Positions 1 through 64,000 of a stretch of DNA of 64,000 nucleotides are shown here, piece after piece. The position numbers were made by a program, and so were the translations under genes. The stretch covers positions 1 through 64,000 of the forward strand of contig NZ_CP094828.1 in the NCBI RefSeq assembly GCF_022865125.1. Direction: 5' to 3'. Within the stretch, counting starts at the first letter, position 1; each line of letters begins with the position of its first letter. This DNA comes from Acuticoccus sp. I52.16.1. GTDB taxonomy: Bacteria; Pseudomonadota; Alphaproteobacteria; Rhizobiales; Amorphaceae. The notes beneath the pieces are model-generated. The model was not told where the DNA came from, ran no database searches, and saw nothing but the letters and a program-made list of their open reading frames with translations.

Positions 1-1
1 G

Positions 2-211
2 CCCGGCGCCCTGCCGCGCACCCGCCTCGCCTACGTCGCCGATGCCCGAGGCCAGGGCCGGCCCCAGGACCAAGGCGCCGCGGCGACCTACGACGGCGGC
101 TCCACCCAGAGCGGCGAGCCCACCGCCCGGCGCGGCGGCGGCCCGGCGAGCGCCAATGCGACCGAGGACGATGCGGCCGAGGGCGAAGGCGGCGCCGAGG
201 CGGCCGAGTAG
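2..211 (+). CDS. C-terminal end of an unidentified protein (5' end outside window)
   Basis: The frame is open from the first bases to a TAG at 209-211, giving about 69 residues. The visible part starts with a basic stretch (PRTRLAYVADARGQ) and passes into a low-complexity Gly/Ala/Glu/Asp tail ending in AEGEGGAEAAE. No catalytic motif or membrane segment is visible, so no function can be given. The tail looks like a disordered acidic extension. Reading-frame assignment rests on codon pattern and on the fact that the next gene on the other strand ends 9 bases later, a usual convergent arrangement. Confidence 0.5.
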   Translation, partial: PGALPRTRLAYVADARGQGRPQDQGAAATYDGGSTQSGEPTARRGGGPASANATEDDAAEGEGGAEAAE

Positions 212-220
212 CCGCCCCCG

Positions 221-493
221 TCAGCGCCGCAAGGGGGCGCCCAGCTGGGTCCCGTGGCCCTTCAAGACGAAGCGCTCGCGGTCGCCGGTCAGGATCCAGA
301 CCAGTTCGTCGATGTTGGAGATCATCTGGTCGGCCGAGGCGCGGGCCAACGAGCGTGGCGGCGAGCCGGCCCGCAGTTCGATCATCGCTTGTCGGCAATG
401 GCCGAGACGGGCGACGACGGCATCACGGTCGACATGGGGCAAGGAGCGGCGAGACATGACCTCATCAAAGCATATGTTCTCGTTGTGTTCCAT
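221..493 (-). CDS. Small hypothetical protein, 90 residues
   Basis: I do not recognise the family. The protein begins MEHNENICF, has a basic central part (SRRSLPHVDRDAVVARLG) and two short predicted helices, the second with DELVWILTGDRERFVL. It has no signal peptide or membrane segment and should be cytoplasmic. The open frame continues upstream to 604, but that extension covers the leader region of the divergent aldolase gene, and the ATG at 493 is the more natural start. Its stop lies 9 bases from the stop of the convergent partial gene. Confidence 0.5.
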   Translation of the reverse strand: MEHNENICFDEVMSRRSLPHVDRDAVVARLGHCRQAMIELRAGSPPRSLARASADQMISNIDELVWILTGDRERFVLKGHGTQLGAPLRR

Positions 494-603
494 ACCTAAA
501 TCGGCGCCGTGGCTCCCTTGCGGCGCATCGCGTCGCATCGGGGACGTTGCGGTCTGGAGCCGGCCGGGGTTGCATGGTAGCTGACCGGAAACTGATGTGC
601 GCA

Positions 604-1569
604 ATGATGCAGGAGAAGCTGGTGGCTCATCGTCTGACGGAGGACGCGCGCGGCGTCTACATCATCTCGGCAACCCCGTTCACCGACGACGGCGCCATCG
701 ACCACACCAGCATCGACAAGCTGACCGACTTCTACCTCGAGAGCGGCGTCGACGGGATCACGATCCTGGGCATCATGGGCGAGGCGCCCAAGCTGACGGG
801 GCCGGAGTCGATCGCGGTGCTGACCCAGGTGCTGGAGCGCGTCGACGGGCGCGTGCCGGTGATCGTCGGCGTCTCCAATCCGGGGCTCGACAACATGTAC
901 GCCCTCGCCGAGACGGCGATGGACAAGGGCGCGGCCGGCGTCATGGTCGCCCCCAATGCGGCCGCCAAGACCGAGAGCAACGTCATCAACCTGTTCGAGG
1001 TGATCGGCAAGAAGCTCGACGGTGTGCCGATCGTCTATCAGGACTTCCCCCTCACCACCTCGATGCCGATCTCGGCGGGCGGGTTCGCCGCGCTGGTGGA
1101 GGCGGTGCCGAACGTCGTGATGCTGAAGCACGAGGACTGGCCGGGCCTTCCCAAGCTCACCGCGGTGCGGCAGACGTCGCAGCAGCGCGGCACGCGGCGT
1201 GTCTCGATCCTGTGCGGCAACGGCGGCCTCTACCTGCCGCAGGAGCTGGCCCGCGGGGCCGACGGCGCGATGACCGGCTTCGCCTACCCCGAGATGCTGG
1301 TCGAGGTGGTCAAGCGCTTCCACGCCGGCGACCAGGACGGCGCGGAGGACGTGTTCGACACCTACCTGCCGCTGGTCCGCCACGAGCAGCAGCCGGGCTT
1401 CGGCCTCGCGGTGCGCAAGGAGATCCTGCGCCGGCGCGGCATCATCGCCTCCGCCGCGACGCGCGCGCCGGGCCCCAAGCTCGACGCCACCGGCCATGCC
1501 GAGCTGACGCGGATGATGGAGCGCCTTGCCCGCCGGCTCGACGGTGGCATGGCGGCCGCCGCGCAGTAG
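604..1569 (+). CDS. Dihydrodipicolinate synthase (DapA/NAL) family aldolase
   Basis: TIM-barrel class I aldolase of the DapA/N-acetylneuraminate lyase superfamily, about 321 residues, cytoplasmic. The Schiff-base lysine is expected at K175 (VVMLKHEDWPG) and the partner tyrosine at Y145 (IVYQDFP). The phosphate/carboxylate loop that reads GTTGE in true DapA is GIMGEAP here, so this is more likely a catabolic or specialised member (for example a keto-acid or pyruvate aldolase) than the lysine-biosynthesis enzyme. ATG 604 and ATG 607 are both possible starts; an in-frame ATG at 574 would add an uncharacteristic leader. A terminator follows 33 bases after the stop, so the gene is monocistronic. 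Substrate unknown. Confidence 0.8.
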   Translation: MMQEKLVAHRLTEDARGVYIISATPFTDDGAIDHTSIDKLTDFYLESGVDGITILGIMGEAPKLTGPESIAVLTQVLERVDGRVPVIVGVSNPGLDNMYALAETAMDKGAAGVMVAPNAAAKTESNVINLFEVIGKKLDGVPIVYQDFPLTTSMPISAGGFAALVEAVPNVVMLKHEDWPGLPKLTAVRQTSQQRGTRRVSILCGNGGLYLPQELARGADGAMTGFAYPEMLVEVVKRFHAGDQDGAEDVFDTYLPLVRHEQQPGFGLAVRKEILRRRGIIASAATRAPGPKLDATGHAELTRMMERLARRLDGGMAAAAQ

Positions 1570-1602
1570 GCCGCGGCGAGACCCCCGAAGGACGAGGACG
1601 AG

Positions 1603-1628
1603 GCCCGCGTCACGCGACGCGGGCTTTT
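1603..1628 (+). terminator. Rho-independent terminator of the aldolase gene
   Basis: A perfect 9-bp stem GCCCGCGTC / GACGCGGGC with a 4-base loop (ACGC) is followed directly by TTTT. It lies between the convergent aldolase and thiD genes. Read from the minus strand there is no T-run after the stem, so it serves mainly the plus-strand gene. Confidence 0.85.
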
Positions 1629-2426
1629 CTATTGCGCATCCTGCCAGAGGGCGTGGAAATGATGGACCGGGCCATGGCCGTGACCGATGGACAGCCGGTC
1701 CGCCGCGGCGATCGCGCCGGAAATATAACGCTTCGCACCGGCGACGGCGTCCGCGAGGCCGGCCCCCTTCGCCAGATGCGCCGCGATCGCCGAGGAGAGC
1801 GTGCAGCCGGTTCCATGCGTGTTACGGGTGGCGACGCGCGGCGAGGTCAACCGCTGGCAAACCCCGTTGACGCACAGGATGTCGACGCTCTCGCCCCCTT
1901 CCAGGTGCCCGCCTTTGAGGAGGATGGCCGGACCGCGATCGGCCAGCGCCAGCGCCTGCTCGCGCATCTGCGCCTCGCCGGTCGCCTCGGCCGTGCCCAG
2001 CAGGACCGCCGCCTCGGGCACGTTGGGTGTGACGATGGTCGCGACGCCGAAGAGCCGCTCGCGCAGCGCCGCCACCGCCTCCTGCGGCACCAGACGATGG
2101 CCGGAGGCGGACACCATCACCGGGTCGAGCACCACCGGGACCGGAACCGCGGCCAGCATGTCGGCCAGCCGGTCGATCAGGGCGACGTCGGCCAGCATGC
2201 CGATCTTGATGGCCGCGACGTCGAGGTCGGACATGACCGACGTGAGCTGGTCGGCGACGAAGTCCGCCGGGATCGGAAAGACCCCCTGCACACCGATGGT
2301 GTTCTGCGCCGTCAGCGCGGTGATGACGCTGGCACCATAGACGCCCAGCGCCGCGAAGGTCTTCAGGTCGGCCTGGATGCCCGCGCCGCCGCCGGAGTCG
2401 GAGCCCGCGATGGTGAGCGCGATCAC
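1629..2426 (-). CDS. thiD: Hydroxymethylpyrimidine/phosphomethylpyrimidine kinase
   Basis: Phosphorylates HMP and HMP-phosphate to HMP-pyrophosphate, one of the two halves of thiamin. The ribokinase-fold signatures are clear: [17 protein letters not shown] near the N-terminus and the ATP/anion-hole motif [18 protein letters not shown] near residue 210. Length of 265 residues is normal for ThiD. The start is a GTG whose bases overlap the TGA of the upstream thiM-thiE gene (GTGA), so translation is coupled. With the upstream fusion it completes salvage of HMP and thiazole into thiamin phosphate, under the TPP riboswitch. Confidence 0.95.
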
Positions 2427-3865
2427 GAGGTGGCCTCGTCGCTGCGTGCTCCGGCGAACGCGCGTCGCAGCGCCTCGGCCGCCGCGCGCGGCGAGGCGGC
2501 CTTGGTGATGGCGCTGATGACGGCGATCCCGTCCGCCCCGGCGCCGGCGAGCGCCTCGGCCCGCGCCTCGTCGATCCCGGCGATGGCGATGACCGGCAGG
2601 TCCGGCCGGCGCCGGCGCAGCCGTTCGGCGATGCGGCGAAACCCGTCGATGCCGATCGGCGGGTTGGGGTTCACCTTGCTCGTCGTCTCGAACACGCCGC
2701 CGACCGAGGCATAGTCGATCGGCTGGTCGTCCGCGGCGACGGCCTCCTCCAGGGTGTGGATCGTCAGGCCGATGATGGCGGTGGGGCCGGCGATCTCGCG
2801 CGCCTGCGCCGCCGTCAGGTCGCCGTGGCCGACATGGACACCGGCCGCACCCGCCGCCCGCGCGACGTCGGCCCGGTCGTTCACCAGGACGGGGACCGGC
2901 GAGGCGGCGACGAGGGCGCGTACCGCCGCCACCTGCTCGGCGGTGGAGCCGGTCTTGTCGCGCCACTGCACCAGTGTCACGCCCCCGGCGGTCGCCGCGC
3001 GCACGGTGCGCAGCGGGTCGGGCTCCCCTGGGCCGAGGAGCAGGTAGAGCCGCGGGTCGAGCGGCGGGGCGACGACGCGGATGCGGGCGGCGATGTCCTG
3101 CGCGTCGGCGGTGCCGATGGCGTCCAGCAGCGCGGTGGCGAACGATCCGGGGCCGGGGTTGCTGGGGGCCACCATCTCGCCGGAGACGTTCATCAGACTG
3201 AGGCCGGCGATCGCGGCCAGCAGCGGATCGCTCTCGATCGCCAGCATGGATGCGATCAGCATCCCCGCCGCGCACCCGGTGCCGGTGACGCGGGCGAGCT
3301 TGGACGTCCCGTTGGCGAGGTAGAGCGTCCGGTCGCCGGCGGCCGTGCGCACCGAGATGCGGTCGACCGCCCCGCTGGTGACGGCGACGGTCCCGTCCGG
3401 CACCGGGCCGAGCGCCAGCATCTCGGCCGCGTTGCCCTTCACGACCTTCGGTTCGTAGGCGAGCAGCTCTCGCGCGAAGGCGAGCCGGGCGGGCACGCGG
3501 TCGACCTTGACCGGATCAAGCATGAACGGCGTTCCGGTGCGCACGGCCGACAGGATCCCCGCCCGGCGCGCCGAATCGAGCATGCCCAGGTTGACGCAGA
3601 TCGCGCCCGATTTGGCGGCCATGGGGCGCACCTCCTCGGCGTCGACGGTCATCGAGATGTCGACCCCGGCGGCGGCGGCGACGTTGGCGACGAGGGGCTG
3701 GGCCACCGGCGCGACGAGCGCATGGACGCGAGGGCGGGCCATCGCGAGGCGGCCCAGCGTGGCGGCGACGTCGGCGACGGGGAAGGCCGGTGCCGTGACC
3801 GGACGGACCGCCGGCGCGGTATCGGGCGCGGCGGCGACGGACTGAGCGATAGATGGTGGCGTCAC
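2423..3865 (-). CDS. thiM-thiE: Bifunctional hydroxyethylthiazole kinase / thiamine-phosphate synthase (ThiM-ThiE fusion)
   Basis: A 480-residue two-domain protein. Residues ~35-260 are a hydroxyethylthiazole kinase: ANVAAAAG near 60, VVKGNAAEM near 141, and the ATP-site motif [11 protein letters not shown] with C198. Residues ~270-470 are thiamine-phosphate synthase: [38 protein letters not shown] and [13 protein letters not shown]. The protein would phosphorylate salvaged thiazole alcohol and join it to HMP-pyrophosphate. The kinase loop usually reading DPVGxGA is [11 protein letters not shown], a deviation worth noting. Residues 1-30 are an Ala/Pro-rich lead. Start is GTG at 3865, preceded by GGAG inside the 3' part of the TPP riboswitch. 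The next gene, thiD, overlaps by 4 bases. Confidence 0.92.
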
Positions 3866-3873
3866 GCGGTCTC

Positions 3874-3953
3874 CAATCCCTTCGCCGGCATGACCCGGAG
3901 CAGGTTCGAGGGGTCGGCACGCGGCCTCTCAGCCCGAAGGCACCCCCTTGGAC
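3874..3953 (-). promoter_or_regulatory. TPP riboswitch (THI element)
   Basis: Read on the minus strand the element shows all conserved THI-box blocks in order: GGGGTGCC, GGCTGAGAGG (carrying the CTGAGA that binds the pyrimidine), ACCTGCTCCGGGTCATG and GCCGGCGAAGGGA. It ends about 9 bases before the GTG of thiM-thiE, so the Shine-Dalgarno GGAG is next to the last stem. By family knowledge TPP binding would shut translation (or transcription) of the salvage operon. The closeness to the ribosome site favours translational control. Confidence 0.95.
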
Positions 3954-4067
3954 GATTCAGTTCCTCGATATCTAGTGGGTTTTCCGGCCATCGCCAACAC
4001 CCGGCGGGGTTGCCGGGCGGGATCGTTTGGCGCATCAACGGGCAGCGGGAGGAGCCCAGAGGACCCT

Positions 4068-4304
4068 ATGACGCCGTTCTTCATCCTCATCAAATGCCAG
4101 CTCGGCCGGTCCTACGAGGTCGCCAACGCGTTGGCCGACGCCGAGATCGCCTCGGAGATCTACTCCACCGCGGGCGACTACGATCTCATCGTGAAATTCT
4201 ACGTCGACCGGGACACCGACATCGGCCACTTCGTGAACGAGAAGGTGCACGCGGTGCCGGGCATCCTCGACACCAAGTCGATCATCACCTTCAAGGCCTT
4301 TTAG
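4068..4304 (+). CDS. Stand-alone Lrp/AsnC ligand-binding (RAM) domain protein
   Basis: A 78-residue protein consisting of just the small-molecule-binding domain of Lrp/AsnC regulators (MTPFFILIKCQLG ... EIYSTAGDYDLIVKFYV ... VHAVPGILDTKSIITFKAF). The DNA-binding half is absent, so it is likely a ligand sensor or partner that assembles with full-length Lrp proteins or forms its own oligomers; this is inference from the fold. The start ATG at 4068 is chosen because GGGAGGAG sits about 15-20 bases upstream and AGAGGA 6 bases upstream, and homology begins at the first residue. A terminator follows 35 bases after the stop. Confidence 0.85.
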   Translation: MTPFFILIKCQLGRSYEVANALADAEIASEIYSTAGDYDLIVKFYVDRDTDIGHFVNEKVHAVPGILDTKSIITFKAF

Positions 4305-4339
4305 CCGGCCGCCCGTGGGCCGGCAGCCCGAACCGCACG

Positions 4340-4367
4340 ACGCCGCCCGCGAGGCGGCGTTTTCGTT
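4340..4367 (+). terminator. Rho-independent terminator after the RAM-domain gene
   Basis: Perfect 8-bp stem ACGCCGCC / GGCGGCGT with a 5-base loop, then TTTCGTT. It touches the stop codon of the convergent secreted-protein gene. On the minus strand no T-run follows. Confidence 0.8.
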
Positions 4368-5094
4368 ACTGGGTCCGGGGCGCGAAGTCGAAGGTCTGCG
4401 TGCCGCGGGCGGCCGCGGCGCTCGGCGGCGGCAGCGCGAGGCCGCCGGCGGCGGGGAGGGCCTGCGCCGCCGTGGGCGCCGGCGCGTAGGCTCCCGGTGC
4501 CGGGGGCACCACCGCGTAGGCGCCGCCGCCCGGCACCACGAGCCCGCGATCGGCGACGTCGGTCGCGGTGGCGGGCGTGTCGGACGCGCGGGTCACCTGG
4601 CGCGTGGCGGGCGAGCGAGAGGGCGGCGCGGCGGTCACCGGCACGCCCTGCTGCAGGACGCCCTGCTGCACCGAGGTCGGCACGAGGCGGGCCTGGCTCG
4701 GCGTGCCGCTGATCACACGGCGTGTCGCCGGCGACAGAAATTGTATCGCGTTGATGCTTTGCAGCCCGCTGTAGCAGGTGAAGGAAACGCGGATATCCGC
4801 CCCCTCCTCCGCCGCGACCAGCAGCCGCCCGGTCTCGAACAGCCACTTCGGCCGGTCGCGCTCGTAGACGTATTCGTTGGACGGGCAGGCCGACTGCGGC
4901 GCCTGCGCCATGATGGCGATGGTCTTGAAATTGTCGACATAGACCTCGGCGACCTGACCATCGAGGAAGATGCGCCCGGTGTCGCGCGTTTCGACCTGCG
5001 CGGGCGGGAGGTCCTGGCTCTGCGCCAGAGCCGGAGCGGACAGCCCGAGTGCGAGTAACAAGCCTGTGCATAAACGAGCGGCGTCGTACTTCAT
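4366..5094 (-). CDS. Secreted hypothetical protein with Ala/Pro-rich C-terminal half
   Basis: 242 residues. A clear Sec signal peptide (MKYDAARLCTGLLLALGLSAPALA, likely cleavage after ALA at ~24) is followed by a domain to about residue 130 with one pair of cysteines (C88-region SACPSNEYVYERD and SFTCYSGL), which may form a disulfide in the periplasm. The rest is a Pro/Ala/Gly-rich, presumably disordered tail. I do not recognise a named family. Upstream (5184-5198) lies a consensus CtrA box, which suggests cell-cycle control and perhaps an envelope or polar function. Confidence 0.7.
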   Translation of the reverse strand: MKYDAARLCTGLLLALGLSAPALAQSQDLPPAQVETRDTGRIFLDGQVAEVYVDNFKTIAIMAQAPQSACPSNEYVYERDRPKWLFETGRLLVAAEEGADIRVSFTCYSGLQSINAIQFLSPATRRVISGTPSQARLVPTSVQQGVLQQGVPVTAAPPSRSPATRQVTRASDTPATATDVADRGLVVPGGGAYAVVPPAPGAYAPAPTAAQALPAAGGLALPPPSAAAARGTQTFDFAPRTQ

Positions 5095-5183
5095 ACCATC
5101 AATCCCAGGGCGTCCGCGGTTCTCACAGTATAGACACGAGGCCGTTGATTTTCCAGACGACGAATGCCGTGACGCGGCGCACC

Positions 5184-5198
5184 TTAATTAATAGTTAA
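5184..5198. promoter_or_regulatory. CtrA-type binding site TTAA-N7-TTAA
   Basis: The 15 bases TTAATTAATAGTTAA match the alphaproteobacterial CtrA consensus TTAA-N7-TTAA exactly, and stand out in otherwise GC-rich DNA. The outer bases also make an inverted repeat CCTTAA/TTAAGG. The site is 90 bases upstream of the ATG of the minus-strand secreted protein and 115 bases beyond the end of the uracil-DNA glycosylase gene, so it can only serve the secreted-protein gene. Binding itself is not shown. Confidence 0.6.
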
Positions 5199-5312
5199 GG
5201 CTGTTCGCGCCGCGATCTGCTGGGCCGACACTTCGTGCCCCGGTGCGCGATCGCGGCACCGCCCGCCCCCCGCCACGTTCCTACTCCGGCCGAGCACCGG
5301 GCCGCGCACGGC

Positions 5313-5981
5313 TCACCCGCTCGCGGCCAGCAGCGCGGCGACGCGGGCGCGCAGCTCCGGCACCTGCTCGGCCTCGAACCACGGATTGCGCCGCAACCAC
5401 GCGTTGTTGCGCCACGAGGGATGCGGCAGCGCCATCACCGTGCGCGGGGCGGTCGCGGCGGCGATCTCGCGCCAGGATGCGACGACGTCGGTCAGCGTGC
5501 GGCGCCGCGTGGCCGGCAGATGATAGTCGAGCGCGTAGCGGCCGATGCACAGGAGGAGTTGCAGCCGCGGCAGCACGGCGAACAGCGCGTCGTGCCAGGT
5601 GGCACGGCACTCGCGGCGGGGCGGCCGGTCACCGCCGTTCTTGTCGAGCCCCGGAAAGCAGAAGCCCATCGGGATCACGGCGATGCGGCTGGCGTCGTAA
5701 AAGGTCGCCTCGTCAACGCCCATCCACCCCCGTAGCCGCACGCCGGACGGGTCGAAGAAGGGGCGCCGTGCCCGGTGCGCCAGGTTACCGGGCGCCTGCC
5801 CGCACACCGCGATCCGCGCCGTCGCCGAGAGCTGGAAGACCGGTCGCGGCGCCTGGGGCAGCGGGGGGCCGACCGGCGCCCTGACGCACCGGTCGCAAGC
5901 GTTGATGCCCGCGACGATCTCCGCGAGCGCCGCATCGTCCGCCCGCCGCCGCACGTCGGCGGGGGGCGGTCGTCCGGTCAC
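5313..5981 (-). CDS. Uracil-DNA glycosylase, Fe-S (family 4-like)
   Basis: Removes uracil from DNA as the first step of base-excision repair. In the 222 residues the water-activating motif is GQAPG (61-65) and the DNA-intercalation motif is HPSWRN (187-192). Four cysteines at 29, 32, 108 and 125 have the spacing C-x2-C-x75-C-x16-C, as expected for the 4Fe-4S cluster of family 4/5 enzymes. The GTG start at 5981 overlaps the stop of cobT (GTGA); this start is preferred because the frame upstream only shadows cobT. It is probably transcribed with cobT but the pathway link is not evident. Confidence 0.85.
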   Translation of the reverse strand: MTGRPPPADVRRRADDAALAEIVAGINACDRCVRAPVGPPLPQAPRPVFQLSATARIAVCGQAPGNLAHRARRPFFDPSGVRLRGWMGVDEATFYDASRIAVIPMGFCFPGLDKNGGDRPPRRECRATWHDALFAVLPRLQLLLCIGRYALDYHLPATRRRTLTDVVASWREIAAATAPRTVMALPHPSWRNNAWLRRNPWFEAEQVPELRARVAALLAASG

Positions 5982-6994
5982 GCCGGACCGTCGACGCCCG
6001 CCTCGGCGAAGGTCGCCATCCCCGAGTGGCAGGCGGCGGCGGCCTTGACGATGCCCATGGCGAGCGCCGCCCCGGTCCCCTCTCCCAGCCGCATGCCGAG
6101 GTCGAGCACCGGGTCCGCGCCGAGCGCGTCCAGCGCGCGCACGTGCGCCGGCTCGGCCGAGCGATGGGCGAAGATGCAGTGCTCGATCGTCCCCGGCCCC
6201 ATCGCGTCGACCACCACGGCGGCGGCGGTCGCCACGAACCCGTCCACCACCACGGCGACGCCCTGCATGCGGGCCGCCAGGATCGCGCCGGCCATGGCGG
6301 CGATCTCGCGCCCGCCGATGCGCCGCAGCAGCACCAGCGGGTCCCGCTCGCCGGCGACGCGTTCCACCGCCTGGTCGATCACCGCCGCCTTGCGGGCCAG
6401 CGCCTCGCCGGCGACCCCGGTGCCGGGGCCGGCCCAGTCGCCCCCCGTGCCGCCCAGGATGGCGCAGCACAGCGCGGCGGCGACGGTTGTGTTGCCGATC
6501 CCCATCTCGCCCAGCCCCAGAAGGTCGACGTCGTTGGCGATCGCCTCCAGGCCGAAGGCCAACGTCGCCGCGGTGTCTCGCTCGGAGGTGAAGGCGTCCT
6601 CCACGGCGATGTCGCCGGTCGGCATGTCGACCGCGAGGTCGAACACCGAGAGGCCGATGCCGTAGGCGCCGCAGATCTGGTTGATGGCCGCTTTGCCGGC
6701 CCGAAAGTTCGCCAGCATCTGCGCGTTCACGCTCGACGGATAGGCCGAGACGCCACGCTCGGCGACCCCGTGGCTGGCGGCGAAGACGACCACGCGCGGT
6801 CGGTCCACCGTGGGCGGCGTCTTGCCGGTGACGGCGGTCAGCCACTCGGCGATGGATTCCAGGCGGCCCAGCGAGCCGGCAGGCTTGGTGAGCTGCGCCT
6901 CACGCGCGCGGGTGGCGCGCAGGGCGTCGGAATGGTCGGGGCGGGGCGCCCGCGCCAGGGCGCGGAAGTCGTCGAGCGGAGATGGATCGGTCAC
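5978..6994 (-). CDS. cobT: Nicotinate-nucleotide--dimethylbenzimidazole phosphoribosyltransferase
   Basis: Makes alpha-ribazole phosphate from nicotinate mononucleotide and dimethylbenzimidazole for the lower ligand of cobalamin. 338 residues, usual for CobT. Signatures include KPAGSLGRLE, VVVFAASHGVAERGVSAYP, LLGLGEMGIGNTTVAAAL and the substrate-site region ending GMRLGEGTGAALAM with the catalytic Glu in RLGEGTG. Start is GTG at 6994, 5 bases after the stop of the aspartic-protease gene. cobS, the next enzyme in nucleotide-loop assembly, is two genes upstream on the same strand. Confidence 0.95.
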   Translation of the reverse strand: MTDPSPLDDFRALARAPRPDHSDALRATRAREAQLTKPAGSLGRLESIAEWLTAVTGKTPPTVDRPRVVVFAASHGVAERGVSAYPSSVNAQMLANFRAGKAAINQICGAYGIGLSVFDLAVDMPTGDIAVEDAFTSERDTAATLAFGLEAIANDVDLLGLGEMGIGNTTVAAALCCAILGGTGGDWAGPGTGVAGEALARKAAVIDQAVERVAGERDPLVLLRRIGGREIAAMAGAILAARMQGVAVVVDGFVATAAAVVVDAMGPGTIEHCIFAHRSAEPAHVRALDALGADPVLDLGMRLGEGTGAALAMGIVKAAAACHSGMATFAEAGVDGPA

Positions 6995-6999
6995 AAGGC

Positions 7000-7731
7000 T
7001 CAGGGGTTCAGGATGAGACGGTCACGTCGCACGGCATAGCCGTCGAGCCGGTTGAGAAAGGTCATGCCCAGGAGGCTGGAGTCAAGGTCGCCGGGCCGGG
7101 CGACCGCCGCGCGCACGTCCTCGACCCGGATCGAGCCGATGGACAGCGAGCTGAGGCGCACCGGCGCCACCGTGGTCATGCCCCGCGCGGTCATCACCGG
7201 CAAGCTGTAGTCCAGCCGCTCGGCATGGAAGCCGGCGCGGCGCGCGTCGGCGGCGGCGAGGACGACGGTGCTGGCGCCGGTGTCGAACAGGAAGGTGACG
7301 GGCGTGTCGCCGACCTCGCCGTCGAGCACGAACTGGCCCCGGAAGCCGCGGCTGATGCTGACGCTCTCGCCCCGCGCGACCGGAGTGCCGGGCAGCAGCA
7401 CGCCGACGACGTCCCGCCCGACCAGTTCCAGCTGGTGGCGGTAGGTATAGCCGACGACGACGAGCGCGAAGATGCCGATCCAGATGACCGCGGTGCGCAA
7501 CAGCTCGCCGATCCGCACGTGCCGCGCGGCGAACAGCATGACCACAAGCACCGCCACGATGATGACCAGCTTGGTCGCCAGCGGGCCGGTATTGTCGATC
7601 GTGACGATGGTGGGTTCTGGCGTGTCGATGGCCTGGGCGAGCGCTGCGGCGGCCGGCATCCAAAGCGCGGCCGCGAGGCCGAGCAGCAGCCCCGCCCCGG
7701 CGATGGCGTCGCGCCGGCTGATCGCCCTCAT
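7000..7731 (-). CDS. Membrane-anchored retroviral-type aspartic protease
   Basis: 243 residues. Twin arginine-containing N-terminal hydrophobic segment (MRAISRRDAIAGAG..., to ~33), then two further membrane helices at ~52-70 and ~80-97. The protease domain follows with the active-site triad DTGAS at 150-154 and the hydrophobic pair motif SLLGMTFLNRL near the C-terminus. This matches the clan AA TIGR02281-type family, usually inner-membrane proteins that act as dimers. Its substrate is unknown. It sits between cobT (5 bases) and cobS (19 bases), so it may be co-transcribed with cobalamin genes without a metabolic link. Confidence 0.85.
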   Translation of the reverse strand: MRAISRRDAIAGAGLLLGLAAALWMPAAAALAQAIDTPEPTIVTIDNTGPLATKLVIIVAVLVVMLFAARHVRIGELLRTAVIWIGIFALVVVGYTYRHQLELVGRDVVGVLLPGTPVARGESVSISRGFRGQFVLDGEVGDTPVTFLFDTGASTVVLAAADARRAGFHAERLDYSLPVMTARGMTTVAPVRLSSLSIGSIRVEDVRAAVARPGDLDSSLLGMTFLNRLDGYAVRRDRLILNP

Positions 7732-7750
7732 GGCCCCGTCACGTCGTGTG

Positions 7751-8512
7751 TCATGCCAGAGAGATAGTGAAACCGGCCAGATATGAAAGGTCGCCGAGGA
7801 TCACTGCGGCACCGATGACGTCCCCGGTGTGTCCGCCGATCTTGGCGTCGGCGAGGCTGGCGACGGCCTTGGCGCTGCCGGCCGCGGTGAGACCCGCGAG
7901 GATGAAGCCGAGCGGCGAGACCCACAGCGTCAGCACCGCGGTGATGGCGAGCGCCATCAGCATCGCGGTGCGGAAGTCGTTCCCGGTGGGCCGGCCGGCG
8001 GAGGCGGCGAGCCCCCCGGTGCGCGCGTTGGGAAGCCCCGCCCACGGGAACAGCGCCACCGCCCGCCCCGCCACGGCCGCGGCGATGAAGAGGACGAGCG
8101 CCCATCCGCCGACCCGCTCGAAGAGTTGCGCCAGCAGCGCCGCCTTGAGCCCCACCGCCCCCACCAGCGCCAGCACGCCGTAGGTGCCGATGCGGCTGTC
8201 GCGCATGATCTCGAGCCGCCGGCCGATCGTCGCCGCGCCCCAGAAGCCGTCCGCACAATCGGCGAGGCCGTCCTCGTGCAGGGCGCCGGTGGTGACGGCG
8301 AGGGCGAGCGAGGCGACGAGGGCGGCCGCGAGCGGCGCGAGGCCGAGCCACCACGCAAGCCCCCCGGCGACCGCCGCCGGCCAGGCGATGACGACGGTCG
8401 CGGCCGGCAGGATCCACACGCACCGCGCCAAGGTCACATCGGCCGGGATGGGCACCGGAAGGCGCGAGTAGAAGCCGATGACGGCGCCCAGCGCCGGACG
8501 CCAAGGCGTCAT
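7751..8512 (-). CDS. cobS: Adenosylcobinamide-GDP ribazoletransferase (cobalamin synthase)
   Basis: Integral membrane enzyme that joins adenosylcobinamide-GDP to alpha-ribazole, the final joining step of cobalamin. 253 residues with about seven hydrophobic helices. The family motif ALHEDGLADCADGFWG (divalent metal and substrate site) lies near residue 70, and GRAVALFPWAGLP near 150. ATG at 8512 is the start; the frame is open further upstream but only as a shadow of dusA. dusA stops 19 bases upstream. Confidence 0.95.
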   Translation of the reverse strand: MTPWRPALGAVIGFYSRLPVPIPADVTLARCVWILPAATVVIAWPAAVAGGLAWWLGLAPLAAALVASLALAVTTGALHEDGLADCADGFWGAATIGRRLEIMRDSRIGTYGVLALVGAVGLKAALLAQLFERVGGWALVLFIAAAVAGRAVALFPWAGLPNARTGGLAASAGRPTGNDFRTAMLMALAITAVLTLWVSPLGFILAGLTAAGSAKAVASLADAKIGGHTGDVIGAAVILGDLSYLAGFTISLA

Positions 8513-8531
8513 CGTGACAGCCGCATGTCGA

Positions 8532-9593
8532 TCACTCCGCCGCCCAGGCCGTGCGCCCGGGCGCCTCGTCAGGGCCCGTCTCCACGGTCCGGATCGTCGC
8601 GGCCGGCCTACCGTGCGCCGCCTGACGCTCGGCGAAGCGGGCCGCCTCGTCCTCCAGACGGTCCAGGGCGCCGGCGAGCACGGCCGGGCCGGCGTCGGAG
8701 CGGTGGCCTTCCTCGGTGAGGGTGCGGCGGAAGCCCCGCGCGCCCGGCTCGCCATGGAAGAGCCCCAGGAGCGGCTTGACCACGGGGGCGAGCCGCCCGC
8801 CGTCCTCGCACCACGCCTGCGCATAGGTCACCATCGAGCGCGCCACGGCGAGCCGCTCGGCATGGCTGCCGCGGCCGGCGAGTTCGGCCAGCAGCCCCGG
8901 CCGCTGGTAGGCCGCACGCCCGATCATCACCCCGTCGACCAGAGCGAGTTGGTCCCGCACCGCGCCGGCGTCGACGATGCCGCCGTTGATGCCGACGAAC
9001 GTGCCGAGACGGGCATGCAGGCGGTGGACGCGGTCGTAGTCGAGCGGGGGCACGTCGCGGTTCTGCGCTGGCGACAGTCCCTGCAGCCACGCCTTGCGCG
9101 CATGCACCCAGATCGCGGCGACGCCGGCCGCCACCGCCGCGTCCGCCACGGCGTCGAGCGCGGTCTCGGTGTCCTGATCGTCGACGCCGAGGCGGCATTT
9201 GAGGCTGACCGGCAATCCGCCCTCGCCCATCGCCGCCAGGCACTCGCCCACCAGGGCCGGCTCGCGCATCAGGCAGGCGCCGAAGCTGCCCCCCTGCACC
9301 CGGTCCGACGGGCAGCCGACGTTGAGGTTCACCTCATCGTAGCCCCACTCGGCGGCGACGCGCGACGCCTCGGCCAGCTCACGCGGGTTCGACCCGCCCA
9401 GTTGCAGCACGAGGGGGTGCTCTTCGGCCGAATAGTCGAGCAGGCGCGCGCGATCGCCGAACAGGATCGCCTTGGCCGTCACCATCTCGGTGTAGAGCTG
9501 CAGCGACGGGTTCAGGCGGCGGTGGACGACGCGGCAATGCCGGTCGGTCCAATCCATCATCGGGGCGACGGCGATCTCGGCGGTCACGGGCAT
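8532..9593 (-). CDS. dusA: tRNA-dihydrouridine synthase A
   Basis: FMN- and NADPH-dependent reduction of U20/U20a in tRNA D-loops. 353 residues in a TIM barrel. Visible signatures: VAPMMDWTDRHCR at the N-terminus (FMN binding), NLNVGCPSDRVQGGSFGACLM with the catalytic cysteine in VGCPSD, SLKCRLGVDD, and VMIGRAAYQRPGLL. The MMDWTDRHCR opening is specific to the DusA branch. It heads the leftward gene run that goes on to cobS. Confidence 0.95.
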   Translation of the reverse strand: MPVTAEIAVAPMMDWTDRHCRVVHRRLNPSLQLYTEMVTAKAILFGDRARLLDYSAEEHPLVLQLGGSNPRELAEASRVAAEWGYDEVNLNVGCPSDRVQGGSFGACLMREPALVGECLAAMGEGGLPVSLKCRLGVDDQDTETALDAVADAAVAAGVAAIWVHARKAWLQGLSPAQNRDVPPLDYDRVHRLHARLGTFVGINGGIVDAGAVRDQLALVDGVMIGRAAYQRPGLLAELAGRGSHAERLAVARSMVTYAQAWCEDGGRLAPVVKPLLGLFHGEPGARGFRRTLTEEGHRSDAGPAVLAGALDRLEDEAARFAERQAAHGRPAATIRTVETGPDEAPGRTAWAAE

Positions 9594-9821
9594 CCAGCGG
9601 TGGTGGGACGGGAACGGGCCTTCATATCGTCACATCGTCCGCCGCGCGAACCCCCGGCGCACGACTTTTTTGTCCGCCGCCCCGCCGATCCGCGCCCAGG
9701 CCTATCCTTTCGGCGGGCGCGGTGCACCTCCGGCGACGGTCTCCTGAGCTTCCTGGGCGATGAGCGCGGCGGGCACGACCGCTAAAACAACACTCACCAA
9801 ACAAAACGAAGGAGACGCACC

Positions 9822-11168
9822 ATGACGATGATGATGAGCTTCCTCCGAGGCACCGACCTTTCTCAGACCATGCTTTCGGACCTGCCCAGAGTTGCCGTCT
9901 TGGGCCTGGGGCGCAACGGCACGGTGGCCGCCGCGTGCCTGGCCAGCGCCGGCCACCGCGTCCACGCGGTCGACACCGATCCGGCCCGCGTGACCGCCCT
10001 CAACGCCGGGCACGCGCCGGTCGACGAATCAGGCCTCTTCCCGCTCATCGAAGGCAGCCTTCGCAACAACCGCCTGCACGCCAGCACCTCCGTCATCGAT
10101 GCGGTCACCTCGTCCGACATCTCCCTGGTCTCGGCGGACCTCGCCGCCACGGCGGACGGCGACCTCGACTGCGAGCCGCTCCTCATGCTCGCCGACGCCA
10201 TCGGCCTCGCGCTCGGTCTGCGCGAGGAGTACCATGTGGTCGTGGTGCGCACCGCGGTGCCGCCGGGCCTGACGATGAAGGAGCTGGTCCCACGGATCGA
10301 GGCGGCGTCGGGCCGGCGGGCCGGCGAGGACTTCGGCGTCGCGGTGATCCCCGCCTTCCTGCGGCCGGGCCGCGCCGTGGCCGATTTCCTGGAGCCGATC
10401 CGCACCGTCATCGGCGCGCTCGACCACCGCTCGAGAAGTCTGGCACTGCGCGTCTTCGCGACCTTCGATCCCAACCCGACCCTCACCACCGTCGCCGCCG
10501 CCGAGATGGTCAAGCAGGTGGACACCGCCTGGCGGGCCGTCCGCTCCGGCTTCGCCGCGGACATGGCGCGCATGTGCGGGCGGCACGATCTCTCGTGCAG
10601 CGAGATCCTCGATCTCGCCGGGCCGGGCATCACTCCCGTCTCCGCCGAGGACTTGCAGGCGGTGCGCATGGTGCGCCGCCGGTCGCTGGGCGAGGACGAC
10701 GACGTCCCGTTGCCAGCGGCCGTCGCCGCCTCGGCGGAGCGGCAGGTCTCGCAGACGGCGGCGATGATAATGTCGTGGCGGCCGCGCAAGGTGGGGATCC
10801 TCGGGTTGCCGCTGGTCGACGGGGCGCTGGGCGAGAGCCCCGTGCTGGCGCTGGTCGCGGCGTTGCATGAGGCGGGGGCCGAGGTGCTGATCCACGACCC
10901 CGCCGCACCGACCGCGACAGCGCTTGGCGAGGCGATCTCGCACCTGACCCGGTCCAGTCCGGCGCTTCGCGCCCTCCCCTTCATGCTGGAGGACATGCTC
11001 CGCCCCGCCCCCGAGCATGTCACCGCCGAAGCGGACGTCATCCTCCTCGCCCGCACCTGCGACGCCTTCCAGGCCGCGGCCTACGAAGCCTCGTTCGCCG
11101 GCGGGCGCCCGGTGGTCGACGCGCGCGCCTTCGAAATGACGCGCGCCCGCCGCCGGATCGCCGCCTGA
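9822..11168 (+). CDS. UDP-glucose/GDP-mannose dehydrogenase-like protein lacking the catalytic cysteine
   Basis: 448 residues with the layout of nucleotide-sugar 6-dehydrogenases: N-terminal Rossmann domain (VAVLGLGRNGTVAAACLASAG), the FLRPGRAVADFLEPIRTVIG block corresponding to the family NPEFLREGxAxxDFxxPxRxVIG, the helix AEMVKQVDTAWRAVRSGFAADMARMC, and a C-terminal Rossmann-like domain (RKVGILGLPLVDG). The usual active-site segment GFxFGGxCLPKD is not present at the expected place (about residues 270-290), and the conserved Asn of the KxxxNA motif is Asp. Activity as an oxidase of sugar C6 is therefore doubtful. A good Shine-Dalgarno (GAAGGAGA) precedes ATG 9822. Confidence 0.75.
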   Translation: MTMMMSFLRGTDLSQTMLSDLPRVAVLGLGRNGTVAAACLASAGHRVHAVDTDPARVTALNAGHAPVDESGLFPLIEGSLRNNRLHASTSVIDAVTSSDISLVSADLAATADGDLDCEPLLMLADAIGLALGLREEYHVVVVRTAVPPGLTMKELVPRIEAASGRRAGEDFGVAVIPAFLRPGRAVADFLEPIRTVIGALDHRSRSLALRVFATFDPNPTLTTVAAAEMVKQVDTAWRAVRSGFAADMARMCGRHDLSCSEILDLAGPGITPVSAEDLQAVRMVRRRSLGEDDDVPLPAAVAASAERQVSQTAAMIMSWRPRKVGILGLPLVDGALGESPVLALVAALHEAGAEVLIHDPAAPTATALGEAISHLTRSSPALRALPFMLEDMLRPAPEHVTAEADVILLARTCDAFQAAAYEASFAGGRPVVDARAFEMTRARRRIAA

Positions 11169-11261
11169 CACGGCCCGCACATCGCCTCGTGCCGGCCGCG
11201 ACCGGCAGCGCGAGACCGATCCGGCCCGCCTCGGGGGGACCGGACGGGACGGGGGCGGGCG

Positions 11262-11879
11262 TCAGAAGACGCCGGCCTCCTTGGCGATCATCGCCGCGTG
11301 GGTGCGGTTGCGGGCGCCCAGCTTGCGGCCCAAGGTGCGCACATGGAGCTTCACCGTCACCTCGGCGAGGCCGAGGTCGCGGGCGATCTCCTTGTTGGCC
11401 TGGCCGTTGCACAGGCCCTCCAGCACCTCCATCTCGCGCGGCGACAGCTTGTCGGCGAGCGGATGGGCCGCCACCTCCTCCTGCGGCGCGGTCATGAAGG
11501 CGATCGGGGCATATTGCTCGCCCGCCAGCATGAAGCGCACTGCATGGACCAGCGACTTGGCCGGCATCGACTTGGGCACGAAGCCCGCCGCCCCCGCCTT
11601 CAACGCCCCCTCGGCGACCCGCTTGTCCGCGGTCCCCGACATCAGCGCCACCGGCAGCGGGGCATTGAGCGACATCGCCTCGGTCAGGCTGTCGAGCCCG
11701 GCCATCCCCGGCATCTGGTAGTCGAGCAGCACCAGGTCGTACGGACCGCTCCTGCGAATGGCATCCGCCGCCTCGGGGTAGGTCGAGACCGTCGTGAGGT
11801 CGAAATCGCCCTCACGCTCCAGAAATGCCGCGAGCATGTCACGCACGAGCTCGTGATCATCGGCGACGAGCACCTTCAT
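11262..11879 (-). CDS. LuxR/NarL-family response regulator
   Basis: 205 residues. Receiver domain 1-125 with acidic pocket D7-D8 and phospho-acceptor D53 in LVLLDYQMPGM, plus K103 in FVPKSM. The C-terminal LuxR helix-turn-helix spans ~138-200 (LSPREMEVLEGLCNGQANKEIARDLG...VKLHVRTLGRKLGARNRT). It is a DNA-binding transcription factor. Its ATG overlaps the stop of the upstream hybrid kinase gene by 4 bases (ATGA), so that kinase is its likely partner. Target genes unknown. Confidence 0.92.
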   Translation of the reverse strand: MKVLVADDHELVRDMLAAFLEREGDFDLTTVSTYPEAADAIRRSGPYDLVLLDYQMPGMAGLDSLTEAMSLNAPLPVALMSGTADKRVAEGALKAGAAGFVPKSMPAKSLVHAVRFMLAGEQYAPIAFMTAPQEEVAAHPLADKLSPREMEVLEGLCNGQANKEIARDLGLAEVTVKLHVRTLGRKLGARNRTHAAMIAKEAGVF

Positions 11880-14665
11880 TGCAGGACCCTTTCCTTCCTA
11901 ATGACGGCCGCCACGAGAGCAGCGGCCAGATCGCGCGGATTGACGGGCTTGGTCAGCACCGCCGCGAACGGGGAATCGGCCTGGCGCACGTCGCGCCGAC
12001 CGGTGACGCAGACACACGGCAGATCCCCCCGCAGCGCATGCGCCGCGTGGGCGAGGGCACGGCCGTCGAGCCCCGGCATCTCGTAGTCGGTGACGAGCGC
12101 GTCCCACGCCTCGGGGTCCTCGCGCACCGCCTCCAGCGCGTCCTCCGGGTCGCAGCACAGCGCTGCCTCGGCGCCCATGCGCTCGAGCGCCGCGGTCGTC
12201 ACCTCGCCGGCGAGCTGGTCGTCGTCGATCACCAGGATGATGCGCCCGTCGAGCGTCAGATCCGGCTCGCGCGCCGATGCCCGCCAGGGGGTCGAGCGTG
12301 CGACAAGCTCGCCCGTGCGCGGCAGGAACAGGGTGATGCGCGTCCCCCGGCCCACCTTGGAGCGGATGGCGATGAGGCCGCCCGCCTCGCGCGTCAGCTC
12401 CGCGACCACCGCCAGGCCGAGCCCGGTGCCCCCCTCGCCCTTGGACGAGACGTAGGGCTCGAAGATCGAGCGGAAGTTCTCCGGCGAGATGCCCATCCCG
12501 CCGTCTCCCACGCTGAGCGCGGCATAGGGGCCGGGGCGTACGTTGCCGATGACCACCTCGCCGAAGGTCTCCGGAGTCGCCTCGGCAATCAGCTCCACGG
12601 TGATGTTGCCCTGAGCGCCCCCCATCGCGTCGCGCGCGTTGATGACGAAGTTGAGGACGATCTGCAGAAAGTCGGTCGCGTCAATGGTGACCGGCACCGC
12701 CTCGTCCGGCAGTTCCAGATGCACCTCGAGGCCCCCCGTCACCGAGGCGGCGATGAGGTCGGACGCCTCGGCCAGAACCTCGGCTGCGTCGATCCGCTCG
12801 GGCCGGTCGCGCCGCTTGCCGAAGTCGAGCAGGCGGCCGACGAGATTCCTCGCCCGGTCGCTCGCCTTGAGGATGCGCCCCGCGTGCGCCCGCTCGCGCT
12901 CGGCCAGCGCGTCGTCCTCCGCCAGCAGCGTCGCCGACCCGCTGATCGCGGCGATGACGTTGTTGAAGTCGTGCGCGACGCCGGCGGCGATGACACCGAT
13001 CGCCTCCTGGCGCTGGGCGGCGTTGAGCTGCTCGCGCAGACGCAGGTTCTCCGCCTCCTGACGCTTGCGCATGCCGATGTCGCGGGTGAGGCACACCATG
13101 CCCGACCCGCTCAGCCGCGTCAGCGACAGTTCCTGATCGACCTTCCGGCCCGTCTTGTGGCGCCCGATCAGCTCGCCCCGCCAATAGCCGCCGCGGGAGA
13201 GGTTCGGCAGGATCGTGCTGCGGAGCCGCTCGGTGTCGGGGTCGGCATAGAGCATCATCCAGGAATGCCCGATGACTTCGTGCGCGGCGTAGCCGAACAT
13301 TTCGAGATGCGCCGAGTTCATGTAGACGAAGCGCCCGTCCTCATCGATGATGGCGATGCCGTCCTGCGCCGCCTCGATCGCCGCCGCACGCAGGGCCAGC
13401 TCGCGCTTGGAGTGCTCCAGCCGCGTCACGTCGGTCGCGATCGAGACGCTCTGGCTCCCCCCGAACGAGGTCTCCGACAGCAGCACCACGCGCCCATCGG
13501 GCAGCGTCTCCTGGTGATCCCGCCGGCCGCCGCGCATCGCCTCCAGGCGGCATCCGGCACGCGCCGCCGCCTCCGCCCGCGGCACGCCGGCGACGACGAG
13601 CCGATCGGCCCAGATGTCGACGAAGGCGCGTCCCTCGGTCCAGCCGCACGGTGCGCCCGAATAGAGCTCGCGCCAGGGTGGGTTCGCCAGCACCACCAGC
13701 CCCTGCGCGTCGAGGATGAGGAAGCCTTCGGATGCCTCCGACAGGGCCGCCACCATGCGGTGACGCGTCTGGTCGCGCTCGCGCTCGGCCCCCCGCCGCT
13801 CGGTGGTGTCGATCTGGCTGGCGACGAGGTAGCGCCGCCCCGGCGCGACCTCCACCGGGAAGACGGTCACGTCGGTGTCGAAAAGGGAGCCGTCGCGGTG
13901 GTGGCTGGCGAATTCGAAGCGGCCGACCTCGCCGGTGGTGATGGTCTGCCGCAGCCGCGTCATCTCCGCCGACCCCGCCGGCTCCGCCGAGAGGAAGGGG
14001 CAGTGCCGGCCGATGACCTCATCGCGCCCATAGCCGGTCATCGCGCAATAGGCATCGTTGACGTAGATCAGCGGGCCGTCCGGCCGGGTGGCGTCCGAGA
14101 TGGTGAGGGCGATGGGCGCCCGGTCGATCACCGCCGCAAGGAGAGCGTTGCGGGCGGCGAGGTCATGGGTGGCGAGCGCCTGCGCGGCCAGCTCGCTGAG
14201 GCGCGTGAGGAGGAGGATGTCCGCCTTGGTGAAGGCGCCCGGCACGCCCGAGAGGCACAGGATCGCGGCGTCGGCACCGGACATCGCGATCGGCACCACG
14301 ACGAGGCTGCGATAGGGGCCGACGGTCGCGCTCCACCAGGTGGTGAGCGCCAGGTCGAGCACCAGACGCGACTTGTCGGTCAATTGCGCCCCCGCTCCCT
14401 TGAGCACGCGGCCCATCGTCTCGCCGACGGTCGGATGGAAGTGCGCGTCCCCGTTGACGTTGCGCACGACGGCCACGCACTCGCACCGCATCGTCGCGGC
14501 AACCGAGTGCAGCAGCTCCACCAGCGCCGTGCCGGGGCTCGGCGCGGTGTTCATCCGCTGCACACCACGCAACAACGCATTCGCCTCGCGCAGGGCAGCC
14601 GCCTCGCGAGCACGCAAGTGATTGATCTCGAGAAGCGCTTCCCGGAGCGCTTCATCGTCCGTCAT
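11876..14665 (-). CDS. Hybrid histidine kinase: GAF, LOV-like PAS, two further PAS domains, HisKA-HATPase, receiver
   Basis: 929 residues, no membrane segment, so a cytoplasmic sensor. Order: short coiled coil (10-40), GAF (~45-165), PAS resembling a LOV domain (~175-292, Cys222 in GRHCPFLS), degenerate PAS (~303-415), PAS (~425-532), dimerisation helix with H565 (AGVAHDFNNVIAAISGS), HATPase with N box (INARDAMGG) and G boxes (GDGGMGIS, GTGLGLAV), and a C-terminal receiver with phospho-acceptor Asp in LVTDYEMPGLDG. ATG 14665 is used because GGGAG lies 10-14 bases upstream and homology starts there. It is flanked by a FIST sensor gene and overlaps its regulator gene by 4 bases. Confidence 0.9.
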   Translation of the reverse strand: MTDDEALREALLEINHLRAREAAALREANALLRGVQRMNTAPSPGTALVELLHSVAATMRCECVAVVRNVNGDAHFHPTVGETMGRVLKGAGAQLTDKSRLVLDLALTTWWSATVGPYRSLVVVPIAMSGADAAILCLSGVPGAFTKADILLLTRLSELAAQALATHDLAARNALLAAVIDRAPIALTISDATRPDGPLIYVNDAYCAMTGYGRDEVIGRHCPFLSAEPAGSAEMTRLRQTITTGEVGRFEFASHHRDGSLFDTDVTVFPVEVAPGRRYLVASQIDTTERRGAERERDQTRHRMVAALSEASEGFLILDAQGLVVLANPPWRELYSGAPCGWTEGRAFVDIWADRLVVAGVPRAEAAARAGCRLEAMRGGRRDHQETLPDGRVVLLSETSFGGSQSVSIATDVTRLEHSKRELALRAAAIEAAQDGIAIIDEDGRFVYMNSAHLEMFGYAAHEVIGHSWMMLYADPDTERLRSTILPNLSRGGYWRGELIGRHKTGRKVDQELSLTRLSGSGMVCLTRDIGMRKRQEAENLRLREQLNAAQRQEAIGVIAAGVAHDFNNVIAAISGSATLLAEDDALAERERAHAGRILKASDRARNLVGRLLDFGKRRDRPERIDAAEVLAEASDLIAASVTGGLEVHLELPDEAVPVTIDATDFLQIVLNFVINARDAMGGAQGNITVELIAEATPETFGEVVIGNVRPGPYAALSVGDGGMGISPENFRSIFEPYVSSKGEGGTGLGLAVVAELTREAGGLIAIRSKVGRGTRITLFLPRTGELVARSTPWRASAREPDLTLDGRIILVIDDDQLAGEVTTAALERMGAEAALCCDPEDALEAVREDPEAWDALVTDYEMPGLDGRALAHAAHALRGDLPCVCVTGRRDVRQADSPFAAVLTKPVNPRDLAAALVAAVIRKERVLQ

Positions 14666-14772
14666 CGTCGTCGTCTCCCAGTGCCCATGCACATGAGCAC
14701 GGCCGGCTAGCGCGGGGATGGTGCGCGCGTGGGGCGGGCCTTGCCGGCGCGCCAAGCCTCGCGGCCGGGCCG

Positions 14773-15954
14773 CTACACGCCGAAGCTCACGCAGGCCACC
14801 ATGAGGTTGCCGTGACGATTGCCGCCGCCGTTGAAGCACCCCTGCTCGCCGAAGCTGAAGAGACCCAGGAACGGCGCCCCGCCGAGCGCCGCCGTGATGC
14901 CGGAGGCGATCTCGTCCATCTCGTCGCGAACCGCCATCATCCCGCCGCCGCAGTAGATCAGGAGCGCCCCCAAAGGTGGCGCGCGGTGACGGGCGAGTTC
15001 CAACGTCTGGCGCGCGACGCGGCCCGCGCGGCCGACCAGTCCGTCCCGCAAGCCGCGCATCATGACGAGTTCGTCGCCCGCCTCGACCGCCGCCAGCAGC
15101 TCGATCGACCCGTCCGCGTGAACCGCGGTCGGCTGCGTCAGGAGGTAATAAGGCACATCCACCACGCAACCGGCCGCGCGGCCGAGCGGGGCGAACGCCG
15201 TGGCGCCGAGGAGATCCGGCCCGCCGCAGCCGCCGCTGCGCTTCGCCAGCGCCGGAAGCTGCGACCACCCCGCATAGACGTCCGCCGCCGGACGCCCGTC
15301 GAGTGCGACGAGACGGCGTCCGTCCACGGCGCTGACGCGCGCCCGCTCCCCCGTCGGCGCGTATCCGGACTGGAAGGCGTAGGCGATCGGCCGCGACGGG
15401 AAGAGGACCGACACCGCGACCCCGTCGCGTCGCGCGCCAGCCGCGCCGATCACCCGCCACCCCCCGGCGAAGCGGTCATCGGCCGCCGTGCCGCCGAGGA
15501 TCGGAACGTCCGGGCCGACCACGTCCTGGATGCCGGCGAGCACCGCCTCCTCCCCGCCCGGCGTTGCGGTGAGCCAGAGGAGGTCCGGCATTTCGCCCTG
15601 CCGCCCCGCCCGTTGCAGCGCTCCCAGCGTGGCCCGCCGGGCGGCGTCGCGCGGGTCGCCCCCCGTTTCGAGCACCTCGGTGCCATAGTCGCCGGTGGGG
15701 TCGTGGATGGCGAAGGCGCCCAGCGCGGGGCCGGCGCTCATTCCCGCCCCGCTCAGCACCCCGCGACACGACGTCCCCCCGTGGAGCGCCCGCGGGCCCA
15801 GCGCGGCGAGCGCGGCGGCGACGCCCTCGGCGTCCAAGCCCTCGGTGAAATAGGCGGCGAGGAAATCCGGCCGCGGCGCCAGGCCCAGCGCAGCGACGGC
15901 CGCCTGTGCTCGCGATGCCGCCGCACCCGAGGCCACCTTGGTTTCGATCCGCAT
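14773..15954 (-). CDS. FIST-domain sensory protein
   Basis: 393 residues. FIST_N (~25-215) includes HGGTSCRGVLSG, LLWLTATPGGEE and ILGGTAADDRFAGG; FIST_C (~220-380) ends with FLGLFSFGEQGCFNGGGNRHGNLMVACVSFGV. FIST proteins are thought to bind small ligands, perhaps amino acids, and are typically encoded next to signalling proteins. It leads the FIST / hybrid kinase / LuxR regulator operon, separated from the kinase by 107 bases, so it may deliver the input to that kinase. No signal peptide is present. Confidence 0.9.
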   Translation of the reverse strand: MRIETKVASGAAASRAQAAVAALGLAPRPDFLAAYFTEGLDAEGVAAALAALGPRALHGGTSCRGVLSGAGMSAGPALGAFAIHDPTGDYGTEVLETGGDPRDAARRATLGALQRAGRQGEMPDLLWLTATPGGEEAVLAGIQDVVGPDVPILGGTAADDRFAGGWRVIGAAGARRDGVAVSVLFPSRPIAYAFQSGYAPTGERARVSAVDGRRLVALDGRPAADVYAGWSQLPALAKRSGGCGGPDLLGATAFAPLGRAAGCVVDVPYYLLTQPTAVHADGSIELLAAVEAGDELVMMRGLRDGLVGRAGRVARQTLELARHRAPPLGALLIYCGGGMMAVRDEMDEIASGITAALGGAPFLGLFSFGEQGCFNGGGNRHGNLMVACVSFGV

Positions 15955-16193
15955 GGAGAACCCCTTCCGCCATGGGAAGAGGATAAGGCGCGCCCCGGCC
16001 GCAGCGATGCCGGCAAAAGGATCGCCGCCGCGCCTTCCGGATAGGCCGGGGCGCGACGACCCGCTGGCGCCCGGCCGCCGGCGACCCCAAGTAGGGCGCG
16101 AAGAACCCCTGCGCCGGCGCCCGCCACACGGTCCATCCGGACCGGGCGAGGCCGCCGGCTCTCCCCGCGAACCTCGTCTCCTTGGGTGGTGTG

Positions 16194-17000
16194 ATGCGCT
16201 TCTGGCCCCGTTCGAAGAAACCCGTCGTGCCGGTCGTGCGCCTCCACGGCGTCATCGGACAGGGCTCGTCGCTGCGGCCCGGCCTGTCGCTGGCCGGCAT
16301 CGAGAGCGCCCTCGACAAGGCGTTCCGTACCAAGGGACCGGCGGTGGCGCTGGTGATCAATTCGCCCGGCGGCTCGCCGGTGCAGTCCTCGCTCATCGTC
16401 CAGCGCATCCGCGCCCTCGCCGACAAGCACGACAAGGCGACGCTCGCCTTCGTCGAGGATGTCGCGGCCTCGGGCGGCTACTGGCTCGCCACCGCGGCGG
16501 ACGAGATCGTCGTCGACGAAAGCTCGATCCTGGGCTCCATCGGCGTGGTGACGGCGACGTTCGGCTTCCCGGAGCTGCTGGCGAAGATCGGCGTCGAGCG
16601 GCGCGTCTACACGATCGGCGAGAACAAGGCGATCCTCGACCCCTTCCGCCCGCAGCGCGAGGCCGACGTCGAGATCCTGCATGCGGTGCAGGCGGACGTC
16701 CACGCCGCGTTCGTCGCCTCGGTCAAGGCGAGGCGCGGAACCCGGCTGGGCGACGATCCGGATCTCTTCACCGGGCGCTTCTGGTCCGGCCGCGCCGCGG
16801 TCGATCTCGGCCTGGCGGACTCGATCGGCGAGATCCGCACCACACTCGAGTCACGCTTCGGCGAGAAGGTGCGGATCAAGTCGGTACCGACTTCGCGGCC
16901 GTCGCTGTTGCGCCGGCTGGGCCTCGCCTCGGCGCCCTCGGCCGAAGCGCTCCTGGGCGCGGCCCACGCGCACCTGCTGTGGGACCGCTACGGCGCCTGA
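16194..17000 (+). CDS. S49 (SppA-like) serine peptidase
   Basis: 268 residues, short bacterial form of the signal-peptide-peptidase/protease IV fold with a Ser-Lys dyad: S93 in EDVAASGGYWLA and K145 in IGENKAILDPF. LVINSPGGSP near 55 is the oxyanion strand. No N-terminal membrane helix is evident, unlike E. coli SppA, so it may be cytoplasmic or peripherally bound. ATG 16194 is preferred over the in-frame TTG at 16182 and GTG at 16191. Upstream it is divergent from the FIST gene with 239 bases between, in which I see no other gene. Confidence 0.85.
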   Translation: MRFWPRSKKPVVPVVRLHGVIGQGSSLRPGLSLAGIESALDKAFRTKGPAVALVINSPGGSPVQSSLIVQRIRALADKHDKATLAFVEDVAASGGYWLATAADEIVVDESSILGSIGVVTATFGFPELLAKIGVERRVYTIGENKAILDPFRPQREADVEILHAVQADVHAAFVASVKARRGTRLGDDPDLFTGRFWSGRAAVDLGLADSIGEIRTTLESRFGEKVRIKSVPTSRPSLLRRLGLASAPSAEALLGAAHAHLLWDRYGA

Positions 17001-17364
17001 GACGACACCGAACGGCCCGCCGCCCGCCGCCCCCGCGCCTCGCCGGCCCCGCGCCTCGCCTCCGCCGGGGCGCGCGGCAACCCTCGCACCATCCACGGCC
17101 GCTACTGTCTGATTTGCGATGATGCGCTCGGACGCGTCGGGTGAGCCCCCGTGCGTCGCTTGGCCCTGAAGCTCTGCCTTTGCGGGCGTCACGGTGATGA
17201 TCTGCCTGACATGACCACCCGATCCTGGACCTTCGCCGCACCGTGCCACGTGGCGAACGCAACGCGTGCCCGCCGCACGACCAGGACCTGTGAGCGAGGA
17301 GAACATCAACCTTTATCGGGGCGGCCTGGCCGGCGCCGCCGACCTGGTACGCGAGGGTCCGTCA
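17001..17364. other. Intergenic stretch between S49 peptidase and LysR genes
   Basis: 364 bases, very GC-rich over the first 100 and more mixed after 17100. I see no convincing gene, hairpin terminator or conserved RNA. The open frames on both strands lack codon bias and known domains. The last 90 bases should hold the promoter of the LysR gene. Confidence 0.4.
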
Positions 17365-18366
17365 ATGGAAATCAAGCAGCTACGCTATTTCAAGCGTGTC
17401 GCAGACGCCGGCAGTGTGTCGCGCGCTGCGGCCGCGCTGTCGGTGGCGCAGCCCGCCGTCAGCCGACAGATCGCCAACCTGGAGGAAGCCCTCGGCACGC
17501 CGCTCTTCTTCCGCAACGGGCGCGGCGTGAAACTGACGGAGGCGGGCAAGCAGCTCTACGCCCACACCAACGACATCCTCGACGCGGTGCGCCACGCCGA
17601 GCAGAACGTGCGCGACACGGTGGGCGTCGCCAAGGGCACCCTCCTCATCGGCTCCACGCCGACGGTGGTGCGCTATATCGCCCCGCCGCTGCTGCGCCGC
17701 ATCGCCCGCAGCCACCCCGAGCTCGACCTCGAGTTCACGGAGGGCTTCTCCGGCTACGTCAACGAGTGGTTGTCCAACGGCCTGCTCGACGTCGCCATCC
17801 TGCACGACGCCACCCGCACGCAGCATTTCCTCACCGAGCCGCTGCTGCGCGAGGAGTTGGTCTTCGTCGCCGACGCGTCGGGTGACTGCGATACCGGCCC
17901 GGTGGCGCTGAGCGAGATGGCGGCTCACCGCCTCGTGCTGCCCCGCCGCAGCCACGGCCTGCGCCTGCTGGTGGAGCGCACCGCGGCGCAGTCCCGCGTC
18001 ACCTTCGATGTCGCCGCCGAAGTCGATTCGGTCGAGGCCATCAAGTCGATGGTGCGCGAGGACCGGCTGGCGACGATCCTGCCCCGCGGCGCGGTCTCGC
18101 CCGGCGAGGGGTTCACCGTGCGGCCGATCTGCGAGCCGGCGATGTCGCGCACGCTGATCCTGGCGACTTCCTCCCAGCGCCCCGTTTCGCAGACGACGCG
18201 CGCGGTGATTCAGGAGCTGAAGGCCGTGGTCCGGGTGCTGGCCGACGACGAGCTGTGGCCCGGCTCCGAGCGCTACACCGACCGGGCGCCCTCGTTCACC
18301 CCTAAGGGAGCTGTGGCGGCCGGGGTCGACCGCCCGATCGCGGATCCGCCACAGCGTCTCGTCTGA
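17365..18366 (+). CDS. LysR-family transcriptional regulator
   Basis: 333 residues. Typical winged helix-turn-helix at the N-terminus (MEIKQLRYFKRVADAGSVSRAAAALSVAQPAVSRQIANLEEALG) followed by the periplasmic-binding-like effector domain from ~90 (GTLLIGSTPTVVRYIAPPLL). The wording of the HTH and effector region resembles the Nac/CynR-like branch, but the effector cannot be told. The ATG at 17365 is the canonical LysR start; an upstream in-frame start would add 33 unrelated residues. The last ~45 residues are an unconserved tail. No divergent partner gene is adjacent, so targets are unclear. Confidence 0.9.
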   Translation: MEIKQLRYFKRVADAGSVSRAAAALSVAQPAVSRQIANLEEALGTPLFFRNGRGVKLTEAGKQLYAHTNDILDAVRHAEQNVRDTVGVAKGTLLIGSTPTVVRYIAPPLLRRIARSHPELDLEFTEGFSGYVNEWLSNGLLDVAILHDATRTQHFLTEPLLREELVFVADASGDCDTGPVALSEMAAHRLVLPRRSHGLRLLVERTAAQSRVTFDVAAEVDSVEAIKSMVREDRLATILPRGAVSPGEGFTVRPICEPAMSRTLILATSSQRPVSQTTRAVIQELKAVVRVLADDELWPGSERYTDRAPSFTPKGAVAAGVDRPIADPPQRLV

Positions 18367-18621
18367 CGGACCCCTGCAAACCGCACAAGGGTTGATCGGC
18401 CTGTTGCGGCACCGTAAGCCTCCGCCAACTTGTCGGAGTCATACGGTGCGCATCGCTCGTACGCCTAACGCCATGCCGGCGTGTCATGGTCCTCAACTCG
18501 TCGTGTCGCACTTGTCCGGATGCTTGGCCGGAGGCGCGCCGCCTCGCCCCGTCGCCGGGCCGGGCGCGCCCCGTCCCGCCGCCCGCACGGTCGCCGGGCC
18601 CGCCGTGCCGGGGTGGGTGCG

Positions 18622-21207
18622 TTGAAGCTGCCGTTCCTGCTGCGCTGGTCGACCGTCAAGGGGTTCGCCCGCCACCCGCAGTCCATGCTGTGGCACATCC
18701 AGTGGACCATGAACGCCAAGCGCTTCATGCGCGAGCGGCGCGATATCATCAAACACTTCGATAATCAGTTTTATCTCGAGACCTATCCCGAGCTGCGCAA
18801 CATGGTCTTCGGCCCGGCGCGGCATTACATCCTGCGCGGCTGGAAAGAGGGGCGCGACCCCTCCGAGCTGTTCTCGACCGCCGACTACCTCAACATGTAC
18901 GGCGACGTCGCGGTCGCCAAGATCAACCCGTTTCGCCACTGGCTGAAGAACGGGCGGGACGAGGGCCGCGTCGCCACCGTCTCGCGCGCGCGCCGCAGCG
19001 CCCTGTCGCAGCCGCGCGACCCGCTGGTGGTCCCCCCCGTCCCGGCCGCCGGCGACTGGGACCGCCTGCCGGCTCGCCTGATCGACCCGCCGACCGCGCA
19101 CGGCGTCAACGTCGTCATCCCGGTCTACAAGAGCCTGAAGCACGTCGCGGCGACCATCCGGTCCGTCCTCGAAGCGCAGAACGAGACGCCGTGCGAGTGC
19201 CTCGTCATCGACGACTGCTCGCCCGAACCGGAGGTGAGCGCGTTCCTGAAGATGCTGGCGGACAAGGGCCTCATCCGCCTCCTCGTGAACGAGGCGAACC
19301 TCGGCTTCGTCGGCACCGTCAACCGCGGCATGGCCCACAACGAGCACCGCGACGTGGTGCTGTTGAATGCCGACACCTTCGTCCACCACGGTTGGCTGGA
19401 CCGGCTGATGCGCCCGCTCCGCGACGACCCGCACGTCGCCACCGTGACGCCGCTGTCCAACAACGCCACCATCGCCAGCTACCCGCTCACCGTGGTCGAC
19501 AATTTCTACGAGCTGGAGGTCGATTCGGCGACGCTCGACCGCCTCGCCTTCGAGGCGAACGGCCACACCATCGTCGACGTGCCGACCGGGGTCGGCTTCT
19601 GCATGGCGATCCGCCGCACCGCGCTCGACCGGCTCGGCCTGTTCGACGCGGAGACGTTCGGTCTCGGCTACGGCGAGGAGTGCGACTTCTGCATGCGCGC
19701 CATCAAGGACGGGTGGCGCAACGTCTTCGCGACCGGGATCTACGTGCGGCACTTCGGGTCCGCCTCGTTCGGGCCGAGCCAGGCGTCCCGCTCGTCCAAA
19801 GCGCAGGAGCTTCTGGCGCAGAAGCATCCGGACTATGCCGGCCGCGTCGCCCGGCACGTCTCGGCCGATCCGCTCCTCCCCTCGCGCATCCTGTTCGACA
19901 TCGCGCGGCTGCGGGAGTTTCTGGGGCCGATCTCGATCGTCTTCTTCACCCACACGCGCGGCGGCGGCATCGAGACCTATCTGCGCAACACGCTGATGGC
20001 GCTGATCGCGGCGGGGATGAAGGACGTCGCCGACCGGGCGGTGGTGGTGCAGACCCAGGTTCAGGGCTTCGTGAAGATCTCCGCCTTCAACGAGCGGCCG
20101 CTGCCTTACCTTCCCAATCTCGAAGAGCTGAACATCGAGCGGCACAACAGCCTGCTCGACCGCATCCTCGAGGTGCTCGACCCTCAGCTGATCCACATGA
20201 ACACGTTCGCGGGGCTGTCGGCCGAATCGATCGGCCAGCTGATGGCCGCGCTGAAGCGCTGTGAAAAACCCTATTGGCACGTCTGGCACGACCATCAGCC
20301 GGTCTGCCCGCGCCTCACCTTCCTCGACGCCGAAGACCGCTATTGCGGCGAGACCGACGCCTCGCGCTGCGTCTCCTGTCTCGCCTCGACATCGACATCC
20401 TTCGAGTGGGTGCGGATCGAGGACTGGCGCGCCAGCTTCCGCGACTATCTCGCCGGGGCGGAGGTGGTCAGTGCGCCGTCCGAGGCGGCGGCCCTGCGCG
20501 CCCGCCGCCTGGCCGACGTCTCGAAGGTCAAGGTCCACCCCCACCCCGAGCCGGACCTCGACGACGTGCGCCCCCTCGCCCGGCCCAACCGCGGCGACGG
20601 GCTGCTGCGCATCTGCGTCCTCGGCGCGATCGGCCCGCACAAGGGCGCCTACCTGCTGCACGCGATGATCCGCGACATCGAGCATCGCAAGCTGCCGATC
20701 CACATCGACGTCGTCGGCTACACCGCCCTGAAAGAGATCCAGACCGGCCCCAACGTCACCGTGCACGGGCGCTATGCCGGCGAGGCGGACGCCATCCGCC
20801 GCATCCGCGAGTTGCAGCCGGACGTGGCGCTGATCTCCTCGATCTGGCCGGAGACCTACGTCTTCACCCTGTCGGTGCCGATGGCGCTGCACCTGCCGAC
20901 CGCCGCGCTCGACCTCGGCGCGCAGGGTGAGCGCGTGGCGCAATATTCGCGCGGCATCGTCCTCGACGCGCACCTGCGCGAGGATCCCCTCGCCCTCAAC
21001 GACGCGCTGCTGGCGATCGATCTCGACGCGGTCTGGTCACCCGAGGTGCCGCACCGCCACGCCAATCAGAGCCCCGTGGCGGACTGGTTCAGGGCGCGGG
21101 CTCCGGAGCTCTTGCCTCCGCCTCAGCCTCCTCGAGGTCGAACAGCGGCGGCTCCCGGTCCAGAAAGCGACGAACGATCAGCGCATCCGATTCGCGCGAT
21201 TCTTTGA
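18622..21207 (+). CDS. Large bi-modular glycosyltransferase (GT2 plus GT4-like)
   Basis: About 861 residues. An N-terminal module repeats a motif seen before polysaccharide glycosyltransferases (FYLETYPELR...HYILRGWKEGRDP and DYLNMYGDV...FRHWLKNGRDEGR). A GT2 domain runs from ~160 to ~390 (VNVVIPVYKS, CLVIDDCSP, DVVLLNADTFV as the DxD-type metal site, GYGEECDFCMRAI). A second module with THTRGGGIETYLRN at ~440 and CVLGAIGPHKGAYLLHAM near 662 looks like a GT4 transferase. It probably builds a surface glycan. Start is unsure: TTG 18622 after a GGGG run, or GTG 18613. Its last 119 bases overlap the convergent sulfotransferase gene. Confidence 0.85.
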   Translation: MKLPFLLRWSTVKGFARHPQSMLWHIQWTMNAKRFMRERRDIIKHFDNQFYLETYPELRNMVFGPARHYILRGWKEGRDPSELFSTADYLNMYGDVAVAKINPFRHWLKNGRDEGRVATVSRARRSALSQPRDPLVVPPVPAAGDWDRLPARLIDPPTAHGVNVVIPVYKSLKHVAATIRSVLEAQNETPCECLVIDDCSPEPEVSAFLKMLADKGLIRLLVNEANLGFVGTVNRGMAHNEHRDVVLLNADTFVHHGWLDRLMRPLRDDPHVATVTPLSNNATIASYPLTVVDNFYELEVDSATLDRLAFEANGHTIVDVPTGVGFCMAIRRTALDRLGLFDAETFGLGYGEECDFCMRAIKDGWRNVFATGIYVRHFGSASFGPSQASRSSKAQELLAQKHPDYAGRVARHVSADPLLPSRILFDIARLREFLGPISIVFFTHTRGGGIETYLRNTLMALIAAGMKDVADRAVVVQTQVQGFVKISAFNERPLPYLPNLEELNIERHNSLLDRILEVLDPQLIHMNTFAGLSAESIGQLMAALKRCEKPYWHVWHDHQPVCPRLTFLDAEDRYCGETDASRCVSCLASTSTSFEWVRIEDWRASFRDYLAGAEVVSAPSEAAALRARRLADVSKVKVHPHPEPDLDDVRPLARPNRGDGLLRICVLGAIGPHKGAYLLHAMIRDIEHRKLPIHIDVVGYTALKEIQTGPNVTVHGRYAGEADAIRRIRELQPDVALISSIWPETYVFTLSVPMALHLPTAALDLGAQGERVAQYSRGIVLDAHLREDPLALNDALLAIDLDAVWSPEVPHRHANQSPVADWFRARAPELLPPPQPPRGRTAAAPGPESDERSAHPIRAIL

Positions 21208-22072
21208 ACGTCGCCTCCCGTTCCTCCGCGGTCAGCAGCATGGCGAGCGGTCCGGTGGAGCGGTGCTTGCCCATCACCTGGGCCCGCTCGGCCTTCTTCT
21301 CCGCGTCCGTCATGTCGGACCGGTTGATCTCCAGCAGAAGCTGCACCCCTTCGGCCGACGGAGACGGGTTGACCCGGGCGACCGGGATCGTCTTGTCGAC
21401 GTCGGCGCCGATGGTGTCGCAGAAGGCGGCGAAGACGTTGTCCTTCACGTCCTGGTAGCGCAGCACGTGAACCTTCTGGGCGTGCGTCAGGTAGGCCCAG
21501 CGGTTGATGACGCGGAAGTAGTTGAGGCCCGAGCCGGTCTTGAACAGCGCCCGCTCGGCCCAGTCGCGGAAGTCGCGCGTCTCGCCGGACTTCACCGCCT
21601 GCAGGTAGGACGACATCGCCCACTCGTCCTGCCGGCGGATGAAGGCGACGACCTCGAACCGCGCCGGGGCGAACGCCGCCGCGACGGCCCGGTACATCGA
21701 CACCGGGAACGAGCCCCACCAATATTCGCTCGACAGGACGATGGTGTGGGCGTTTTCCGCCGCCGCGTCCGCCGCGATCCGGCGTGCGGTCTCGTTGAAG
21801 TAGCCGACGCGATCCTCGGGAATGTCGCCGGTGTGCATCCGCCAGGCGCCGGGGTGAATGGCCGCGGAAAGGAGATGGTGCGCGCCGGACGGCACTCCGT
21901 CCGGCCCGAAATGGACGCCGAGCCTGGAGTAGTGGACGCCGGCCGCCGCCAGCTCCTCGCGTCGCTTGAACAGCGCCGTCTGCAGCGCCGAGCTGCCGGT
22001 CTTCGTCGATCCGATGTGGATCACCACCCGCTTGATCGGCGCAGGTTCGCTCGAGGGCGTTTCGTTGTCCAA
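21089..22072 (-). CDS. Sulfotransferase-family protein
   Basis: 327 residues. The 5'-phosphosulfate-binding loop is visible near the N-terminus (VVIHIGSTKTGSSALQTALFKRR), followed by a helical domain and VVAFIRRQDEWAMSSYLQAV, which corresponds to the 3'-phosphate-binding strand-helix of PAPS-dependent sulfotransferases. No signal peptide. It probably sulfates a sugar, which fits the adjacent glycosyltransferase. The acidic C-terminal tail is encoded in the overlap with that gene. The start ATG is 115 bases from divergent rpiA. Confidence 0.75.
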   Translation of the reverse strand: MDNETPSSEPAPIKRVVIHIGSTKTGSSALQTALFKRREELAAAGVHYSRLGVHFGPDGVPSGAHHLLSAAIHPGAWRMHTGDIPEDRVGYFNETARRIAADAAAENAHTIVLSSEYWWGSFPVSMYRAVAAAFAPARFEVVAFIRRQDEWAMSSYLQAVKSGETRDFRDWAERALFKTGSGLNYFRVINRWAYLTHAQKVHVLRYQDVKDNVFAAFCDTIGADVDKTIPVARVNPSPSAEGVQLLLEINRSDMTDAEKKAERAQVMGKHRSTGPLAMLLTAEEREATFKESRESDALIVRRFLDREPPLFDLEEAEAEARAPEPAP

Positions 22073-22186
22073 GCGGACGCTCCATACTAGATCACACGCC
22101 GGGAAAACGACTTACCCGTCCCGGATGCACTGGCCCGGTGAATAGGGCCAACATCGCGGTGGGATCAACTCCGGTCAGGGGACGCA

Positions 22187-22873
22187 ATGAGCGATGCGAA
22201 GCGGCGCGTAGCCGAGGCGGCGGCCGAACTGGTGGAGCCGGGGATGCGGCTGGGCATCGGTACCGGCTCGACCGCGGCCTTTTTCATCGAGGCGCTGGGC
22301 CGCCGCGTGACGGGTGGACTGGAGATCCCGCCCGCCGCGGCGACCTCGCGCGCCACCGAGGACGCCGCCCGCAAGGCAGGCATCCCGCTTGTGGACATGA
22401 TGGGCCCGAACGCCCCCCGCGAACTGGACCTCGCGGTCGACGGTGCGGACGAGGTGGACCCCGAGCTGCGCCTCATCAAGGGCGGCGGCGCCTCACTCCT
22501 GCGCGAGAAGATCGTCGAGGCGCTGGCAGCGCGGCTGGTGGTCATCGTCGACGCCTCGAAGGTGGTGGATCGGCTCGGCGCGTTCCCGCTGCCGGTGGAG
22601 ATCGTGCCGTTCGGCTGGGCCTCCACCGCGCACCTCATCCGCGACCGGCTCGGCGTGGAGCCGAAGCTGCGGCAGGTCCGCGGCGAGACGCTGAAGACCG
22701 ACAACGGCAACTTCATCGTCGACTGCGCGTTCGGCTCGATCGCCGACCCGGAAGCCGCGGCACACACGCTCAGCCAGATTCCGGGCGTGGTGGAGCACGG
22801 GCTCTTTCTCGGCATGGCGAGCGAGGCGCTGGTATCCGACGGCCACGACGTGAGGCGGCTGGCGCCGGCCTGA
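22187..22873 (+). CDS. rpiA: Ribose-5-phosphate isomerase A
   Basis: Interconverts ribose-5-phosphate and ribulose-5-phosphate in the pentose phosphate pathway. 228 residues with all family blocks: GMRLGIGTGSTAAFFIEALG, DLAVDGADEVDPELRLIKGGGASLLREKIVE (catalytic Asp and Glu), VIVDASKVVDRLG and TDNGNFIVDCAFG. Cytoplasmic. It is the first gene of a rightward run and lies 11 bases before the TRAP permease, which suggests a common transcript although the functions differ. Confidence 0.97.
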   Translation: MSDAKRRVAEAAAELVEPGMRLGIGTGSTAAFFIEALGRRVTGGLEIPPAAATSRATEDAARKAGIPLVDMMGPNAPRELDLAVDGADEVDPELRLIKGGGASLLREKIVEALAARLVVIVDASKVVDRLGAFPLPVEIVPFGWASTAHLIRDRLGVEPKLRQVRGETLKTDNGNFIVDCAFGSIADPEAAAHTLSQIPGVVEHGLFLGMASEALVSDGHDVRRLAPA

Positions 22874-22884
22874 CCGGTGTGACC

Positions 22885-24687
22885 ATGGCCCTCCCCGAGC
22901 GGTGCCCCGCCTGGGTGCGCCGCATCCTCGCCATACCGCGTCTGCTCGAACGGGCCGCGAACCTCGCGGCGGCGCTGCTCCTGTGTGCCCTCGTCGCGGC
23001 GCTGGCGCTGAACGTCGCGGCCCGCGCGTTCGACCTTTCGATCGTCGGCGCGGCGCTGGTGGCGGGGTGGGCCTTCAGCGCCCTCGCCTTCGCGACGCTG
23101 CCGGCCCTCCTCGCCCACGACGAAGCCGGGCCGCGGGCGATCGTCGCCGCCGCCATCGCCGGGTTCGCCACCGCGACGCTCGCCGCCGGTCTCGTAGACG
23201 CCGCGAGCCGCGTCGGCGGGGTGGAGCCGGTGCTGGCGATCCCGCGGGCGTGGCGCTACGCCGCGGCGGCGGGATTTTCGGGGCTGGCGCTGGTCGCGGC
23301 GCTGCGGCGTCCGTGGTCGGCCCTGGGGCTGGCGCTGGGGGTCGCGGTCAGCACACTGCCGCTGGCACCGCAGCCGCCGCTGATCGGCGCGGCGGTGTTC
23401 GCGGCCGCACTGGCCTGCCGCACGCCGGTCGCGCTGGCGCTGGTGGCGGGCGTTGCGGTCTCGCCCGGACATCTCTCGGAGGCGGCGCTGGCGCAGAACC
23501 TCATGCGCGGCCTCTCGCCCTACGTCCTCCTCGCGATCCCGCTCTTCATCCTCGCGGCGGGGCTGATGCTGGCGGGCGGCATCGGTGAGCGGCTGGTCGC
23601 GGCGTCGGCCTGGTTCGCCGGCCGCCGGCGCAGCGCGCTGGGCGAGGCGAACGTGTTCGCCAGCACCTTCTTCGGCGGCGTCTCCGGCTCGTCAATTGCC
23701 GACGCGGCACTGGGCGCGCGCCTGCTGGTGCCGGCGATGATCGCGGCCGGCTACCCCGCCGCGCGCGCGGCGGCGATCACCGCCGCGTCGGCAGTCCTGC
23801 CCAACGTGTTGCCCCCGTCGATCGCGCTGCTGCTGGCGGCGGCCGCGACCGATCAGTCCGTCGGCGCGCTTTGGGTCGCGGGCCTGGGCGCGGGTCTCGT
23901 CCTCGCCGCGATGCTGTGGGCGTCGGTGCGCTTCACGCCCGTCGGCCCGCCCGCCCCCGCCGCGACGAAACCGCCGACGGCGCCTGCGACGACGCCTGAA
24001 CGCTCCGCGACGGATCGCCGCGGCCCGCCCCGGACCACGCCCGGCGCATCGCCCGCTCCGCTCGCGGAGCCGCCCGGCGCCAAGGTGCTGTGGGGGTTGC
24101 TGCCGCCCGTCCTCATCGCCGTGGCGGTGCTCGGCGGGTTGCGCCTCGGCGTCGTCACCTCGGTGGAGGCGGGGCTCCTGGCGGTGGGCATGGCGCTGCT
24201 CTTCGCGATCCCGGCCGGCATGCGCCCGATCCTCGCCGCCGTGTGGGATTGCGCGCTCCAGTCCGGCCGCGTCGCCCTCCTGATCGGCGCGGCAACCCCG
24301 GTCGGCTTCGTCTTCGCCACCAGCGGGATCGACGCGGCGGCCCTGCTTCCGGACGGCCCCGCTGTAGTGCAGCTCCTCGCCGCCTCGCTCATTGCCCTCC
24401 TCGTCGGCACCGTGCTCGACGTCGGCGCGGCGATCCTCCTGCTTCTCCCGGTCCTCGTCCCGGCGATCGGCGGCGACACCATCCACACCACCCTCGTCGT
24501 CACCGTGGCGCTGCTGCTAGGGGGCCTGACGCCCCCGGTCGGCATACTTGTGTTGGTGGTTAAAGATGCGACACAGATTGGGGGCGTCTACAGAGCGGTG
24601 TTGCCCTATCTGTTGGCGCTGATCGCCGGGCTGATCGCGCTGATCGCGATGCCCGCGCTCACCTCCGGCCTCGCCGGACTGGTCTGA
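22885..24687 (+). CDS. TRAP transporter fused permease (DctQ-DctM)
   Basis: 600 residues, inner membrane. Residues ~1-165 are the small DctQ-like four-helix part; the rest is the large DctM-like permease (SPGHLSEAALAQNLMRGLSPYVLLAIPLFILAA pattern near the start, FFGGVSGSSIADAALGARLLVPAM, VLPNVLPPSIALLLAA, GGLTPPVGILVLVVKDATQ near the end). A Pro/Thr/Arg-rich linker of about 45 residues (~350-395) interrupts the DctM part between helices, which is unusual. Drives uptake with the sodium gradient together with the downstream binding protein. ATG 22885 is chosen; the frame is open upstream only over rpiA. Confidence 0.88.
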   Translation: MALPERCPAWVRRILAIPRLLERAANLAAALLLCALVAALALNVAARAFDLSIVGAALVAGWAFSALAFATLPALLAHDEAGPRAIVAAAIAGFATATLAAGLVDAASRVGGVEPVLAIPRAWRYAAAAGFSGLALVAALRRPWSALGLALGVAVSTLPLAPQPPLIGAAVFAAALACRTPVALALVAGVAVSPGHLSEAALAQNLMRGLSPYVLLAIPLFILAAGLMLAGGIGERLVAASAWFAGRRRSALGEANVFASTFFGGVSGSSIADAALGARLLVPAMIAAGYPAARAAAITAASAVLPNVLPPSIALLLAAAATDQSVGALWVAGLGAGLVLAAMLWASVRFTPVGPPAPAATKPPTAPATTPERSATDRRGPPRTTPGASPAPLAEPPGAKVLWGLLPPVLIAVAVLGGLRLGVVTSVEAGLLAVGMALLFAIPAGMRPILAAVWDCALQSGRVALLIGAATPVGFVFATSGIDAAALLPDGPAVVQLLAASLIALLVGTVLDVGAAILLLLPVLVPAIGGDTIHTTLVVTVALLLGGLTPPVGILVLVVKDATQIGGVYRAVLPYLLALIAGLIALIAMPALTSGLAGLV

Positions 24688-24705
24688 CGCTAAAGGAGCC
24701 GTCCC

Positions 24706-25680
24706 ATGTTCCGCATCATTGCCGCCGCGATGGTCGCGGCCTCTCTCGCAGCGCCGCTGCCGGCGCTGGCGCAGGACAGCCTGACCGTCACCTCGCAATA
24801 CGGACCCGAGAAGCCGCAGAGCAAGTTCTGGGAGCGCTTCGCCGCCCTTGTCGAGGCGGCACGCCCCGGCATCTACAAGTTCAACATCGTCACCAACGGC
24901 GCGCTGGGCGGCGAGAAGGAGGAAGCCGAGGGCGTGCGCCTCGGCTCCATCACCGGCGCGCTGTCGACCGTCGCCAACCTCACCACCTGGGTGCCGGACG
25001 GTGCGGTGCTCGACCTCCCCTTCGTGTTCGATGGGCGCGAGCACATCATGGCCGCCATGAAGGGCCCGCTCGGCAAGCAGCTGCGCGCCGCCTACCGCGC
25101 CGAGGGGTTCGAGACGCCGGCTTTCATCATCTTCGGCGCCCGCCACCTCCTGTCCGACCGCCCGCTGACCAAGCCGGAGGACGTGAAGGGCCTCACCATG
25201 CGCGTGCTGGAGAGCGACCTCCACATCGCCCTGTGGCGCTACCTCGGAGCCGAGCCGACGGCGCTGCCGATCACCGAGACCTACACCGCGCTCGGCACCG
25301 GCGTCGTCGAGGCGATGGACCTCACCAAGTCCGGATACGAGGCGCTGAAGCTCTTCGAGGTGGCACCGGTCCTGTCGGAGACGGCGCACATCTGGGCGAT
25401 CGGCGTCGTCTACTTCGACCGCAACTTCTGGGAGAGTCTGCCGGAGAAGGATCAGGCGCTGTTCGAGGAGGCGGCGCAGAAGGCGGCCGCCTACTTCAAC
25501 ACCCTCGCCGAAGAGGAGCAGGACGAGGCGATGCGCCGCGCCATCGGCCAGCGCGCCGAGATGGTGGAGGTCGACCAGGGGCCCTGGCGCGAGGCCGTGG
25601 GCCCGTTCGTGCAAGATTATGTCGGCACGCTCTCCGGGTCGGCGGCGGAGGCACTCCGGGCGATCGAGGCGGCCCGTTGA
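24706..25680 (+). CDS. TRAP transporter solute-binding protein (DctP family)
   Basis: 324 residues with a Sec signal peptide (cleavage after ALA at ~22, LPALAQDS). The mature protein shows the DctP fold markers: GALGGEKEEAEGVRLGSI, PFVFDGREHIMAAM, GARHLLSDRPLTKPEDVKGLTMRV with the carboxylate-binding Arg in this last block, and ALGTGVVEAMDLTKSGYEALKLFEVA. It captures a carboxylated solute in the periplasm for the fused permease encoded 18 bases upstream. Ligand unknown. The neighbouring dipeptidase hints at a peptide-like or amide-linked compound. Confidence 0.93.
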   Translation: MFRIIAAAMVAASLAAPLPALAQDSLTVTSQYGPEKPQSKFWERFAALVEAARPGIYKFNIVTNGALGGEKEEAEGVRLGSITGALSTVANLTTWVPDGAVLDLPFVFDGREHIMAAMKGPLGKQLRAAYRAEGFETPAFIIFGARHLLSDRPLTKPEDVKGLTMRVLESDLHIALWRYLGAEPTALPITETYTALGTGVVEAMDLTKSGYEALKLFEVAPVLSETAHIWAIGVVYFDRNFWESLPEKDQALFEEAAQKAAAYFNTLAEEEQDEAMRRAIGQRAEMVEVDQGPWREAVGPFVQDYVGTLSGSAAEALRAIEAAR

Positions 25681-25727
25681 CGCTGCCCGGCTTCGGTCCG
25701 ACACTGGAGCCGGAGCGCAGGGAGCCT

Positions 25728-26798
25728 ATGAATCAACGCATCTTCGATGGGCACAACGACGTGCTTCTGCGTCTCTGGCGCCGCGATCGCACCGGTGAAC
25801 GGTTCTTCGGCAGCAACGCCGAGGGGCACGTCGACCTCGTGCGCGCGCGCCAGGGAGGCCTCGCCGGCGGGATCTTCGCCACCTTCGTGATGGACGAGCC
25901 CGGGACGGGTCGCACCGCGACGCAAGGCAGCGTCGACGCGCCCCCCGTCGGCCTCGCCCAGGAGCGCGCCTTGCAGGTGACGCTGGCGCAGCTCGCCATC
26001 GCCTTCCGCATCGAGCGTCGCTCCAAAGGCGAAGTCCGGATCTGCCGCACCTCCGCCGAAGTGCAGGCCGCGGTCGACGCCGGAACCTTCGCGATGATGC
26101 TGCACATGGAAGGCGCGGAGGCCATCGGCCCCGACCTCGACGAACTCGAGACGCTCTATGCCGCGGGCGTGCGCTCGCTCGGCCTGGTGTGGAGCCGGCC
26201 GACCGTGTTCGGCTACGGCGTCCCCTTCCGCTTCCCCTCCTCGCCCGACATCGGCGAGGGGCTGACGGAACGCGGCGTCGCCCTCGTCACGGCCTGCAAC
26301 GAGCTGGGCGTGATGGTCGATTGCAGCCACCTCAACGAGAAGGGCTTCTGGGACGTGGTGCGCGTCAGCCGGGCGCCGGTGGTCGCGACCCACTCCAACG
26401 CGCACGTCCTCTCCCCCTGCTCGCGCAACCTGACCGACGCGCAGATGGACGCCATTCGCGACAGCGAGGGCGTCGCCGGGCTCAACTTCGCCACCTCGTT
26501 CCTGCGCGACGATGGCCGGCGCGACCCCAACACCTCGCTCGACACCATGCGCCGGCACCTCGACCATATGCTCGAGAAACTCGGGCCCCGCGGTGTCGCC
26601 CTCGGGTCGGACTTCGACGGGGCGTTCCTGCCCTCCGGTATCGGCGACGCGACGGGGCTGCCGCGGCTGGTCGCGGCGATGCGGGCCGGCGGCTACTCGA
26701 ACGACCTGATCGACGCCATCTGCTACCGCAATTGGCTCGACGTTATGATTAGGACACAATCGCTCGGCCGTGGAACGGCGCCTGCTCCCGCACATTGA
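25728..26798 (+). CDS. M19-family (renal-type) membrane dipeptidase homologue
   Basis: 356 residues, zinc-dependent amidohydrolase fold. Metal ligands are visible: H9 and D11 (FDGHNDVLLR), bridging E128 (MLHMEGAE), H201 (DCSHLNEKGFWD) and H222 (VVATHSNAHVL), with late Asp in LGSDFDGAF. No signal peptide, so cytoplasmic, unlike the animal enzyme. It probably cleaves a dipeptide or similar amide brought in by the TRAP system, to which it is linked by a 47-base gap. Start ATG 25728 has GGGAG 6-10 bases upstream. Confidence 0.92.
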   Translation: MNQRIFDGHNDVLLRLWRRDRTGERFFGSNAEGHVDLVRARQGGLAGGIFATFVMDEPGTGRTATQGSVDAPPVGLAQERALQVTLAQLAIAFRIERRSKGEVRICRTSAEVQAAVDAGTFAMMLHMEGAEAIGPDLDELETLYAAGVRSLGLVWSRPTVFGYGVPFRFPSSPDIGEGLTERGVALVTACNELGVMVDCSHLNEKGFWDVVRVSRAPVVATHSNAHVLSPCSRNLTDAQMDAIRDSEGVAGLNFATSFLRDDGRRDPNTSLDTMRRHLDHMLEKLGPRGVALGSDFDGAFLPSGIGDATGLPRLVAAMRAGGYSNDLIDAICYRNWLDVMIRTQSLGRGTAPAPAH

Positions 26799-26824
26799 GT
26801 CCCGACCAGTATCGGGAGGCTAAT

Positions 26825-27271
26825 ATGCGTACGATCCCAGCCGACGCCTGGGTCATGGTCGGAGACGGCGAGAAGGCCCTCTTCCTGAAGAACGGCAACG
26901 ATGGCGGGTTCCCCCACCTCACCGTCGTGCGCGAGGTGGAGCACGAGAACCCGCCCAACCGCGAGCAGGGCAGCGACAGCCCCGGCCGCCGGCACGACAA
27001 CGGTCCCGGTCACAAGAGCGCCGTCGAAGAGACGGACTGGCACCGCCTGGAAAAGGAGCGGTTCGCCAAGGAGATCGCCGAGCGTCTCTACAAGGCCGCC
27101 CACCGCGGCGAGTACGACAAGCTCATCATCGCCGCCCCGCCGACGGTCCTGGGAGAGTTGCGCAAGTCGCTCCACAAGGAGGTGGAGGAGCGCATCGTCT
27201 TCGATGTGGCCAAGGAGCTGACCAACCGGCCGATCGACGAGATCGAGAAGGCGCTCACCAAGGAGCACTGA
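26825..27271 (+). CDS. Host-attachment-family protein
   Basis: 148 residues, matching the family Pfam calls 'protein required for attachment to host cells' (WVMVGDGEKALFLKN, a central charged linker, FAKEIAERLYKAAHRGEYDKLIIAAPPTVLGELRKSLH). Despite the name, the fold resembles eRF1-like RNA-binding domains and the role is not well established. No signal peptide. ATG 26825 follows GGGAGG with good spacing. It is the last gene before a strong terminator, so probably the end of the rpiA-TRAP-dipeptidase transcript. Confidence 0.85.
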   Translation: MRTIPADAWVMVGDGEKALFLKNGNDGGFPHLTVVREVEHENPPNREQGSDSPGRRHDNGPGHKSAVEETDWHRLEKERFAKEIAERLYKAAHRGEYDKLIIAAPPTVLGELRKSLHKEVEERIVFDVAKELTNRPIDEIEKALTKEH

Positions 27272-27295
27272 CGCGCCGCACCCATCGCCATTCGC

Positions 27296-27334
27296 CGCGC
27301 CGCGACCGCCCCCCGGTCGCGGCGCGTTTCGTTG
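27296..27334 (+). terminator. Strong Rho-independent terminator
   Basis: Perfect 13-bp stem CGCGCCGCGACCG / CGGTCGCGGCGCG with a 5-C loop, then TTTCGTTG. It closes the rightward rpiA-to-host-attachment gene run, 24 bases after the last stop. Confidence 0.92.
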
Positions 27335-27458
27335 GAGCCGGCGCCACGCTCCGCCGCAGCGGCGGCGATCTCGACGCGGCGCTACCGTCCCGGTCCCTCC
27401 GGCCCTCGGGTTCGGGCGGCGCGGGAGTGGGCGGCGGGAGTGGGCGTTATCGGGCGGC

Positions 27459-28337
27459 TCACCGCGCGGCGCGCCAGTCGAGAACGTGGTAGAGCGCGCC
27501 GCGCCGGGCTCCGCGGGTGATCACGGCCTCCACAGTCGTCGGCCCGAGGGCGCGGTGGCGGGCGGTGACACGAAGCCGGTAGGCCCGCGCCTCGAGGCCG
27601 AGGTGGCCGGCTGCCGCCGGGGCGATGGCACGGATCCGGGCGACGATGTCCCCCTCACCCGCCCGCAATGCGACGATGGCGTCGACCGTCGCGGCCGTCA
27701 CCCCCGGCAGCGATGCGAGGACGGCACGCGGCGCGGCCCGCGGGTCGATCGTGCCGGACGGGTTGAAGACGGTGAGATAGGGTGCCATCGCGGCGACGTC
27801 TTCGGACGTGACTCCCGCCACCGACACCAGTGCCGCGACGCTCTGGAACGGGCCGTGCCGGGTGTCTCCTGCGGCGCCGTCCACATCGTCGGCCGGCTCG
27901 GCCCCGGACGGGTCGGCCGGCGTCGCGCGCCAGGCGGTGACGGCGGCGGCGAACGCCTCGGCGCGGCCGGGGCGGGCCAGAGCGCGCCACAACCCGGCGA
28001 GCATCGCGGCCGACGCGGCGTTGAGGTCGATGCGCGCCGTTTCCGGAACGACGCCGAGAACGACCGTGCCGTCGTCGAAGGTGACGGACTGTCCGTCGAC
28101 ATCCGCGGCCCGGTGCCCCAGGCCGTAGAGCTGATAGGCCGCCAACGCGACGCCGCCGTCCACCAACGCGTCCGCGGCGAGGCGGTCGGCCGCCAGTCGC
28201 GCCGACCCGGCCGCCCCGCGCGCCGCCAGCGACGCCGTGCCGACCACGCCCGCCATCAACGCCAGCACCACCAGCACCGCGACCAGCACGAAGCCGCCCT
28301 CTCCCGGTCCGGATCGCCGGCGTGGCGCGCCGCTCAT
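27459..28337 (-). CDS. gspK: Type II secretion minor pseudopilin GspK
   Basis: 292 residues. Prepilin leader EGGFVLVAVLVVLALMAGVVGTAS: cleavage after GG and lack of Glu at +5, which is the hallmark of GspK. The large periplasmic domain contains the helix-hairpin-helix-like SAM part (IDLNAASAAMLAGLWRAL, TIDPRAAPRAVLASLPGVTAATVDAIVALRAG). It caps the tip of the pseudopilus with GspI and GspJ. ATG overlaps the gspJ stop (ATGA). It is the last gene of the leftward T2SS operon. Confidence 0.9.
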   Translation of the reverse strand: MSGAPRRRSGPGEGGFVLVAVLVVLALMAGVVGTASLAARGAAGSARLAADRLAADALVDGGVALAAYQLYGLGHRAADVDGQSVTFDDGTVVLGVVPETARIDLNAASAAMLAGLWRALARPGRAEAFAAAVTAWRATPADPSGAEPADDVDGAAGDTRHGPFQSVAALVSVAGVTSEDVAAMAPYLTVFNPSGTIDPRAAPRAVLASLPGVTAATVDAIVALRAGEGDIVARIRAIAPAAAGHLGLEARAYRLRVTARHRALGPTTVEAVITRGARRGALYHVLDWRAAR

Positions 28338-29164
28338 CGCCCCGGCTCCCCGATGGGATCGGCCGCGCGCGGGCGCTCGGTGCAGAAGGCGTCGGCGTCG
28401 TCCGGCGCGGCGGCGCAACCGGGGTCGGCATCGATCGGCAGAGCGATACGGTCGACGATCCCGTCGCCGACGTCGACCAGCACCGCGTCCGGCATGCGCG
28501 GGCCGCTCGGCCAACCGCCGCTCGTCGCTTCGGCGGCGTCCGGCTCGGTCCGGCCGGCGAAGCGGAAGCCGACCGGGCCCCGCGCGACCACCTCCGCCGG
28601 GGGCAGCTCGAGGTCAGCCGCGGCGGTCGCGGTCGACGGCAGCGGCGCACTCGTTCGCACCAGCCGCGCCGCCTCCCCGTCGCCGAGAGCCTGAAGAACG
28701 ACGACCGTCGCCCTCCCGTCCGCGCCACGAGCGGCGAAAAGGATCTGCGACCCGCTCCCTGAGAACACGAAGGCCGGCGTGTCGCCCGCCCAGCGGGCCC
28801 GGATCGTCGCGGTGAGATCGCGGCGGATGGCGTCGACGAGGCGGGTGGTCGCCTCCACGGTCTCGGCTCGGGCGGCGGCGCGGTCCCCGGCGCGCGCCAT
28901 CAGCGAGAGGACGGTGCTGACCCCCGCGAGGACGAGCGCGCTGAGAACGAGCGCGCACAGCGCCTCCAGCATCATGAACCCGCCCCGCCGCCCCCCATTC
29001 CGGCGCGGCGGTGACGTGCCCGCCCGACTCCGATCCGCCAGGCCCCCGGCCGGGACGCCGCCCGCCGGCGAGCCTCCACCGTCCCCCCACACCGCGGGCG
29101 CGGCTCCGGCACGGCTCCCGAGGGGCGGGCGGCCCGGCGGCGCGCTTCGGGGCGCGGGCGTCAT
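28334..29164 (-). CDS. gspJ: Type II secretion minor pseudopilin GspJ-like
   Basis: 276 residues. The prepilin peptidase site is RRGGFMMLEALCALVLSALVLAGV, with Glu at +5. The leader before it is about 62 residues, Pro/Gly-rich, far longer than usual, but the ATG at 29164 overlaps the gspI stop (ATGA) and no nearer start codon exists in frame. Position between gspI and gspK and the remaining beta-rich domain support GspJ. Confidence 0.82.
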   Translation of the reverse strand: MTPAPRSAPPGRPPLGSRAGAAPAVWGDGGGSPAGGVPAGGLADRSRAGTSPPRRNGGRRGGFMMLEALCALVLSALVLAGVSTVLSLMARAGDRAAARAETVEATTRLVDAIRRDLTATIRARWAGDTPAFVFSGSGSQILFAARGADGRATVVVLQALGDGEAARLVRTSAPLPSTATAAADLELPPAEVVARGPVGFRFAGRTEPDAAEATSGGWPSGPRMPDAVLVDVGDGIVDRIALPIDADPGCAAAPDDADAFCTERPRAADPIGEPGR

Positions 29165-29562
29165 GGTGCGGTCGTCACGAGGCGCACCGTCTCGACCTCC
29201 AGCGGAGCGGCGGGGCCGGCGGTGACGGTGAGGCGCAGGCGCACCGGGGACCACACCGCCGCCGCATCCGCCTCGCCGACCCGGGCCGGGGCGAAGGGGA
29301 GCCGCTCGAAGCGCATCGTCCAGCGATGCTCGCCGACGGTGCCGGAGCGCGGAGCGAGCGACGCGCCCGGCTCCAGCGGCGTCGCGAGCAGCGACCGGGC
29401 GACACGCTCCGCACTCGCCAGGCCGGCCGCGCGCGACACCGTCGCCGTCGCCGCCACCACCCCCTGCTGGATCGCCACGGAGACCGCCGCCAGAACCGCC
29501 AGCGCCACCAGCACCTCCAGCAACGTGAACCCGTCCTCGCCGCGCCGGCGCCCCCGCTTCAC
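29161..29562 (-). CDS. gspI: Type II secretion minor pseudopilin GspI
   Basis: 133 residues, with the prepilin leader KRGRRRGEDGFTLLEVLVALAVLAAVSVA cleaved after Gly and with Glu at +5. The short periplasmic domain (RWTMRFERLPFAP ... VRLRLTVTA) is typical for GspI. GTG start overlaps the gspH stop (GTGA). It starts tip assembly of the pseudopilus. Confidence 0.87.
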   Translation of the reverse strand: MKRGRRRGEDGFTLLEVLVALAVLAAVSVAIQQGVVAATATVSRAAGLASAERVARSLLATPLEPGASLAPRSGTVGEHRWTMRFERLPFAPARVGEADAAAVWSPVRLRLTVTAGPAAPLEVETVRLVTTAP

Positions 29563-29981
29563 GGCGCGATCTCGACCGCGCCGGTGTAGGGGCGCACCGT
29601 GACGAGGACCGACGCGCCGCCGGCAGACAGGCGCAACGCCGCCGCGCTCGCCCGCCCGTCGGCCGCGAAGACGATGCGGCCGGGCACTTCGCCGTTCATG
29701 CGCAGGGTCAGACGAGGCGGCAGCGTGAGGACACCCCCACCGCCGCGCAGCGCATGGGCCGCCGCGTCGAGCCGCGCCTCGGACGGTGCGCCGGACCGCA
29801 GCGCCGCGTCGCGCTCGCCGCGCAGGAAGGTGGCGACACGCTGTGCCTCCCCCTCCAGCATCGCCCGCCCCCGCCCAGGCAGCGCCCACGGCATGACGAG
29901 GCTCGCCACCAGCGCGATCGTCAAAAGCGCCAGCATCGCCTCGATCAGGGCGAACCCGTCATTGCGGCGCGATGTCGTCGT
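29559..29981 (-). CDS. gspH: Type II secretion minor pseudopilin GspH (start codon unclear)
   Basis: About 140 residues. The prepilin site is SRRNDGFALIEAMLALLTIALVASLVM, cleaved after Gly, with Glu at +5; the rest (EAQRVATFLRGERDAALRSG) is typical of GspH. No ATG, GTG or TTG lies in frame between the leader and the far side of gspG; the frame stays open through gspG to 30209. A strong GGGAGGGAA stands just before in-frame ACG codons at 29976-29981, which I use as a provisional start. An ATG at 29960-29962 overlapping the gspG stop is one base out of frame. See the finding. Confidence 0.7.
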   Translation of the reverse strand, partial: TTTSRRNDGFALIEAMLALLTIALVASLVMPWALPGRGRAMLEGEAQRVATFLRGERDAALRSGAPSEARLDAAAHALRGGGGVLTLPPRLTLRMNGEVPGRIVFAADGRASAAALRLSAGGASVLVTVRPYTGAVEIAP

Positions 29982-30420
29982 TCCCTCCCGTCCGCCCGTC
30001 CGGCCCCATCGAGGTGATGGTGAAGCGTCGGCCGCCTTCGGGCGCGTAGTCGTAAGGATGGCCCCAGGGATCGAGCGGGACGCTACCCTGCTGCAGATAC
30101 GGCCCGTTCCACGCCGCCACGCCGCCGGGCCGCGCCACCAGCGCCTCCAGCCCCTGCGTCGCGCTCGGATAGGCGCCGACGTCGATGAAGTAGAGGTCGA
30201 GGGCGGCACCGAGCGACTGGATCTGCAGCGCCGCCGCCCGCTCGCGCGAGGACGTGAGGTAGCCCAGCACCCGCGGCGCGACGAGCCCCATCACCAGGCC
30301 GAGGATGACGAGCACCACCAGGAGTTCGACGAGGGTGAACCCGCCGCGTCGGTCGCGCCTTGCGGTGCGCCGGAGGCGGGAGGCGCGCGCGGCGCGCGAG
30401 AGGTGTGCCATGGTCATCAT
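29959..30420 (-). CDS. gspG: Type II secretion major pseudopilin GspG
   Basis: 153 residues. Prepilin leader ends RRDRRGGFTLVELLVVLVILGLVMGLVAPRVLG with Glu at +5. The C-terminal pseudopilin signature is present (LDLYFIDVGAYPSATQGLEALV, GPYLQQGSVPLDPWGHPYDY and the calcium-loop region TSMGPDGRTGGNDDI). It polymerises into the pseudopilus that pushes substrates through GspD. Starts 3 bases after gspF stop; its last bases overlap the leader of gspH. Confidence 0.95.
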   Translation of the reverse strand: MMTMAHLSRAARASRLRRTARRDRRGGFTLVELLVVLVILGLVMGLVAPRVLGYLTSSRERAAALQIQSLGAALDLYFIDVGAYPSATQGLEALVARPGGVAAWNGPYLQQGSVPLDPWGHPYDYAPEGGRRFTITSMGPDGRTGGNDDIAPQ

Positions 30421-30423
30421 GCC

Positions 30424-31629
30424 TTATACGAGCAGATCGTTGATCCCGATGAGCGCAGACATCACCGAGATGATGACCCACGCGATCAAGAGGCTGACCA
30501 GGATCATCAGCGCCGGGCCGAGGATGCCGGTCAGCCGCGTCAGCGCCGCCTCCAGCTTCAGCTCGTAGAAGGCGGCGACGCGGCCGGCGGCCGGTCCCAG
30601 CTCGCCCGCCTCCTCGCCGATCCGCAGCATCTGCGTCACGTGGCTGGGCATCAGCGCCTCCTGCGCCAGCGCGTCGGACAGGCGCCGCCCCTGGCGCACC
30701 TCGGCGGTCACCGCATCCACCCGCCGCCCCGCCCCCGGACGGGCCAGCACGCCGCGGATCAGCCGCAGTGCGGTGGAGATGTCCACACCGTTGTCGGTCA
30801 GGATGGCGAGCGTGCGGCAGAAGGCCATGGTCTCGGCGTGCGACACGATGGTGCGCGTCACCGGCAGCCGCGCCGCCAGCGCGAGCCACAGCGCGCGCGC
30901 CTCGCCGAGCCGCTTCACCGCGAGCCCCGCGACGAGGACGACCGCCGAGGCGATCGCGACGAGGTCCACATGGGCGCGGAAGGCCGCCGAGAGGTCGAAG
31001 ACGAGGAGGGCGGCGGGGTCCATCTGGTCGCGGAAGCCGGCGATGGCGCCCTCGAACTGCGGGATCACATAGAGGAGGACGAAGCCCAGAACTCCCAGCG
31101 CCGCGACCACGAGGAAGAGCGGGTAGGCCACCGCCGCGACCACCTTGCGCCGCATCGCCTCGGCCCGCGCTCGTTCGGCGGCGAGGCCCGACAGCGCCTC
31201 CTCCAGCCGCCCGGCGGCCTCGGCGACCTCCACGGTCTTGGCGTAGACCGGGGGGAACTCGCGGGGGTGACGGGCCAATGCCTCGGAGAAGCTGCGGCCG
31301 GCGGAGATATCGGCCGACAGCGTCGCGGTCAGGCGGCGCAGCCACGCCCGCGTCTCGAGGTCGGCGAGGATCTTCAGCGCCTCGTTGAGTTGCACGCCGC
31401 CCTTCAGCAACATCGCGAGATCGGCGGTGAAGGCGGTGACGTGCTCGGGCCGCGGGTCCGGCGTCATCCGCTCGCGCCAGGGGCGGGTGCCGGCGACCTT
31501 GCGCGCGTCGAGCGGCGTGAGGCCGGAGCGGGCCAGCGCATCGTACGCATCGGCGACCGAGGCGGCCTCGATCGCCCCGGCGGCGAGATTGCCGGACGCA
31601 TCGATCGCGCGGTACTCGAAGCGCTCCAT
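30424..31629 (-). CDS. gspF: Type II secretion inner-membrane platform protein GspF
   Basis: 401 residues with two T2SSF domains (~70-195 and ~270-395) and three membrane helices (~168-190, ~215-235, ~375-397). Recognisable blocks: FTADLAMLLKGGVQLNEAL, AYPLFLVVAALGVLGFVLLYVIPQFE, SHAETMAFCRTLAILTDNGVDISTALRL, MLRIGEEAGELG. It links the ATPase GspE to pseudopilus assembly. Confidence 0.95.
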   Translation of the reverse strand: MERFEYRAIDASGNLAAGAIEAASVADAYDALARSGLTPLDARKVAGTRPWRERMTPDPRPEHVTAFTADLAMLLKGGVQLNEALKILADLETRAWLRRLTATLSADISAGRSFSEALARHPREFPPVYAKTVEVAEAAGRLEEALSGLAAERARAEAMRRKVVAAVAYPLFLVVAALGVLGFVLLYVIPQFEGAIAGFRDQMDPAALLVFDLSAAFRAHVDLVAIASAVVLVAGLAVKRLGEARALWLALAARLPVTRTIVSHAETMAFCRTLAILTDNGVDISTALRLIRGVLARPGAGRRVDAVTAEVRQGRRLSDALAQEALMPSHVTQMLRIGEEAGELGPAAGRVAAFYELKLEAALTRLTGILGPALMILVSLLIAWVIISVMSALIGINDLLV

Positions 31630-31691
31630 CGCTCTCCCCCATCCCCGCCGTCAGTGATTGCCCGGATGGGCCGGCAACGCCAGCCCGGCCC

Positions 31692-32267
31692 TCACAGCGG
31701 CACCGCCGAGGGCCCCGCCATCCACCATACGGCGAAGACGGCCGGCGCCAGCAGAGCCCCGAACGGCAGCTTGGTGGAGCGGTCCACCCGCCGCCCGGCG
31801 AGCGCCATCCCCCCCGCGATCACGAGTCCGAGAAGGCTCGCCGCCAGCAGCGCCGCCGCAAAACCCGCCGCGCCGACGAGGAGCCCCGCGGCACCGGCCA
31901 GCTTCACGTCGCCGAAGCCCAGCACGTCGACCCCGCGGCGGCGATAGAACACCTCGCGGACCGCCCACAATGCGCCGGCCGACAGCGCCAGGTCGAGCGC
32001 CAGCACCGGGAGGAGCGTGGCCGTGCCCTGCCCCGTCGCCAGCCCCGCCGCCCAGCGCAGCACCACCGCGAGCCCGGCGAGCGCGGCGACCGCACCGTCG
32101 GGGATGGTGAAGGTGCGCGCGTCGACCACCGCGACGAGCGCACACAGCGCTGCGACGGCGAGGCCGAGCGCCGGGGCCAGGACGCCGAACGCCGGCATTG
32201 TGAGGATCACGGCCGTGCAAAAGGCCGCCGCGACGGCTGCGACGGCCGGCACCAGGGCGCCCGGCAT
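31692..32267 (-). CDS. gspO: Prepilin peptidase (A24, peptidase domain only)
   Basis: 191 residues, about six membrane helices. Both catalytic aspartates are recognisable: D-containing VDARTFTIPD near 50 and the GxGD motif GFGDVKLAGAAGLLVG near 118. Cleaves the leaders of GspG-K. The N-terminal cysteine-rich methyltransferase domain of classical GspO/PilD is missing, as in CpaA-type enzymes. Its ATG overlaps the gspD stop by one base (TGATG). Confidence 0.85.
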   Translation of the reverse strand: MPGALVPAVAAVAAAFCTAVILTMPAFGVLAPALGLAVAALCALVAVVDARTFTIPDGAVAALAGLAVVLRWAAGLATGQGTATLLPVLALDLALSAGALWAVREVFYRRRGVDVLGFGDVKLAGAAGLLVGAAGFAAALLAASLLGLVIAGGMALAGRRVDRSTKLPFGALLAPAVFAVWWMAGPSAVPL

Positions 32268-34405
32268 CAGCGCTTGGTGACGCCTTGCGGCGCGTCGCGG
32301 CCGGAGAGGATCGGCATGCGCATGCGCAGTTCCTCGGCGACCGACTGCGCGTCGACGCCGTCGCGGATCACCACCGGGCGGATCAGCACCACCAGCTCGG
32401 TCCGCTCCTGGCCCTTGGCGGTCTCGGAGAAGAGCTTGCCCACGCCGGGCACGTCCTTCAGCACGGGAATCCCCTGGTCGCGGTCGCGCCGGCGGGCGGA
32501 GATCATGCCCGCGAGCAGCACCGTCTGCCCGCTCTGGACCGAGATCGCGCTGTTGACGCGGCGGCGCGAGAACGTCGGGGTCAGGCTGTCGGCGTCGCTC
32601 GCGACGGCGGAGATCTCCTGGCTCACCTTCATCGTCACCGCGTCGTTCTCGCCGATCCGCGGCGTCACCTCCAGGATGATGCCGGTGTCGCGGAATTCCA
32701 CCTGATTGACGATCGGCGCGTCGACGTTCTCCACGCTCTGCGCCTGGCGCACGGTGACGGGGACCGAATCGCCCACCTGGAGCGACGCGGTCTCGTTCTC
32801 GACCACCACCAGCGAGGGCGAGGAGAGGATTTCGACGTCGGTGATCTCGTCGAGCGCGGAAATGATGACGTCGGGGTCGGAGTTGGAGCCGACGACGAAG
32901 TTGAACCCGGGGATCTGCTTTTGCAGCGTGTTGGCGACCTCGGTGAAGAGCGAGGCGGAGCCGACGTTGCGGTCGAGCCCGACGCTCTTCGACTTGACGA
33001 AATATTGCACGCCGAATTCGAGCTGGTCCGTCAGCCGCACCTCGGCGATGGTGACGTTGATCGCCACCTGCACCGGCGTCGCGTCGAGCGCCTTGAGGGT
33101 GGCGAGGATCTTCTCGTAGGTCGCCCCGTCGGCGAAGACGACGACCGCGTTGTTGGCGACGTCCGCGCTCACCTTGATGGGGCTCTCGCTGTTGCCGGAG
33201 GACAGGTCGATGTCGCCGGCGGGATCGCCGCTGAGAACCGAGGCGGCCTCGGAGAAGCGGTCGCGCAGGGTCGTGCTCTCGGCCGCGAAGGCGCTCTCGA
33301 CGTTGCTCGCCGCGGCGCGCCGGGGCTGGCGGGAGGTGGACGTGTCGGCATTGAAGAGTTCGCCGACGACGTTCGCCAGCTCCGCCGCGTTGCGGTACCG
33401 CGCGCGGTAGACGAAGACGTTCTCGGCCGACTTGGCGTTCTGGATGTCGAGCCGGCGGACCCAGGCGGAGGCGCGTCGCATCAGGTCGCGGCTCTTGGAC
33501 AGGGCCATGACGGCTTTCACCCGCGGCAGCGCCTTGAACTCGATCGCCCCGGCGGCGACGTTCTCCTCCTGGCTGGCGAAGATCGTGTTCAGCTCGGAGA
33601 CGACGTCTTCCGGCTTGGCCCGCCGCAGCTCGAAGATCGAGACGGACTGGTTCTTCATCCAGTCCGCATCGAAGGAGACGATCGCGTCGACCACCTCGGC
33701 GCGCTTGCCGCTGGGGCCGCGCACCACCAACGCGTTCTCCGCCACGCTGAGCGAGAGGTTGTCGGTCGGCACCACGAAGCCTTGCAGGATGGTCGAGATG
33801 GTGTCGACCGAGACGTATCGCAGCGGCACCACGGAGATGCCCCAACCCGGTCCGCCGCGCCCGCGGTCGACCCGTCCCGGCGTGGCCCCGCCCTGCTCGA
33901 TCCGGTAGCCGGAGCCCGTCTCGACCAGCGCATAGCCCTCCCCGTCGAGGAGGTTTTCCAGGATCGCCAGCAGCTCGTCCCGCCGCACCGCGCGCTCGGA
34001 CGAGATGGTGACGCGGCCGGAGAGGGTCAGGTTGGTGGTATAGTTCTCCTGCAGCGCGTCGGCGAGGATGGCGCGCACCACCTGGGACAGCTCCGCATCG
34101 TCGAAGTTCAGCCGGTAGGACGCGCTGCCGTCGAGTGCGGCGGCGCGGCCGCCGGAGGTACGGCCGCCGCTCGGATCGGTCCCGGCCGTCTCGGTATAGG
34201 ACTGGGTGACGCCGACGCTGCCGTCGAGCGGGACGAGCCCTTGCGCGGTGGCCGGGGCGACCTTCTTGGGATGGCGCGCGCGCAGGTCGCCGAAGATCGG
34301 CTCATTCTGGAACGGACCGTTGATGGAGGCCGGTCCGCGGTCGCTGCAGCTGGCGAACAGCGCGACGCAAACAAGCGCAGCCAGGAGGCATGCGACCCGT
34401 CTCAT
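32267..34405 (-). CDS. gspD: Type II secretion outer-membrane secretin GspD, lipoprotein form
   Basis: 712 residues. Signal peptide with lipobox ending LFASC (C20), so the secretin is predicted to be lipid-anchored. N0-N3 domains follow (YRLNFDDAELSQVVRAILAD, VVPLRYVSVDTISTILQGFV, VFVYRARYRNAAELANVVGELF) and the secretin domain from ~470 (VQVAINVTIAEVRLTDQLEFGVQYF, ILSSPSLVVVENETASLQVGDSVPV, VNSAISVQSGQTVLLAGMI, VPGVGKLFSETAKGQERTELVVLIRPVVI). Forms the gate through the outer membrane. Start ATG 34405; upstream in-frame starts would spoil the signal peptide. Confidence 0.95.
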   Translation of the reverse strand: MRRVACLLAALVCVALFASCSDRGPASINGPFQNEPIFGDLRARHPKKVAPATAQGLVPLDGSVGVTQSYTETAGTDPSGGRTSGGRAAALDGSASYRLNFDDAELSQVVRAILADALQENYTTNLTLSGRVTISSERAVRRDELLAILENLLDGEGYALVETGSGYRIEQGGATPGRVDRGRGGPGWGISVVPLRYVSVDTISTILQGFVVPTDNLSLSVAENALVVRGPSGKRAEVVDAIVSFDADWMKNQSVSIFELRRAKPEDVVSELNTIFASQEENVAAGAIEFKALPRVKAVMALSKSRDLMRRASAWVRRLDIQNAKSAENVFVYRARYRNAAELANVVGELFNADTSTSRQPRRAAASNVESAFAAESTTLRDRFSEAASVLSGDPAGDIDLSSGNSESPIKVSADVANNAVVVFADGATYEKILATLKALDATPVQVAINVTIAEVRLTDQLEFGVQYFVKSKSVGLDRNVGSASLFTEVANTLQKQIPGFNFVVGSNSDPDVIISALDEITDVEILSSPSLVVVENETASLQVGDSVPVTVRQAQSVENVDAPIVNQVEFRDTGIILEVTPRIGENDAVTMKVSQEISAVASDADSLTPTFSRRRVNSAISVQSGQTVLLAGMISARRRDRDQGIPVLKDVPGVGKLFSETAKGQERTELVVLIRPVVIRDGVDAQSVAEELRMRMPILSGRDAPQGVTKR

Positions 34406-34782
34406 CCCCGCCGCGCTCGCGCAGAACCCACACACCCCTCCTCCGCCATCGCCGTGGCATGGCGCACGCGGACACGCACCCGAAACTCCGGCTGCCGCCA
34501 AAACTGCCGTACTGGTCAACGGATTACGGCGAAGTTATACACGCTTCATGGATGAACCGTGAATGGGGCGCCCGGAGTGACCGCTCCACTTCAACCCGGC
34601 TCGGTGTATATTCGCAACAAGTTCCGTCCCGCCGCGGAGGTCCGAATGCCCGATCGGTGCGCCCTCTCCGAGAAAATCGTGCCTGAACGACTGAGGTTCT
34701 CGCGCATTAACCATCCATTCACTTGCCGCGCCGAATTGTTCTTCATCGTGGCGCGGGCCGCCCCCGCCGGACCTGCCCCCCT
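34406..34782. other. Divergent promoter region of the two T2SS operons
   Basis: 377 bases between gspD (leftward) and gspE (rightward), lower in GC than its surroundings. It must hold both promoters. A TTAACCAT octamer at 34707-34714, 69 bases before gspE, equals the extended CtrA half-site; there is no second TTAA at the proper spacing. I see no gene and no RNA structure of known class. Confidence 0.5.
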
Positions 34783-36402
34783 ATGACGGGGCGCGTCGGC
34801 CAACGCCATGCCGAAGCCGAGGACGCCCTCGCCGCCCACGGCGACCTCGAGACCGCGTGGCGCTCCGGCGCCGCCACGGCGGACGCCCTCGCCGGCCTCG
34901 CCGCCGACCGCGCCGGCCTGCCGCGCTACGACCTCGCCGCGCTGGAGGCGATGACGCCGCTGATCGCCAGCCTCTCGCGCCGCTACCTGCGCGAGGCACA
35001 CATGCTGCCGCTCGTCGACCACCAGAACGCCGGCGTCCTGGTGGTCGCCGATCCCGAGCGGCGCGAGGCGATCGCCGCGGTGCGCCTCGCCTGCGGCCGC
35101 GCGATGGCGACGGCCGTCGCCTCGTTCGAGGACATCGAGTTGCTGTTGGGCCGCGCCGAGGGGGCGGCCGCACCAGCGCCGCCCGAGCCCGAGGCGGCGG
35201 TGACGCTGGAAGACTCGATCGACACCCTGCAGGACCTCGCCCGCGGCGCGCCGATCGTGCGCCTGATCGACCAGCTCATGGAGCGGGCCGTCGACCTCGG
35301 CGCCACCGACATCCACCTGGAGACCGAGCGCGACCAGCTGAGGGTGCGGCTCCGCGTCGACGGGCAGCTGAGGGCCGAGCCGCCGCTGGCCCGGCATCTG
35401 GCACCGGCGGTGCTGTCGCGCATCAAGATCCTCGCCGGACTCGACATCGCCGAGCGCCGACTGCCGCAGGACGGGCGCGCCAACATCCGCGTCGGGCAGA
35501 CCGAGGCGGACCTGCGCGTGGCCATCATGCCGACGATGCACGGCGAGACGGCGGTAATGCGCATCCTGCTCAAGGACAACCGCCTCTTGGACCTCGCCCG
35601 CATCGGCATGGGCGAGACCGACCGCGCCGCCGTCGCCGCCCTCCTCGCCGAGCCACACGGGCTGCTCGTGGTCACCGGCCCCACCGGCAGCGGCAAGACG
35701 ACGACGCTCGCCACGGCCATCGCGATGCTGAACGACCCGGCGCGCAAGATCGTCACCGTGGAGGATCCGGTCGAGTACCAGCTCGCCGGTGTGCATCAGA
35801 CCCAGGTGCGCCCCGCCATCGGCATCACCTTCGCCCACGCCCTGCGCGCCTTCCTGCGCCATGATCCGGACATCATCATGGTCGGCGAAATGCGCGACCG
35901 GGAGACGGCGGGGATCGGCATCCAGGCGGCGCTGACGGGTCACCTGGTGCTGACCACGCTGCACACCAACTCCGCCGCCGACGCGGTCGTGCGCCTTGTC
36001 GACTTGGGCGTGGAGCCGTACCTCATCGCCTCCACCTTGCGCGGCGTGCTGGGCCAGCGCCTGGTGCGGCGGCTGTGCCCGCGGTGCGCGGCGCCGGGCG
36101 AGCCGCTGGCGCCGATCGCCGCGCGCCTGGGGGTGCCCGATGCGGTGCCGGACGCGGCGGTGGCCCTGGTCGCCGTCGGTTGCGGCGCCTGCGGGCAGAC
36201 GGGCTATCGCGGTCGCATCGCCATCTTCGAGGTGCTCAAGGTCGACCCCGTGGTACGCCGGCTGATCCGCGAGGCGCCGGAGCCGGAGCGCATCGCCGCG
36301 GCAGCCGTGGCGGCCGGCATGACGTCGATGCTGGCGGACGGCCTGCGCAAGGTCGCCGAGGGGATCACCACCGTCGAGGAGGTCGTGCGCACGGCGGGGT
36401 GA
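34783..36402 (+). CDS. gspE: Type II secretion ATPase GspE
   Basis: 539 residues, hexameric cytoplasmic ATPase powering pseudopilus assembly. N1 domain (~50-125), N2/PAS-like region with DLGATDIHLETERDQLRVRLRVDG at ~171, Walker A GPTGSGKTT (299-307), Asp box TVEDPVEYQLAGVHQTQV, Walker B DPDIIMVGEMRD, His box TGHLVLTTLHTNSAADAV. The zinc-binding four-cysteine motif is present (C432, C435, C467, C470). Start ATG 34783 follows a poor ribosome site; the domain begins soon after. Confidence 0.96.
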   Translation: MTGRVGQRHAEAEDALAAHGDLETAWRSGAATADALAGLAADRAGLPRYDLAALEAMTPLIASLSRRYLREAHMLPLVDHQNAGVLVVADPERREAIAAVRLACGRAMATAVASFEDIELLLGRAEGAAAPAPPEPEAAVTLEDSIDTLQDLARGAPIVRLIDQLMERAVDLGATDIHLETERDQLRVRLRVDGQLRAEPPLARHLAPAVLSRIKILAGLDIAERRLPQDGRANIRVGQTEADLRVAIMPTMHGETAVMRILLKDNRLLDLARIGMGETDRAAVAALLAEPHGLLVVTGPTGSGKTTTLATAIAMLNDPARKIVTVEDPVEYQLAGVHQTQVRPAIGITFAHALRAFLRHDPDIIMVGEMRDRETAGIGIQAALTGHLVLTTLHTNSAADAVVRLVDLGVEPYLIASTLRGVLGQRLVRRLCPRCAAPGEPLAPIAARLGVPDAVPDAAVALVAVGCGACGQTGYRGRIAIFEVLKVDPVVRRLIREAPEPERIAAAAVAAGMTSMLADGLRKVAEGITTVEEVVRTAG

Positions 36403-36446
36403 ACGCCGGCCGTCGATCACGCTAGACTGGTGCAACGAACGAGGAC

Positions 36447-37448
36447 ATGGCGGCTATGGCGACCCTTTTCGGCCGACTGGTGGACGCGTTTGCCGACGTC
36501 GTCGCGCCGCTGTTCGGGCGTGGGCGCGGGGTGCGCATCGTCGCCGTGGAGGGGGCGGAGGGCCTCGCCGTCTACCGCGTCGCCCGCGGCCGGGCGACGG
36601 CGCTGGCGCACGACGCCCCCCTCGCCGCGCACGGCGGCCCCGTGGAGATGCGCCTCGCCGCCGAGCGGGTCCTGACCCGCACCGTGCGCCTCCCGGCCGA
36701 GGGGCGCGACTACTTCGAGGCGATCCTGCGCCACCGGCTCGACCGGCTGACCCCCTGGGAGCCGGCGAGCGTGGTGTTCGGCTTCGCGCCGGCGGCGGCC
36801 GTCGACGGCGACGGGCAGGTCCCTGTCGCCTTCGCCGCCACCTCCGCCGCCATCGCCGCCGACGCCGAAGCCAAGCTCGCCGCCCGCGGGCTGCGGCCGA
36901 CCGCCCTCGGCATCGCCGGCGACGGGCCCGAGGCTCCCCTCGGCATCGACCTCTACCGCGGCGAGCGCGCGCCGCGGCGGACCGCCTTCCGTCGCCGGGT
37001 GGGGCTCGCGGCCGCCCTGACGCTGGCGCTGACCGGGATGGCTGCCGGCGGCACCGCGTGGTTGCGCCACCAGGAGGAGGCCGCGCTCGCCGCCGTCGAT
37101 GCGGATCTGGCGCGATTGCGCCGCGCCCTGGTCGCGCGGGCGGCCGATGCGGGCGCCAGCCGCAGCGAGCGGCTCCTCGCCGAGGCCGTACCGGAGCGCT
37201 CCGCCGCCGTCCTCCTCGACGGCCTGGCCGACGCGCTGGACGACGGCACCTACCTCACCGCGCTCGAGATCACCCCCCGCACGGTGCGCCTCGCCGGCGT
37301 CTCGACCGACGCGCCCGGCCTCATCCCGGCGCTGGAGGGAAGCGCCCTCTTGGATGGCGTTCGCTTCGGCGCGCCGGTGGTCCGAACCGAGGACGGCGCC
37401 GACAGCTTCGACATCGAGGCCAGCCGCACCAAGGCGGCGACGCCGTGA
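36447..37448 (+). CDS. gspL: Type II secretion inner-membrane protein GspL/PilN-like
   Basis: 333 residues. A cytoplasmic actin-like part (~20-180; VRIVAVEGAEGLAVYR, RTVRLPAEGRDYFEAILRHRLDRLTPWEP) is followed by one membrane helix (~195-215, VGLAAALTLALTGMAAGG) and a periplasmic PilN/GspL ferredoxin-like part (LLDGLADALDDGTYLTALEITPRTVRLAG). It recruits GspE to the membrane. Its stop overlaps the GTG of gspM (GTGA). Confidence 0.85.
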   Translation: MAAMATLFGRLVDAFADVVAPLFGRGRGVRIVAVEGAEGLAVYRVARGRATALAHDAPLAAHGGPVEMRLAAERVLTRTVRLPAEGRDYFEAILRHRLDRLTPWEPASVVFGFAPAAAVDGDGQVPVAFAATSAAIAADAEAKLAARGLRPTALGIAGDGPEAPLGIDLYRGERAPRRTAFRRRVGLAAALTLALTGMAAGGTAWLRHQEEAALAAVDADLARLRRALVARAADAGASRSERLLAEAVPERSAAVLLDGLADALDDGTYLTALEITPRTVRLAGVSTDAPGLIPALEGSALLDGVRFGAPVVRTEDGADSFDIEASRTKAATP

Positions 37449-38020
37449 GCACCCGCCCCTCGCCCGGCCCGGCGGCGGCGCCGTCCCGCGTGATGCGCCT
37501 CGCCGCGGTGCTTCTGTTCGTGGGCGGGCCGCTGGCGCTGGCCTCGCTCGCCGCCGTCGACGCGGTGCGCATTGCCGAGCTGCGCGACCGCGTCGACCGG
37601 CGGCTCATCGAGATGGCGCCGCTGCGGGCCCGCATCACCCGCCTCGCCCCCACCCCGGCCGATACCGAGGCCCTCTACCTCCCCGGCGCCTCCCGCGCGC
37701 TCGCCGCGGCGTGGCTGCAACGCCATCTCGGCACGATCCTCTCCGAGCATGCCGCCCGCATCACCACCTTCCAGATCGAGGGGGCGGACGGCGCGGGGTC
37801 CGGCGAGGGGGATGCCGGGGATATCCTCCTGCGCGTGGCGTTCGAAGCCGGCAACGCCGCCCTCCTCGACAGCCTCCTCGCCATCGAGACGACCTTGCCG
37901 CTGCTGACCGTCGAACGCCTCTCCGTCCGCCGGAGCGCCGTGGCGCCACCAGAAGGCGAGGCCCCGCGGCTCGACGTCGACATGGTCGTGCGCGGGTTCC
38001 GCCGCGAGGGCACCGCGTGA
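37445..38020 (+). CDS. gspM: Type II secretion protein GspM-like
   Basis: 191 residues: short cytoplasmic N-terminus, one membrane helix (~17-37, MRLAAVLLFVGGPLALASLAA), a coiled stretch (IAELRDRVDRRLIEMAPLRARI) and a small periplasmic domain. Size, topology and position after gspL are those of GspM, the partner of GspL. Sequence similarity is only partial by eye. GTG start overlaps the gspL stop and its TGA overlaps the next GTG. Confidence 0.75.
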   Translation: MSTRPSPGPAAAPSRVMRLAAVLLFVGGPLALASLAAVDAVRIAELRDRVDRRLIEMAPLRARITRLAPTPADTEALYLPGASRALAAAWLQRHLGTILSEHAARITTFQIEGADGAGSGEGDAGDILLRVAFEAGNAALLDSLLAIETTLPLLTVERLSVRRSAVAPPEGEAPRLDVDMVVRGFRREGTA

Positions 38021-38562
38021 GGCGCCTCGCCGGGCCCGCCCTTCTCGCGCTCGCGCTTGCGCTCGCCGAGGCCGGCCCGGCGCTGGGCGAGCCGGCACCG
38101 GCCCACCCCCTCGCGGGGCTGACCCGAGAGAACGTCGCCGCCGCGCGCGAGCGCCCGCTCTTCGCCCCCACGCGCCGCCCGCCCGCCGCCAAGCCGCGCC
38201 GCGTGACGCTGCCCGCGAGCCCCGTGCTGACACAGCCCGAGCTGCAACTGATCGGCGTCGTGGAGATGGGCGGGCGCTCGATCGCCATCGTCAGCGCCCT
38301 CGACACCGAAGAGACGCTGACGCTGCACACCGGCGCCCACGTCGGCCCGTGGAGCGTGGAGGCGATCACGCCCGGCGGCGTCACCCTGCGCGAGGGCGAC
38401 AGGCGGGTGGTGCTGGAGCTCTTCGAGCCCGACCGCGAACGCTCGGAAGACGAGGACCCGCCGGCCGAGGCGACGCCCTACCCGCGCCACGCCCTGTCGG
38501 ACGTCTCCAGCGACATGTTGATGAAGATCCTGCGCGGGGAGGCGAGGATCGAGAACCCGTGA
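38017..38562 (+). CDS. gspN: Type II secretion protein GspN/GspC-like (HR-domain)
   Basis: 181 residues with a signal peptide or anchor at the N-terminus (LAGPALLALALALAEAGPALG). Motif RERPLFAPTRRPPA followed by a small beta domain (LQLIGVVEMGGRSIAIVSALDTEETLTLHTGAHVG split over two strands, WSVEAITPGGVTLREGDRRVVLELF) corresponds to the HR/PilP-like domain that links the inner membrane platform to the secretin. In alphaproteobacteria such proteins are usually called GspN; functionally it may stand in for GspC, which is otherwise absent. GTG start, GTGA overlap with gspM. Confidence 0.72.
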   Translation: MRRLAGPALLALALALAEAGPALGEPAPAHPLAGLTRENVAAARERPLFAPTRRPPAAKPRRVTLPASPVLTQPELQLIGVVEMGGRSIAIVSALDTEETLTLHTGAHVGPWSVEAITPGGVTLREGDRRVVLELFEPDRERSEDEDPPAEATPYPRHALSDVSSDMLMKILRGEARIENP

Positions 38563-38566
38563 CGGC

Positions 38567-39565
38567 TCAGATCCGCCGGCCGTCGGCGCCGATGACGATG
38601 CCCTCGGGAAAGAATCCGCCGCCGCCGCTGCGCCCGCGACCCGCGTAGAGCGCGCCGAGCGTGGCGCCGAGGTCGTCGGCGGGGATGAAGCCGGAGAAGT
38701 CGGTCGGGATGGCGTCGGCGATGACGCCGCTGCCCGCGCCCGGGTCGATGACCTCGGTACCGCGCAGGCGCGCCTCCAGCGCGGCGATGGCCCGCGCCTC
38801 GGCCGCGAGACCGCGCTGGCGGGCCAGCATCCGCAACGCGCCGGCCTGGTATCCCTCCGCCGGCGTCACGCGGTGCAGCACGGTGCGGACGTTGGGGTCG
38901 ACCACGCGCTCCAGGATCGTGGTGTAGGCACTGACGGCGATGTCCTCGACCAGCAGCGCGCACAGGATGAGCGCGTCGGCGCTTGCGAACGGGCTCGCTG
39001 CGCCGCCCAGCCCACCCGCCGCCCCGGCGAACGGGCGGAAGCCGCCGACGAAGTCGATCGCCGGGCGGTCCACGGCGCTGCGGCCATAGCCGTCGAAGAA
39101 GGCACGCAGGACGGTGATGTGCCGCGCCTCGAGGTCGGCACACTCGGCGACGAGGGCGGCGAGGTCCTCGCCGATCCCGGTCATCGGTCCGCCGCCGATC
39201 ACCTCCCCCGGCGCGGACCCGGAAAAGGCCGGGCCCAGGTCGACCGAGCCGTGCAGCGCGTGATTGTACAGCTCGAACTGCAAGTGCTCGAGGCTTAGGA
39301 CGAGGTTCAGGAGCGCGAAGTCGCCCAGCCCGTCGTCCGGCATCGCGGCACGCTGCGCCTCTGCCTCGACCGGGACGAGCCCGCCGGCCAACGCGCCGAC
39401 GCCCGCCGTCCCCAGCGCGGCGGCGCGCAGGAAGGCACGGCGCGCGGGGTCGGGCGAAGCGACTGTCGTGCGGGCGCGGGCGGGGGCGGGGGAAAAGGCG
39501 GTATCGGAAGAGCGAGGGCGGGCAGCCTCGTCCGCTCGGCGGTCACTCGCGCGTGGCTCGCTCAT
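38567..39565 (-). CDS. Tat-exported ferritin-like domain protein
   Basis: 332 residues. A twin-arginine signal (DPARRAFLRAAALGTAGVGALAGG, with the RR at about 43-44) precedes a four-helix ferritin-like domain (DFALLNLVLSLEHLQFELYNHAL ... LAALVAECADLEARHITVLRAFF ... ALLVEDIAVSAYTTILERV). Carboxylates and histidines on these helices (LEHLQFE, DLEARH) could bind metal. The protein would cross the inner membrane folded, a route typical for T2SS substrates, and its gene ends 4 bases from gspN. Function unknown. ATG 39565 is preferred so that the RR motif is near the N-terminus. Confidence 0.8.
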   Translation of the reverse strand: MSEPRASDRRADEAARPRSSDTAFSPAPARARTTVASPDPARRAFLRAAALGTAGVGALAGGLVPVEAEAQRAAMPDDGLGDFALLNLVLSLEHLQFELYNHALHGSVDLGPAFSGSAPGEVIGGGPMTGIGEDLAALVAECADLEARHITVLRAFFDGYGRSAVDRPAIDFVGGFRPFAGAAGGLGGAASPFASADALILCALLVEDIAVSAYTTILERVVDPNVRTVLHRVTPAEGYQAGALRMLARQRGLAAEARAIAALEARLRGTEVIDPGAGSGVIADAIPTDFSGFIPADDLGATLGALYAGRGRSGGGGFFPEGIVIGADGRRI

Positions 39566-39972
39566 GCAGCTCCTCTGGGCCGGCGTCGCGGCCAGCTCTA
39601 TTGAGCCGTTTGCAGGAAGGCTAGACGCCGGGGCGACAATTTTCACATCGCCCGCGGCCGGTGCGATCGAACTGCGCCGGATCCTGCGCACTTTCGCGCC
39701 GTTCGGCCAGGACCGTCGCGCCCGGACACGGTCACAATGTCGCGATCACCGCGCCCGCGCCGAAGGCGGACGCCGCCGCGCGCCCTCGTGCGCGCCCCCG
39801 CGCGTTTGAGCCTGCGCGAATCGGCCGGTGCGAATCGGGCCGGCGCCGCGCAGCGACGGGGCGCGCTCGCTCGCCTTCCCCGTCTGTGCTCGTGGGCACG
39901 TCCCGGCACTGTCGCGGCGCCCACCTCGGGGCTGCGGACGGCCGCGGTGCCGTCCTTCACGAGGAGGCGCAG
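39566..39972. other. Intergenic region between ferritin-like and sigma-factor genes
   Basis: 407 bases with divergent genes on either side. I see no conserved RNA or convincing small gene. The sigma-factor frame stays open leftwards to 39661, but codon use and lack of similarity speak against it being coding. A GAGGAGG ribosome site at 39961-39967 marks the likely start of the sigma gene. Confidence 0.4.
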
Positions 39973-40602
39973 TTGATTGCTGATAGAGTCGCAAACGCCG
40001 GGCCGCCGGCCTTCGTGGCCGCGCGCCCCCGGCCCCGCCCCGTACTTCGCGTGATCCCCGGTTGCCAGCAGACCGGCCCGCGCCACGATCCCGTCGCCGG
40101 CCTGCTCTCGGCCGTCGCCGCCGGGGACGAGCGCGCCTTCCGCGACCTCTATGCCCTGATCGCGCCGCGCCTTCGGGCCCACGCCGCCCGGCGCGTGGCG
40201 GACGAGGTCGCCGCCGAGGAGGTCGCCCAGGACACGCTGCTGGAGGTCTGGAACGCCGCGCGCCGCTACGACGGGCGGACCACCGGCGAGGCCTGGATCA
40301 TCGCCCGCGCCGAGCGCCATATCCAAAGCGCCTGCCGCCCCGCGCCTATCGAGACGACGCCGATCCCCGAGGCGCTGGCGGCGCCCGACCCGATCGCCGC
40401 CGGCGAGATCGCCGAGGCGGTGCGTGCGGTGGTGGCGACGCTCCCCCGCGAGGAGCGCCAGGCGATCCAACGCTGCCACCTCGATGGGCTGACCATCGCC
40501 GACGCCGCCCTCGCCGCGGGCCGCTCCGTGGCGACGGTGAAACTGCACCTCTCCCGCGCCCGGCCACGCCTGCGCGCCCGCCTCGCCAAACTGCGCGGCT
40601 GA
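39973..40602 (+). CDS. ECF-type RNA polymerase sigma factor
   Basis: About 209 residues if TTG 39973 is the start (GAGGAGG 5 bases upstream); GTG 40051 would give 183 residues beginning just before the conserved part. Region 2 is LLSAVAAGDERAFRDLYALIAPRLRAHAARRV followed by EEVAQDTLLEVWNAARRYDGR; region 4 is LPREERQAIQRCHLDGLTIADAALAAGRSVATVKLHLSRARPRLRARL. No anti-sigma gene follows. It is divergent from the Tat ferritin-like gene, a possible target. The stop is 2 bases before the sigma-54 promoter of the guanidine operon. Confidence 0.85.
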   Translation: MIADRVANAGPPAFVAARPRPRPVLRVIPGCQQTGPRHDPVAGLLSAVAAGDERAFRDLYALIAPRLRAHAARRVADEVAAEEVAQDTLLEVWNAARRYDGRTTGEAWIIARAERHIQSACRPAPIETTPIPEALAAPDPIAAGEIAEAVRAVVATLPREERQAIQRCHLDGLTIADAALAAGRSVATVKLHLSRARPRLRARLAKLRG

Positions 40603-40604
40603 GC

Positions 40605-40620
40605 TGGCATCCCTCTTGCT
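40605..40620 (+). promoter_or_regulatory. Sigma-54 (RpoN) promoter of the guanidine operon
   Basis: TGGCATCCCTCTTGCT fits the -24/-12 consensus TGGCAC-N5-TTGCW with exact GG-N10-GC spacing (GG 40606-40607, GC 40618-40619). Transcription would start near 40630, i.e. just before the first base of the riboswitch stem at 40632, which strongly supports it. RpoN promoters need an activator such as NtrC; I could not find a clean NtrC site, which would lie inside the sigma-factor gene. Confidence 0.75.
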
Positions 40621-40631
40621 TCGATCCCCTC

Positions 40632-40744
40632 GTGCGGTGCGTCTAGGGTTCCGGCGTTGGTGACAGCGCGACTGGTCCGAGAGACGCAAGCCCTGCCGGT
40701 GGCGGGGTTACACGGCGGGCCAAAATCCCGGGAGAACGCCGCAC
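40632..40744 (+). promoter_or_regulatory. Guanidine-I riboswitch (ykkC class)
   Basis: All conserved blocks are present in order: CTAGGGTTCCG (40643-40653), ACTGGTCCGAGAG (40671-40683), ACACGG (40710-40715) and CAAAATCCCGGGAGA (40721-40735). The outer stem P1 pairs GTGCGGTG (40632-40639) with CGCCGCAC (40737-40744), one G-U pair. Guanidine binding is expected to switch the downstream genes on. In the 90 bases that follow, CCTTCTC (40777-40783) can pair with GAGAAGG (40825-40831) at the ribosome site, so translational control is plausible; this last point is inference. Confidence 0.95.
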
Positions 40745-40833
40745 GGTTCCGCGCTCGAGCGGGTCCGTCTCCCGGTCCTTCTCGTGCGCATTCATTGCGA
40801 TCCGGCACACGCCGGCCCGAGGAGGAGAAGGTG

Positions 40834-41904
40834 ATGACACCGACCAAGGCCGTCGCGGCGCTCGCCGCCATCCTGGCCACCGCCGCCGCCAGTATCCCGG
40901 CCAGCGCCCCCGCCAGCGCCCAGGAAAAGACCGACTTTTCGGTCTGCTGGTCGATCTATGTCGGCTGGATGCCGTGGGGCTACATGCAGGACAGCGGCAT
41001 CCTGAAGAAGTGGGCCGACAAGTACGGAATCACCGTCGAGGCCGTGCAGATCAACGACTACGTCGAGTCCATCAACCAGTACACCGCCGGCCAGTACGAC
41101 GGCTGCTCGATGACCAACATGGACGCCCTCTCGATCCCCGCCGGCGGCGGCGTCGACACCACCGCCCTCATCGTCGGCGACTATTCCGACGGCAACGACG
41201 GCATCGTCCTGAAGGGCAATGACACCCTCGCCGAGATCGCCGGCGAGCGGGTCAATCTCGTGGAGCTGTCGGTCTCGCACTATCTGCTGGCGCGAGGGCT
41301 GGAGATGGTCGACCTCGCCGAGCGCGACATCACCGTCGTCAACACCTCCGACGCCGACCTCGTCGCCGCCTACACCACGCCGGACGTCACGGCCGTGGTC
41401 ACCTGGAATCCGCTGCTGTCGGAAATCCTCGGCATGCCGGACTCCACGAAGGTGTTCGACTCGTCCGAAATTCCGGGCGAGATCATCGACATGATGGTCG
41501 TCAACACCGAGACGCTCCAGGCCAACCCGGACTTCGGCAAGGCTCTGGTCGGCGCCTGGTACGAGACGATGGCGCTGATGCAGGGCGACGACATCGACGC
41601 GCTGACCGCGATGGCGACCGCCTCCGGCACCGACATCGAAGGCTACAAGGAGCAGCTCGCCTCCACCGCGATGTTCTACACCCCGGCCGAGGCGGTGGAG
41701 TTCGTCGCCGGCGAGGGCCTCCCCGAGACGATGACATTCGTCGCCACCTTCCTGTTCGATCACGGCATCCTCGGCACCGGGGCGCCGAGCGCGGAGTTCG
41801 TCGGCGTGGAGTATCCGGACGGGTCCGTCACCGGCGACACGGGCAACGTCAAGCTGCGCTTCGACACCACGTACATGCAGATGGCGGCCGACGGCCGGCT
41901 CTGA
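40834..41904 (+). CDS. ABC transporter substrate-binding protein, guanidine operon (NitT/TauT-like)
   Basis: 356 residues with a Sec signal peptide (cleavage near ASAPASAQ, residue ~29). Mature part: DFSVCWSIYVGWMPWGYM, DYVESINQYTAGQYDGCSMTNMDALSIPAGGG. This matches the NitT/TauT-related binding proteins formerly named after the urea-carboxylase region, which are now tied to guanidine use. It presumably binds guanidinium in the periplasm. First gene behind the guanidine-I riboswitch; ATG 40834 has GAGGAGGAG upstream. The conserved acidic/aromatic residues suit a small cation. Confidence 0.9.
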   Translation: MTPTKAVAALAAILATAAASIPASAPASAQEKTDFSVCWSIYVGWMPWGYMQDSGILKKWADKYGITVEAVQINDYVESINQYTAGQYDGCSMTNMDALSIPAGGGVDTTALIVGDYSDGNDGIVLKGNDTLAEIAGERVNLVELSVSHYLLARGLEMVDLAERDITVVNTSDADLVAAYTTPDVTAVVTWNPLLSEILGMPDSTKVFDSSEIPGEIIDMMVVNTETLQANPDFGKALVGAWYETMALMQGDDIDALTAMATASGTDIEGYKEQLASTAMFYTPAEAVEFVAGEGLPETMTFVATFLFDHGILGTGAPSAEFVGVEYPDGSVTGDTGNVKLRFDTTYMQMAADGRL

Positions 41905-41920
41905 CGCGGCAGCAAGGCCC

Positions 41921-42742
41921 ATGCGCCTCGTCAACCGCAAGCCCGATCGCGTCGGCGCCATCCTCCTCGGCGCGATCCCGTTCGCGGTGGCGCTGGTGGC
42001 CTACGTCGTCGGCAGCGCGATCCGGCGGGCGGAGAACCCGGCCGACAAGCTGCTGCCCTCGCTCGGCGCGATGTGGACCACCTTCACCCGCATGGCCTTC
42101 GAGGCCGACAAGCGCACCGGCGACTACCTCCTGTGGGTCGACACGGCCGCGAGCCTGGAGCGGCTCGCCGCGGGCATGGCGATCGCCGCCGCGCTCGCGG
42201 TGGTGCTCGGCGCCGTCGTCGGCATCCTGCCGCTGGGGCGGGCGTTGTTCTCGCCCTTCGTGTCCGCCTTCTCGCTGATCCCGCCGATCACGGTGCTGCC
42301 GATCCTCTTCATCGTGCTGGGTCTCGGCGAGGCGGCCAAAGTCGGCCTCATCGTGGTGGGTACCGCGCCGCTGATGATCCGCGCGGTGGCACAGGCGATC
42401 CTCGACCTGCCGCGCGAGGAGATCATCCGCGCGCAGACGCTGGGCGCCTCGACGCTGCAACTCGCGGTGCGGGTGGTGTTGCCGCAGATGTGGCCGCATC
42501 TCGTCCGCGCGATCCGGCTGGGGCTGGTGCCGGCGTGGATCTTCCTCGTCTCGGCCGAGGCGATCGCGGCGACCGAGGGGCTCGGCTACCGCATCTTCCT
42601 CGTGCGGCGCTACCTCGCGATGGACGTCATCATCCCCTACGTCGTCTGGATCACGCTGCTCGCCTACCTGATCGACCGCGCGCTGGCGTTTGCCTCACGC
42701 CGCCTCTTCCCCTGGGCACACCTCGCGGGGGACAGCCTGTGA
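41921..42742 (+). CDS. ABC transporter permease, guanidine operon
   Basis: 273 residues, about six membrane helices, BPD_transp_1 type. The ATPase-coupling EAA loop is visible around residue 170 (EEIIRAQTLGASTLQLAVRVVLPQMWPHL). Family closest to NitT/TauT-type permeases. Starts 16 bases after the binding-protein gene and its TGA overlaps the GTG of the ATPase gene (GTGA). Confidence 0.92.
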   Translation: MRLVNRKPDRVGAILLGAIPFAVALVAYVVGSAIRRAENPADKLLPSLGAMWTTFTRMAFEADKRTGDYLLWVDTAASLERLAAGMAIAAALAVVLGAVVGILPLGRALFSPFVSAFSLIPPITVLPILFIVLGLGEAAKVGLIVVGTAPLMIRAVAQAILDLPREEIIRAQTLGASTLQLAVRVVLPQMWPHLVRAIRLGLVPAWIFLVSAEAIAATEGLGYRIFLVRRYLAMDVIIPYVVWITLLAYLIDRALAFASRRLFPWAHLAGDSL

Positions 42743-43554
42743 GCTACGTGGAGGTGCGGCGGCTGGGGCTGACCTACGGCCAATTCCCGATCCTCGAGCG
42801 CGTCTCCATGGAGGTCGCGCAAGGGGCGCTGGTGACGATCGTCGGCGCGTCGGGCTGCGGCAAGTCCACCTTTCTGCGCATGCTGCTGGGCCAGGAGCAG
42901 CCGACCGAGGGCGCGATCTTCATCGAGGGCGCGCCCATCGCGCGCGAGCCGGATCCGGACCGGGGCATCGTCTTCCAGAAGTCGTCCGTCTTCCCGCACC
43001 TGACGGTGCGTGGGAACCTGATGCTGCCCTTCGAGATCGAGCGGGGCGGTCCCTTCGCCCGGCTCACCGGCGCGCGCCGGCGCGAGGCGCGCCCGAAGGC
43101 GGAGGCGATGATGGAGCGCATCGGCCTCGCCCACGCCGCGACGCGCTATCCCGTCCAACTCTCGGGCGGAATGCAGCAGCGGCTGGCGCTCGGCCAGGCA
43201 CTGCTGCGGCGGCCCAAGATCCTGCTGCTGGACGAACCCTTCGGCGCGCTCGATCCCGGCACCCGGCGCGAGATGCAGGCGCTCCTGGTGGAGCTGTGGC
43301 GCGAGACCGGGATGACCGTCTTCATGGTCACGCACGACATCCGCGAAGCCTTCGAGCTGGGGACCCGCGTCCTCGTGTTCGACAAGATCCGCCACGACCC
43401 GCAGCACCCGCACGCCTACGGCGCGACGATCACCTACGACATCCCCCTGAAGAGCCCCGTCGCGGGCGAGAGCGGCGCCACGGCCCCGGCCGCCGAGGCC
43501 CGGCCGCGCGCGCCCCATCTCACCCTGCTGACGAACACGAAGGAACGTTCATGA
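42739..43554 (+). CDS. ABC transporter ATP-binding protein, guanidine operon
   Basis: 271 residues: Walker [10 protein letters not shown] near 37, Q-loop [12 protein letters not shown], signature [15 protein letters not shown], Walker [13 protein letters not shown], switch His in [11 protein letters not shown]. Energises guanidinium uptake with the preceding permease. A C-terminal tail of ~45 residues beyond the core is Ala/Pro-rich. GTG start within the permease stop; its own stop overlaps the ATG of the hydrolase (ATGA). Confidence 0.93.
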
Positions 43555-44765
43555 CCGACCACCCCGTCCGCGCGTCCCGCAAGGCCGGCACCCGCACACG
43601 CGCACGGCCCGCTCGGCGCCATCACCCCGACTTCAACGCCCGCGAGACGCGCGGCTGGAAGGCGCTGGAGAAGGAGAACGCGCTCCCCGGCAGCGCCTGG
43701 GCGGCCGAGCAGAAGTGGGCGCTGGAGATGGGCCTCCCCGGCGCCCCGTCGCTGGAAGACCGCACGATCCCGACCTTCGCGCGGGGCGAGCTGCCGCACT
43801 TCGCCGGCATCAACACCTTCCTCAAGGCGCCCTACGTCGAGAACATTCGCGACGTCGCCAAGTACGACGCGGCGGTGCTGGGCGTGCCGTTCGACAGCGG
43901 CACCACCTACCGGCCCGGCACGCGCTTCGGCCCGCAGGGGATCCGCCGCATCTCCGCGCTCTACACCACCTACAATTACGAGCTGGGCGTCGACCTGCGC
44001 GAGCAGATGACGCTGTGCGACGCGGGCGACGTCTTCACCATCCCCGGCAACCTGGAAAAGTCGTTCGACCAGATCAGCCGCGGCGTCGGCCACGTCTTCG
44101 CCTCCGGGGCGCTGCCGGTGATCCTGGGCGGCGACCACTCGATCGGCTTTCCGTGCGTGCGCGGCATCGCCGAGAACACGTCGAAGAAGATCGGCATCAT
44201 CCACTTCGACCGGCACATCGACATCCAGGAGAAGGACCTCGACGAGCGGATGCACACGACGCCGTGGTACTGGGCGACGAACCTGCCCAACGTGCCGGCG
44301 GTGAACCTCGTACAGCTCGGCATCGGCGGATGGCAGGTGCCCCGTCCGGGCGCGGCGGAGGCCTACCGGCGCCAGACCAACGTGCTCACCATCGAGGATA
44401 TCGAGCACTACGGCCTTGAAAAGACCGCCGAGATCGCCCTGGAGCTGGCCTGGAAGGACGCCGACGCGGTGTACATCTCGTTCGACGTCGACAGTCTGGA
44501 CTGCGGCTTCGTGCCCGGCACGGGGTGGCCGGAGCCGGGCGGGTTCCTGCCGCGCGAGGCGCTGAAGATCCTCGGCCTCGTCTGCGCGCCGGGGATTTGC
44601 GGGTTGGAGGTGGTGGAGGTTTCCCCGCCATATGATACGTCCGACATCACGGCGCTGATGGGCACGCGCGTCGCGGTCGAGGCGCTCGGCTCCATGTGTG
44701 CCCACGGCACGCTCGGCAAGCACAAGGCGATCATCGACAAGCCGATCGACTACGAGAAGGCGTAA
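43551..44765 (+). CDS. gdmH: Ureohydrolase, probable Ni-dependent guanidine hydrolase (GdmH type)
   Basis: 404 residues of the arginase/agmatinase fold. Metal ligands: H196 (GGDHSIG), D220, H222 and D224 (HFDRHIDIQ), D312 and D314 (SFDVDSLD). Compared with agmatinases (about 300-350 residues) it has a ~95-residue N-terminal extension, and Arg221 replaces the usual Ala of HFDAH, followed by DERMHTTPW; as I recall, both traits occur in the nickel-dependent guanidine hydrolase of Synechocystis. It would split guanidine to urea and ammonium. The guanidine-I riboswitch and transporter in the same operon support this over agmatinase or guanidinobutyrase. Residues 1-25 are basic, probably disordered. 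Confidence 0.85.
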   Translation: MTDHPVRASRKAGTRTRARPARRHHPDFNARETRGWKALEKENALPGSAWAAEQKWALEMGLPGAPSLEDRTIPTFARGELPHFAGINTFLKAPYVENIRDVAKYDAAVLGVPFDSGTTYRPGTRFGPQGIRRISALYTTYNYELGVDLREQMTLCDAGDVFTIPGNLEKSFDQISRGVGHVFASGALPVILGGDHSIGFPCVRGIAENTSKKIGIIHFDRHIDIQEKDLDERMHTTPWYWATNLPNVPAVNLVQLGIGGWQVPRPGAAEAYRRQTNVLTIEDIEHYGLEKTAEIALELAWKDADAVYISFDVDSLDCGFVPGTGWPEPGGFLPREALKILGLVCAPGICGLEVVEVSPPYDTSDITALMGTRVAVEALGSMCAHGTLGKHKAIIDKPIDYEKA

Positions 44766-44767
44766 CC

Positions 44768-45238
44768 ATGCACCGCGGTCACGACGAACCGTACGACCCT
44801 TACGTCGCCCGCCCACACGGCGGCTCCCACCATGCCCACAATCACCGTGGCACGACGCAGTGGCAGACGCCGCATCGGGCCGACGGCGGCGACGCCGAGG
44901 CCCCGGTGACGCGCGAGGCCGATCTCGACCTGGTGGAGACGGCCTTCGTCGAGGGATTCCAGCACACCGCCGATCCGACGAGCTTCCTGCGCCTCGCCGG
45001 CGTCCCCTTCGTCGGCCGCCGCGCCGACGGGGGCGAGATGCGGCTGCTGCGGGTCGCGCTCGGCACCCGCGCCGACATGGCCTCGCTGACGCCCCACCTC
45101 GGCGGTGGCTCCTTCCGCTACGATCCGCTGCCGGCGGCGATGGTGTCCAAGCGCACCACGCTCGGCTTCGTCTACTTCGACGGCCACGACACCCTCGAAC
45201 TCTCGTTCGAGGAGGCCCGCGCGCTCGCCCCCGCGTGA
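44768..45238 (+). CDS. Small protein with His-rich N-terminus, candidate nickel-handling factor
   Basis: 156 residues, family not recognised. The first 36 residues carry eight histidines (2, 5, 17, 21, 22, 24, 26, 36), including an HHAHNH cluster typical of nickel or zinc binding. The rest is a compact alpha/beta domain (ADLDLVETAFVEGFQHTADPT, VPFVGRRADGGEMRLLRVALG, TTLGFVYFDGHDTLELSF) that I cannot place. It starts 2 bases after the hydrolase stop and is coupled to the next gene by GTGA. Since GdmH needs nickel and no HypA/HypB-like gene lies here, a role in nickel delivery or storage is a fair guess, not shown. Confidence 0.7.
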   Translation: MHRGHDEPYDPYVARPHGGSHHAHNHRGTTQWQTPHRADGGDAEAPVTREADLDLVETAFVEGFQHTADPTSFLRLAGVPFVGRRADGGEMRLLRVALGTRADMASLTPHLGGGSFRYDPLPAAMVSKRTTLGFVYFDGHDTLELSFEEARALAPA

Positions 45239-46479
45239 GCGCGCCCGAGACCCCGCCCGCCCGCGCGCGCAGCGCCAAGCCCCCGCGTGCCGCCAGGGGT
45301 GCGGCAACGCCCGACGCTATCCTCACCAATGCCGAGGCACGGCACGTCTTTCTGACGCGCCACCTCCTCGCGGTCCCGCCGACCGGACCGGCGGACCTTG
45401 CGACCGTCGAGGCGACCATCGGCCGGCTCGGCTTCGTGCAGGTGGATTCGATCCCCACGGTGGCACGCGCCCACCACATGATCCTCTACGCCCGCCACCA
45501 CCGCTACCGCGAGAAGACGCTGACCCGCCTGCTCGACTCGCGCCGCCTGTTCGAGGGGTGGACGCACGACGCCAGCCTCGTCCCGATGGCGTTCTGGCCC
45601 TATTGGCGCCGCCGCTTCCGCACCGCCGAGACACGCCTCACCGCCCGTTGGAGCGACGATGGCCGCAACCTTTCCATGTGCGAGCAGGTGCTGGCCCACG
45701 TGCGCGACAACGGCCCCACCCTGTCGCGCGACTTTGCCGAGGAGAAGTCGTCCGCCGGGTGGTGGAACTGGCAGCCGACCAAGGTCGCGCTCGAGTTCCT
45801 GTGGCGCACTGGAAAGCTCGCCGTGTGCCACCGCGAGGGGTTCCAGAAGGTGTACGACCTCACCGAGCGGGTCGTGCCGGCGGACCTCATGGCGCAGGAC
45901 GTGAGCGAAGAGGCGATCGTCGACTGGGCGGCCGAGGCTGCGCTCACCCGCCTCGGCTTCGCCACCCCGCGCCAGCTCGCCGACTTCTTCGAGCTGATCA
46001 CCGCCGAGGAGGCCGAGGACTGGATCGCCCGCAGCGCCGACCGGCTCCGCCCCGTCGGCATCACGCTGGCCGACGGGACGGTGCGCCGCGCCGTCGCGTT
46101 CGACGACGGCGCACCGCTCGACACCGCGGCCCCCACGGGCCGGCTGCGTATCGTCAGCCCGTTCGACCCGATGGTGCGCGACCGCCGCCGCACCGAGCAG
46201 CTGTTCGACTTCTTCTACCGGATCGAGATCTACGTCCCCAAGGAGAAGCGGCAGTACGGCTACTACGTCTTCCCGATCCTGGAGGGCGACCGGTTCGTCG
46301 CCCGGATCGACATGGCGCGCGGCGCATCCGGGGCGCTGGAGGTCGCCGGGGTGTGGCCGGAGGCGCGGGTGCGTTTCGGCGCCGCCCGCACGCGCGCGCT
46401 GGAGGCGGAGCTGACCCGCCTCGCCCGCTTCGCCGGCTGCGACGGCGTCACCTTCCTGGACGGCTGGCTGCGCGGCTGA
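45235..46479 (+). CDS. YcaQ-family winged-helix DNA repair glycosylase homologue
   Basis: 414 residues. Family features: a tandem winged-helix architecture, the catalytic QxD motif as FVQVDSIPTVARAHHMILYARH (residues ~62-83), DASLVPMAFWPYWRRR, and C-terminal FDPMVRDRRRTEQLFDFFYRIEIYVPKEKR. E. coli YcaQ (AlkX) unhooks interstrand crosslinks and removes bulky alkyl-purines. GTG start overlaps the stop of the His-rich gene, so it is translationally coupled to the guanidine operon, for which there is no obvious reason. It ends 1 base from a convergent gene. Confidence 0.88.
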   Translation: MSAPETPPARARSAKPPRAARGAATPDAILTNAEARHVFLTRHLLAVPPTGPADLATVEATIGRLGFVQVDSIPTVARAHHMILYARHHRYREKTLTRLLDSRRLFEGWTHDASLVPMAFWPYWRRRFRTAETRLTARWSDDGRNLSMCEQVLAHVRDNGPTLSRDFAEEKSSAGWWNWQPTKVALEFLWRTGKLAVCHREGFQKVYDLTERVVPADLMAQDVSEEAIVDWAAEAALTRLGFATPRQLADFFELITAEEAEDWIARSADRLRPVGITLADGTVRRAVAFDDGAPLDTAAPTGRLRIVSPFDPMVRDRRRTEQLFDFFYRIEIYVPKEKRQYGYYVFPILEGDRFVARIDMARGASGALEVAGVWPEARVRFGAARTRALEAELTRLARFAGCDGVTFLDGWLRG

Positions 46480-46480
46480 T

Positions 46481-46930
46481 CTACGCGTCGGCGCCGGATC
46501 GCGGCACGGGCGTCGCCCGCGCGCGGGTGCGGGCGGGCACCCACCGGTCGACCAGTTGGACACTCCAGCGACCGGCGAGCGCGCCGCTGAGGGCGCAGAC
46601 CGGTGCGAAGGCGTGGGCGATGGGAATGCCGAGGACGAGCCCCACCACGGCGCCGACGACGCCGCCGCGCCATGGCGTCAGCCCCGCGCGGTCCATCGCG
46701 AACCAGATCGGCGCGCCGAGCAGCAAGCCCGGCACCCCGGCGATGATCAGCCCGAAGACCCCGAACAGCACGACCCCCTTGACGACGCCCCCGACGAGCG
46801 AGCCGCCCTCGGACGGCGGCGCGCCGACCGCCGCGACTACGGCGAGCGTCACCGCCGTCATCAACGAGCCGATGGCCGAGGCCAGGAGGGCGCCGAGGAG
46901 ACAGCGTCCGATCGCCCGCTTCCAACCCAT
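46481..46930 (-). CDS. Small integral membrane protein, unknown
   Basis: 149 residues with about four hydrophobic helices (~8-33, 47-75, 88-102, 103-118) rich in Gly, Ala and Val, and a basic C-terminal tail (ARTRARATPVPRSG). No family recognised and no enzymatic motif. Repeated Gly patterns (GGVVKGVVLFGVFGLIIAGVPG) suggest tightly packed helices. Its stop nearly touches the YcaQ stop. It begins 103 bases from the end of the choloylglycine-hydrolase-family gene on the same strand. Confidence 0.65.
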   Translation of the reverse strand: MGWKRAIGRCLLGALLASAIGSLMTAVTLAVVAAVGAPPSEGGSLVGGVVKGVVLFGVFGLIIAGVPGLLLGAPIWFAMDRAGLTPWRGGVVGAVVGLVLGIPIAHAFAPVCALSGALAGRWSVQLVDRWVPARTRARATPVPRSGADA

Positions 46931-47032
46931 CGGCCCCTCCCCGGCGCCGCAGCCGACTTCGCCGCGGCGGTGACGGCGTCCAGCGTATCGCAGGTCGAAC
47001 CGCCGAGCACGCCGCGGCGGGCGCGCACCGGC

Positions 47033-48154
47033 CTACTTCAGATCGGACGACATATCGACGATCGGCTGCCGGCCCTCGGTGGAGAGCTTCAGGACCGCGG
47101 TCCCGTCGAGGTCCAGCGTCGTCATGTCGACCATGCGGATGGTCTGGTCGTCGTAGGTCTTCCAGAAATAGCGCAGCGTGCCCGGGTCGCGCGCGACCGT
47201 CAGCATCGTGTAGTCGAAGTGCGTCTTGCCGTCCTCCTCCGCGCGCGCGGCGCCGACCGGAATGTCGAAATTGTTGAGGATGTGGAAGACCTGGAGCGCC
47301 GCCTCCTGCGAGGTCTTCGACCGGACCGCCATCGCGCTGAAGGCGGCCGCCCGCACGAAGCGCGACGGCGGGGTGAAATCGCCCGGAAGCCCCAGGAGGC
47401 CGGTCCCCTGGCCGAGCTGCTCGAGCTTCATGTCGTTCACCTCGACCTGCGGCACGTTGAGCGGGTTGAGGGCGACGTAGTTGCGCAGGTTGGTCATGTG
47501 CCAGTCGAACGTCGGCGAATTGGTGATGACGCCGAGGGGGTTGTCGAACAGCGTCAGCTCCCCGTTCATCGGCTCGATGACGAGGCTCTTGCCGCTCTTG
47601 TCGTAGACGACGTAGTGCAGCGGCTGCGGCACCGGCGGAAAGCCGGGGATCAGCGTCGGCGCGATCTTCACCGTGCCCTTCTCTAGCGCGGCGCGCACCT
47701 CGTCGACGGTCTCGAAGCTGGTGACGAGCCAGTTGGGAAAGTCCGCCGGCCCCATCGACTGCGCCTGGTTTTCCGGCGTCGTCTGCGAATAACCGGCATA
47801 GGACGGGAAATAGAACGATCCGACCGCGAGGCCCTTCTCGTTGATCCCGTCGATCAGCGCCAGATTGCCGAACGCGATCGCCCCGACGGCGGCATATTTG
47901 GCGGTCCATGCCATGCCCTCGCCCGACGGCGTCTCGCCGGTGAAGGCGTAACCGCGCGGGATCATGACGATGTCGGTGTCGATGTACATGCCGAACTCGA
48001 GCGTGCGACCGTTGACGGTCTGCCCGCCGGTGGTGGTCAGCATGATGCCGGTGCAGGCCAGCGCGCTCTGCGCGACGATCCCGCCCGCCAGCACACCGGC
48101 GAGGGTGGCGGCCATCACGCGCTTGAGTGGGGTTGCGATCTGCATTCGGGGCAT
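47033..48154 (-). CDS. Secreted choloylglycine hydrolase (linear amide C-N hydrolase) family protein
   Basis: 373 residues, Ntn-hydrolase fold. Signal peptide ends SALA and the mature protein begins with Cys34 (CTGIMLTTTGG), the nucleophile set free by signal peptidase. Further family residues: RTLEFGMYIDTDI (Arg and Asp), NEKGLAVGSFYFPSY, VITNSPTFDWHMTNLRNY (Asn). By family the enzyme cleaves amide bonds of bile salts, penicillin V or acyl-homoserine lactones; a marine or soil alphaproteobacterium makes acyl-homoserine lactone or N-acyl amides likelier. Periplasmic. ATG 48154 or ATG 48145 can start it. Confidence 0.88.
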   Translation of the reverse strand: MPRMQIATPLKRVMAATLAGVLAGGIVAQSALACTGIMLTTTGGQTVNGRTLEFGMYIDTDIVMIPRGYAFTGETPSGEGMAWTAKYAAVGAIAFGNLALIDGINEKGLAVGSFYFPSYAGYSQTTPENQAQSMGPADFPNWLVTSFETVDEVRAALEKGTVKIAPTLIPGFPPVPQPLHYVVYDKSGKSLVIEPMNGELTLFDNPLGVITNSPTFDWHMTNLRNYVALNPLNVPQVEVNDMKLEQLGQGTGLLGLPGDFTPPSRFVRAAAFSAMAVRSKTSQEAALQVFHILNNFDIPVGAARAEEDGKTHFDYTMLTVARDPGTLRYFWKTYDDQTIRMVDMTTLDLDGTAVLKLSTEGRQPIVDMSSDLK

Positions 48155-48202
48155 CCTTTCTCAGGGCGGCGCGAGCCGGTCCGCCCGCGCACACTCATGG
48201 CG

Positions 48203-48232
48203 CGTATAGGCGACAGGTGTGTGGTGAACCAA
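48203..48232 (-). promoter_or_regulatory. Possible sigma-70-type promoter of the choloylglycine-hydrolase-family gene
   Basis: On the minus strand TTGGTT (48232-48227) and TATACG (48208-48203) are 18 bases apart, in an AT-richer patch 49 bases before the ATG. The match to TTGACA/TATAAT is only partial (four of six each). Confidence 0.3.
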
Positions 48233-48330
48233 ATTGTATGATCGAATTGACGCGATCCGCGTCGCAGCGGCGCGATCGTGGGGCCTCGTCGTCGCCGGGC
48301 ATCGCGCGTCGCCGTGCGCATCGGCCCCTA

Positions 48331-48359
48331 CGAAAAACGGGGCGCCGTGGGCACCCCGT
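48331..48359 (-). terminator. Rho-independent terminator of glpV
   Basis: On the minus strand a 10-bp stem ACGGGGTGCC / GGCGCCCCGT (one G-U pair) with a 3-base loop is followed by TTTTCG. It lies 45 bases after the glpV stop and ends the leftward glycerol operon. Confidence 0.9.
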
Positions 48360-48403
48360 CTCCGCGTCGGTTCAGTGGTGGGCCGCGGCGGTACGCCGGG
48401 CGC

Positions 48404-50134
<1,731 letters not shown>

Positions 50135-50242
50135 CGTGGTTCCTTCCCTTTTAGTTTTGTTCGTGTTTTTGCCCGGTCGGTCCTGCTAGAATGAGCCGAC
50201 TCGGGCGCCGGTCCCTGCGAGCCGAGGCCATGCAAGGTCAGG

Positions 50243-50572
50243 ATGGGTATGGTGTTTCGGACCTGCGGCACGAGCGCCGCTCTGGTACTGGTCGCGCTCC
50301 TCGCCGGATGCGCGGACAGCAAGGTCGATCTCTCCACAGACGCCTTCGTCGGCGACTGGAGCTGCAACGATGTCGACGTCACGCTCTCCACGCGCGAGGT
50401 GAAGATCGGCGACACGGCCAGGAAGGTCGCCTGGATCGAGACCGGCGGCAACGCCGACTACGGCCTTTTCATGACCGACGGGGGCCACTACAGCGTGTTC
50501 GACACCACGCGCCGCTCGCTCACCCTGCACGACCACAAGGGCGAGGTGACCATGGTATGCAACCGCGCGTAA
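50243..50572 (+). CDS. Small lipoprotein, unknown, inside the glycerol operon on the opposite strand
   Basis: 109 residues. Lipobox ALLAGC (Cys at ~23) follows a short hydrophobic signal. The mature part of ~85 residues (FVGDWSCNDVDVTLSTREVKIGD ... MTDGGHYSVFDTTRRSLTLHDHKGEVTMVCNRA) looks like a small beta-barrel, with two cysteines (WSCND, MVCNR) that could bond. No family recognised. It points against its neighbours glpV and glpU and ends 9 bases from glpU. ATG 50243 or 50249 may start it. Confidence 0.72.
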   Translation: MGMVFRTCGTSAALVLVALLAGCADSKVDLSTDAFVGDWSCNDVDVTLSTREVKIGDTARKVAWIETGGNADYGLFMTDGGHYSVFDTTRRSLTLHDHKGEVTMVCNRA

Positions 50573-50581
50573 GGTCATCGC

Positions 50582-50965
50582 TCAGACGACCGTGAACACG
50601 ATCAGCGCCACGACGACGGCGATGATCGACGCGATCCACAGCGGCCCGCCGGCAAAGGCGAGCCAGCCGAGGTGGATGTAGGCGGCGGCCAGCAACGAGA
50701 TGAAGAGCCGGTCGCCGCGGGTGGTGGTGAGGCCGAGCGCACCGTCGCGCGGGGCGCCGCCCGGCCGGACGACCTCCCACAGCGTCATCAGGACGAGCGC
50801 GGCCGCGATCGAGGCGAAGAACACCGCCGTCTGCCACGTCCAGGCCATCCAGCCGAGGCCGACCATCTCGGCAAAGGTCGGCTCGGCGGCCTGCGCGAAG
50901 GCGGGCACGGCGGCGAGCGCGAAGGACACCGCCAGGAGCGCGCGCTGGAGCATCGGACCTCTCAT
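50582..50965 (-). CDS. glpU: Glycerol transporter accessory membrane protein GlpU (DUF2160)
   Basis: 127 residues. N-terminal signal-like segment (LLAVSFALAAVPAFAQA), then helices at ~38-62 (WMAWTWQTAVFFASIAAALVL), ~86-104 and ~106-127. The loop LWEVVRPGGAPRDGALGLTTTRGDRLF is the recognisable DUF2160 part. It belongs to glpSTPQUV operons of rhizobia, where its role is not settled. The ATG overlaps the glpQ stop by one base (TGATG). Confidence 0.85.
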   Translation of the reverse strand: MRGPMLQRALLAVSFALAAVPAFAQAAEPTFAEMVGLGWMAWTWQTAVFFASIAAALVLMTLWEVVRPGGAPRDGALGLTTTRGDRLFISLLAAAYIHLGWLAFAGGPLWIASIIAVVVALIVFTVV

Positions 50966-51804
50966 CACACCCGCCCCAGGGCGAAGCCCTTGGCGATGTA
51001 GTTGCGCACGAAATAGATGACGATCGCGCCCGGAATGATGGTCAGCACCCCGGCGGCCGCCAGCAGCCCCAGCTCGTAGCCGGAGGTGGAGGCGGTGCGC
51101 GTCATCACCGCGGCGATCGGCTTGGCGGCGACGGTGGTGAGGTTCTTGGCCAGCAGCATCTCCACCCACGAGAACATGAAGCAGAAGAACGCGGTGACGC
51201 CGATGCCGCTCGCGATCAGCGGCATGAAGATCTTCACGAAGAACTTCGGGAACGAGTAGCCGTCGATGTAGGCGGTCTCGTCGATCTCCTTCGGCACGCC
51301 CGACATGAACCCTTCCAGGATCCACACCGCGAGCGGGATGTTGAAGAGGCAGTGCGCCAGCGCGACGGCCCAGTGCGTGTCGAACAGCCCGAGCGACGAG
51401 TAGAGCTCGACGAACGGCAGGACGAAGACCGCCGGCGGCGCCATGCGGTTGGTGAGCAGCCAGAAGAAGAGGTGCTTGTCGCCCATGAACCGGTAGCGCG
51501 AGAAGGCGTAGGCCGCCGGCAGCGCCACCGTGACCGAGATCACCGTGTTCATCATCACGTAGATCATCGAGTTGACGTAGCCCATGTACCAGGCCGGGTT
51601 CGTCAGGATCTCGACGTAGCTGTCGACGGTGAAGTTCTGCGGATAGGGGCTGAAGCCGCCGAGGATCTCGTTCGTGGTCTTGAAGCTCATGTTGATGAGC
51701 CAATAGATCGGCAGCATCAGGAAGACGATGTAGAGCGTCGGCACCAACCAGCGCAGCGGAATGCGGCGGGCGGGCCGCCGAGCGGCGGCGGCGGCGGCGG
51801 TCAT
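50965..51804 (-). CDS. glpQ: Glycerol ABC transporter permease GlpQ
   Basis: 279 residues, six membrane helices, MalG-like BPD_transp_1. Coupling loop: EGFMSGVPKEIDETAYIDGYSFPKFFVKIFMPLI. It forms the translocation channel with GlpP. Its ATG overlaps the glpP stop (ATGA). Poly-Ala/Arg N-terminus (TAAAAAARRPARRIPLR) is cytoplasmic. Confidence 0.93.
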   Translation of the reverse strand: MTAAAAAARRPARRIPLRWLVPTLYIVFLMLPIYWLINMSFKTTNEILGGFSPYPQNFTVDSYVEILTNPAWYMGYVNSMIYVMMNTVISVTVALPAAYAFSRYRFMGDKHLFFWLLTNRMAPPAVFVLPFVELYSSLGLFDTHWAVALAHCLFNIPLAVWILEGFMSGVPKEIDETAYIDGYSFPKFFVKIFMPLIASGIGVTAFFCFMFSWVEMLLAKNLTTVAAKPIAAVMTRTASTSGYELGLLAAAGVLTIIPGAIVIYFVRNYIAKGFALGRV

Positions 51805-52666
51805 GGATGGGCCTCCTTGTCCTTCGTCATCAGCGTGAAGAAGAGCCAGCAGACCAGCAGCGTCATCAGGAAGTAGATGATCGACATGGCCGCCGCGATG
51901 CCGAGGTTGAACTCACCCACGGCCGCCTTCACCAGGTCGATCGACAGGAACGTCGTCGCGTTGCCGGGGCCGCCGCCGGTGAGGACGAACGGCTCGGTGT
52001 AGATCATGAACGAATCAATGAAGCGCAGCAGGATCGCGATGATCAGCACCGTCTTCATCTTCGGCAGCTGGATATAGCGGAAGACCGCCCAGCGCGACGC
52101 GCCATCGATCTTGGCCGCGCGGTAGTAGGCGTCGTCGATCGATTGCAGGCCTGCATAGGCCAGCAGCACGACGAGCGACGTCCAGTGCCACACGTCCATC
52201 AACACCACGGTGAACCAGGCCGAGATCGGCTGATTGGTGTAGTTGAAGTTGATGCCGAGCGCGTTGAGCCCCCATCCCAGCAGGCCGATCTCCGGCAGCG
52301 CGAAGATGTTCCAGATCGCGCCGACCACGTTCCACGGGATCAGCAGCGGCAGCGCCATCAATACCAGGCAGAGCGAGGCCCACCCGCCCTTCTTCGGCAT
52401 CGCCAGCGCCACCGCGACGCCCAGAGGCACCTCGATCGCCAGGATGATGAACGTGAACGCGAACTGGCGGATCAGCGCGTGGTGGAACCGCTCCGACGAG
52501 AGGACGTCCTCGTAGTGCCGGGTGCCGACCCAGTCCCAGAAGCCGGCGATGAAACTCTCCTGCAACGAATAGTTCACCACCGTCATCAGCGGCAGGATCG
52601 CGTTCAGCGCCACCAGCAAGAGCACCGGCAGGACGAGGAACCAGGCGCGGTTGTTTTCGGTCTTGG

Positions 52667-52670
<4 letters not shown>
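51801..52670 (-). CDS. glpP: Glycerol ABC transporter permease GlpP
   Basis: 289 residues, six membrane helices, MalF-like. Coupling loop around residue 195: QSIDDAYYRAAKIDGASRWAVFRYIQLPKM. The N-terminus begins VTKTENNRAWFLVLPVLLLVALNAILPLM after a GTG start that overlaps the glpT stop (GTGA). Pairs with GlpQ. Confidence 0.93.
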
Positions 52671-53734
<1,064 letters not shown>

Positions 53735-53737
53735 CGC

Positions 53738-54841
53738 TCAGGCCTCCTCGACGAGAGGCACGGCCTCGACCGCCCGCTCGTCGTCATCGAACAGCATCAG
53801 GCGATCGAGCGAGAAATAGACCTCGACCGGCGTCTTGGGCTCCAGGTCGTGGATGCCGTGCGCCAGCACGATCCAGTCGCCCAGCACGCGCATGTGAATG
53901 AAGGTCTCCGAGCCGGTGATCTCGGTGCTGACGACCTGTCCTGTCACCGGAACCTCGTCGGCGTCGGAGCGGTGCAGCGCGAGATGGTGCGGGCGCAGAC
54001 CCAGCGCATAGCGTCCATCGGGGATCCCGACATAGCGCGTCGGCACGGGGATCGCGTCGAAGCCCGGTTGCCCCTCGTCGCCGACGTCGGGCAGCAGCAT
54101 GTCGCCCGATTTGCGCACCCAGGCCCAGTTCAGCGGCGGGTCCGACAGGGTTCGCGCGGTATCCAGCGTGTTGGGCTTGCGGTAGACCTCCACCGTCGGC
54201 CCGAACTGGGTGATGCGGCCCTCCTTCAGCGTGGCGGTGTTGCCGCCCAAGAGCAACGCTTCCTCCGGCTCGGCCGTGGCGTAGACGAAGATCGCGCCCG
54301 ACTCGGCGAAGATCTTCGGAAGCTCCGCGCGCAACTCCTCGCGCAGCTTGTAGTCGAGGTTGGCGAGCGGCTCGTCCAGCAGCACCAGGCGGGCGTTCTT
54401 GGCGAGCGCGCGGGCAAGCGCGGTGCGCTGCTGCTGCCCGCCGGAGAGTTGCAGCGGCATGCGGTCGAGGTAGGGGGTGAGCTGTAGCAGATCGGCCACC
54501 TTCGCCACCGCCGCCCGGATCTCGGCCTTCGACTTGCGGGCGATCTTCATCGGCGAGGCGATGTTGTCGTACACGGTCATCGCCGGGTAGTTGATGAACT
54601 GCTGGTAGACCATCGCGACGTCGCGCTTCTGCACCGGCACCCCGGTGACGTCCGCCCCGTCGACATGGACCGTCCCGGTGGTGGGCCGGTCGAGGCCCGC
54701 CATCAGGCGCATCAGGCTCGTCTTGCCGGAAAGTGTGGGGCCGAGCAGCACGTTCAGCGACCCCGGCTGCAGGCACAGCGAGATGTCGGCGAGGTGCATC
54801 GCCTCGCCCACACGCTTGCCCACGCCGCGCAATTCCAGCAT
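53738..54841 (-). CDS. glpS: Glycerol ABC transporter ATP-binding protein GlpS
   Basis: 367 residues. Walker A-like GPTLSGKTSLM near 33, Q-loop VYQQFINYPAMTV, signature LSGGQQQRTALARAL, Walker B LVLLDEPLANLDYK, and C-terminal TOBE domain. The switch position is YATAEPEEALLLG where most ATPases have THDxxEA, so the switch histidine is replaced by Ala, while GlpT keeps THDQTEA. The two ATPases thus complement each other as an asymmetric pair (GlpT has the degenerate signature). First transporter gene after glpD. Confidence 0.92.
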   Translation of the reverse strand: MLELRGVGKRVGEAMHLADISLCLQPGSLNVLLGPTLSGKTSLMRLMAGLDRPTTGTVHVDGADVTGVPVQKRDVAMVYQQFINYPAMTVYDNIASPMKIARKSKAEIRAAVAKVADLLQLTPYLDRMPLQLSGGQQQRTALARALAKNARLVLLDEPLANLDYKLREELRAELPKIFAESGAIFVYATAEPEEALLLGGNTATLKEGRITQFGPTVEVYRKPNTLDTARTLSDPPLNWAWVRKSGDMLLPDVGDEGQPGFDAIPVPTRYVGIPDGRYALGLRPHHLALHRSDADEVPVTGQVVSTEITGSETFIHMRVLGDWIVLAHGIHDLEPKTPVEVYFSLDRLMLFDDDERAVEAVPLVEEA

Positions 54842-54924
54842 CGCCCCTCCCTTTCGCGGCCCCTGCCGCAGCCGCCGGTTGCATCCGGCCTATAGTGTTG
54901 CGGCGCTGGCGCCGCGATCGTCAA

Positions 54925-56445
54925 TCAGGCCGCGTGTGCGGCGTGACCCGTGGCGTCCTTCATGAATTCGTCGAGCCCGGCCCGCTCGTCGTCGGTCATG
55001 AAGAGCCCCAGCTTGGTGCGGCGCCACAGGACGTCCTCGGCGGTGATGGCCCACTCGGTATCGATGAGATGACGCACCTCGCGCTCGGTGAGGCCGGCGC
55101 CGAACCGGCGGCCGAGGTCGTCCGCCCCGGTGGCGCCGCGCAGGATGTCCTGCGCCCGCACGCCGTAGAGCCGTGCCAGCCGTGCCGCCAACGCGGCGTC
55201 CAACCACGGGTAGGTGTCGGTCAGTCGCCGGGCGAAACCCTGCGCGACGGAGATCGGCATGTCGCCGCCCGGAAGCGGAGCCTTGGCGGTCCAGTTGCCG
55301 CCCTTGCCGCCGATTAGGCCGGCGATCCGCTCCGCCGCCGACTCGGCGAGACGGCGGTAGGTCGTCAGCTTGCCGCCGAAGACGTTGAGAAGCGCCGGCT
55401 TGCCGTGCCCGCCCTCGGTGCGCAGCACGTAGTCGCGCGTCGCCTCCTGGGCCTTGGACGCGCCGTCGTCGAAGAGCGGCCGCACGCCCGAGTAGGTCCA
55501 CACCAGCGCGTCCCGCGTCACGGGCGTCTTGAAGTACTCGCTGGCGGCGGCGACGAGGTAGTCGATCTCGGCGTCCTTGATGGTCGCCGCGCGCGGATCG
55601 CCGGTGAAGTCGCTGTCGGTGGTGCCGATGAGGGTGAATTCGCCCTCGTAGGGGATCGCGAAGATGATCCGCCCGTCGCCGTTCTGAAAGATGTACGCCT
55701 TGTCGTGGTCGTAGAGCTTGCGCACCACGATGTGGCTGCCCTGGACGAGGCGGACGTTGTGCGCGTCGTTGCGCCCGAAGGTCTCGCCCAGCACATGGTC
55801 CACCCACGGGCCCGCGGCGTTGACGAGGCAGCGACCGCGCACCGTCTCCAACGCCCCGTCCGCCCCTCGCAGGGTGACGCACCAGCCCTCCCCGTCCGGC
55901 CGCGCTTCGGTGACTTCGGTGCGGGTCTTGATGGTGGCGCCGCGGTCGGCCGCGTCGCGCGCGTTGAGGACGACGAACCGCGCATCGTCGACCCAGCAGT
56001 CGGAATATTCGAAGCCTTTGACGAACTCGTCCTTCAGCGGCGCCCCCGCCTCGTCGCTCCGCAGGTCGAGCGTGCGCGTGGCCGGCAGCAGCTTGCGCCC
56101 GCCGAGATGGTCGTAAGCGAAGAGGCCGAGGCGCAGCATCCAGGTCGGACGCAGGCCCTCGTGATGCGGCAGCACGAACCGCAGCGGGCGGATGATGTGC
56201 GGAGCCATGGCCCACAGCACCTCGCGCTCGATAAGCGCCTCGCGCACCAAACGAAATTCGTAATGTTCGAGATAGCGCAGGCCGCCGTGGATCAGCTTCG
56301 TCGACCAGGACGACGTGCCGGACGCGAAGTCCACCTTCTCGGCGAGCAGAACGGAGTAGCCACGGCCCACCAGGTCGCGCGCAATTCCACAGCCGTTGAT
56401 GCCGCCACCGATAATGATGACGTCGAAGGTGTCGTGTTGATCCAC
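54925..56445 (-). CDS. glpD: FAD-dependent glycerol-3-phosphate dehydrogenase
   Basis: 506 residues. FAD-binding dinucleotide fold near the N-terminus (DVIIIGGGINGCGIARDLVGRG), second motif SGTSSWSTKLIHGGLRYLEHYEFRLVREAL, and TDSDFTGDP; C-terminal helical domain (DGARF...WRRTKLGLFMTDDE). Oxidises glycerol-3-phosphate to dihydroxyacetone phosphate at the inner membrane and passes electrons to quinone. GTG 56445, preceded by GGGGAG, gives the usual length; the open frame continues to 56544. First structural gene of the glycerol operon. Confidence 0.95.
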   Translation of the reverse strand: MDQHDTFDVIIIGGGINGCGIARDLVGRGYSVLLAEKVDFASGTSSWSTKLIHGGLRYLEHYEFRLVREALIEREVLWAMAPHIIRPLRFVLPHHEGLRPTWMLRLGLFAYDHLGGRKLLPATRTLDLRSDEAGAPLKDEFVKGFEYSDCWVDDARFVVLNARDAADRGATIKTRTEVTEARPDGEGWCVTLRGADGALETVRGRCLVNAAGPWVDHVLGETFGRNDAHNVRLVQGSHIVVRKLYDHDKAYIFQNGDGRIIFAIPYEGEFTLIGTTDSDFTGDPRAATIKDAEIDYLVAAASEYFKTPVTRDALVWTYSGVRPLFDDGASKAQEATRDYVLRTEGGHGKPALLNVFGGKLTTYRRLAESAAERIAGLIGGKGGNWTAKAPLPGGDMPISVAQGFARRLTDTYPWLDAALAARLARLYGVRAQDILRGATGADDLGRRFGAGLTEREVRHLIDTEWAITAEDVLWRRTKLGLFMTDDERAGLDEFMKDATGHAAHAA

Positions 56446-56460
56446 GAGCGTTTTCTCCCC

Positions 56461-56476
56461 TCCGATTTGGCTAAAT
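56461..56476. promoter_or_regulatory. Candidate GlpR operator upstream of glpD
   Basis: TCCGATTTGGCTAAAT resembles TCCGGTTTGGCCGAAAT found upstream of glpR (57413-57429). Next to it, CATTCGAATG (56480-56489) is a perfect 10-base palindrome. Repetition of the motif before the regulator and before its target suggests a shared operator; no binding data. Confidence 0.35.
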
Positions 56477-56587
56477 GAACGCCATTCGAATGTCAAATGA
56501 AAGCCTCGCCCGAATGGCGGGCGCACGCGCGCGCGCCGCGGCACGCGGCGTCGCAGGGGCGGAAAATGGCGGGGATGACGGGGCCGG

Positions 56588-57385
56588 TCAGCCCTTGGCG
56601 GTCTCGATCAGGCGGACATCGTGCTGATGGCAGACCTCGGCGAGCGCGGCGGGCGCCTCGTCCGTCACGAAGGTGGCCACCTGGCTGATGTGGCCGATGC
56701 GCACCGGTGCGGCGCGCTCGTATTTCGAGGCGTCGCTGACGAGGATCACGTGGCGCGCGTTCTGGATGATCGCCTGCGCCACCCGCACCTCGCGGAAGTC
56801 GTAGTCGAGCAGAGCGCCGTCGGCGTCGATGGCGGAGGCGCCGATCACCGCATAGTCGACCTTGAACTGGCGAATGAAGTCGCTCGCCGCCTCGCCGACG
56901 ATGCCCCCGTCGGACCCGCGCACCACGCCGCCGGCGATCACCACCTCGAACTTGGGGTGCAGCCGCATCCGGTTGGCGACGTTGATGTTGTTGGTGATCA
57001 CCATCAACGCGTCGTGCGACAGGAGCGCCTCGGAAACCGCCTCGGTGGTGGTTCCGATGTTGACGAAGAGCGAGGCGCCTTCCGGGATCAGCGCGGCGGC
57101 GGCGCGGCCGATCGCGGCCTTCTCCCCTGCCGCGACCTGCCGGCGCTTCTCGTATTCCAGGTTGGCGACACCGGTGGAGAACACGGCGCCGCCGTGGACG
57201 CGTTGCAGGATCTGCCGCGCGGCCAACTCGTTGAGGTCGCGCCGGATCGTCTGCGGCGTGACGTCGAAGTGGGCGGCGAGGTCGTCCACGGTGACGCGGC
57301 CCTGCTCGCGCGCCAGGGCGACGATGGCGTCCTGGCGCATGGCGACGTCGGCCGGGCGGGTCAAATCCGCGAAGTCGCCCTTCAT
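56588..57385 (-). CDS. glpR: DeoR-family repressor GlpR
   Basis: 265 residues. N-terminal DeoR helix-turn-helix (RQDAIVALAREQGRVTVDDLAAHFDVTPQTIRRDLNELAARQILQRVHGGA split over the recognition helix) and a C-terminal sugar-phosphate-binding domain with LFVNIGTTTEAVSEALL, VVIAGGVVRGSDGGIVGE and DYAVIGASAIDADGALLDYD. By family it senses glycerol-3-phosphate and represses the glp genes that start 142 bases downstream. ATG 57385 is chosen; ATG 57340 is an alternative. Confidence 0.92.
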   Translation of the reverse strand: MKGDFADLTRPADVAMRQDAIVALAREQGRVTVDDLAAHFDVTPQTIRRDLNELAARQILQRVHGGAVFSTGVANLEYEKRRQVAAGEKAAIGRAAAALIPEGASLFVNIGTTTEAVSEALLSHDALMVITNNINVANRMRLHPKFEVVIAGGVVRGSDGGIVGEAASDFIRQFKVDYAVIGASAIDADGALLDYDFREVRVAQAIIQNARHVILVSDASKYERAAPVRIGHISQVATFVTDEAPAALAEVCHQHDVRLIETAKG

Positions 57386-57412
57386 CTGCCGTCCCCATCC
57401 GCCATCATTTTT

Positions 57413-57429
57413 TCCGGTTTGGCCGAAAT
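57413..57429. promoter_or_regulatory. Candidate GlpR operator upstream of glpR
   Basis: TCCGGTTTGGCCGAAAT, 27 bases before the glpR start, shares TCCGRTTTGGCnnAAAT with the sequence before glpD (56461-56476). Position fits autoregulation. Confidence 0.35.
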
Positions 57430-57534
57430 TAAAGGCGCTTGGCAAGGCAATCCCGCCACCATCCATCAACAGATTGCATTGTGGGCGGCGATGCGCTTTG
57501 CCCGCCATGGCTCAACCCTTTAAGTTGGAGCGTC

Positions 57535-57960
57535 ATGGACGAGGCCTCGGCAGATCGACTGGAGCAGGCGCTGCGCGCGGACGGGGTGCGGATCACGCGC
57601 CAGCGCGCGGCTATCTTGAAAGTGCTGTCGGAGGCCGGCGACCACCCGGACGCCAGCGAATTGCACCGCCGCGCCAAGGATATCGAGGAGACCGTCTCCC
57701 TCGCCACGGTCTACCGCACGCTCGCCGCGCTCGAGGCGCAGGGCATCGTCCACCGGCACGTGTTCGAAGGGACCCCGGCCCGCTTCGAAACCGCCGACCT
57801 GCCGCATCACGACCACATTATCGACATAGAAACCGGCGACGTGATCGAGTTCGCGTCGGACAAGATCGAGCGCCTGCAGGCAGAAATCGCCAAAGAGCTG
57901 GGATACGAGGTTGTCAGGCACCGCCTTGAACTTTATTGCAGGCGCATCAAAAAGCCGTGA
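57535..57960 (+). CDS. fur: Fur-family transcriptional regulator
   Basis: 141 residues. Winged helix with GVRITRQRAAILKVLSEAGDHPDASELHRRAK and the signature TVSLATVYRTLAALEAQGIVHRH, then the metal-binding dimerisation domain (RFETADLPHHDHIIDIETGDVIEFASDKIERLQAEI, HRLELYCRRIK). In this order of bacteria such proteins may act as Fur or as the manganese regulator Mur; an Irr-type heme motif is absent. ATG 57535 matches the family start, with TTGGAG upstream. Divergent from glpR. Confidence 0.9.
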   Translation: MDEASADRLEQALRADGVRITRQRAAILKVLSEAGDHPDASELHRRAKDIEETVSLATVYRTLAALEAQGIVHRHVFEGTPARFETADLPHHDHIIDIETGDVIEFASDKIERLQAEIAKELGYEVVRHRLELYCRRIKKP

Positions 57961-58202
57961 CGTCGGGGCCGTTCGGCACGAACCGTGCAGATCGAGCCAA
58001 AATTGCGAGGAAGCGTTTACCAACGCAACAATTGTACCCGTCGCCGCGCTATATGCGGCCATTGAAATGACTTATTTGTAAGCAGGCAAGTGACGGTTAA
58101 GGGCCTATCTCTCAGCCACCATCGCGGCGCACCGGGCGTCGCCGGCCGAGGGCGGGCCCGTGGCTCGCCACCATCGACGAAACCGGGCTGGCACGGGGGC
58201 GT

Positions 58203-59198
58203 ATGTTGATCGACACGACCAGGGCGGGCCCGGACGGTCAGCCACACGCGCCCAGCCGCAGGGAGCGCGCCGCATGCCATCGCATCAGCGCGCCCATCAT
58301 CGATACCATCCGCATGGTGCTCGACGTCCCGTTCGCCGCGGTCGTCTTCCCGGCCGGCGTGTCCCGCTGGCTGAGTGCGCCGAACCCCGCCATCGCCGCT
58401 CTGGTGGAACGCACCATCGCGCTGGGCGAGCCGCTCGCGCTGGCCGACTGCCCTGCCGCGGACACCGAACCGCACCTGCGTGCGATGATCGCCGCCCCGT
58501 TCGTGACCCCGCACGACGGTTGGGGCGCGGTCGTCGCCGGCGACGGCACGCCCCGCGCCTTCAGCGAGCGCGAGACGCGGATCCTGGCGCAGTTCGCCAA
58601 TTGCATCATCAGCGAGCTGGAACTGACCGAGCGGGCCGAGACCGACGATCTCACCGGTCTCATGCGTCGCCAGCCGTTCATCGCCACCTTGAGCGGCCTC
58701 GTCGCCGACCACGCCCAGAGCGCCGCACCGGCGGTTCTGTCGATCATCGATCTCGACCACTTCAAGCGCATCAACGACAGCCATGGCCACGCGACCGGCG
58801 ATGCGGTGCTGCGCACGGTCGCCGACGTGATGAGCGACGTCCTGGGCGCGGAGGCGATGCTGTGCCGCCTGGGCGGCGAAGAGTTCGCCGTGGCGCTGCC
58901 GGACCATTCGCTGAATACCGCGCTGCCGCTGCTGGAGCGTGCGCGGCGGGCCATCGCCGCGATGACCATCGCCGAGGTCGAGCGGATCGCGGTCACCGCC
59001 TCCTTCGGGGTGGCGCCGCTGAGCGACGCCTTCGCCAACGTCTCCGCCTGGTTCAAGACGGCGGACGCGGCGCTCTACACCGCCAAGCAATCCGGCCGCA
59101 ACCAGATCCGCGTCGGCTGGCAGAGCGACCCGAAGACCGGCGCCGCCACGCGCGAGCGCCGCGGCGGCGACTGGAAGCGGCTCTCCGTCGCCGTCTGA
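58203..59198 (+). CDS. GAF-like plus GGDEF diguanylate cyclase
   Basis: 331 residues, cytoplasmic. Residues ~28-140 form a GAF-like sensor (VLDVPFAAVVFPAGVSRWLSAPN ... RAMIAAPFVTPHDGWGAVVAGDG), followed by a GGDEF domain from ~150 (TDDLTGLMRRQPFI, IDLDHFKRINDSHGHATGDAVL, active-site loop CRLGGEEFAVALP). It should make cyclic-di-GMP. No RxxD inhibitory site precedes GGEEF, so it probably lacks product inhibition. Arrangement resembles small cytoplasmic cyclases of Rhizobiales. Confidence 0.9.
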   Translation: MLIDTTRAGPDGQPHAPSRRERAACHRISAPIIDTIRMVLDVPFAAVVFPAGVSRWLSAPNPAIAALVERTIALGEPLALADCPAADTEPHLRAMIAAPFVTPHDGWGAVVAGDGTPRAFSERETRILAQFANCIISELELTERAETDDLTGLMRRQPFIATLSGLVADHAQSAAPAVLSIIDLDHFKRINDSHGHATGDAVLRTVADVMSDVLGAEAMLCRLGGEEFAVALPDHSLNTALPLLERARRAIAAMTIAEVERIAVTASFGVAPLSDAFANVSAWFKTADAALYTAKQSGRNQIRVGWQSDPKTGAATRERRGGDWKRLSVAV

Positions 59199-59214
59199 CC
59201 GCGGCGCCGGGGCG

Positions 59215-59508
59215 TCAGTCGAGGTTGATCTCGCCGCCGCAGCCGGCCATCGAATCGTCGGTCTCGCACCCGTCCTGATCCTCGCTGCGCTCCATCTCGT
59301 CGACCTCGCGCTCCATGCCGCCCGCCTCGGCCTCGCCGGGCTCGTTGCCGGCGTCCTCGGCGGCCTCGGCGGCGATCGATTCCACGCCATGCGCCTGATC
59401 CTGGATCGCCGCCTCCTCGGCCATCTTTTCGTCGCGCGTCTCCCCGGCGGCGGCGCCGGTGAGGGTGAGCGCCAGCAGGGCGGCGCTGATGGTGAATGTG
59501 CGGAACAT
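59215..59508 (-). CDS. Small secreted acidic protein
   Basis: 97 residues. Sec signal peptide (MFRTFTISAALLALTLTGAAAG, cleavage ~22) and a strongly acidic remainder rich in Glu, Asp and Ala (EEAAIQDQAHGVESIAAEAAEDAG) with two cysteines near the end (DGCETDDSMAGCGG). No known family; likely periplasmic and disordered, possibly a cation buffer. A textbook ribosome site (TAGGAGGCACC) precedes ATG 59508, which supports that it is expressed. Confidence 0.72.
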   Translation of the reverse strand: MFRTFTISAALLALTLTGAAAGETRDEKMAEEAAIQDQAHGVESIAAEAAEDAGNEPGEAEAGGMEREVDEMERSEDQDGCETDDSMAGCGGEINLD

Positions 59509-59579
59509 GGTGCCTCCTAATGTCACGTCGCACCTAATCGCCCGCGCGCGGCCCTGCCTAGGTCCGCCGCGCCACACAC

Positions 59580-60053
59580 TCACGACGTTTCGCCCTCCTC
59601 CTCCAGAAGCGGGATCTCGGTGGTCTCCTTCAGCGTCTCCATCGACAGGAGCGACGTCACGCTGAAGAGCTCCACCTCGCCCACGAGGCGCTTGTAGAAG
59701 GTGTCGAAGGCGCGCGTGTCGGTCACACGGACTTTCAAAAGGTAGTCGATCTCGCCGGCGAGGCGGTGGGCCTCCTGCACTTCGCCCATGTCGGCGATGG
59801 CGTTGGCGAACCGCTCCAGCCAGTCCTTCGAGTGGCTGGAGGTCTTCACCATGACGAAGAAGACCTCCGCCCGGCCGACCTTCTGCGGGTCGAGGATCGC
59901 CACTTGCCGGTCGATGATACCAGCCTCGCGCAATTTGCGGATTCGGTTCCAGACCGGCGATTTGGACGAGTTCACCATGGCGGCCACCCGTTCGACCGGC
60001 AGGGTCGCGTCCTTCTGCAGGATGTCGAGGATTCTCCGATCGAGATCGTCCAT
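59580..60053 (-). CDS. Lrp/AsnC-family transcriptional regulator
   Basis: 157 residues. N-terminal helix-turn-helix (MDDLDRRILDILQKDATLPVERVAAMVNSSKSPVWNRIRKLREAGII) and C-terminal RAM domain (VFFVMVKTSSHSKDWLERFANAI ... AGEIDYLLKVRVTDTRAFDTFYKRLV). Divergent from the DUF2849-cysI operon with 226 bases between, so it is the likely regulator of sulfite reduction, probably sensing a sulfur amino acid. Acidic tail (LLEEEGETS). Confidence 0.92.
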   Translation of the reverse strand: MDDLDRRILDILQKDATLPVERVAAMVNSSKSPVWNRIRKLREAGIIDRQVAILDPQKVGRAEVFFVMVKTSSHSKDWLERFANAIADMGEVQEAHRLAGEIDYLLKVRVTDTRAFDTFYKRLVGEVELFSVTSLLSMETLKETTEIPLLEEEGETS

Positions 60054-60279
60054 GGCGCGCTGTCGTCCTCCGCAGGTCGGTCTCGGGAAATTTTCCCGCT
60101 TCTCTCACTCTAGCATCGCGCCCTGACTTATTTCATCCCCGATGTTGCCACCGACCAGGGACAACGACATCTTGCATGAGACAAACGGCGCGTCTCGTCG
60201 ATCGGGCATCGGCCCGGTCCCGCGCCACCGCCGCGGCACCCGGATCCGGACCGCCGCGGCCACAAGTGGAGAGGGCGTG

Positions 60280-60582
60280 ATGGCGAAAGAGAAGCGGCTC
60301 GCAGGCCCGTCGGTGCTCACGGCGAACGAGATCCTGACCGGCGCCATCGTCTACTGGACGGGCAGCGACTGGTCGACCGACATCGAAACGGCCGAGCGCG
60401 CCGGGCCCGACGCCCGCGCCCCGCTGGAGGACGTCGGGCGGCGCGAAGAGGCTGCCAACCGCGTCGTCGGCGCCTATCTGATGGCGCTCGATCCGGTCAC
60501 CGGTGAACCGGTGCTCCTGCGCGAGCGTCGCCGCCTCTCCGGTCCCTCCTTTGCACTCCCGACCGCACACCAGGCGGCCTGA
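60280..60582 (+). CDS. DUF2849 protein of the sulfite-reduction operon
   Basis: 100 residues, recognised as DUF2849 by KRLAGPSVLTANEILTGAIVYWTGSDWS and AYLMALDPVTGEPVLLRERRR split by a variable stretch. In alphaproteobacteria it regularly sits just before cysI; its role is unknown, perhaps in electron transfer or siroheme insertion. ATG 60280 follows GGAGAGG. First gene of the rightward cys operon, 8 bases before cysI. Confidence 0.85.
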   Translation: MAKEKRLAGPSVLTANEILTGAIVYWTGSDWSTDIETAERAGPDARAPLEDVGRREEAANRVVGAYLMALDPVTGEPVLLRERRRLSGPSFALPTAHQAA

Positions 60583-60590
60583 GAGGAACC

Positions 60591-62264
60591 ATGTACCAAT
60601 ACGACGGATACGATCAGGCGTTCGTCGCCGCGCGCGCGGCCGAGTTCCGCGACCAGGTGGCGCGCCGCATCGCCGGCCAGCTCTCGGAAGACGAGTTCAA
60701 GCCGCTGCGGCTGAAGAACGGCCTCTACCTGCAGCTCCACGCCTACATGCTGCGGGTCGCGATCCCCTACGGCACGCTGTCGGCCGCTCAGATGCGCACG
60801 CTGGCCCACCTGGCGGACAAATATGACCGCGGCTACGGCCACTTCACCACGCGCCAGAACATCCAGTACAACTGGACGCAGCTGAAGGACGTGCCGGACA
60901 TGCTCGACATTCTGGCCGAGGCCGGGATGCACGCGATCCAGACGTCGGGCAACTGCATCCGCAACGTCACGACCGACGCCTACGCCGGCGCGGCGGGCGA
61001 CGAGTGGCTGGACCCGCGCGCCACGTGCGAGCTGCTGCGCCAGTGGTCGAGCGCGCATCCCGAGTTCGCCTACCTGCCGCGCAAGTTCAAGTTCGCCGTG
61101 ATCGGCGCCGCCGAGGACCGCGCGGCGATGAAGTTCCACGACATCGGCCTGGTGGCGAAGCTGCCGGCGGACGGCGGCACACGCCCGGACTACGACATCT
61201 GGGTCGGCGGCGGGCAGGGACGCACGCCCCGCGTCGCCCAGCTGTTCGAGGCGGACGTGCCGTTCGAGCGGCTCCTGCCGACCCTCGATTCCATGCTGCG
61301 CGTCTACAATCTGCACGGCCGGCGCGACAACAAGTTCAAGGCTCGCATCAAGATCCTCGTCGCCGAGATGGGTCTCGAGGAGTACCAGCGGCAGGTCTAT
61401 GACGACATGGCGCTGCGCGACCTCTCCATCTTCGACGTCGCCGCCGAGGAGTACGACCGGATCGCCACCCACTTCGACCTCGCCCAGGTCGCCCCGCTGG
61501 CCGACCTCACGGTCGAGGGGACGGGCGCGTTCGGCGATTGGCTGAGCCAGAACGTCATGGCGCACAAGGTGCCGGGCTACGCGGCGGTCTCGGTCTCGTT
61601 CAAGGCGCGCGGGGCGATCCCGGGCGACGCGACGGGCGAAGACATGCGCACGCTGGCCGACCTAGCCGAGCGCTTCTCGCACTCCGAGCTGCGCGTCACG
61701 CACCGCCAGAACGTGGTGCTGCCCTATGTCGCCAAGTCCGACCTCGCGGCCGTCTACGAGGCGCTGGTCGAGGCCGGCCTCGCCACCGCCAATGTCGGCC
61801 TGACGAGCGACATCATCGCCTGTCCGGGGCTCGACTATTGCGCCCTGGCGACGGCCCGCTCGATCCCGGTCGCGCAGGCACTGTCGGAGCAGATCTCGGC
61901 CGTCGAGGCAGCGGCCCGCGCCAATGGCGAGGACCCGTCCGGGCCGACGATCAACATCTCCGGCTGCATCAACGCCTGCGGCCACCACCACGCGGCCAAC
62001 ATCGGCATCCTCGGCCTCAACAAGGCCGAGAAGGAGAGCTACCAGATCACCCTCGGCGGACGGGCCGACGAGCACGCCAGCGTGGGCGAGATCCTGGGCC
62101 CCGGCTTCTCCGCCGAGGAAGTGCCGGCGGTGGTCGACCGCATCATCGCCACCTGGAAGGCCAACCGCGACGCGGGCGAGTCCTTCTCCGACACCTACCG
62201 ACGCGTCGGCAAGGCCGTCTTCAAGACCGCCGTCTACGAGGAGCCTCTCAATGTGGCTGCTTGA
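60591..62264 (+). CDS. cysI: Sulfite reductase hemoprotein subunit (nitrite/sulfite reductase family)
   Basis: 557 residues. Reduces sulfite to sulfide with siroheme and a 4Fe-4S cluster. Cluster cysteines: C411 and C417 (ACPGLDYCALA), C459 and C463 (SGCINACGHH). Substrate-binding basic residues lie in FTTRQNIQYNW and LRVTHRQNVVLPYV. Two tandem ferredoxin-like and siroheme domains in the normal order. No CysJ flavoprotein is nearby; ferredoxin reduced by the Fpr encoded in the operon could supply electrons. Overlaps the DUF934 gene by 14 bases. Confidence 0.94.
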   Translation: MYQYDGYDQAFVAARAAEFRDQVARRIAGQLSEDEFKPLRLKNGLYLQLHAYMLRVAIPYGTLSAAQMRTLAHLADKYDRGYGHFTTRQNIQYNWTQLKDVPDMLDILAEAGMHAIQTSGNCIRNVTTDAYAGAAGDEWLDPRATCELLRQWSSAHPEFAYLPRKFKFAVIGAAEDRAAMKFHDIGLVAKLPADGGTRPDYDIWVGGGQGRTPRVAQLFEADVPFERLLPTLDSMLRVYNLHGRRDNKFKARIKILVAEMGLEEYQRQVYDDMALRDLSIFDVAAEEYDRIATHFDLAQVAPLADLTVEGTGAFGDWLSQNVMAHKVPGYAAVSVSFKARGAIPGDATGEDMRTLADLAERFSHSELRVTHRQNVVLPYVAKSDLAAVYEALVEAGLATANVGLTSDIIACPGLDYCALATARSIPVAQALSEQISAVEAAARANGEDPSGPTINISGCINACGHHHAANIGILGLNKAEKESYQITLGGRADEHASVGEILGPGFSAEEVPAVVDRIIATWKANRDAGESFSDTYRRVGKAVFKTAVYEEPLNVAA

Positions 62265-62655
62265 TCACGAGGGCGGGCTGGCCCGCCACGACACCATCGA
62301 GCTGGGCCTCGAGCTGGCCGGAGACGACGTGCCGCAGACCCTGCCGATCGAGCCGACGGTGACCGTGCGGCTCGGCGGCTATGCGGACGGGCGGGGATTC
62401 TCGGTCGGTAACAGCTTGCGGGCGAAGGGCTACCAGGGGCGCCTGATCGCCGCCGGCCCCCTCGTCCCCGACCAGGCGCGCCATGCCTTCCAGTCCGGGT
62501 TCGACGCGGTCGCGATCGAGGATTCGGAGATGGAGCGTCAGGGCGAAGCGGCTTGGGCCAACGCAATGTCACTGACGGTCCGCGAGTTGTATATGCCTAG
62601 GCGCGGCAGCCGTGGACCAGAGCACGGCATCTGGGCCGCGCGTCACGGTCAGTAA
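62251..62655 (+). CDS. DUF934 protein of the sulfite-reduction operon
   Basis: 134 residues (MWLLDHEGG ... GGYADGRGFSVGNSLRAKGYQGRLIAAGPLVPDQARHAFQSGFDAVAI spread over the centre). The motif around DGRGFSxGxxLR is the mark of DUF934, always next to cysI in proteobacteria. Biochemical role unknown, cytoplasmic. ATG 62251 lies within the last codons of cysI, so translation is coupled. Confidence 0.88.
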   Translation: MWLLDHEGGLARHDTIELGLELAGDDVPQTLPIEPTVTVRLGGYADGRGFSVGNSLRAKGYQGRLIAAGPLVPDQARHAFQSGFDAVAIEDSEMERQGEAAWANAMSLTVRELYMPRRGSRGPEHGIWAARHGQ

Positions 62656-62673
62656 CACGGAAAAAGACATCAG

Positions 62674-63453
62674 ATGGCAGCGATCCCGACGGAAACCGTC
62701 CTCTCGACCCACCATTACACGGACGACCTGTTCTCGTTCAAAACCACCCGGCCGTCCTCGTTCCGCTTCCGCTCCGGCGAGTTCGCGATGCTGGGGCTGA
62801 TGGCGGACGGCAAGCCGCTCCTGCGCGCCTACTCGATCGCCTCCCCCAACTGGGCGGACGAGTTGGAGTTCTACTCCATCAAGGTGCCGAACGGCCCGCT
62901 GACCTCGCGCCTCCAGCACATCAAGCCGGGCGACGAGATCCTGTTGAAGCCGAAGGCCACCGGCACCCTCGTCCACGACGCGCTGGTGCCGGGCAAGAAC
63001 CTGTGGCTCGTCTCCTCGGGCACCGGTATCGCCCCGTTCACCTCGGTGGCGCGCGACCCGGAGACCTACGAGCGCTTCGAGCAGGTCATCCTGGTGCAGA
63101 CGTGCCGGCAGATGGCCGAGCTGCAATACGGAATCGACATCGTCGACGAGATCCGCAGCGACGAGATGCTGTCCGAACTCGTGGGCGACCGGCTGAAGCA
63201 CGTGGCCACCGTCACGCGCGAATCCCCCGGCCCCAACACTCTGGAAGGCCGCTGTACCGACCTCATCCGGTCCGGCGATCTCTTCGAAGTCACCGGGACC
63301 AGTCCGTGGTCGCCCGAAGACGACCGCGTCATGATCTGCGGCTCCACCGCGATGCTGACCGACACGCGCGAACTGTGCGAGGCGGCCGGGCTCGACGAGG
63401 GGTCGAACTCACAACCTGGACGATTCGTCGTCGAGAAGGCGTTCGTGGGCTGA
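62674..63453 (+). CDS. fpr: Ferredoxin/flavodoxin--NADP reductase
   Basis: 259 residues. FAD-binding domain with LRAYSIASPNWADELEFYSIKVPNGPLTSRLQ split around the RxYS motif, NADP domain with LVSSGTGIAPFTSVARDPETYERFEQVILVQTCR, and C-terminal FVVEKAFVG ending of the plant-type subclass I bacterial enzymes. Moves electrons between NADPH and ferredoxin. Placement between DUF934 and cysH points to a role as electron donor for sulfite reduction. 18 bases after DUF934. Confidence 0.95.
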   Translation: MAAIPTETVLSTHHYTDDLFSFKTTRPSSFRFRSGEFAMLGLMADGKPLLRAYSIASPNWADELEFYSIKVPNGPLTSRLQHIKPGDEILLKPKATGTLVHDALVPGKNLWLVSSGTGIAPFTSVARDPETYERFEQVILVQTCRQMAELQYGIDIVDEIRSDEMLSELVGDRLKHVATVTRESPGPNTLEGRCTDLIRSGDLFEVTGTSPWSPEDDRVMICGSTAMLTDTRELCEAAGLDEGSNSQPGRFVVEKAFVG

Positions 63454-63489
63454 CCGCCCGCCGTCTTCCGGACTTTTCAGGAGAGCGCC

Positions 63490-64000
63490 ATGCTCGACAT
63501 TCCCCAGCGCTCGGTCGAGGCTCGCGCCGCCGACCTCGACGCTCGCTACGGCGACCTCGCCCCGGCCGAGCTGATCGGGACCATGGCCTATCACTTCTTC
63601 CCCGACCGGTTGGCGCTGGTCTCGTCGTTCGGGGCGGATTCCATCACGATGCTGTCCATCGTCGCCGAAGTGGTGCCGGACCTGCCGGTGCTCTTCCTGC
63701 AGACCGGCAAGCACTTCGACGAGACGCTGCGCTACCGCGACGAGGTGGTGAAGCGCCTCGGATTGACGAACGTGGTCGACCTCTACCCCGAGCCGCTGGC
63801 GCTCGCGCAGGACGACCCCGACGGGATGCTGCACAAGCGCGATCCCGACGCCTGCTGCGCGATCCGCAAGGTGCACCCGCTGAACCGCGCGCTGAAGCCC
63901 TACGACGCGTGGATCACCGGCCGCCGCCGCCACCAGACGTTCGCACGGCGTCAGCTGCCGATCGTCGAGGCGGACGGCACGCACATCAAGCTGAACCCGA
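63490..64000 (+). CDS. cysH: Phosphoadenylyl/adenylyl-sulfate reductase, 3' end outside window
   Basis: 170 residues seen. N-terminal adenosine-phosphosulfate-binding part with LVSSFGADSITMLSIVAEV (PP-loop) and VLFLQTGKHFDETLRYRD. The Cys-Cys pair in DPDACCAIRKVHPLNRAL indicates the 4Fe-4S form that mostly uses APS rather than PAPS. Then ITGRRRHQTFARRQLP. Reduces activated sulfate to sulfite with thioredoxin. AGGAGA precedes ATG 63490. The gene is cut by the end of the window. Confidence 0.93.
   Translation, partial: MLDIPQRSVEARAADLDARYGDLAPAELIGTMAYHFFPDRLALVSSFGADSITMLSIVAEVVPDLPVLFLQTGKHFDETLRYRDEVVKRLGLTNVVDLYPEPLALAQDDPDGMLHKRDPDACCAIRKVHPLNRALKPYDAWITGRRRHQTFARRQLPIVEADGTHIKLNP

Follow-up and report, generated by a model that had tools for sequence, protein, structure and literature searches.

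The window is a stretch of 64,000 nucleotides from Acuticoccus sp. I52.16.1 (positions 1 to 64,000 of contig NZ_CP094828.1). It includes a riboswitch followed by a row of genes on the same strand. The features are listed below, with the basis of each assignment in parentheses.

40632-40736, + strand: guanidine-I riboswitch aptamer (Rfam RF00442)
40728-40831, + strand: probable expression platform (judged from complementarity and fold)
40834-41904, + strand: substrate-binding protein of the ABC transporter, probably for guanidine (TIGR03427)
41921-42742, + strand: ABC transporter permease (PF00528)
42739-43554, + strand: ABC transporter ATPase, GTG start (PF00005)
43551-44765, + strand: predicted GdmH-type nickel guanidine hydrolase, 404 aa (PDB scores, residues and tree)
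43620-43634, + strand: HHPDF motif, hydrolase residues 24-28 (conservation of HHP[DNSE][FYL])
44768-45238, + strand: P0005, small His-rich protein, proposed GdmH-dedicated nickel-delivery protein (80 of 80 loci, the best 80 of 567)
45235-46479, + strand: AlkZ/YcaQ-like DNA glycosylase homologue with a GTG start and a 4-base overlap with the small gene (PF06224, 217 bits)

The gene order and tight coupling described in an earlier note on this DNA are as stated: 4-base overlaps are observed between permease and ATPase, between ATPase and hydrolase, and between the small protein and the YcaQ-like gene, and a 2-base gap separates the hydrolase from the small protein. The locus was compared with 80 named loci. 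These are the best 80 of 567 confirmed candidates and hence close relatives, and they are called the best 80 below.

The riboswitch match to RF00442 scores 89.2 bits (E 1.1e-14), exceeding the gathering score of 63. The earlier note placed the aptamer at 40632-40744; the start agrees, but the Rfam match stops 8 bases earlier, at 40736. No second guanidine-I match was found in the genome. In 75 of the best 80 loci, a guanidine-I element lies upstream of gdmH on the same strand. The 3' strand of the aptamer (40728-40735) is complementary to 40768-40775, and 40777-40783 is complementary to 40825-40831, which contains the ribosome-binding site. The fold z-scores are -2.17 for 40720-40850 and -1.04 for 40632-40850. 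As an expression platform, a hairpin over the ribosome-binding site appears to fit better than an intrinsic terminator; the latter was judged by eye only, and no T-run was seen. It is likely that guanidine induces the operon.

The substrate-binding protein passed the curated cut-off of TIGR03427 (550 bits against 334). NCBI names this model 'putative urea ABC transporter substrate-binding protein', and a RefSeq record carries the same name. Automatic annotation had been expected to yield agmatinase and nitrate/taurine transporter. The first name does appear, as 'agmatinase family protein' in four annotated plasmid records examined; the binding protein is named for urea, not for nitrate or taurine. 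Among the best 80 loci, the substrate-binding protein is found near gdmH in 65, the permease in 69 and the ATPase in 74, where at least five of the ATPase matches are weak and on the opposite strand. Guanidine is the probable substrate of this importer. The YcaQ homologue does not belong to the conserved system, contrary to what had been proposed. Only one of the best 80 loci has it, that of Acuticoccus yangtzensis, where it is not adjacent; it adjoins the small gene in L005, from the same genus. It is a genus-level passenger.

The hydrolase scores 534 bits (9fek) and 530 bits (7esr) against the guanidinases in PDB, 168 bits against the next enzyme and 126 bits or less against agmatinases. With the agmatinase model TIGR01230 it reaches 166 bits, below the cut-off of 174. 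A ureohydrolase tree took in L011 and 25 of the 86 loci numbered L033-L118; ureohydrolase matches entered only if they covered more than 230 query residues, and L003 was below the threshold. The hydrolase falls within a guanidinase group of 29 rows, including 9fek and 7esr, with support of 100/100, and outside guanidinobutyrase, guanidinopropionase and proclavaminate amidinohydrolase, the tree containing no characterised agmatinase. The GdmH clade that bears P0005 is the sister of the Synechocystis enzyme (96/94).

The published guanidinase criterion is Thr, His and Trp at positions 105, 222 and 313 of Nitrospira inopinata; Glu344 was considered as well. The corresponding residues, mapped by alignment, are T119, H235, W326 and E356, and their equivalents are kept in all of the best 80 loci. 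The long N-terminus and the HFDRH motif (residues 218-222), from which the earlier note had recognised a GdmH type, are both present, and the tree that it had proposed as a check groups the enzyme with the guanidinases and not with guanidinobutyrase. Sequence comparison, through the clade shared with both solved guanidinases and through the defining residues, supports the assignment as a GdmH-type guanidine hydrolase, a dinuclear nickel ureohydrolase. It is very improbable that the substrate is another guanidino compound (agmatine, guanidinobutyrate or methylguanidine), with a product or contaminant as the ligand of the riboswitch. The label in the plasmid records and the TIGR01230 score are in favour of such a substrate, but the GdmH clade, the Thr and Trp specificity residues and the guanidine-I riboswitch are against it.

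The metal ligands H196, D220, H222, D224, D312 and D314 are observed in the hydrolase and in all of the best 80 loci. These six ligands are common to other ureohydrolases too.

The gene for P0005 lies directly downstream of gdmH in all of the best 80 loci, and in 69 of them the two genes overlap or are at most 50 bases apart. It is kept where the importer was not found, for example in Ancylobacter (L056). Wherever an examined alphaproteobacterial locus retains the residues specific for guanidine, P0005 and GdmH stand together. The start sites of the small genes were chosen by script; those of L034 and L036 were shortened manually to a conserved start, and an assembly gap interrupts the small gene of L051. 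In Sinorhizobium glycinis (L069), P0005 and GdmH looked fused; this was a script artefact, as a stop codon stands between the genes. The 80 hydrolases of these loci, all accompanied by the small protein, also share the N-terminal HHP[DNSE][FYL], represented here by HHPDF, which may be a docking or metal hand-over site.

The same linkage is seen in genome samples. Among 398 genomes, the 7 with GdmH are the identical 7 with P0005. Among 385, all 11 with GdmH are included in the 13 with P0005. The two genomes with P0005 only (G423 and G184) were rejected as exceptions. In G423, P0005 is joined to a broken binding protein, with no gdmH match in the 7.5 kb examined, and the copy in G184 is a fragment containing a stop; both were read as remnants. 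All carriers observed form one clade, so that their co-occurrence counts essentially as a single evolutionary event. Outside Pseudomonadota, the best-match sample has GdmH loci only on actinobacterial plasmids (L115-L118) and in L103, a doubtful Anaerolineae (Chloroflexota) carrier. L103 is probably misbinned, because two stretches of its DNA, 5.7 and 4.7 kb long, share 89 and 93 percent identity with an alphaproteobacterium (G207).

No credible relative of P0005 was found in Pfam, NCBIfam or PDB sequences. Of its 156 residues, 11 are His, and 8 of these lie within the first 45; the earlier description as His-rich is thus true but modest here, since the 80 relatives (the best 80 of 567) have a median of 17 His in the first 60 residues. 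In the AlphaFold2 model, a disordered leader precedes residues 61-156 with pLDDT of 91-97 (blocks of ten), and P0005 is thus predicted to consist of a disordered His-rich leader and a confident alpha+beta core. The core shows no clear match to solved structures, and no nickel chaperone, including HypA, HypB and UreE, is among the 50 entries listed. Conservation was examined in an alignment of 62 rows, P0005 and 61 of 66 non-redundant sequences (L059, L065, L071, L082 and L086 were omitted). Conserved potential metal ligands are few in the core (D69, 62/62); those of the leader and linker are H7 (53/56), H24 (58/60) and H36 (55/61).

P0005 was also compared with the families of nickel helpers. 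HypA is characterized by two CxxC zinc pairs, and these four Cys are invariant across the four HypA proteins compared. No member of the best 80 has more than one Cys, and the hhalign probability for HypA is 0.45 percent. HypB and UreG were rejected as the P-loop pattern occurs in 1 of the best 80, taken as chance, and no Pfam match to the GTPase domain was obtained. UreE was rejected as there is no Pfam match to UreE_N or UreE_C. In the literature searched, at the level of titles, opening lines of abstracts and term counts and apart from the GdmH discovery paper (Funck 2022) and Sinn 2021, no mention of the small protein appeared.

Searches by tblastn with HypA (four queries) and HypB (three queries) found neither gene near gdmH in any of the best 80 loci. 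The Acuticoccus genome has no HypA and no HypB over the cut-off, and it is one of 12 such genomes among the 18 with GdmH and P0005. Both HypA and HypB occur in four of the 18, and a partial match to HypA in another two. A HupE/UreJ-like nickel-permease gene is present in 29 of the best 80 loci (the query, from L006, is PF04955).

It is fairly probable that the locus is a guanidine-inducible import-and-hydrolysis operon in which P0005 replaces the HypA/HypB-type proteins as the nickel supplier of GdmH. Guanidine bound by the riboswitch would turn the operon on, the ABC importer would take up guanidine, and GdmH would convert it to urea and ammonium, leaving the last step to a urease encoded elsewhere. 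P0005 would stand in place of GhaA and GhaB, the HypA/HypB-type proteins of the cyanobacterial operon. Its disordered leader would gather nickel, and its folded core would recognise GdmH and pass the nickel on, perhaps via the clade-specific N-terminal HHP[DNSE][FYL] of GdmH. Points against this role for P0005 are the weak leader here and in some relatives, the scarcity of conserved ligands in the core, the single clade of carriers and the genomes that also have HypA and HypB. Growth on guanidine would be expected.

P0005 could instead partner GdmH in a structural or regulatory role, as a small subunit, a stabiliser or an inhibitor whose His residues are incidental or serve another metal, the operon being otherwise as described. 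The core holds most of the conserved positions, and its distances track those of GdmH (r 0.90, 3160 pairs), although both also track the species tree. L158, which starts MPHDAAPEPG, retains almost none of the leader; in L159 and L160 the leader is short, and few His are found in these two and in L103. Such a partner nevertheless seems unlikely, as His runs are present in nearly all of the best 80 members, at the C-terminus in one case (L101), P0005 stands beside GdmH where Synechocystis has GhaA and GhaB, and HupE-like genes are among the neighbours.

The genome has two ureC genes over the cut-off, one with UreE and UreG nearby. With these two urease genes, the genome on paper encodes every step from guanidine to ammonia. 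Nickel for GdmH might also come from UreE and UreG, with P0005 as a mere store or buffer of nickel or zinc. The UreE of this genome matches UreE_N and UreE_C and has a His-rich tail, and urease is present in 18 of the 19 genomes that carry a GdmH-like gene; both observations fit such a supply. A store, however, needs neither linkage to GdmH at every locus nor a conserved folded core, and one genome (G039) has GdmH and P0005 without urease, though its GdmH N-terminus looks damaged. Supply by the urease helpers is quite improbable. For nickel delivery by P0005, the chances are about even on a more specific form: that P0005 is the founder of an undescribed family, unrelated to HypA, HypB, UreE and UreG and serving GdmH only, which replaced helpers of the HypA/HypB type at the base of the alphaproteobacterial clade of GdmH, with transfer via the HHP[DNSE][FYL] tail.

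The known systems were compared on the basis of published papers (PMC11410670, PMC12186494, PMC11399263, PMC11647477, PMC12342949, PMC8390497, PMC12930504 and PMC10094980). The combination of riboswitch, importer and GdmH is an already known arrangement. Synechocystis PCC 6803 sll1077-1082 encodes GdmH, an ABC importer and the nickel-delivery proteins GhaA and GhaB. A guanidine riboswitch and an ABC importer are shared by both operons, and the two hydrolases are 63 percent identical over the aligned part. In contrast to GhaA and GhaB, Acuticoccus has one small protein of an unrelated family. The operons for metformin/dimethylguanidine hydrolases similarly combine a nickel ureohydrolase with nickel delivery genes (hypA, hypB and hupE), but the enzyme has two subunits and other substrates, and HypA and HypB are present. 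HypB of relatives and UreE of the Acuticoccus genome resemble P0005 in having a His-rich end beside a folded domain. This is a likeness in working only. P0005 lacks a conserved P-loop, and Pfam gives it no match to the domains of either.

The guanidinase operon of N. inopinata (PDB 9fek) shares the guanidine-I riboswitch and a guanidinase of the same clade, but has an APC permease instead of the ABC importer, and no nickel chaperone was found in it. The guanidinases of the actinobacterial plasmids have neither P0005 nor a HypA/HypB-type helper nearby. A dedicated chaperone may be dispensable, because neither these guanidinases nor those of comammox Nitrospira have either helper nearby. In print, nickel loading of GdmH outside cyanobacteria is left open for N. 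inopinata, in which no chaperones were found and whose recombinant guanidinase was only partly nickel-loaded. P0005, as a partner gene, makes the nickel-loading question answerable by simple co-expression. If the proposal is true, P0005 represents a new type of nickel delivery and offers a practical route to fully active guanidinase, in a role held by GhaA and GhaB in Synechocystis.

The guanidine-I aptamer claimed in the earlier note was borne out, and it is the sole match to RF00442 across the 5.5-Mb genome.

40632-40736, + strand: guanidine-I riboswitch, full aptamer (RF00442, 89.2 bits)
43551-44765, + strand: gene for P0004, a hydrolase of the GdmH (nickel guanidine hydrolase, guanidinase) type
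44768-45238, + strand: gene for P0005, a small His-rich protein

Six genes are encoded downstream of the riboswitch on its strand, in the order binding protein, permease, ATPase, hydrolase, P0005, and AlkZ/YcaQ-like protein. The tight coupling described in the same note was also observed; three gene pairs have 4-base overlaps and another has a 2-base gap. A predicted hairpin (40777-40783 with 40825-40831) contains the first gene's ribosome-binding site. The adjacent 40768-40775 is able to pair with the 3' strand of the aptamer. These predicted pairings suggest translational control by the riboswitch. The fold of 40632-40850 is ordinary (z -1.04), and that of 40720-40850 is somewhat unusual (z -2.17). 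A gene for an ECF-type sigma factor (39661-40602, + strand, start uncertain) ends 29 bases upstream of the riboswitch. On the downstream side of the operon, a choloylglycine-hydrolase family (CBAH) protein is encoded on the opposite strand (47033-48154, - strand). Elsewhere in the window, there is a TPP riboswitch (3860-3957, - strand, 65.7 bits). The ORF on its downstream side (2423-3865, - strand) has hydroxyethylthiazole kinase and thiamine phosphate synthase domains, a possible fusion.

P0004 is most similar to the solved guanidinases from Nitrospira inopinata (9fek, 534 bits) and Synechocystis (7esr/7oi1, 530 bits). The next-best enzyme is a guanidinobutyrase, at 168 bits. The guanidinase-defining residues and metal ligands given in the available text of PMC11410670 were mapped via the alignment to the solved guanidinases. 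They correspond to T119, H235, W326, plus E356, and to six metal ligands (H196, D220, H222, D224, D312, and D314). All ten residues are kept in P0004 and in 80/80 related loci, the best 80 of 567 from a GdmH profile scan of named genomes. The 21 other ureohydrolases of the relatives keep the metal ligands, and the Trp is replaced by Thr (20) or Ser (1). In a maximum likelihood tree of 54 rows, rooted at the midpoint and flagged by the program for long branches among the outgroups, P0004 falls within the guanidinase group (29 rows, support 100/100), in agreement with the earlier note's reading of the enzyme. The enzymes accompanied by P0005 form a group (22 rows, 100/99) whose sister is the Synechocystis enzyme (96/94). 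The two further ureohydrolase-like genes of the window's genome reach only 34 and 27 percent identity. The nearest named relative among the best 80 of 567 loci is Acuticoccus yangtzensis (L033), whose GdmH is 96 percent identical, and the window's genome is probably from the same genus.

TIGR03427, a family labelled "putative urea" transporter, includes the binding protein of the importer. Given the guanidine-I riboswitch ahead of the genes, guanidine is more probably what is imported. Two urease alpha genes of the genome score above the cut-off (952 and 826 bits), the first adjoined by UreG and by UreE with a His-rich tail. Among the 19 genomes that carry a GdmH-like gene, urease exceeds the cut-off in 18.

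P0005 has no match in Pfam or NCBIfam, and comparison with PDB sequences gave nothing beyond two chance matches at E up to 1. The 62 members of its family, singly or as a profile, gave only weak matches that look like His runs or chance. A homologue lies immediately 3' of gdmH in all of the best 80 of 567 loci; that in L069 was confirmed separately, and that in L051 is broken by an assembly gap. The two genes overlap in 30 of these loci, and are separated by 0-50 bases in 39 and by 51-344 bases in 11. By label, 79 loci are proteobacterial, nearly all Alphaproteobacteria by name, and one (L103, JANQQD010000070.1) is from an Anaerolineae MAG. The latter is 89-93 percent identical in DNA over ~10 kb to an alphaproteobacterial contig, and it is probably misbinned.

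In the same best 80 of 567 loci, tblastn detected the binding protein in 65, the permease in 69, the ATPase in 74 (including some weak, opposite-strand matches), a HupE-like gene in 29, and a YcaQ-like gene in one; HypA and HypB were each found in none. The riboswitch model matches 75 of these loci. The sequence stops too near gdmH upstream to reveal a riboswitch in L083, L092, and L103, and L046 and L089 have no match to the model. In L073, the riboswitch is 7.4 kb upstream, and its link to gdmH is putative. In Ancylobacter (L056), where no importer gene turned up at the locus, the riboswitch directly precedes gdmH and the P0005 gene.

HypA (PF01155) is present in 7 of these 19 genomes, and HypB passes the cut-off in 5. 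P0005 is carried by 18 of them: 12 without either protein, 4 with the two together, and 2 with a partial HypA match alone. HypA has no match in the window's own genome, where the HypB matches are UreG-like only and below the cut-off. The nineteenth genome (G046) has HypA and HypB, together with further ureohydrolases on a separate contig (C270), and no P0005 adjoins its GdmH-like gene (L011/L157). Since this enzyme also has Thr at the guanidine-specific Trp position and an internal His-rich insertion, it may not be a guanidinase. Four actinobacterial loci (L115-L118) show no P0005, HypA, or HypB within 6 kb; the Trp is missing in one of the four, and a riboswitch is present in L115.

In a class sample of 385 genomes, 11 have GdmH (E up to 1e-100). 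P0005 occurs in 13 at E up to 1e-4, and these include all 11 GdmH carriers. The two P0005-only cases look like remnants. At one locus (L155 in G423, contig 49), a P0005 homologue with a His-rich C-terminus adjoins a truncated guanidine-type binding protein, and gdmH is absent from the stretch examined; it is probably a deleted operon. In a phylum sample of 398 genomes, which shares some genomes with the class sample, the window's own included, the same 7 genomes carry GdmH (E up to 1e-90) and P0005, all from the window's class. The hypergeometric values (1e-19 for class and 3e-15 for phylum) are far too strong due to kinship, as there is one gain in the tree. The simplest reading is that P0005 would deliver nickel to GdmH, by analogy with known nickel-delivery proteins. 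It may instead be a structural or regulatory partner of GdmH, or a mere store.

An import-and-hydrolysis operon by itself is of an already known kind. The operon of Synechocystis, as described in the accessible parts of PMC10094980 and PMC12930504, encodes an ABC importer alongside GdmH and two proteins that deliver nickel, GhaA and GhaB; operons with hypA and hypB likewise appear in those of PMC8390497. For the N. inopinata guanidinase, the available text of PMC11410670 reports that no chaperone was found and calls nickel loading unclear. The P0005 gene puts the question of how GdmH acquires nickel without HypA/HypB within direct experimental reach. The alphaproteobacterial operons have P0005 in place of GhaA/GhaB of Synechocystis, and P0005 combines a His-rich end with a predicted folded domain, a layout shared by HypB of the relatives and UreE of this genome.
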